A stretch of DNA of 22,980 nt from a virus, in IMG/VR virus record IMGVR_UViG_3300024264_001665, positions 1 to 22,980 of that record. One strand, written 5' to 3'. How positions within the stretch are numbered: position 1 is the first letter of the stretch; each line of letters begins with the position of its first letter. The position numbers were made by a program, and so were the translations under genes. The notes beneath the pieces are model-generated. The model did not search any database. It had not been told where the DNA came from and saw only the letters and a list, made by a program, of their open reading frames with translations. Shown piece after piece: positions 1 to 22,980 of the stretch.

Positions 1-302
1 CAGGAATGGTTGGAGCACCTGCTTGTGGTGACGTCATGAAATTACAGTTGAAACTTGACAGCGCCGAACGCATCACAGATGTAAAGTTTAAAACTTACGG
101 GTGTGGGAGTGCAATAGCGAGTTCTACAATGTTTGTAGAAATGCTAAAAGGAAGAACAATAGAAGAAGCAAAATTAATTAAAGACAAAGATATTGCTGAC
201 GCTTTACAATTACCTCCAATAAAACTACATTGTTCAGTTTTGGCAGAGGGAAGCATAAGAAAGGCAATAGAAGATTGGGAGCAGAAATGTACGAAGATTT
301 AA
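1..302 (+). CDS. iscU: IscU-like iron-sulfur cluster scaffold protein (5' end outside the window)
   Basis: IscU is the scaffold on which [2Fe-2S] clusters are built from IscS-derived sulfur before transfer by the HscA/HscB chaperones. The frame is open to the window edge (first full codon 3-5, Gly), and the visible part begins at the GMVGAPACGD segment near residue 30 of cellular IscU, so the ATG at 6 is internal and about 30 residues are missing. All three cluster cysteines are present, in APACGDV (with the Asp), YGCGSAIAS and LHCSVLAE (with the His before Cys). LPPIK matches the HscA-binding LPPVK motif conservatively. The C-terminus is complete. The gene overlaps the next one by 16 bases. 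Identity as IscU is nearly certain; that it is a phage auxiliary gene is inferred from the phage genes that follow. It appears functional rather than degraded. Confidence 0.93.
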   Translation, partial: GMVGAPACGDVMKLQLKLDSAERITDVKFKTYGCGSAIASSTMFVEMLKGRTIEEAKLIKDKDIADALQLPPIKLHCSVLAEGSIRKAIEDWEQKCTKI

Positions 303-475
303 AAACACATTTAGAAGGCGAAATAGCTTATCATAGAGCTAATGTAAGAGTTTATATGAAAAATTCTACTGGAATTGGAGAACATAATGATATTATGGCT
401 TCAATAAAAGAAGAACTATCTAAACTTGCAGAAGCAGAAGATATGTTAAATGCTTTACAGAAACACTTTAAATAA
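287..475 (+). CDS. small charged helical protein of unknown function
   Basis: A 62-residue protein that I do not recognise. It is rich in Glu, Lys, Ala and Leu, with heptad-like spacing in the last third, so it is probably two helices, perhaps a coiled-coil hairpin. There is no signal peptide, membrane segment or cysteine. I chose the ATG at 287 because GGGAG at 277-281 lies five bases upstream; an in-frame ATG at 230 has no such site and lies deep inside iscU. The overlap with iscU suggests translational coupling and a shared transcript. No terminator is visible after it, and promoter P1 begins 21 bases downstream. Such short Glu/Lys-rich proteins are common in marine phage early regions. 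Confidence 0.7.
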   Translation: MYEDLKTHLEGEIAYHRANVRVYMKNSTGIGEHNDIMASIKEELSKLAEAEDMLNALQKHFK

Positions 476-496
476 TACCAATAGTTATAGATACTA

Positions 497-536
497 AAAA
501 ATAGTTCTTGACAATTGGTTATAATTTTATTATAAT
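497..536 (+). promoter_or_regulatory. Promoter P1, sigma70-like
   Basis: TTGACA at 508-513 and TATAAT at 531-536, both perfect consensus, separated by 17 bases. The 17-base block AAAAATAGTTCTTGACA (497-513) recurs exactly at 1684-1700 and with one or two changes at 4420 and 13092. The A-tract upstream could act as an UP element. The start point should be near 543, about 20 bases before the ATG at 563. Confidence 0.9.
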
Positions 537-562
537 ATATTTATAAACAAAAACAAGCAAAT

Positions 563-1015
563 ATGAGCGACAGATATTACCAACAAATGCGAGACACCAC
601 AGGGTGGGCATTTGGTATGCCAGAGTTCATGCGCAATAACAAAAAATATAGGAGAAGAAGAATGGCTTGGACAGATGAATCTAAAGAGCAGGCAATTGAA
701 ATGTATCAGGACGCAGAGCCGACCCCTGAGACTTCAATGGAGATAGTAAAAGACATAGCAGAAGAACTTGGCGAAAGTCCTAACGGTGTCAGAATGATAT
801 TAACAAAAGCAGGAGTATATGTAAGAAAAACTCCAGCAGCTAAGTCAAGTGGCGGTAGCACAGGCGGAGGCAGAGTTTCAGTTGCAGATGCACAAGACAA
901 ACTTACTTCTGTTCTTGGTGATGCAGGTCAAGAAGTTGATGCAGCAATCATTTCTAAACTAACAGGTAAAGCAGCAGTTTACTTTGCAAACGTAGTCGAA
1001 TCATTAAATAAGTAG
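563..1015 (+). CDS. DNA-binding protein with one SANT/HTH-like repeat
   Basis: A 150-residue protein. Residues 36-88 (from AWTDES to YVRK) have the pattern of a Myb/SANT-like helix-turn-helix unit: a Trp-led first helix, an IAEELG helix, then a basic third helix ending GVRMILTKAGV. The same pattern occurs four times in the protein at 5254-5970. A Gly/Ser linker (95-103) and a helical C-terminal region (106-150) follow. The first 33 residues are strongly basic near the end (YRRRR). The start is ambiguous: ATG 563 lies 20 bases from the predicted transcript start with no clear ribosome site, whereas ATG 662 has AGGAG at 650-654 and gives a 117-residue form beginning with the repeat. It is the only gene between promoter P1 and a terminator, suggesting strong separate expression. 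A role as phage regulator or chromatin-like protein is inferred. Confidence 0.8.
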   Translation: MSDRYYQQMRDTTGWAFGMPEFMRNNKKYRRRRMAWTDESKEQAIEMYQDAEPTPETSMEIVKDIAEELGESPNGVRMILTKAGVYVRKTPAAKSSGGSTGGGRVSVADAQDKLTSVLGDAGQEVDAAIISKLTGKAAVYFANVVESLNK

Positions 1016-1029
1016 TGTAATTTAGTGTG

Positions 1030-1062
1030 TTGAGGCAGTCATTGTGATTGCCTCAATTTTTT
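1030..1062 (+). terminator. Rho-independent terminator T1
   Basis: TTGAGGCAGTC (1030-1040) pairs with GATTGCCTCAA (1046-1056), an 11-bp stem with one G-U pair around the five-base loop ATTGT, followed by TTTTTT at 1057-1062. It closes the P1 transcription unit. Confidence 0.9.
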
Positions 1063-1087
1063 GCATCTTGAAAAAGTGACCAAAAAT

Positions 1088-1117
1088 TTAACAATTCAAA
1101 AGAGTTTTTGTTAGATT
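1088..1117 (+). promoter_or_regulatory. Possible weak promoter after T1
   Basis: TTAACA at 1088-1093 (five of six) and TAGATT at 1112-1117 (four of six), 18 bases apart. It is proposed because the two genes that follow lie directly behind terminator T1 and need a promoter or read-through. It lacks the conserved upstream block of P1-P4, so it is a weak candidate. Confidence 0.3.
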
Positions 1118-1132
1118 AAATTGGAGGAAACA

Positions 1133-1396
1133 ATGAAAAAACAGGATTTTGAGAAGAAACTCGATGATGCTGGGGATGCAATTATCACTTACAGGAGTCA
1201 GAACTCTCGCAAACTAAAGTACAATGTGTGTACACGAGATTTTAGCACTCAATATATAAAAGGTAAAAAGAATAGAGCAAAGGAAGGTCAACATACTTCC
1301 TTATTATTTTGCTGGGACACAGATTCTTATAGAATACTTGTGCCTGAAAATGTAACGAGCATTGTGCCTCTTAACCGAGTTATACGCAATGATTGA
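1133..1396 (+). CDS. small phage protein of unknown function
   Basis: An 87-residue soluble protein that I cannot assign. It starts with a basic/acidic helix (MKKQDFEKKLDDAGDA), followed by what look like beta strands, with the conserved-looking stretch LLFCWDTDSYR near residue 60 and a hydrophobic end (VTSIVPLNRVI). Proteins of this look occur in cyanophages and other marine phages, by my recollection. ATG 1133 is chosen because GGAGG at 1123-1127 stands five bases upstream; a TTG at 1121 in the same frame would include the ribosome site itself. It overlaps the PC4-like gene by eight bases, so the two are probably co-translated. Confidence 0.75.
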   Translation: MKKQDFEKKLDDAGDAIITYRSQNSRKLKYNVCTRDFSTQYIKGKKNRAKEGQHTSLLFCWDTDSYRILVPENVTSIVPLNRVIRND

Positions 1397-1682
1397 TTTA
1401 GATGCTCCAGCAATTTACGAAAAAGTAATACAAGAAACAGAACACGAACAGATTAGATTAGTAATAAATACTTTTCGTGATACTGAGTACATATCATTAA
1501 GAAAGTATTATCTAGACTTTGATGAAGAATGGAAACCTTCTAATCAAGGAATAACCATACCTATTGATATGGAAAATACTAGAAATCTCTTTCAAGGTCT
1601 AGTAGAAATTCTTTCACTAGCAGAATCAAAAGCAATCATAGAAGAAAATTTCAGAGATTTGCTAGATGAAATCTACCTCTAG
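1389..1682 (+). CDS. PC4-like ssDNA-binding / transcription coactivator domain protein
   Basis: A 97-residue protein whose residues 22-80 fit the PC4 (transcriptional coactivator p15) fold: an IRLVINTFRDTEYISLRKYY strand pair, then WKPSNQGITIPI, then a helix LFQGLVEIL. PC4 domains dimerise and bind single-stranded DNA; phage T5 carries such a protein. Here it may bind open DNA during replication or transcription. I start at ATG 1389, which overlaps the preceding stop; an in-frame ATG at 1362 would overlap the upstream gene by 35 bases and add residues unlike the family. The C-terminal tail (81-97) is an acidic helix. The gene is followed directly by promoter P2, whose block begins two bases after the stop. 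The family call rests on motif spacing seen by eye. Confidence 0.72.
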   Translation: MIDLDAPAIYEKVIQETEHEQIRLVINTFRDTEYISLRKYYLDFDEEWKPSNQGITIPIDMENTRNLFQGLVEILSLAESKAIIEENFRDLLDEIYL

Positions 1683-1683
1683 C

Positions 1684-1723
1684 AAAAATAGTTCTTGACA
1701 AGTCCTTAAAAATTGTGTATAAT
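1684..1723 (+). promoter_or_regulatory. Promoter P2, sigma70-like
   Basis: TTGACA at 1695-1700 and TATAAT at 1718-1723, perfect consensus and 17 bases apart. The block AAAAATAGTTCTTGACA at 1684-1700 is identical to that of P1. The start point should be near 1730. It drives the small gene at 1748 and the first ligase half. Confidence 0.9.
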
Positions 1724-1747
1724 ATATGTATGATTATAAAAGGACAC

Positions 1748-2017
1748 ATGACATATGACCAACACGGTCGCAAACGTAAGAGCAAATTCACTAAGGCTGT
1801 GAGAACCAAGCAGCCTCAGTGGAAAACCTTTGCTCCAGAGCCTACAATTCGTAGGAATATCCCCGAATACCCTTCCGCTCCTTTGAGCGAGTATACACCT
1901 GCGCGTGATAGTTCTTACAAACAAAAAGTAAGTGAGAAGTATACAGTGTCGATTGCATACAATAAAGGGGCATACCAAGTAATACCAAAAGAAGAAGTAA
2001 AACATATAGGAAAGTAA
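1748..2017 (+). CDS. small basic phage protein of unknown function
   Basis: An 89-residue protein, Lys/Arg-rich at the N-terminus (DQHGRKRKSKF) and Pro-rich in the middle (PEYPSAPLSEYTP), hence probably partly disordered, with a short ordered end (YTVSIAYNKGAYQVIPKEEV). I recall similar proteins, beginning TYDxHGRK, in marine cyanophages with no known function. ATG 1748 follows AAAAGGA (1738-1744) after a short gap of three bases. Two in-frame alternatives are less likely: ATG 1730 coincides with the predicted transcript start, and GTG 1715 lies inside the promoter. Its stop overlaps the start of the ligase gene (TAATG), indicating translational coupling. Confidence 0.7.
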   Translation: MTYDQHGRKRKSKFTKAVRTKQPQWKTFAPEPTIRRNIPEYPSAPLSEYTPARDSSYKQKVSEKYTVSIAYNKGAYQVIPKEEVKHIGK

Positions 2018-2952
2018 TGAACAAGTTAGAGGCATTTTTAAAACAAGCAAAAGCAGATTACTATAGTGGTAATCCAATTATACCTGATGAAGTCTACGAT
2101 AGATTAGAAGAACAGGTAGGCGTTACTGCTGTTGGCTCAGATGAAGGTGTAAGAATACCTCATATGTTTCCTATGTATTCTTTACAGAAAATTTATAAGG
2201 GAGAGAAAGACCCTTCTACTTTTTTACCTGGAGTAGTAACTGTTACACCTAAATTAGACGGAGCTGCAGTTAGTATTCAATATATAGAGGGACAACTAAC
2301 AATGGCACTTACAAGAGGAGATGGTAAGAAAGGTCTAGAGATTACAGATAAGATTAGACATCTAGTACCAAATACAATATCTTTCAAAGGACCTCATCAA
2401 GTAACAGGAGAGATAGTAGCTCCAAAAGAAATACCCAATGCTCGTAACTATGCAGCGGGTGCGCTTAACTTAAAAGATATTGAGGAAGTTAAGCGAAGAG
2501 ACTTAACTTTTATAGCTTATGGCGTACAACCTGCTATCTGCCCTGACTGGGTAGAAGATATGAGAATGTTACAGCATGTAGGATTCAATACAGCAATTGA
2601 TTCTAACTGGGAACAATTTCCGCAGGATGGAGATGTCTGGAGAATAGTTAGCCACAAAGAGTTTGATGAGTTAGGATATACTTCTCATCATCCTCGTGGT
2701 GCTTTCGCTCTCAAAGAAAAGCAAGAAGGCATAGTCACAAAACTACTTGATGTTAAATGGCAAGTAGGAAAGTCAGGGAACGTTTCCCCAGTAGCAATAC
2801 TTGAACCCTGTATAATAGGGGAAGCAACAGTTTCAAGGGCAACTTTACACAATATCGCAATTATAGAGTCGTTAGACTTACAGATAGGGTGTATGGTTGA
2901 AGTAATAAGAGCAGGGGAAATCATTCCCCAAATAGTAGCGAGAGTAGACTAA
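2017..2952 (+). CDS. ligA: NAD-dependent DNA ligase, adenylation and OB-fold half (split ligase, N-terminal subunit)
   Basis: NAD-dependent ligases seal nicks, for example between Okazaki fragments. This 311-residue protein holds only the N-terminal half of a LigA. Domain Ia has DYYSGNPIIPDEVYD (residues 14-28) and HMFPMYSLQK; the nucleotidyl-transfer domain has KLDG (nucleophile Lys79), TRGDG (99-103), TGEIV (Glu132), ARNYAAGALN (142-151), a DGDVWRI motif IV (204-210) and the AFALK motif V (Lys233). The OB fold follows (QVGKSGNVSPVA, SRATLHN, IRAGEIIPQI) and the protein stops exactly where the zinc finger would begin. The missing domains are encoded at 4487-5251. All catalytic residues are present, so the protein should self-adenylate but need its partner for efficient joining. 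Cellular LigA is about 670 residues. It is coupled (TAATG) to genes on both sides. Confidence 0.93.
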   Translation: MNKLEAFLKQAKADYYSGNPIIPDEVYDRLEEQVGVTAVGSDEGVRIPHMFPMYSLQKIYKGEKDPSTFLPGVVTVTPKLDGAAVSIQYIEGQLTMALTRGDGKKGLEITDKIRHLVPNTISFKGPHQVTGEIVAPKEIPNARNYAAGALNLKDIEEVKRRDLTFIAYGVQPAICPDWVEDMRMLQHVGFNTAIDSNWEQFPQDGDVWRIVSHKEFDELGYTSHHPRGAFALKEKQEGIVTKLLDVKWQVGKSGNVSPVAILEPCIIGEATVSRATLHNIAIIESLDLQIGCMVEVIRAGEIIPQIVARVD

Positions 2953-3173
2953 TGAAAGAATATGAAGTATATTCGGAGTACAGAGAAGGAACACGAATAG
3001 GTAAAGTAGTTCGACATATTGAAAATAAATATTGGGGAGTACATCTCTCTGACACATCAACTGAAAAGAGTGGATTTCTTATGTGGCATCCAACAAAAAG
3101 CGAGTACTGGTGTGAAGATATCGCAGAAAACTTTTGTTTGAAAATGATTGAACAAGATGGAACGCCAGCGTAA
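2952..3173 (+). CDS. small hypothetical protein, cassette between ligase halves
   Basis: A 73-residue protein that I do not recognise. It is aromatic-rich (many Tyr and Trp) with alternating strand-like segments (GTRIGKVVRHIENKYWGVHL), suggesting a small beta-barrel or SH3-like fold. There are two cysteines (in WCED and FCLK) and no membrane segment. The ATG overlaps the ligase stop (TAATG at 2950-2954), so it is translated by coupling to the ligase. It is the first of the genes lying between the two ligase halves. Confidence 0.68.
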   Translation: MKEYEVYSEYREGTRIGKVVRHIENKYWGVHLSDTSTEKSGFLMWHPTKSEYWCEDIAENFCLKMIEQDGTPA

Positions 3174-3214
3174 ATTATTAATATCTGTCTGGACTACAGG
3201 CAAGAAAACGGTAT

Positions 3215-3400
3215 ATGTATATGAAACTAAGAAAGAAACTAATAATTTCTCAGGACGGAATTCCAGTACACGAGGACGGCAGTAAGCTAACTTGGGCTGA
3301 GTATAAAGACTGGGAGATATCAGAAGGCGAAACTAATACTAATAAAATAAGTTTACGTTTTGGAATTTACGAAACAGACTATAAGTATTTTAACGAATGA
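3215..3400 (+). CDS. small hypothetical protein, cassette between ligase halves
   Basis: A 61-residue protein of unknown function, beginning MYMKLRKKLIIS and ending with a Tyr-rich segment. The start could also be ATG 3221; the next gene begins with the similar MKIRKKL, which favours 3221, but neither ATG has a clear ribosome site. Its stop overlaps the next start (ATGA). A competing 42-codon frame (3157-3285) covers its first part, so confidence is moderate. Confidence 0.55.
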   Translation: MYMKLRKKLIISQDGIPVHEDGSKLTWAEYKDWEISEGETNTNKISLRFGIYETDYKYFNE

Positions 3401-3582
3401 AAATAAGAAAGAAATTAATGAAAAGAGCAAATAAACTTCCAGACAATCCTTGTGGAGACTGTAAGTTTTATGAAGCCGTACATAATATCACCCCAAAACT
3501 TAGTGAGGGTTGGTGTAGAGTAACTATGCCTTCAGCAATGGTACTTTCAGAGGAGACTTGCGAAAAATGGAACCCAAAATGA
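3397..3582 (+). CDS. small four-cysteine protein, possible metal-binding
   Basis: A 61-residue protein with a basic N-terminus (MKIRKKLMKR) and four cysteines: Cys19 and Cys22 (NPCGDCKFYE), Cys40 (GWCRV) and Cys55 (ETCEKW). The CxxC-x17-C-x14-C layout could bind zinc or an iron-sulfur cluster, though no family can be named. ATG 3397 shares ATGA with the previous stop; ATG 3418 is a later in-frame alternative that keeps all four cysteines. The stop in turn overlaps the next start. It lies in the cassette between the ligase halves. Confidence 0.68.
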   Translation: MKIRKKLMKRANKLPDNPCGDCKFYEAVHNITPKLSEGWCRVTMPSAMVLSEETCEKWNPK

Positions 3583-3869
3583 AGTATACAAAAGAAGAAA
3601 TACAAAACAGTAAAAGAATATATAAAAGTGCAACTCCTAAACAGGATTTGTCTTGGTATATAAAATGGACAGCAAGTGTCTTTTTAATTGGCGCTTTTGC
3701 TGTTCGTTCTACACAATCTTTTCCTTTTATCGACCTTTGCTTATCCTTAATAGGTGTAGCAGGTTGGCTTTGGGTAGGTATGCTGTGGAAAGATAGAGCA
3801 TTAATTATATTAAACGGAATTGCAGTCTTTATTCTATTAACTGGACTTATAAATCATTTTTCAACATGA
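3579..3869 (+). CDS. small membrane protein with three predicted transmembrane segments
   Basis: A 96-residue protein with a soluble charged N-terminus of about 23 residues (MKYTKEEIQNSKRIYKSATP), then three hydrophobic stretches at about residues 26-44 (from WYIKWTASVF), 48-70 (from FPFIDLCLSL) and 73-94 (from RALIILNGIA). It is probably an inner-membrane protein of the infected cell; the role is unknown. Small proteins of this look are found in marine phages and bacteria, by my recollection. I take ATG 3579 because ATGA overlaps the preceding stop as elsewhere in this cassette; ATG 3567, with AGGAG 11 bases upstream, would add four residues. Confidence 0.7.
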   Translation: MKYTKEEIQNSKRIYKSATPKQDLSWYIKWTASVFLIGAFAVRSTQSFPFIDLCLSLIGVAGWLWVGMLWKDRALIILNGIAVFILLTGLINHFST

Positions 3870-4069
3870 ACTTAAAAGAAAAAATACAAGCAAGATTAGA
3901 CCAACTGGAAATGCTAATGTATGAAAACTATCATCTAAAGAATCCTGAGGAAGTTTACAATCAAACTTTACATATTAGTAAATTTTGGTCTATACTTTCA
4001 GAAGGAGACAGAGATTTTGTTCAGGCTGCCCAAGATTCAATCACAGAAGGCTGGGAGTGGATTAAGTGA
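3866..4069 (+). CDS. small hypothetical protein
   Basis: A 67-residue, mostly helical, acidic protein (MNLKEKIQARLDQLEMLMYENYHL, then WSILSEGDRDFVQAAQDSI and a Trp-rich end). It has no cysteine and no recognised motif. ATG 3866 shares ATGA with the membrane-protein stop, and its own stop shares GTGA with the GIY-YIG-like gene, so it is part of a chain of coupled genes. Confidence 0.68.
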   Translation: MNLKEKIQARLDQLEMLMYENYHLKNPEEVYNQTLHISKFWSILSEGDRDFVQAAQDSITEGWEWIK

Positions 4070-4434
4070 GTGGAGGAGTCTACAACAAGACTTATTTTGA
4101 GAATAGACCTGAAGAACAGTTAGAAGAAGGTGTTCTTTATGGAGTCATTCTTGTCAACCAAAAGACATTTGAGAGAGAATGTATCAAGGTTGGTATAGCA
4201 AAGGGAAAAGATTGGAGGCACGTTATTAAAAGAAGTCGTGGTTTTAAAGGATATGATTTGCGTATTCAACGAACTTACCACGATACAATCTATAACTGTT
4301 GGAAGAAAGAGCAGGAGCTGCACGAGGAGTTTAAAGACGACCGTCATTATCCAGCTGAAAAATTTGGTGGGCATACAGAGTGTTTCAAAATTGATTCCAA
4401 AATTTTATCCCACTTCCCGAAAAATAATTCTTGA
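4066..4434 (+). CDS. GIY-YIG-like nuclease domain protein
   Basis: A 122-residue protein with the shape of a stand-alone GIY-YIG nuclease: LYGVIL (residues 24-29) in place of GIY, KVGIA (41-45) in place of YIG, basic residues in WRHVIKRSRG (Arg51, Arg56), a helix carrying Glu (KKEQELHEEF, 81-89) and GGHTECF (Glu105) near the end. In this superfamily the two Tyr-containing strands, an Arg and a Glu form a metal-dependent nuclease site; relatives include homing endonucleases and the T5orf172 group. Exact motif letters differ, so activity is uncertain. The start is GTG 4066 with GGGAG at 4053-4057, eight bases upstream, and it overlaps the preceding stop. The stop codon lies inside the -35 of promoter P3. 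It is the last gene before the second ligase half. Confidence 0.65.
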   Translation: MSGGVYNKTYFENRPEEQLEEGVLYGVILVNQKTFERECIKVGIAKGKDWRHVIKRSRGFKGYDLRIQRTYHDTIYNCWKKEQELHEEFKDDRHYPAEKFGGHTECFKIDSKILSHFPKNNS

Positions 4435-4459
4435 CAAACGCTCTCTCGTCTGATATAAT
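4420..4459 (+). promoter_or_regulatory. Promoter P3, sigma70-like with extended -10
   Basis: TTGACA at 4431-4436 and TATAAT at 4454-4459, 17 bases apart, with TG at 4451-4452 forming an extended -10. The upstream block AAAAATAATTCTTGACA differs from P1 and P2 at one base. The -35 overlaps the end of the GIY-YIG-like gene. The start point should be near 4466, giving the second ligase gene a leader of about 20 bases. Confidence 0.9.
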
Positions 4460-4486
4460 ATACTTATATTTTGGGAGAAAGACAAT

Positions 4487-5251
4487 ATGACAGAGATAAT
4501 ACCACCGACAAGTTGTCCAGCATGCGCAAGTGTGTTAGAGCTTGTTAATGACCAATTATTCTGTCGTAATAAACTTTGTCCCGCTCAGTCAGCAAAGCGT
4601 GTTGAACACTTCGCAAAGACTTTAAAAATCAAAGGACTCGGCCCTTCGACTATCGAAAAGCTGGGTCTTTCAGATTACCATGATATCTATTCTCTCACCC
4701 AAGAGGAAATATCATCAACATTGGATTCAGAAAAACTGGGAACTAAACTCTTTCAAGAAATAAACAAATCGAAGAGTAATGACCTAACAGTTTTACTTCC
4801 AGCTTTTTCGATACCGCTGATAGGCTCAAGTGCCACTCAAAAGTTAGCAAAACACATCTCATCAATACATGAGATAACCCCAGAGACATGTGCAGAGGCA
4901 GGTCTGGGTCCTAAAGCGGCGTCGAACCTTCTTGATTGGTTAGTAAACACTTTCCACTTCGAAAAATACTACGAGCTACCCTTTTCTTTTGCTTGTGATA
5001 ACAAGGCTAAAGTCAGTCACGAGAACACTAAGGGAACAGTTTGTATTTCAGGAAAGCTAATAAGCTATCCTACCAAAGCGGCCGCCAAACAAGTATTAGA
5101 AGAAAACGGCTACGCAGTAAAGGATAACTTAACGAAAGATGTAACAATCTTAGTTAATGAAAGTGGTATAGCAAGTGCAAAAACTAAGAAAGCAGAGACA
5201 ATGGGTATAACAATTATTATTAACATAAAAGACATTTTAGAGGAAAATTAA
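4487..5251 (+). CDS. NAD-dependent DNA ligase, zinc-finger/HhH/BRCT half (split ligase, C-terminal subunit)
   Basis: This 254-residue protein supplies the domains missing from the product of 2017-2952. Residues 7-34 form the LigA zinc finger (PTSCPAC with Cys10 and Cys13; FCRNKLCPAQ with Cys26 and Cys31). Residues about 35-160 hold the helix-hairpin-helix region (KIKGLGPSTIEKLGL, IPLIGSSATQKLA, GLGPKAASNLL), and residues about 180-254 the BRCT domain (GTVCISGKL, then AAAKQVLEENGYAV). In an intact LigA the first residues here would directly follow the OB fold. The HhH part grips nicked DNA, so the two proteins probably work as a heterodimer. It has its own promoter, P3, and GGGAG at 4473-4477, nine bases before the ATG. 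CpG frequency is about twice that of the first half by hand count. T5 is also annotated with a two-subunit ligase. Confidence 0.92.
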   Translation: MTEIIPPTSCPACASVLELVNDQLFCRNKLCPAQSAKRVEHFAKTLKIKGLGPSTIEKLGLSDYHDIYSLTQEEISSTLDSEKLGTKLFQEINKSKSNDLTVLLPAFSIPLIGSSATQKLAKHISSIHEITPETCAEAGLGPKAASNLLDWLVNTFHFEKYYELPFSFACDNKAKVSHENTKGTVCISGKLISYPTKAAAKQVLEENGYAVKDNLTKDVTILVNESGIASAKTKKAETMGITIIINIKDILEEN

Positions 5252-5253
5252 AA

Positions 5254-5970
5254 ATGGCATTACCAAAATGGACAGACGAAAGAACTTCAGAGTTAACTTC
5301 TTTCGTGGGCAATGAGAGCCCTATATCTCAAGCTATGGTTGCAGAAGCAGCTGAGCAGTTAGAAACATCTACAAGATCAGTTTCTAGCAAACTAAGAAAG
5401 ATGGGTTATGATGTAGAACTAGCTTCTGCTTCAGCAACTAAGTCTTTTTCAGAAGACCAAGAAGCTACTTTATCAGCTTTCGTAACTGATAACAGTGGTT
5501 CTTACACATATGCAGAAATTGCATCACACTTTGAAGGCGGAGCTTTTTCAGCTAAGTCAATTCAAGGAAAAATCCTTTCTATGGAATTAACAGAGCATGT
5601 TAAACCTGCTCCTAAAGTAGAAACAGTTAGAACTTATACTCCTGAAGAAGAAGTAACATTTGTTGAAATGGTAAACGGCGGAAGCTTCGTAGAAGAAATC
5701 GCTGATGCATTAGGCAAATCAGTTAATTCAATCAGAGGTAAAGCTCTATCTTTATTAAGAAGTGGGGAAATCAATGCGATTCCTAAGCAGAAAGAAACTA
5801 AAGGTTCAAGCAAAGCTGACGTTTTAGCTGACATCGATATCTCTGGCATGACTGTCGAAGAAATCGCTGATTCAATCGGCAAAACAGTAAGAGGAGTAAA
5901 AACAATGTTGACTAGAAGAGGTCTACAGTGTTCCGATTACAACGGTGCTGCTAAAAAAGAAATAGGTTAA
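5254..5970 (+). CDS. Tandem-repeat SANT/HTH-like DNA-binding protein
   Basis: A 238-residue protein built of four related helical units: residues 5-54 (starts KWTDER), 64-112 (SFSEDQ), 127-176 (TYTPEE) and 190-229 (shortened, ends TMLTRRGLQC). Each has an acidic Trp/aromatic-led first helix, an IA-containing second helix (AEIASHF, EEIADALGK, EEIADSIGK) and a basic third helix (SVSSKLRKMGY, SIQGKILSM, SIRGKALSLL, GVKTMLTRRG). This is the pattern of Myb/SANT or related helix-turn-helix repeats, so DNA binding is likely. A single unit of the same kind occurs at 563-1015. It lies between ligase and DnaB-type helicase and is followed at once by a strong terminator, which suggests high expression. 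AGAGGA at 5239-5244 precedes the ATG by nine bases. A role like T5 D5 (abundant early DNA-binding regulator) is inferred from position only. Confidence 0.78.
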   Translation: MALPKWTDERTSELTSFVGNESPISQAMVAEAAEQLETSTRSVSSKLRKMGYDVELASASATKSFSEDQEATLSAFVTDNSGSYTYAEIASHFEGGAFSAKSIQGKILSMELTEHVKPAPKVETVRTYTPEEEVTFVEMVNGGSFVEEIADALGKSVNSIRGKALSLLRSGEINAIPKQKETKGSSKADVLADIDISGMTVEEIADSIGKTVRGVKTMLTRRGLQCSDYNGAAKKEIG

Positions 5971-5988
5971 TATTTCGGATTTTAGTTA

Positions 5989-6017
5989 GGTAGGGGCGTT
6001 CTGCCCCTACCATTTTT
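5989..6017 (+). terminator. Rho-independent terminator T2
   Basis: GGTAGGGGC (5989-5997) pairs perfectly with GCCCCTACC (6003-6011) around the loop GTTCT, followed by ATTTTT (6012-6017). This is a strong 9-bp GC-rich hairpin. Only 23 bases separate it from the helicase start at 6041, so that gene depends on read-through, antitermination or an undetected promoter. Confidence 0.9.
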
Positions 6018-6040
6018 ATTTTATACTTGGGAGAGTTAGT

Positions 6041-7393
6041 TTGAATATTGCGAGTGCTTTACTAAAGCAGATTATAGTGCAGAACGATTTAGATACTTGG
6101 TCTAATCTCAAGGAACATTACCTACCTGGTGAATTCCAACCGATATTCAAAATCCTTGATAAACATATCGAACAATATCAAGACCTTCCCCAATTTGAAG
6201 ACCTACGTTACGAAGTCCGTGACAGAAAACTCCAAGAAAAAATATTCGCTATCGAGTCTATAGATGTCGAGGTCGACGCTTGGCTTTTGCTTGACTATCT
6301 AAAGAACGAATATGCACAAGTAGAAATTCTAGACCAACTAGATAAGTATATAGATAATACAGTAGCAATGGCTACAGCTGAAGAAAATATAGAACAATTA
6401 CAGGAAATAGTTTTAAAGGTAAGTGAACAGGTAGATGTCAAACCACCTGCAGAGAGTATGGAAAAAATCTCTCTGTTTGAAGATGACAAAGAACTATCTA
6501 GGTATTTACCTTTAGGACTCAATTCTGAATATGATTCGGAAATTCAGTTCTCTCCCAAAGATTTGGTGCTTGTGGGAGGCAGACGTGGTTCAGGTAAGTC
6601 AGTTACCTGTTGTAACCTAGCAGCTAACGTATATGAAAGTGGTCGTTCTGCTATTTATTTCACTATTGAGATGGATAGTCGTTCTATACTACAAAGAATA
6701 TGTTCTGTTGCAACCCGTGTTCCGCTTAAAAGATTACGCAGTAAAATGCTATCATCTGATGAGTGGAATGCAGTCGCTGGCTGGTGGGCTGGTAGATTTG
6801 ATGGTGGACATGAATTGTTACCAGAGTTCGAGAAAACTCGTGACTTTGAGGCTTTTCATGATAGACTAACAAGACTTCAGTTACACAAAGATAGGCAAAT
6901 AGATGTAATCTATGACCCTGCACTAACTCTCTCCAAGATACAGTCAGAACTCGACAAAAAGGTTAACCAGCTTGATGTCGGTGTTGTAATAGTTGACTAT
7001 CTGAACCAAGTGAAGCGCCACAATGCACCAAGTCGCTCTGGCCAATACGATTGGACAGAACAAATAGAAGTAAGTAAGAAAATGAAATTGTATGCACAAG
7101 AATATGAGACTATGTTCTTTGCACCCTACCAAACAGATGCAAGTGGAGAGGCAAGGTTTGCAAAGGGTATACTTGATGCTGCAGATGCGGCTTACTCACT
7201 AGAAACATGGGAACAGGAAGACAATTGTATAACATTTAATTGCACTAAGATGCGTAGTAATGTTATGAAAAGTTTTAGTAGTGTTATTGATTGGGAAACA
7301 CTTAAAATCGGACCTCAATCACAAATTAATCCTAAAGATAAAGAGGATATGTCAAATAGTATGAAAACTGGAGAAGATGTAGACGACTTATGA
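6041..7393 (+). CDS. DnaB-type replicative DNA helicase
   Basis: A 450-residue RecA-fold hexameric helicase that should unwind the fork 5'-3' on the lagging strand and recruit primase. The N-terminal part (about 1-140) is helical, like the DnaB/gp41 N-domain. The motor domain shows Walker A GGRRGSGKS (179-187, Lys186), a catalytic Glu in YFTIEMD (about 210), Walker B VGVVIVDYLNQ (Asp about 319), and later FAPYQTDA (with Gln) and CTKMRSN segments, corresponding to motifs H3 and H4. The start is TTG 6041 with GGGAG at 6029-6033, seven bases upstream; no ATG lies close. The C-terminus is acidic (TGEDVDDL), as often seen in proteins binding primase or SSB. Its stop overlaps the next small gene (ATGA). 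The position matches T5 D6. The first 250 bases are richer in CpG than the rest. Confidence 0.9.
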   Translation: MNIASALLKQIIVQNDLDTWSNLKEHYLPGEFQPIFKILDKHIEQYQDLPQFEDLRYEVRDRKLQEKIFAIESIDVEVDAWLLLDYLKNEYAQVEILDQLDKYIDNTVAMATAEENIEQLQEIVLKVSEQVDVKPPAESMEKISLFEDDKELSRYLPLGLNSEYDSEIQFSPKDLVLVGGRRGSGKSVTCCNLAANVYESGRSAIYFTIEMDSRSILQRICSVATRVPLKRLRSKMLSSDEWNAVAGWWAGRFDGGHELLPEFEKTRDFEAFHDRLTRLQLHKDRQIDVIYDPALTLSKIQSELDKKVNQLDVGVVIVDYLNQVKRHNAPSRSGQYDWTEQIEVSKKMKLYAQEYETMFFAPYQTDASGEARFAKGILDAADAAYSLETWEQEDNCITFNCTKMRSNVMKSFSSVIDWETLKIGPQSQINPKDKEDMSNSMKTGEDVDDL

Positions 7394-7560
7394 TATTATA
7401 CACAGAAAAACAATTAACGAAAGCATATGGTGAATTTATAAAAAAGTTACCCATAATAGTACCTATGCCTTCTAGAGAAGAGTTTAGGTCTATATATGAA
7501 GATACAATTAAATTACAGCAGATAGAGATATGGATAGACGGAAATAGCGATAAATTATGA
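7390..7560 (+). CDS. 56-residue protein between helicase and primase
   Basis: A short gene coupled on both sides: its ATG shares ATGA with the helicase stop (7390-7393), and its stop shares ATGA with the primase start (7557-7560). The product is 56 residues (MILYTEKQLTKAYGEFIKKL to the end WIDGNSDKL), with one amphipathic helix, a Pro-rich hinge (IIVPMPSREEF) and a second helix. The function is unknown. The perfect double overlap, and a frame that fills the gap exactly, are the main support. It could be a small helicase-primase linker, but that is only a guess from position. Confidence 0.7.
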   Translation: MILYTEKQLTKAYGEFIKKLPIIVPMPSREEFRSIYEDTIKLQQIEIWIDGNSDKL

Positions 7561-8396
7561 CAGTAGAAGAATTATTACAGGAACGAAAGATACAATATAA
7601 GTTGTCTCCAGCAGACGCTATTGTTGCATGTCTTAATCCTGAGCATGACGACAGCAACCCAAGTATGAGAATTGATAGAATTACTGGAGTTTATAATTGT
7701 TTTTCTTGTGGATTTAAAGGTAATTTATTTACACATTTTAATGCACCCTCTAATCCATTGGATATTCGTAGAGAAAAAGTAAGAAGAAAGATAGAGGAAG
7801 TACGTTCCTCTTCTATAGGCTTGAAAATGCCTAAGAATTTTATGCCTTATGTAGGCAACTGGAGAGAAATCTCGCCTGATACATACAAAAGATTTGATTG
7901 TTTTGTGCATCCAGACAAACCTTTTACAGGCAGACTCTCCTTTCCGATTAAGGACTTGACAGGAAAAATAGTAGCATTTAATTGTAGGAGTCAATCACCT
8001 ACAGATATAGTAAAATATATCATACATCCCCCAAAAGCTGTGTTACCACTATTTCCTGCTCGAGTCCGCCCCATAAAAGGCAGAGTAATATTAGTAGAAG
8101 GTATATTTGATGTACTAAACCTACATGATAAGGGGCTAGAGAATAGTGTTTGTTGTTTTGGTACAAGAAACATAGATATAGAAAAATTAAAACTATTAAA
8201 AATGAGTGGAGTAACAGGCATAGATTTATTATTTGACCCTGATGATGCAGGGCAAGATGCTGCAGAAAGAGTGATTGAAATGTGCGAGATAGCAGAAATA
8301 CTTCATAAAAACATCAGACTACCAAGAGCATTAGGGGATGCAGGGGCATTAACAAAGAATAAAGTAAAAGAATTAAAGGAACAATTATATGGCTAA
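7557..8396 (+). CDS. DNA primase (zinc-binding and TOPRIM domains)
   Basis: A 279-residue DnaG-type primase that makes RNA primers for DNA synthesis. The N-terminal zinc motif is Cys25, His30, Cys48, Cys51 (CLNPEHDDSNPSM, then YNCFSCGFKGN). The TOPRIM domain has GRVILVEGIFDVL (Glu181) and LLFDPDDAGQDAA (Asp227, Asp229), the metal-binding acid set. A basic RNA-polymerase-like middle (LSFPIKDLTGKIVAFNCRS) lies between them. It is shorter than bacterial DnaG because the helicase-interaction domain is missing, which is usual in phages. It overlaps the small upstream gene by four bases and polA by eight bases, so helicase, primase and polymerase are translated as one chain. The position matches T5 D8. 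Confidence 0.9.
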   Translation: MTVEELLQERKIQYKLSPADAIVACLNPEHDDSNPSMRIDRITGVYNCFSCGFKGNLFTHFNAPSNPLDIRREKVRRKIEEVRSSSIGLKMPKNFMPYVGNWREISPDTYKRFDCFVHPDKPFTGRLSFPIKDLTGKIVAFNCRSQSPTDIVKYIIHPPKAVLPLFPARVRPIKGRVILVEGIFDVLNLHDKGLENSVCCFGTRNIDIEKLKLLKMSGVTGIDLLFDPDDAGQDAAERVIEMCEIAEILHKNIRLPRALGDAGALTKNKVKELKEQLYG

Positions 8397-10668
8397 AATA
8401 GCATTAATAGAAAGTAAACCTAGTCGTAATGACTATGTAAGATTATTTAACAACGAGTTTGACTTTGAGCAGTTTCAACTTTGTTCAGACCCAACCATAA
8501 AGAAAGTATTAAAACGAGACTGTGACATTGATATTAATGTTGATGACTATGATTGGGTAATACTTATTGGGTCAGAATGTTTGAAGTATTACACAAAGCA
8601 AAGCTCAGTAACAGAATACAGTGGTAGAGTTATAGATGAAAAGTTTCTACCAGTAATAAACCCAGCAATGTTAGCTTTCAAACCAGAAGCTAAAAAGACT
8701 TGGGAAGAGTCAGTAACAAACATAAGTAAGTATGTAAAAGGAGATTTAAAAGTTATGAAACTTGGCTCTGATAAAGCATATGGTATAACAGATACACAGG
8801 ATTTCATAAAGTTTCTAAACAATGCTTTAGAAGCTCCTTATGATTTCATTGCACTTGACTCGGAAACAACAGGACTATACCCAAGAGATGGGCATATACT
8901 TGGTATGAGTATTTCATATGAACCAGACCACGGTGCTTACATTGATACAGAATGTGTAGACGAAGAAGTAGAAGAATTACTACAAGAATTATTCACTAAG
9001 AAACGAGTAGTATTTCATAATGCTAAGTTTGACTTAGCCTTCTTTGAATATCATTTTAACTTTAAATTTCCAAGATTTGAAGATACTATGTTACTACACT
9101 ATATGTTAGATGAAAATCCAGGCACTCACGGCCTAAAACAATTATCTCTCAAATACACTCCTTATGGAGACTATGAGAAACCAATGTATGATTGGATGGC
9201 AGATTATTGTCGTAGAAATGGAATACTCAAGAATCAATTTACTTGGGACATGATTCCTTTCGATATTATGAAAGACTATGCAGCTCTTGACGCAGTATGT
9301 ACTTTTCTTCTTTTCCAAAAGTTTGAAAAACCTTTACTTACTAATGAAAGATTGTATGGAGTATATCGAGACATACTCATACCAGGTTGCCGATTCCTTA
9401 CAGATATACAAGATACAGGCGTACCCTTCGATAAAGGAAGGCTAGAAAAATCTTCTGTGCTTATGCAGGAGAATATTGATGAAGCTATTGCTTCATTATA
9501 TACTTATCCTGAAATTAAGAAGTTCGAGGAGATTACAGGAAAAGATTTCAACCCTAACAGTACAATGCAACTTCGTTCTCTACTCTTTGACTATATTGGA
9601 CTAGAGCCAACAGGTAAGAAGACCGGCACGGGTGCGGATAGTACTGATGCGGAAGTGCTAAAAGAGTTAGCTGAGAAACATGAAGTACCTCAGTTAGTGC
9701 TTGACATAAGACAGAAAGTTAAAATCAAGACTACATATCTTGATAAAATTTACCCACAGCTTGACAGAGATAGCAGACTTCGTACAGGTTTCAACCTTCA
9801 CGGAACAACATCTGGACGTCTTTCAAGTAGTGGTAAAATGAATATGCAACAGATACCAAGAGACAATCCAATTGTCAAAGGTTGTATCAAAGCTACTCCA
9901 GGCAACAAGATAGTTGCAATGGACTTAACAACAGCAGAAGTTTACTGTGCAGCTGTACTTGCTAATGACAAGAATCTTATGAATGTATTTAAGTCTGGAG
10001 GAAACTTTCACTCCAATATTGCAAAGATAGTCTTTGACCTTCCTTGCGAAGTTGATGAAGTTGCAGAACTATACAGTACACAAAGACAGATGGCAAAAGC
10101 TGTTACCTTTGGTATTATGTATGGAGCTGGACCAAAGAAGATTAGTGAACAAGTAACAAAAGACTCTGGTACATATTTTAGCATGAGTGAAGCAAGTGGA
10201 GTAATTAAAGATTACTTCGAGCAGTTCTCTGGGCTTAAGAAATGGTTAGACAATCAGAAACAATTTATACAAGATAACGGTTTTATTTACTCTCATTTCG
10301 GAAGAAAAAGACGACTCCCCAATGTATTCTCTACAGACAAAGGAATCGCTTCTCACGAAGTGAGGTCAGGAATCAACTTTCTAGTACAGTCAATTGCTTC
10401 TGATGTCAACCTTCTTGGTGCTATAGATACCCATAATGAAATTATCAAACGAAACAAGACGAAAGATATGAGAATCTTTGCCTTAGTTCATGACTCAATT
10501 CTTGCAGAAGTGAAAGAAGAAGATGTTGATGAATATATGGAAATTGTAAAAACTTGTATTGAAAAAGATAGAGGTATTTCAATACCAGGTTGTCCAATCG
10601 GTTGCGACTTTGACGTGGACGATGACTACTCCTTAGGAAAGTTTAAAGCTAAGTATGAATCTGAGTGA
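8389..10668 (+). CDS. polA: Family A DNA polymerase with 3'-5' exonuclease and UDG-like N-terminal domain
   Basis: The phage replicative polymerase, 759 residues. Residues 1-115 resemble the uracil-DNA glycosylase fold (WVILIGSECLKYY, YSGRVI, VINPAML) but lack its catalytic GExPG motif. The proofreading domain has Asp157 and Glu159 (ALDSETTG), HNAKFD (Asp215) and YAALD (Asp301). The polymerase domain has TTSGRLSSSGKMNMQQIPR (473-491), motif A Asp512 and Glu517 (MDLTTAEVY), motif B RQMAKAVTFGIMYG (566-579; Arg566, Lys570, Phe574, Tyr578) and motif C HDS (701-703). Phe574 corresponds to E. coli Phe762, which discriminates against dideoxynucleotides. No 5'-3' exonuclease domain is fused; that activity is encoded separately at 17849-18697. 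All catalytic residues are intact. It overlaps the primase and the next gene. The position matches T5 D9. Confidence 0.95.
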   Translation: MAKIALIESKPSRNDYVRLFNNEFDFEQFQLCSDPTIKKVLKRDCDIDINVDDYDWVILIGSECLKYYTKQSSVTEYSGRVIDEKFLPVINPAMLAFKPEAKKTWEESVTNISKYVKGDLKVMKLGSDKAYGITDTQDFIKFLNNALEAPYDFIALDSETTGLYPRDGHILGMSISYEPDHGAYIDTECVDEEVEELLQELFTKKRVVFHNAKFDLAFFEYHFNFKFPRFEDTMLLHYMLDENPGTHGLKQLSLKYTPYGDYEKPMYDWMADYCRRNGILKNQFTWDMIPFDIMKDYAALDAVCTFLLFQKFEKPLLTNERLYGVYRDILIPGCRFLTDIQDTGVPFDKGRLEKSSVLMQENIDEAIASLYTYPEIKKFEEITGKDFNPNSTMQLRSLLFDYIGLEPTGKKTGTGADSTDAEVLKELAEKHEVPQLVLDIRQKVKIKTTYLDKIYPQLDRDSRLRTGFNLHGTTSGRLSSSGKMNMQQIPRDNPIVKGCIKATPGNKIVAMDLTTAEVYCAAVLANDKNLMNVFKSGGNFHSNIAKIVFDLPCEVDEVAELYSTQRQMAKAVTFGIMYGAGPKKISEQVTKDSGTYFSMSEASGVIKDYFEQFSGLKKWLDNQKQFIQDNGFIYSHFGRKRRLPNVFSTDKGIASHEVRSGINFLVQSIASDVNLLGAIDTHNEIIKRNKTKDMRIFALVHDSILAEVKEEDVDEYMEIVKTCIEKDRGISIPGCPIGCDFDVDDDYSLGKFKAKYESE

Positions 10669-11134
10669 TATTGAGTTTCCTGTCTTTGTTGTTCATACTG
10701 ACGAAGTTGAAAAACGAGATGGGATACTATGGTGTGAAGGTGCAGTTGTAGATGATACAAATGTTGCTGGATATACTATAGGTCAAAGAAGATTAAATAC
10801 ACCACATAAAAATTTATATGAACTAAGGCATATGATAGATAACTTTGTGGACTTATCAAGGCATAGAAGGAAATTCTTTGTAGATTCAAATGGAAGGTTC
10901 TTTCGGTACGAAAAAAGTATAACAGCAAAGTTATATTATAGTAAGATAACGAAAGTAATAGAAAAAGATATAGCAACATTAATATATGTAGAAAACGTAC
11001 CATTCCCATTTGAATTACAAAGACCTCCTCATCCTACACAAAAATACGCAGGAGTATTGTACATAAGAGATATACCATCTTACTTGTACGAACTCTCAGA
11101 AATTAAAAAGAAAAATACTTGGAGAAAAGTATGA
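10655..11134 (+). CDS. conserved-looking phage protein of unknown function
   Basis: A 159-residue soluble protein, mostly strand-like at the start (FPVFVVHTDEVEKRDGILWCEG), then GQRRLNTPHKNLYELRHM, a basic stretch (SRHRRKFFVDSNGRFFRYEK), a Pro-rich segment (FPFELQRPPHPTQ) and a basic end. It has one Cys and no nucleotide-binding or metal motif that I recognise. It overlaps the polymerase gene by 14 bases and the next start by four (ATGA), so it is co-translated with the replication genes. I recall similar unassigned proteins in marine phages. Confidence 0.75.
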   Translation: MNLSDIEFPVFVVHTDEVEKRDGILWCEGAVVDDTNVAGYTIGQRRLNTPHKNLYELRHMIDNFVDLSRHRRKFFVDSNGRFFRYEKSITAKLYYSKITKVIEKDIATLIYVENVPFPFELQRPPHPTQKYAGVLYIRDIPSYLYELSEIKKKNTWRKV

Positions 11135-11226
11135 AAATAGTAATAGAAATAGACACAGAGCAAGAACACGATAGAGAAACGATACAAGAAATTATAGAGT
11201 TGCTCAGAGGTCTAATAGATGATTAG
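11131..11226 (+). CDS. 31-residue acidic peptide gene
   Basis: A very short gene with strong signals: GGAG at 11121-11124 stands six bases before ATG 11131, the ATG shares ATGA with the upstream stop, and the frame ends eight bases into the next gene. The product is a strand (MKIVIEID) followed by an amphipathic acidic helix ending LLRGLIDD. The function is unknown. It may be a true microprotein or a coupling leader that delivers ribosomes to the oxygenase start at 11219. Confidence 0.55.
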   Translation: MKIVIEIDTEQEHDRETIQEIIELLRGLIDD

Positions 11227-11797
11227 GCAGGCAAGAAAAGTCCCTTTTTGGTACTCTAAAAACAGATTACAACCCGAAGTTTGTGATGAAATTATTAAGT
11301 TAGGAAAAGAACTTGACATAAAAGAGGCAGGGATATTTGGAGCTGATACAGCAAGCAAAGTAAAAGACAATAAAATGAGAGTATCAAAAGCAGGCTGGTT
11401 TCCGAAAGGGCATGCTGTAGAAATGATGATACATAATTATGTAGCTCTTGCAAACTTAGAAGCAGGTTGGAACTTTGTAATTACAGGAAAAGAAACAGTA
11501 CAGTTTGGAGAGTATAAAACTAAAGCTTTTTATAATTGGCATAGTGATACTACATGGAATCCTGCAGTACCTTTTCGTAAGTTATCAGTAACAGTTAACT
11601 TATCAGACCCTAAAGATTATGCGGGCGGGAACTTTGAGATAAGAAGTCAAACAGGACAAGAGTTTAAATTAAATCAATTTAGACTGAGAGGAACTGTAAT
11701 AGTGTTTCCGTCTTTTTTAAAGCATAGAGTCACAGAAGTAACAAGAGGCAAAAGATATTCATTAGTACAATGGCTAAACGGCCCGGACTTTGTATAA
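11219..11797 (+). CDS. 2-oxoglutarate/Fe(II)-dependent dioxygenase
   Basis: A 192-residue jelly-roll oxygenase of the prolyl-hydroxylase-like (PKHD) type, which couples 2-oxoglutarate decarboxylation to substrate hydroxylation. The iron ligands are His108 and Asp110 (YNWHSDTTW) and His169 (FLKHRVTEV); Arg179 (RGKRYSLVQW), ten residues after the distal His, should bind 2-oxoglutarate. YAGGNFEI (134-141) and RGTVIVFPSF (157-166) are typical flanking strands. Such genes are frequent in marine phages; targets proposed elsewhere include proteins and nucleic acids, but the substrate here is unknown. It lies within the replication operon between polymerase and helicase, which weakly suggests a DNA-related or proteome-remodelling role. 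Confidence 0.88.
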   Translation: MIRQARKVPFWYSKNRLQPEVCDEIIKLGKELDIKEAGIFGADTASKVKDNKMRVSKAGWFPKGHAVEMMIHNYVALANLEAGWNFVITGKETVQFGEYKTKAFYNWHSDTTWNPAVPFRKLSVTVNLSDPKDYAGGNFEIRSQTGQEFKLNQFRLRGTVIVFPSFLKHRVTEVTRGKRYSLVQWLNGPDFV

Positions 11798-11805
11798 GGC
11801 ATTAA

Positions 11806-13086
11806 ATGAAAGCAGTATTAAGTAATAGAATCTTCATAGAAGTAACTGAAGCTTATCAAGCAAAACTTGATGAAGAACTAACTTATAGTATACCGCCAAG
11901 ACGTCCAACAGACCCACCTATCATCATAAAGAATATGGGCATAATCCGAGCAGGTTTAGTAACCCTACCTATTGGAAGAACGGATTTGATACCAGATGAC
12001 TACGAGATAATCGATAAGCGGAATGATATACCAATAGAAGGCTTTGACTTTAAGTTTACTTTACGTGATTCACAGCAGTCGGTATATGACGACATTCAAG
12101 GCAGTGCTATAATTAACGCTTGGGTCAGTTGGGGAAAGACATTTACTGCGTTAGCTATCGCAAATAAACTAAAACAGAAAACGCTTATAGTTACACATAC
12201 CATAGCGCTACGGTCGCAGTGGGAAAAAGAGTGTAAGAAAGTCTTCGGGGTTGAGGCGGGTGTGATAGGGTCGGGAAGATTTGAAATCGATAGGGATATT
12301 GTCATTGGCAATGTGCAAACTTTGTACCGAAATCAGGATAAAATCGCAAAGGAGTTCGGTACTATTATTCTCGATGAAATGCACCATGTAAGCAGTCCAA
12401 CTTTTACACGCATTATTGACTCAAGCAGGGCTCGACATAAAATCGGACTGACAGGGACAATGCAACGAAAGGATGGACGACATGTTGTATTCCGTGACTA
12501 CTTCAGTGATAATGTATATAAGCCACCAAAAGAAAACTATTTGACTCCACGCGTCGAAATAGTACAAAGTGGTATTCGTTTCATGGATGGAGCAAATATA
12601 GCGTGGGCAACTCGAATTAACGAGTTAGCGTATGATTGGGAGTACCAAAACATATGTGCAGTACTAGCTGCAGGTTATGCTGCTAAAGGACATAAAGTTC
12701 TAGTAGTAAGTGACAGAGTTGACTTTCTTAAAAGAAGTTCAGCACTAGTAGGAGATAACGCAATTTGCGTTACAGGAGATGTTCCACACGAAGAGAGAGG
12801 AGACATGATAAAAGAAATATTTACTACGAAAGATATACTCTTTGGAACACAAAGTATATTTTCTGAAGGTATTTCAGTAGATTGTCTTAGCTGTCTAATT
12901 TTAGGAACACCAATAAACAACGAGCCTCTACTAACACAGTTAATTGGTAGAGTAATAAGAATATATGAAGGCAAGCCGCAACCGGTAATTGTAGATATTC
13001 ACTTAGAAGGTCGTACAGCTAGAAAACAGGCAGGTGCGAGAATGGGATATTACATGAAACAAGGATACGAAGTTGCCTATCTATAG
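11806..13086 (+). CDS. SF2 DNA helicase (UvsW / T5 D10-like)
   Basis: A 426-residue superfamily 2 helicase of the branch-migration/recombination type, likely to remodel replication forks and R-loops. After a family-typical N-terminal domain (about 1-80) come a motif Q-like FTLRDSQQ (84-91), a variant Walker A NAWVSWGKT (104-112, Lys111; the usual Gly-rich start is replaced), TLIVTHT (motif Ia), DEMH (190-193), GLTGT (motif III region, 214-218), GTQSIFSEGISV (motif V) and QLIGRVIR (motif VI). The end shows YYMKQGYEV, as in other UvsW/ERCC3-like phage helicases. About 660 bases of the gene (12001-12660) are clearly richer in CpG than the remainder. Position after the polymerase matches T5 D10. 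It begins eight bases after the oxygenase stop. Confidence 0.88.
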   Translation: MKAVLSNRIFIEVTEAYQAKLDEELTYSIPPRRPTDPPIIIKNMGIIRAGLVTLPIGRTDLIPDDYEIIDKRNDIPIEGFDFKFTLRDSQQSVYDDIQGSAIINAWVSWGKTFTALAIANKLKQKTLIVTHTIALRSQWEKECKKVFGVEAGVIGSGRFEIDRDIVIGNVQTLYRNQDKIAKEFGTIILDEMHHVSSPTFTRIIDSSRARHKIGLTGTMQRKDGRHVVFRDYFSDNVYKPPKENYLTPRVEIVQSGIRFMDGANIAWATRINELAYDWEYQNICAVLAAGYAAKGHKVLVVSDRVDFLKRSSALVGDNAICVTGDVPHEERGDMIKEIFTTKDILFGTQSIFSEGISVDCLSCLILGTPINNEPLLTQLIGRVIRIYEGKPQPVIVDIHLEGRTARKQAGARMGYYMKQGYEVAYL

Positions 13087-13091
13087 GACTG

Positions 13092-13131
13092 AAAAATGTT
13101 TCTTGACACGAGGTTAAATTTTTGATATAAT
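13092..13131 (+). promoter_or_regulatory. Promoter P4, sigma70-like with extended -10
   Basis: TTGACA at 13103-13108 and TATAAT at 13126-13131, 17 bases apart, with TG at 13123-13124 as an extended -10. The upstream block AAAAATGTTTCTTGACA differs from that of P1 at two bases. The start point should be near 13138. It heads the unit that ends at T3 and includes SSB, nucleases and ribonucleotide reductase. Confidence 0.88.
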
Positions 13132-13537
13132 GTTATTCTATAATTGGAAAAAGATAAAAAAAGAAAGCAATGGAAGCGTCAATGATATTTTGACAATCCT
13201 GCACATCTTGACATACAAACTGCCTCCAGTTAATAGGCATGATAGAATATACAAGTTCTGGCAAAAGAGTTTTCATGGGCATAGTTTCCTTGTTAACCCT
13301 GAGCCTTTGTTTATTCAAAGAAGGAGATACTCAGATAGCGAGATTGCACAGTACGCAGGTATCGCGTCACTACGCAACTATTTCGAGTATCAAAAAACGA
13401 AAGATACCACTCTAGACCTCTTTCACTTTACAGGAAATGAGGACATAATAGAAAGCAATAGATTACTTTGGATAGAAGGGGATAGTATTCACTTCAAGTT
13501 TGAAGAAATCACAAAAGGAGAAATAAAATGGCAATAA
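13130..13537 (+). CDS. phage protein of unknown function
   Basis: A 135-residue basic protein containing LFYNWKKIKKESNGSVNDIL, HDRIYKFWQKSFHGHSFLVN and an acidic end (GDSIHFKFEEITKG). I recall proteins beginning xLxYNWKKI in marine cyanophages; the function is unknown. The start is a puzzle: the only Met in the frame is ATG 13130, which lies within the -10 of P4, before the expected transcript start, so a P4 transcript would lack it. Either transcripts from the upstream operon are used, or an alternative codon such as TTG 13190 starts a shorter form. It overlaps the SSB-like gene by ten bases. Confidence 0.65.
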   Translation: MLFYNWKKIKKESNGSVNDILTILHILTYKLPPVNRHDRIYKFWQKSFHGHSFLVNPEPLFIQRRRYSDSEIAQYAGIASLRNYFEYQKTKDTTLDLFHFTGNEDIIESNRLLWIEGDSIHFKFEEITKGEIKWQ

Positions 13538-14157
13538 GTTTTAATCAAGCCAAGGGCGAAGCCCAAAAGAACAAAATCGACAGCTACCAATATGTAGAAG
13601 GCGATAATAAAGTAAGAATGGTCGGTGACATGTTACCAAGATATGTATACTGGCTAAAAGGAGAAAATGGTAAAAATTTACCTTTCGAGTGTTTGTCATT
13701 CGACAGAAACACAGAAGCATTTACCAATGTGGAGAAAGATTGGGTAAGAGAGTATCATCCAGAGCTTAAATGCGGATGGTCTTATGCAATTCAATGTATT
13801 CATGATGGTAAAGTCAAAGTCTTAAATCTTAAGAAGAAACTACTAGAACAAGTAATGGTAGCCGCGGAAGACCTCGGAGACCCAACTGACCCTGAAACTG
13901 GGTGGGATGTATGCTTCAAAAGAGTCAAGACTGGACCAATGGCTTACAATGTTGAGTATCAATTACAAGCACTAAAATGCAAACCAAGACCTTTAACTGA
14001 AGAAGAGCAAGAGCTAATAGCAGACCTTAAGTCTATGGATGAAATCTTAACAAGACCAACTCCAGACGCTCAGAAAGAACTTCTTGACAGATTAAGAGAA
14101 GGTGCAGATAATTCAAAACCTGATGAGTCAATAAGCGACGAATTCGATATTAGTTAA
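13528..14157 (+). CDS. probable single-stranded DNA-binding protein
   Basis: A 209-residue protein with the profile of marine-phage SSB (gp32-like) proteins: an N-terminal KVRMVGDMLPRYVYWL segment, then FECLSFDR, GWSYAIQCI, GKVKVLNLKKKLLEQV, AEDLGDPTDPETGWDVCFKR and VEYQLQALKCKPRPL, consistent with an OB-fold core at about residues 15-155. A charged linker and an acidic tail (DESISDEFDIS) follow, as in SSBs that recruit polymerase and helicase through the C-terminus. It would coat exposed single strands at the fork. AAGGAG at about 13515-13520 precedes the ATG by about seven bases. It is followed by peroxiredoxin after eight bases. No zinc-binding Cys/His cluster like that of T4 gp32 is seen. 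The assignment rests on overall pattern, not on a catalytic motif. Confidence 0.75.
   Translation: MAISFNQAKGEAQKNKIDSYQYVEGDNKVRMVGDMLPRYVYWLKGENGKNLPFECLSFDRNTEAFTNVEKDWVREYHPELKCGWSYAIQCIHDGKVKVLNLKKKLLEQVMVAAEDLGDPTDPETGWDVCFKRVKTGPMAYNVEYQLQALKCKPRPLTEEEQELIADLKSMDEILTRPTPDAQKELLDRLREGADNSKPDESISDEFDIS
14084..14112 (+). promoter_or_regulatory. Possible internal promoter before peroxiredoxin
   Basis: TTCTTGACA, the same nine bases as in P1-P4, ends at 14089, and GATAAT lies at 14107-14112 with a 17-base spacer. It sits in the 3' end of the SSB-like gene, where the bases also encode protein, and the upstream A-tract is only partly kept. It could give extra transcription of peroxiredoxin and the nuclease genes. 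Confidence 0.35.
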
Positions 14158-14165
14158 GGAGAATC

Positions 14166-14687
14166 ATGATTACAGTAGGACAAAAGTTCCCTGCCTTTAC
14201 TTTGCAGGGTGTCGATAAAGACAATAACTTTGTACAAGTATCAGTTACAGAACAGTATGAGCCTTTGAAAAAGGAGTATACAGTAGTATACTTTTATCCA
14301 AAGGACTTCACTTTCATATGCCCAACAGAAATAGCGGGAATGGATATGTTAGTAGAAGAAGCTAATGTAATAGGTATTAGCGGAGACAATGAATTTTGTA
14401 AGTTAGCTTGGAAACAAGACAATGAAATAATTGGCAACATACAACATTCGTTAGCCGCAGACTGTGGTCTAGGTTTGTCTCATAAGCTTGGTATCGTAAA
14501 TGAAGAAGCTGGTGTTTGCTATAGAGCTACCTATATTATAGATAGAAATGATATAGTACAACACGTTAGTGTAAATGCACTTGACACAGGTAGAAACGCC
14601 AAAGAAGTACTTAGAACCTTACAAGCAATTAAAGCTGGTGGTCTCACTGGCTGTGCTTGGGAAGAAGGAGATGAGTTTCTAGGATGA
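14166..14687 (+). CDS. 2-Cys peroxiredoxin (AhpC-like)
   Basis: A 173-residue thiol peroxidase of the AhpC/TSA family, which reduces hydrogen peroxide and organic peroxides. The active-site motif PKDFTFICPTE carries Pro45, Thr49 and peroxidatic Cys52; Arg120 (YRATYIID) completes the site. Cys163 (LTGCAWEEGD) is in the place of the resolving cysteine, so it should be a typical 2-Cys enzyme working as dimers or decamers. Length is close to the family norm, slightly shorter than E. coli AhpC (187). No AhpF-like reductase is encoded here, so it would rely on host thioredoxin or AhpF. AAGGAG at 14156-14161 precedes the ATG. It is coupled to sbcD (ATGA). It is an auxiliary gene placed inside a DNA-replication operon, perhaps protecting the diiron reductase or the host during infection. 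Confidence 0.92.
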   Translation: MITVGQKFPAFTLQGVDKDNNFVQVSVTEQYEPLKKEYTVVYFYPKDFTFICPTEIAGMDMLVEEANVIGISGDNEFCKLAWKQDNEIIGNIQHSLAADCGLGLSHKLGIVNEEAGVCYRATYIIDRNDIVQHVSVNALDTGRNAKEVLRTLQAIKAGGLTGCAWEEGDEFLG

Positions 14688-15652
14688 TTCTATTCACGGC
14701 AGATTGGCACATTAAACTTGGTCAAAAGAATGTTCCTGTAGCATGGGCTTGCTCACGCTATCAAATGTTCTTTGAACAAATTAGAGAAATAGAAAAAGAT
14801 GTAGATTTGCACATCATTGGTGGGGACTTGTTTGACCGAGTCCCCTCAATGGATGAATTGAGCCTTTACTTTGACTTTGTAAAGGGAGTTACAAAACGAA
14901 CAATTATATTCGATGGAAATCATGAAGCTACTCGTAAGAATAAAACCTTTTTTACAAATTTAAAAAAAGCAACTACAAGTATTAATCCACTTGTAGAAGT
15001 CATAGATGAAATTTACTATGAAGAAGATTGGGCAATATTACCTTATGCTGACTTACATCAGAAGAAAAGTATAGAAAGCATAAATGCCTATTATCTATTT
15101 ACTCATGTTCGTGGAGAGATACCACCGCATGTACAACCTGAAGTAGACTTAGACAGATTTGAACACTTCACTTATGTATTTGCAGGAGACTTACACGCAC
15201 ATGAAAATACACAAAAGAATATAATATATCCTGGTAGTCCTATGACTACAAGTTTTCACAGAAACGTAGTAAAAACAGGATATTTACTTATAGATGATAA
15301 TACTCATCATTTTGATGAAGATTGGAGTTGGACTTGGCATGAGTTCGATTTACCTCAACTATTAAGAAAGACAGTAGAAACAGAAGATGAAATGATGCAA
15401 ACAGACTTTCACCATACTATCTACGAGATAGAAGGTGATGTATCAGACCTAAGTAATATCAAGAATAGTGAATTACTTGATAAAAAAGTCATAAGAAGAA
15501 AAACAGAAGCAACTTTAGTATTAGATAAAGAGATGTCAATGGAAGAAGAGCTTAATGAGTATTTAAGTTATATACTAGAGTTAAATGAAGATAAAGTTAA
15601 AAATATTTTAGGAGTGTTTAGTGATTACGCTAAAGAAGTTGCAGTGGAGTAA
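14684..15652 (+). CDS. sbcD: SbcD/Mre11-like nuclease subunit (gp47-like)
   Basis: A 322-residue metallophosphoesterase, the nuclease half of an SbcCD/Rad50-Mre11 complex that trims DNA ends and hairpins during recombination-dependent replication. The metal ligands are visible in order: Asp7 and His9 (FTADWHI), Asp48 (GGDLFD), Asn79 and His80 (DGNHE), His141 (FTHV), His171 and His173 (GDLHAHE). The segment after residue 210 is the capping/partner-binding region, rich in acidic residues and less conserved. It is shorter than E. coli SbcD (400). It shares ATGA with the peroxiredoxin stop and overlaps sbcC by 32 bases. Position and pairing match T5 D12/D13 and T4 gp47/gp46. Confidence 0.92.
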   Translation: MILFTADWHIKLGQKNVPVAWACSRYQMFFEQIREIEKDVDLHIIGGDLFDRVPSMDELSLYFDFVKGVTKRTIIFDGNHEATRKNKTFFTNLKKATTSINPLVEVIDEIYYEEDWAILPYADLHQKKSIESINAYYLFTHVRGEIPPHVQPEVDLDRFEHFTYVFAGDLHAHENTQKNIIYPGSPMTTSFHRNVVKTGYLLIDDNTHHFDEDWSWTWHEFDLPQLLRKTVETEDEMMQTDFHHTIYEIEGDVSDLSNIKNSELLDKKVIRRKTEATLVLDKEMSMEEELNEYLSYILELNEDKVKNILGVFSDYAKEVAVE

Positions 15653-17426
15653 TTGTTTTAGTTATGGTTCAGATAATGAATTAAATTTAACTGAAAGTAT
15701 AGTTACTCAATTAGTTGGTACAAATGGTACTGGTAAGTCCTCTATACCTCTCATTTTAGAGGAAGTTCTTTTCAATAAAAACTCGAAAGGAATTAAGAAA
15801 GCAGATATACCAAATCGTGAAGTCAATAATGGCTACGATATATCTTTGACTTTTGATGTAGTAGACGATAGTTATAAAATTGACGTAGTTCGTAGAGGTA
15901 ATATAAAAGTAAAACTCTATAAAAATGGAGAAGATATATCAAGCCACACAGCTACGAATACCTACAAAACATTAGAAGAAGTTATAGGAATAGACCATAA
16001 AACTTTTAGTCAGATTGTATATCAAAATACTAATGCATCCTTACAGTTTCTTACTGCTACCGATACAAATAGAAAAAGATTCCTTATAGATTTATTGCAG
16101 TTAGATAACTATGTAAAATATTTTGAAGTATTCAAAGACTTGGCAAGAAGCATTGGGTCAGAAGCTACCTTAGTGCAAGGTAAAATTGACACAATAAATA
16201 AATGGTTGTTAGATAATAAAATGGAAGATACATCACTATTATCGAAAATCGATTTACCATTTGTCTCGGAAGAAGATGACAAAACTTTACGTTCTCTTAT
16301 GATAGAATATGAAAATATCTCAGAAATCAATAAAAAAATTAATAAAAACAATTTTACAAAGGAACAGTTAAGTGAAATCGATGTTACCTCTTACAAAGAA
16401 CAATTAGAGGAATATACTAAAGATATTGATGTAGCTCCTCTAAATAAAGAAATAACTTTAGCAAAGTATAAAAGTAATGAGCATTTATCTTCTTTGAAAG
16501 AATACAATTTAATGAAAGGAGAGTGCCCTACTTGTCATCAAGATATAGATGAAGCTTTTGTACAAGAAAAAATAGAGTATCACACCACAAGAGAAAAGCA
16601 CTATAAAGAAGTAGTATTAACTTTATCAAAAGACAAAGAAGAAGCAACCAGAATAAATACTATAAGAATAGTTGCAAAAAGAAAGATAGAGGAATGGGAA
16701 GATTTATTTAGAGATATAGATAACACGCTTCCTGTAGAAATACTAGATGCGGAGCAGTTAAAGATAGATATTAATAAGCTACAAACAAAAATAAGAGAAG
16801 ATAGAGAAGCGTGGGAAACGATAGTCGCAGAGAATGAAAGAATAGAAAGACACAACACAAGAATCTCTATTATAGAAGAACAACAACAAGATTTTGAAGA
16901 CCAACTTAGTACTCTCATTGAAGAAATTAGTGAAATAGAAGAAAAACTTGGACACATAGAAATATTGAAAAAAGCATTTAGTACTAATGGACTACTTGCT
17001 TATAAGATAGAAAATTTAGTAAAAGATTTAGAAGAACTTACAAATGAGTATCTAGCAGATTTATCTGATGGAAGATTCAGTTTAGAGTTTGTTGTTTTAA
17101 ATGATAAACTAAATGTAGAAATAGATGATAATGGAAAACCAGTAGATATATTAGCTTTGAGTGCAGGGGAACTTGCAAGAGTAAACACAGCTACTCTACT
17201 CGCTATTCGTAAATTAATGAGTAGTATTTCCAAGTCAAGAATTAACGTACTATTCCTAGACGAAGTAACCAATGTGTTAGATGAACTAGGAAAAGAAAAA
17301 TTAGTAGAAATATTATTAAGAGAGGAAAATTTGAATACTTACATAGTATCACACGGTTGGACACACCCACTATTGTCCAAAATCGAAGTAATAAAAGAAG
17401 ACAAGATAAGCCATTTAGATGGTTAA
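15621..17426 (+). CDS. sbcC: SbcC/Rad50-like ATPase subunit (gp46-like)
   Basis: A 601-residue SMC-like ATPase partner of SbcD. Walker A is VGTNGTGKSS (Lys39), Q-loop region YQNTNASLQF (134-143), the zinc hook CPTC (Cys302, Cys305) sits midway between two coiled-coil arms (about 170-295 and 315-450), the ABC signature is LSAGE (513-517), Walker B is INVLFLDEV (Asp547, Glu548) and the H-loop His is 578 (IVSHGWTH). All elements of a working Rad50-type enzyme are present, with shorter arms than E. coli SbcC (1048). The start is GTG 15621, with AGGAG at 15610-15614, six bases upstream, inside sbcD. The gene overlaps the next one by eight bases. Confidence 0.93.
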   Translation: MITLKKLQWSNCFSYGSDNELNLTESIVTQLVGTNGTGKSSIPLILEEVLFNKNSKGIKKADIPNREVNNGYDISLTFDVVDDSYKIDVVRRGNIKVKLYKNGEDISSHTATNTYKTLEEVIGIDHKTFSQIVYQNTNASLQFLTATDTNRKRFLIDLLQLDNYVKYFEVFKDLARSIGSEATLVQGKIDTINKWLLDNKMEDTSLLSKIDLPFVSEEDDKTLRSLMIEYENISEINKKINKNNFTKEQLSEIDVTSYKEQLEEYTKDIDVAPLNKEITLAKYKSNEHLSSLKEYNLMKGECPTCHQDIDEAFVQEKIEYHTTREKHYKEVVLTLSKDKEEATRINTIRIVAKRKIEEWEDLFRDIDNTLPVEILDAEQLKIDINKLQTKIREDREAWETIVAENERIERHNTRISIIEEQQQDFEDQLSTLIEEISEIEEKLGHIEILKKAFSTNGLLAYKIENLVKDLEELTNEYLADLSDGRFSLEFVVLNDKLNVEIDDNGKPVDILALSAGELARVNTATLLAIRKLMSSISKSRINVLFLDEVTNVLDELGKEKLVEILLREENLNTYIVSHGWTHPLLSKIEVIKEDKISHLDG

Positions 17427-17910
17427 TCCGAGACAAAAAGGTATTCGAGGAGAGCAACAAGTAATTGCAATCCTTGATAGAGAAACCAAAGAAAAATGGG
17501 AACAAACTCCTGGGTCTGGTAGTGGAAAGATAAAGGGAGATTTAAGAGTAAATGGTAAACACAATATTTTCTGTGTAGAAGTAAAATTTTACAAGAATGT
17601 TGGGTTTGATTCAAAGATATACACACAAAAAAGTAATAATTTATTTAAGTGGTGGAGTAAGATTTGTAAACAAGCACAACAGATGAAACAAGAACCGCTT
17701 CTCGTCTTTCGTGAGAATCATGGAAAGTTTTTTGTGGCAACAACACGAAAACCCAAAAATACATTGAGATATACGCATATTGCCTGGCTGGGTGCATATA
17801 TTCTTATATTAGAACACTGGCTAGACAAAGAGGAGATTAAATTTACAAATGGCGATTTCGTTCTCAAGCCTTGGGAACCCAGCTCCGATTGGGAACTTGC
17901 TGATAGTTGA
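17419..17910 (+). CDS. PD-(D/E)XK endonuclease, Holliday-junction-resolvase-like
   Basis: A 163-residue nuclease of the restriction-endonuclease-like fold. The active-site set is Glu12 (KGIRGEQQVIAIL), Asp41 (KGDLRV) and Glu54-x-Lys56 (FCVEVKFYK), the layout of archaeal Hjc and related phage resolvases. WEQTPGSGSGKIKGD (27-41) is the Gly/Ser loop seen between the first helix and the metal site. The second half (KWWSKICKQAQQM, PLLVFREN) is the usual helix and strand of this fold. It would cut four-way junctions or branches before packaging. Placement between SbcC and the flap exonuclease corresponds to T5 D14. It overlaps sbcC by eight bases and the exonuclease by 62 bases. Confidence 0.82.
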   Translation: MVNPRQKGIRGEQQVIAILDRETKEKWEQTPGSGSGKIKGDLRVNGKHNIFCVEVKFYKNVGFDSKIYTQKSNNLFKWWSKICKQAQQMKQEPLLVFRENHGKFFVATTRKPKNTLRYTHIAWLGAYILILEHWLDKEEIKFTNGDFVLKPWEPSSDWELADS

Positions 17911-18697
17911 TGGTCTAAACATTGCATTTAGATGGAAACATCAAGGTGTATCAGACTTCAAGTATGACTATGTAAGAACTGTAGAAAGTTTAGCAAAATC
18001 ATACAACGCAGGTACAATCATAATTACTGCTGATGGCGGTAGTAGTTATAGAAAAGCTATATTACCCGAATACAAGGCAAACCGTAAAGAAAAATATGCA
18101 GAGCAGACTCCTCAAGAAGAAAAGGAATTTGCAATGTTCATGGCAGAGTTTAGTAATACACTTACTCTGTTAAAAGAAAAACATACAGTACTACAATTCA
18201 AGGGAGTTGAGGCTGATGATATAGCAGCATACATAAGTATGAATTTAGATGAGTTTAATTTTGATGAGTGTTGGATGGTTTCATCTGACCGAGATTGGGA
18301 TTTACTTATCAACGACAGAGTCTCAAGATTCAGTACTGTTACTAGAAAAGAAACAACAGTACATAACTGGGACGAACACTACGACTTTGAAATCGAAGAT
18401 TATATTACATTCAAATGTCTGACTGGCGATAAAGGGGACAATGTTCCAGGAATACCTGGAGTCGGCCCAAAACGCGCAGTACAATTAATGGAACAGTATG
18501 GCACAGTATTTGACATATATGACGCTTGTCCTATAGAAGGCAAATATAAATACATACAATCACTAAATGAAAATGCAGAGCAACTTCTAATAAATGTAGA
18601 GTTAATGGACTTAATCACTTATTCAGAAGAAGCAATTGGCAAAGATAATATTCAAGTTATAAACGAAGAAATTAAGAAAAGGCGAAAAAATGGTTAA
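17849..18697 (+). CDS. 5'-3' exonuclease / flap endonuclease (T5 D15-like)
   Basis: A 282-residue FEN-family nuclease that removes RNA primers and 5' flaps. Metal-binding acids occur at the T5 D15 spacing: Asp21 (LLIVDGLN), Asp62 (TADGG), Glu121, Asp123 and Asp124 (GVEADDIAAY), Asp147 and Asp149 (SSDRDWD), Asp194 and Asp197 (TGDKGDN). The helical arch contains LPEYKANRKEKYAEQT, nearly the T5 sequence, and the H3TH DNA-binding motif is GIPGVGPKRA (201-210). It supplies the activity absent from the PolA here. ATG 17849 overlaps the upstream nuclease by 62 bases; GAGGAG lies 13 bases before it, which is rather far. T5 D15 also has extra residues before its VDG strand, so the long start is plausible. 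It overlaps nrdA by eight bases. Confidence 0.93.
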   Translation: MAISFSSLGNPAPIGNLLIVDGLNIAFRWKHQGVSDFKYDYVRTVESLAKSYNAGTIIITADGGSSYRKAILPEYKANRKEKYAEQTPQEEKEFAMFMAEFSNTLTLLKEKHTVLQFKGVEADDIAAYISMNLDEFNFDECWMVSSDRDWDLLINDRVSRFSTVTRKETTVHNWDEHYDFEIEDYITFKCLTGDKGDNVPGIPGVGPKRAVQLMEQYGTVFDIYDACPIEGKYKYIQSLNENAEQLLINVELMDLITYSEEAIGKDNIQVINEEIKKRRKNG

Positions 18698-20453
18698 AAT
18701 AGATTATAGTAAAGACAGTATGCTTACTGAATTTAGTAAGAAAACTCTACAAGATAGATATCTTGTTGGAGATGAAAAAAGTCCTCAGGAAGCATTTGCA
18801 CGAGCTGCAGAAGCGTTTGCTGATGACGAAGCCCACGCACAGCGTATATATGACTATGCCAGTAATCTCTGGTTTATGTTTGCCACGCCTGTGTTATCAA
18901 ATGGTGGAACAAAAAGAGGATTGCCTATCAGTTGTTTTCTAAATTATGTAGATGACAGCAGAGAAGGAATCACAGGACATTACACTGAAAACGCATATCT
19001 ATCATCAATGGGTGGTGGAATCGGCGGCGGGTGGAGCGATGTTAGGTCACAAGGGACAAAAACGTCGAAAGGCTCCGAGTCAACAGGTGTAATTCCTTTT
19101 ATGAAAGTAGTAGATGCGGAAATGCTTGCATTTTCACAAGGCGTAACTCGTAGGGGAAGTTATGCATCTTATCTACATATGTCACACCCCGAAATAGAGG
19201 AGTTCTTAGATGTTAGAAAGCCTACGGGTGGAGATGTCAATAGAAAGTGTATTAATTTACATCATGGAGTAGTAATTCCTGATAAATTTATGGAGATTAT
19301 ACATAGAGCTGCTCACGAAGAAAACTTTAGTGACGACTGGGAACTTACTGACCCGCACTCAGGCGAAGTTAAGAAAGTAGTTAGTGCAAGAACACTTTGG
19401 GTAAAACTTCTACAGAATCGTATGGAGTCGGGAGAACCATACTTAATGTTTGAAGATGCTGTACAAGCAGACTTACCTGAGTTTCAGAAAAGAAAAGGAT
19501 TAAAAGTAAATCACTCTAATCTTTGTTCTGAAATCACTCTTGCAACAAATGAAGAAAGAACAGCAGTATGTTGTTTATCAAGTGTAAATCTGGAGTATTA
19601 TGACGAGTGGAAAAAACACCCTGCGTTTATTTCAGACTTAGTACGCTTTCTAGATAATGTACTTACTTACTTTATTGCCAATGCACCTGATGAATTAGAA
19701 AGAGCTCGATACAGTGCTGAAAGAGAGAGAAGTATTGGTCTCGGTGCAATGGGTTTTCACGCCTATTTACAAAAGGCAGGAATACCTTTTGAAGGGGCGA
19801 TGGCAACTGCGGCAAACTTAGAGATATTTAAACATATAAAGTCTCAGGCTCAAACAGAAACAGAAAGACTTGCAGTAGAAAAGGGTGCGTGTCCGGACGA
19901 TGATTCATGTTCAGTACGAAATGCTCATCTTCTTGCCATAGCGCCAAATGCTTCAAGTAGTATTATTTGTGGAAACACAAGCCCAAGTATTGAGCCTTAT
20001 AGAGCAAATGCTTACACACAGAAAACTAAGTCTGGTTCTTATTTAATGAAGAACAAATTTTTAGAAGAGGTACTAGAAAAGTATAGTCAGAATATCGACT
20101 CTACTTGGACAAGTATAATTACAAATAAAGGAAGCTGTCAGCATTTAGAGTTTCTTTCTGATGAAGAAAGAGAAATCTTTAAAACGGCAGTAGAAATAAA
20201 TCAGGCATGGGTAGTAGAACACGCAAGTATGAGACAGCCTTACATCTGTCAATCACAAAGTGTAAATCTATTCTTTCCACCTGATGTAAACAAAGCGGAT
20301 TTGCACAACATTCATATGTTAGCATGGGCGAAAAATATGAAGACTCTTTACTATTTACGAAGTGAAGCGATTAGTCGTGCAGATAATGTATCAAATAAAG
20401 TAAAAAGAGAGATAATCTTTGAGCAATCAGATTGTCTAAACTGCGAGGGATAA
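18690..20453 (+). CDS. nrdA: Class I ribonucleotide reductase, alpha subunit (no ATP-cone)
   Basis: This 587-residue large subunit makes deoxyribonucleotides from ribonucleoside diphosphates together with NrdB. Active-site residues are Cys82 (PISCFL), Asn277, Cys279 and Glu281 (NHSNLCSEI, the thiyl-radical Cys), Cys294 (TAVCCLSS), the Tyr pair in MKTLYYLRS for radical transfer, and the C-terminal redox pair Cys582 and Cys585 (DCLNCEG). Cellular NrdA is near 760 residues; here the N-terminal ATP-cone that shuts off the enzyme at high dATP is missing, while the substrate-specificity loop region (QGVTRRGSYASYLH) is kept. This fits a phage that wants unrestrained dNTP supply. No intein is seen. 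It overlaps the exonuclease gene by eight bases, and nrdB begins at the next base. Confidence 0.95.
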   Translation: MVKIDYSKDSMLTEFSKKTLQDRYLVGDEKSPQEAFARAAEAFADDEAHAQRIYDYASNLWFMFATPVLSNGGTKRGLPISCFLNYVDDSREGITGHYTENAYLSSMGGGIGGGWSDVRSQGTKTSKGSESTGVIPFMKVVDAEMLAFSQGVTRRGSYASYLHMSHPEIEEFLDVRKPTGGDVNRKCINLHHGVVIPDKFMEIIHRAAHEENFSDDWELTDPHSGEVKKVVSARTLWVKLLQNRMESGEPYLMFEDAVQADLPEFQKRKGLKVNHSNLCSEITLATNEERTAVCCLSSVNLEYYDEWKKHPAFISDLVRFLDNVLTYFIANAPDELERARYSAERERSIGLGAMGFHAYLQKAGIPFEGAMATAANLEIFKHIKSQAQTETERLAVEKGACPDDDSCSVRNAHLLAIAPNASSSIICGNTSPSIEPYRANAYTQKTKSGSYLMKNKFLEEVLEKYSQNIDSTWTSIITNKGSCQHLEFLSDEEREIFKTAVEINQAWVVEHASMRQPYICQSQSVNLFFPPDVNKADLHNIHMLAWAKNMKTLYYLRSEAISRADNVSNKVKREIIFEQSDCLNCEG

Positions 20454-21413
20454 ATGAACTTACTAGAGGAAAGAGACTATTATAAACCCTTTAACTATCC
20501 TTGGGCATTTGAAATGTATAAAAGACAGCAACAAATGCACTGGATGCCAGATGAAGTCCCTTTACAGGACGACATAAAGGATTATAAAGAAAAACTTACA
20601 CCAGCTAATAGAGCATTAGTAGATAATATCTTCCGATTCTTTACACAGGCGGATGTAGATGTATGTTGTGGATATGCAAAACATTATCTTCCAACATTCA
20701 AACAACCAGAAGTAAGAATGATGCTTGTTAGTTTTGCTGCGATGGAAGCAGTACACCAAGAGGCATATTCTTTACTGTTGGAAACGCTTGGAAAGTCAGA
20801 AGACGAGTATAAGGCGTTTACAGAAATACAAGCAATGGCGGAGAAGCACGAGTACTTAACTGATTTTAATATGAGAGATAAGTATGAGATGGCTAAAACA
20901 ATGGCTGTCTATAGTGGTTTTACAGAAGGAGTACAACTATTTAGTAGTTTTGCTATTCTGTTGAATTTTCCACGCCATAACTTAATGAAGGGCATGGGGC
21001 AGATTGTCACATGGTCTATAAGAGACGAAACTCTACATGTAGAGGGAATGTCTAAACTATTTCGTACATTTATACAAGAAAATCCTGAGATATGGAATGA
21101 CAAGTTAAAGTATGAAGTATATTGCGCAGCAGAAAGAGTAGTGGAACTAGAAGATAGATTCATTGACGTCTGCTTCGAAAACGCAGAGATTGAAGGTCTT
21201 ACAGCAACCGAAGTAAAAGAGTACATTCGTTACATTGCTGATAGAAGATTACTAGGATTAGGTATGAAAGCAATTTTTCATAGTACTGATAATCCTTTGC
21301 CTTGGTTAGACCAGCAAATCAATGCCGTTGAGCATACCAACTTTTTTGAAAACCGTGCTACTGAGTATGCTAAGGCTAGTACACAAGGAAATTGGCAAGA
21401 TATTTTTAAATAA
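20454..21413 (+). CDS. nrdB: Class I ribonucleotide reductase, beta subunit
   Basis: A 319-residue ferritin-like subunit that houses the diiron site and generates the radical used by NrdA. The six metal ligands are Asp67 (FTQADVD), Glu98 and His101 (MEAVHQEAY), Glu158 (GFTEGVQ), Glu192 and His195 (RDETLHVEG). Tyr105 stands four residues after His101, exactly where the tyrosyl radical sits in E. coli (Tyr122), so a Tyr-radical, not a metal-only, enzyme is expected. The C-terminus (QGNWQDIFK) is the flexible tail that docks on NrdA. It starts directly after the nrdA stop with GAGGGA just upstream. Length is somewhat shorter than E. coli NrdB (376). Confidence 0.95.
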   Translation: MNLLEERDYYKPFNYPWAFEMYKRQQQMHWMPDEVPLQDDIKDYKEKLTPANRALVDNIFRFFTQADVDVCCGYAKHYLPTFKQPEVRMMLVSFAAMEAVHQEAYSLLLETLGKSEDEYKAFTEIQAMAEKHEYLTDFNMRDKYEMAKTMAVYSGFTEGVQLFSSFAILLNFPRHNLMKGMGQIVTWSIRDETLHVEGMSKLFRTFIQENPEIWNDKLKYEVYCAAERVVELEDRFIDVCFENAEIEGLTATEVKEYIRYIADRRLLGLGMKAIFHSTDNPLPWLDQQINAVEHTNFFENRATEYAKASTQGNWQDIFK

Positions 21414-21424
21414 AGGAGAAAATT

Positions 21425-21661
21425 ATGTCGACAGAAGTAACCAACGAAGAACCAGTATTGGTTCTCGATGATAAAAAATATGTGATTTCTGATTTAAGTG
21501 ATACTGCAAAGTATATTGTTCAGTCACTTAATAATTTACAGCAAAAGATTGCAGTAAACAGAATGGAACATGACCAACATCTTATTGCTCAAGAAGGCTT
21601 AACAGCTAGATTGAAAGAGGAAGTTGAAAAAGACCCTGAAGAAGCTTCGGAAGAGTCTTAA
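21425..21661 (+). CDS. small acidic coiled-coil protein (DUF6447-like)
   Basis: A 78-residue acidic protein: a short strand pair (VLVLDDKKYVISDLS), then a long helix with heptad spacing (AKYIVQSLNNLQQKIAVNRM onward) and a Glu/Ser-rich tail. The KKYxISDLSDTAK...LxNLQQKI pattern recalls the small phage DUF6447 family, of unknown function. AAAGGAG ending at about 21419 gives a good ribosome site for ATG 21425. It is the last gene of the + strand unit, followed within seven bases by terminator T3. The family name is a recollection and should be treated as tentative. Confidence 0.78.
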   Translation: MSTEVTNEEPVLVLDDKKYVISDLSDTAKYIVQSLNNLQQKIAVNRMEHDQHLIAQEGLTARLKEEVEKDPEEASEES

Positions 21662-21667
21662 AACGAG

Positions 21668-21691
21668 AAACCCGCTTTACGCGGGTTTTTT
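21668..21691. terminator. Bidirectional terminator T3 between convergent genes
   Basis: AAACCCGC (21668-21675) pairs with GCGGGTTT (21681-21688) around TTTAC, with T residues 21686-21691 for the + strand. On the - strand the stem is followed by a T-rich stretch interrupted by CTCG. It separates the replication unit from the convergent tail gene ending at 21736. Confidence 0.88.
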
Positions 21692-21735
21692 ATTATTCTT
21701 GCTATACTATTAGTGTATCTAATCTAATTTTGTTA

Positions 21736-22980
21736 TTATCCTACTAAAAACCCGTTAAAGCTACTTTCTCCGTGTATTTCATATGTTCCAGTATTCGCTA
21801 ATACGGCAACCCCTACTTGAGTACCTGCTGATAAATATACACACCACGAACTACTCATAGAAAAATAATTAGAGGAAAGTGTTCCAAGTCCGTGTATTAC
21901 ATGCCCTTGGGACATACCACTTTGCAAAGTATTTGCACTTGTTCCAGTGTAAAAAGCCATTCTCATATATGCATTACTACTAGTTGAATCTGCATTATCA
22001 ATTCTTACTTGTGCATTAAACTGATAAACTCCATCTACAGGTGTTGTATATCTTCCTGTACTTGTACTATAATTACCTGAGCCTGCTTGCTGTCCTGTTG
22101 GAAATACAACTGCAGTTGTACCGCTTTGGCCACTTCCATTTCCACCTCTTACCCAAAAGAATCCATTTGAATCATATAATTTAGGTTGTTGTACTAAACC
22201 ATTTGAAGTAATTCTTATCCCAGGTTTTTGCCCTACATATCCTCCAGGATGTTGAGTATAAAGTTCTAATTCTCCTGCTCTCCAGTTACTATCATTTCCA
22301 TTACCTGTTGGTCTACCCATAATCCAAGCATAAGTTGTATTATAACTTCCAGAAGGTGACGTTGCTCCCCAACCTATAAATGGACCATAAGCACTTGTAG
22401 TATTATTTTCATTATGCATAATAATACCAGGCCAGTTTCTATTATCTGTTGCTGAATGGTCTTTATGAATTACTAAAGCAGGATTTTTGCCGTCTGCACC
22501 AGTTTCCCACCCTGTTCCATTACTTGTTAAATATCTTCCACCTTTTAAACTATATGTAGTATCTGAATCTAAATCAGTATTAGATATACTGACACTTCCA
22601 GTATTAGTTGTAGAGTCGCCTGAAGACCCTGCTCCTACTTTAAATCGTACAGAACCATCTGTTCCATCAATACGCATTCTTTCATTATTAGTACCAGTGC
22701 TATTTGTATGGAACATTATAGGCATATTAGCGTCTTCTGTTCTAAGTCTTAAACCACCATCTGCATAAATTTCTCCGGGATTACCTGCTGAAGTACCTCT
22801 AAATAAAATAGTTTTTGTTGAATTACCACTTCCATCAAGTCGAAGGGTTACACCATCTCCAAATATATTTAAGGCCGAACCTGTAGGATTAGTACCAATA
22901 AGTGAATTATCTCCTATTACTACATTACCAGAATCAAGAATAGATATTCTTTTTGTTCCTTCATCAGTTTGAAATGCTAA
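21736..22980 (-). CDS. Tail-fibre-like structural protein with C1q-like C-terminal domain (5' end outside the window)
   Basis: The frame is open from the right edge to the TAA at 21736-21738, about 414 residues, so the start lies beyond the window; the Met at 22725 is internal. The sequence is Gly/Ser/Thr/Asn-rich with repeated strand-like phrases (GDGVTLRLDGSGN, GEIYADGGLRLR, NNERMRIDGTDGSV), typical of trimeric fibre shafts in marine phages. The last 140 residues (about 22158 to 21739) fit a C1q/TNF-like jelly roll: an aromatic strand, GRYTTPVDGVYQFNAQVRI, a middle strand set, LSAGTQVGVAV and the closing SSFNGFLVG. Such trimeric tips often contact host receptors. It is on the opposite strand from the replication genes, consistent with late structural genes. 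Fibre or other virion appendage is inferred. Confidence 0.8.
   Translation of the reverse strand, partial: LAFQTDEGTKRISILDSGNVVIGDNSLIGTNPTGSALNIFGDGVTLRLDGSGNSTKTILFRGTSAGNPGEIYADGGLRLRTEDANMPIMFHTNSTGTNNERMRIDGTDGSVRFKVGAGSSGDSTTNTGSVSISNTDLDSDTTYSLKGGRYLTSNGTGWETGADGKNPALVIHKDHSATDNRNWPGIIMHNENNTTSAYGPFIGWGATSPSGSYNTTYAWIMGRPTGNGNDSNWRAGELELYTQHPGGYVGQKPGIRITSNGLVQQPKLYDSNGFFWVRGGNGSGQSGTTAVVFPTGQQAGSGNYSTSTGRYTTPVDGVYQFNAQVRIDNADSTSSNAYMRMAFYTGTSANTLQSGMSQGHVIHGLGTLSSNYFSMSSSWCVYLSAGTQVGVAVLANTGTYEIHGESSFNGFLVG

What the first reader, a model, noticed from the sequence alone, without database searches (positions are those of the whole stretch)
2017..5251. NAD-dependent DNA ligase split exactly between OB fold and zinc finger, with a six-gene cassette in the gap
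The first protein ends just after the OB-fold IRAGEIIPQI segment; the second begins at the zinc finger (CPAC) that would follow directly in an intact LigA. About 1.5 kb with six small coupled genes lies between, and the second half has its own promoter. All catalytic and DNA-binding parts are conserved, so a two-subunit enzyme is likely. T5 also has two ligase genes; the exact border and the intervening cassette may differ.
Basis: partly seen in the sequence, partly recalled or inferred. Interest (0 to 1): 0.72.

Follow-up and report, generated by a model that had tools for sequence, protein, structure and literature searches.

The report
T5-type two-subunit phage DNA ligase
A marine relative of phage T5 makes its DNA-joining enzyme from two separate genes, just as T5 and its whole family do; such a pair is known and a solved structure of a relative bound to nicked DNA is public, so only the small genes lying between the two halves are new.

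Summary
In detail: ligA (2017-2952) carries domain Ia, adenylation and OB; ligB (4487-5251) carries the Cys4 zinc finger, HhH and BRCT; six small ORFs and a perfect sigma-70 promoter lie between. The two-subunit interpretation is also right, but not new. Phage T5 has the same two genes (T5.116/T5.117), PHROGs has a family for each half, about 1,000 sequenced phages match, and PDB 9HU3/9I5I are the 'PR1 phage heterodimeric DNA ligase' on nicked DNA, homologous to both window proteins. The border does not differ from T5: in 68 A-halves and 69 B-halves the cut is at the same place (E. coli LigA about 392/400). What varies is the gap, 59 bp to 5.9 kb, with a promoter before ligB. Long gaps nearly always carry a T5orf172/GIY-YIG-like nuclease gene just before that promoter (59 of 65 distinct loci; 0 of 33 short gaps), so the cassette is variable cargo in an already split gene pair. 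Family-wide, the adenine-contacting residues E113 and K290 of E. coli LigA are Thr/Ser and Arg. New member of a known kind; low surprise.

The parts
1695..1723 (+). sigma-70 consensus promoter (TTGACA-17-TATAAT) ahead of ORF 1715 and ligA
   Evidence: 12 of 12 matches
2017..2952 (+). ligA: NAD-dependent DNA ligase subunit A (domain Ia, nucleotidyltransferase, OB fold)
   Evidence: PHROG 3359 2.8e-104; phmmer to 9hu3_A 2.5e-65; AlphaFold model matches 9i5i_E, E 4.7e-35, TM 0.77
2952..3173 (+). cassette ORF 1 (73 aa), unknown; start overlaps the ligA stop
   Evidence: recurs in relatives at 53-84% identity
3215..3400 (+). cassette ORF 2 (61 aa), doubtful; not found in relatives
3397..3582 (+). 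cassette ORF 3 (61 aa), Cys-rich small protein
   Evidence: recurs in relatives
3558..3869 (+). cassette ORF 4 (up to 103 aa), DUF6552 protein; present in few relatives
   Evidence: Pfam PF20189 1.7e-20; L016, L017
3866..4069 (+). cassette ORF 5 (67 aa), unknown
   Evidence: recurs in relatives
4066..4434 (+). cassette ORF 6 (g6, 122 aa), T5orf172 / GIY-YIG-like putative endonuclease; its stop codon lies inside the -35 box of the ligB promoter
   Evidence: Pfam PF10544 9.7e-5, over cut-off; PHROG 681 endonuclease 4.8e-12; directly before ligB in 161 of 174 loci that hold it, 9 of the rest end at the contig edge
4431..4459 (+). sigma-70 consensus promoter of ligB and the genes behind it
   Evidence: 12 of 12; 57 of 76 distinct relatives 12/12, 69 of 76 at least 11/12
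4487..5251 (+). ligB: NAD-dependent DNA ligase subunit B (Cys4 zinc finger, HhH, BRCT)
   Evidence: PHROG 3498 2.6e-68; phmmer to 9hu3_B 8.8e-32; four zinc cysteines in 69 of 69; AlphaFold model matches 9hu3_B, E 1.5e-15
5254..5970 (+). D5-like transcription/replication regulator, directly behind ligB as in T5
   Evidence: PHROG 323 1.2e-46; T5 order ligA-ligB-D5-D6-pri-pol

Best explanation
The two genes encode the A and B subunits of the T5-family heterodimeric NAD-dependent DNA ligase. Subunit A binds NAD+ (domain Ia), is adenylated on K79 (KLDG motif, E. coli K115), and with its OB fold forms the catalytic core. Subunit B brings the zinc finger, HhH and BRCT domains that close the DNA clamp; contact between the chains replaces the covalent OB-to-zinc-finger linker of ordinary LigA. 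The enzyme seals nicks during phage replication. The genes stand in two transcription units: ligA with its upstream gene and the cargo genes, and ligB with D5 and the replisome. The six small genes are cargo gathered at the junction and are not needed for the split. Shown here: domain content, border, promoter consensus, purifying selection, homology to the solved heterodimer. Inferred: that these two window proteins assemble and ligate.
For: Same gene pair, same order and same next gene D5 in T5 and in Vibrio, Aeromonas and Providencia T5-like phages. PDB 9hu3/9i5i 'PR1 phage heterodimeric DNA ligase' with nicked DNA match both chains by sequence and fold; chain A is 100% identical to Providencia phage PR1. 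Invariant K115, D117, G118, E173, K314 and domain Ia Y22, D36 equivalents in 68 of 68 A; C408/411/426/432 in 69 of 69 B. No second ligase in six complete relatives. Purifying selection on both halves.
Against: No biochemistry exists for these two proteins. Each half was modelled alone, and the relative placing of domains in the B model is uncertain (pTM 0.61; rmsd 10.8 to 9hu3_B). Lys290, which contacts adenine N1 in E. coli LigA, is replaced by Arg, though this is also so in T5 and PR1.
Confidence: 0.95

Rival explanations
1. The split was made by the cassette: a mobile nuclease gene (g6) with passengers broke an intact ligA, and the halves survived.
For: g6 is a T5orf172/GIY-YIG-like nuclease and sits at the junction in 59 of 65 distinct long-gap loci.
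Against: 33 distinct loci with gaps of 59-206 bp, T5 itself among them, are split at the same point without g6 or any cassette. The split is therefore older than or independent of the cassette.
Confidence: 0.03
2. Subunit A alone is a working minimal ligase, and B is a decaying or separately used DNA-binding protein.
For: A holds the catalytic motifs.
Against: B keeps all zinc cysteines and has dN/dS 0.11-0.22; all ten marine records over 20 kb that were searched hold both halves; the PR1 enzyme was solved as a heterodimer. Zinc finger and HhH complete the DNA clamp in ordinary LigA (PMC5052709).
Confidence: 0.04
3. Artefact: an assembly join, or a frameshifted single gene read as two.
For: The window comes from a virus record of metagenome origin.
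Against: The same arrangement in about 100 distinct loci and in many complete isolates; 1.5 kb of DNA with conserved coding genes between the halves.
Confidence: 0.005

Closest known systems
Escherichia phage T5 LigA/LigB (T5.116/T5.117, AY543070)
   Same: Same two genes, order and border, promoters in the gap, D5 directly behind
   Different: 44% and 40% identity; T5 gap about 200 bp with no genes, here 1.5 kb with six
Providencia phage vB_PreS_PR1 heterodimeric ligase (PDB 9HU3, 9I5I)
   Same: Homologous A and B chains, solved together on nicked DNA; annotated promoter between the genes
   Different: Closely spaced genes; enterobacterial host
Vibrio phages Gary, PG07 and D254 (T5-like)
   Same: Split ligase with two or three small genes between the halves
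   Different: Other small genes; no g6 match
Single-chain bacterial LigA (E. coli, PDB 2OWO)
   Same: Same domains in the same order
   Different: One chain; about 36 residues more before the active-site lysine; Lys290 and Glu113 instead of Arg and Thr/Ser
Single-chain phage NAD ligases (Citromicrobium RXM, Acinetobacter Ab1-TPeters, Vibrio sm033, cyanophage MaMV-DH01 and others)
   Same: Phage-encoded NAD ligase family
   Different: Unsplit, and not flanked by the D5-helicase-primase-polymerase module

Membership tests
T5-family two-subunit NAD-dependent DNA ligase | Subunit A with domain Ia, adenylation domain and OB fold, ending before the zinc finger | tested here: met
   PHROG 3359 over the full length; ends at E. 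coli LigA about 392
T5-family two-subunit NAD-dependent DNA ligase | Subunit B with Cys4 zinc finger, HhH and BRCT | tested here: met
   PHROG 3498; C408/411/426/432 equivalents present; fold match 9hu3_B
T5-family two-subunit NAD-dependent DNA ligase | Border at the same position as in T5 | tested here: met
   68 A and 69 B halves aligned
T5-family two-subunit NAD-dependent DNA ligase | Gene order ligA-ligB-D5-helicase-primase-polymerase | tested here: met
T5-family two-subunit NAD-dependent DNA ligase | Heterodimer that seals nicks using NAD+ | not testable with these tools
   Solved complex exists for PR1 only
NAD-dependent DNA ligase (LigA) | NMN-binding residues of domain Ia and the KxDG lysine | tested here: met
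   Y22, D32, Y35, D36, K115, D117, G118 equivalents present in the window protein; H23 is Tyr
NAD-dependent DNA ligase (LigA) | Motif IV lysine (E. coli K290) | tested here: not met
   Arg in the window and in all 68 split enzymes, T5 and PR1 included; a trait of the T5 family, which is why filing is under that family
T5orf172 / GIY-YIG nuclease (g6) | Match over the curated cut-off | tested here: met
   23.3 bits, cut-off 20; PHROG 681 endonuclease
Homing endonuclease (g6) | Cuts an empty allele and is copied into it | not testable with these tools
   Only occupied and empty arrangements seen

The most novel reading that the evidence does not exclude
The junction between ligA and ligB is a hotspot where marine T5-like phages gain genes, held by a highly conserved small GIY-YIG-like nuclease (g6) that either homes into the junction or acts on the overlapping ligB promoter, so that g6 governs the spread of the cassette or the balance of the ligase halves.
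Probability: 0.25. Interest if true: 0.4.

Novelty: new member of a known kind. Interest (0 to 1): 0.2.

Why it matters
It extends a known two-part phage ligase to a large group of uncultivated marine phages, and shows that the cut point and the ligB promoter are fixed while the DNA between the halves is free to vary. A fixed cut and promoter over such divergence suggest that separate expression of the halves is kept by selection, which is testable. As a discovery claim the split ligase itself is not new.

Tried and rejected
Near-identical DNA in phage isolates: none. Intein or trans-splicing reading: no extra domain at the A end or the B start; the missing piece is a short loop. Cassette as cause of the split: rejected by cassette-free split relatives. 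T5 nick consensus RGCGC: 11 in the window against 18.6 expected, no enrichment, so no support for T5-like nick sites here. ligB loci that seemed to lack ligA: in the one on a long contig (L237), ligA lies 5.9 kb upstream; the others are short contigs, so absence cannot be told from a contig end. Solved-structure search with g6: nothing. Papers: no held text names 9HU3/9I5I; several literature searches gave nothing on the split itself, but a T5-like genome note states that A and B subunits seal the nicks (PMC4319617).

Full report
What is in the window. The record is a 22,980-bp virus fragment that carries a T5-type replication module: D5-like regulator, DnaB-type helicase, primase, family A polymerase, D10-like helicase, SbcD/SbcC-like proteins, flap exonuclease and ribonucleotide reductase (SbcCD read from the ORF position and translation). 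Phage T5 has ligA, ligB, D5, D6, primase, polymerase, D10, D12, D13, D14 and D15 in the same order.

The observation. ligA (2017-2952) and ligB (4487-5251) are intact. Against E. coli LigA taken from the genome record, A ends at about residue 392 and B begins at about 400, eight residues before the first zinc cysteine; a loop of some seven residues is absent. Six ORFs lie between. Two perfect sigma-70 promoters stand before the ligA unit and before ligB. Coding pressure is clear for both halves and the tested cassette genes (dN/dS 0.02 to 0.22). The second cassette ORF has no counterpart in relatives and may not be a gene.

Known status. PHROGs has one family for each half. The phage collection holds 1,139 records matching A and 966 matching B. 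T5 is annotated with subunits A and B and with two promoters between them. The PDB holds 9HU3 and 9I5I, titled PR1 phage heterodimeric DNA ligase in complex with 21-mer nicked DNA; their chains match the window proteins by sequence and by fold. The chain A sequence is identical to Providencia phage vB_PreS_PR1, whose two genes are also separated by an annotated terminator and promoter. A T5-like genome note says that the A and B subunits seal the nicks of the genome (PMC4319617). The finding's central claim is therefore already established for the family.

Border and promoter are constant. In 68 A halves and 69 B halves, from T5, PR1 and Vibrio phages to marine contigs, the cut is at the same place. 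Of 76 distinct regions upstream of ligB, 57 hold a 12/12 promoter and 69 at least 11/12; random positions of the same loci reach 11 or more in 14 of 380. This fits separate transcription of the halves as a kept feature; that selection keeps it is inference.

The gap varies. Among 98 distinct ligA-ligB pairs, 33 have gaps of 59-206 bp with no cassette and 65 have 533-2,698 bp; 59 of those 65 hold g6. One further record has a gap of 5.9 kb filled with enzymes of unrelated function. g6 lies directly before ligB in 161 of 174 loci that hold it, is more conserved in protein sequence than either ligase half in most comparisons, and has almost no relatives in isolates. Because the split exists without any cassette, the cassette did not create it. 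Vibrio isolates Gary, PG07 and D254 already show small genes in the gap.

Active-site detail. All 68 split A subunits have Arg where E. coli has Lys290 and Thr or Ser where E. coli has Glu113. In E. coli these residues contact adenine N1 and N6 (PMC5052709). The stretch up to the active-site lysine is about 36 residues shorter than in E. coli. These are family traits, shared by T5 and PR1, and do not argue against activity.

Alternatives. No other NAD-ligase adenylation domain is present in the window or in six complete T5-like genomes, nor an ATP-dependent ligase domain. Single-chain LigA occurs in phages outside the T5 group, so split and fused forms follow lineage in this sample.

Verdict. 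Observation confirmed, interpretation supported, novelty low: a new and divergent member of the T5 two-subunit ligase family with a variable cargo cassette. The open, modest question is what g6 does at the junction.

Noticed in passing
window 6-302: IscU/NifU-type iron-sulphur scaffold gene, cut by the window edge (Pfam NifU_N 6e-35); an auxiliary gene ahead of a T5-like replication module.
   Followed up: no
window 14166-14687: Peroxiredoxin (AhpC/TSA) gene inside the replication module.
   Followed up: no
window 11219-11797: 2OG-Fe(II) oxygenase gene between polymerase and D10-like helicase.
   Followed up: no
L016-L018, ligA: Apparent ligA allele exchange: residues 1 to about 240 (domain Ia and adenylation) are 57-90% identical to the window, while the OB part and most flanking genes are 90-100% identical; the catalytic part seems to be swapped by recombination.
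   Followed up: partly
L237 154-4816; L239: The ligA-ligB gap of some relatives holds what look like a radical SAM protein, a nucleotidyltransferase and a NodU/TobZ-like carbamoyltransferase (read from translations), perhaps a modification cluster.
   Followed up: no
window 4424-4440: The g6 stop codon TGA lies inside the TTGACA -35 box of the ligB promoter, an arrangement kept in relatives with g6.
   Followed up: no
window 21736-22725 (- strand): C1q-domain protein with weak tail-protein match, on the opposite strand, marks the start of another gene block.
   Followed up: no
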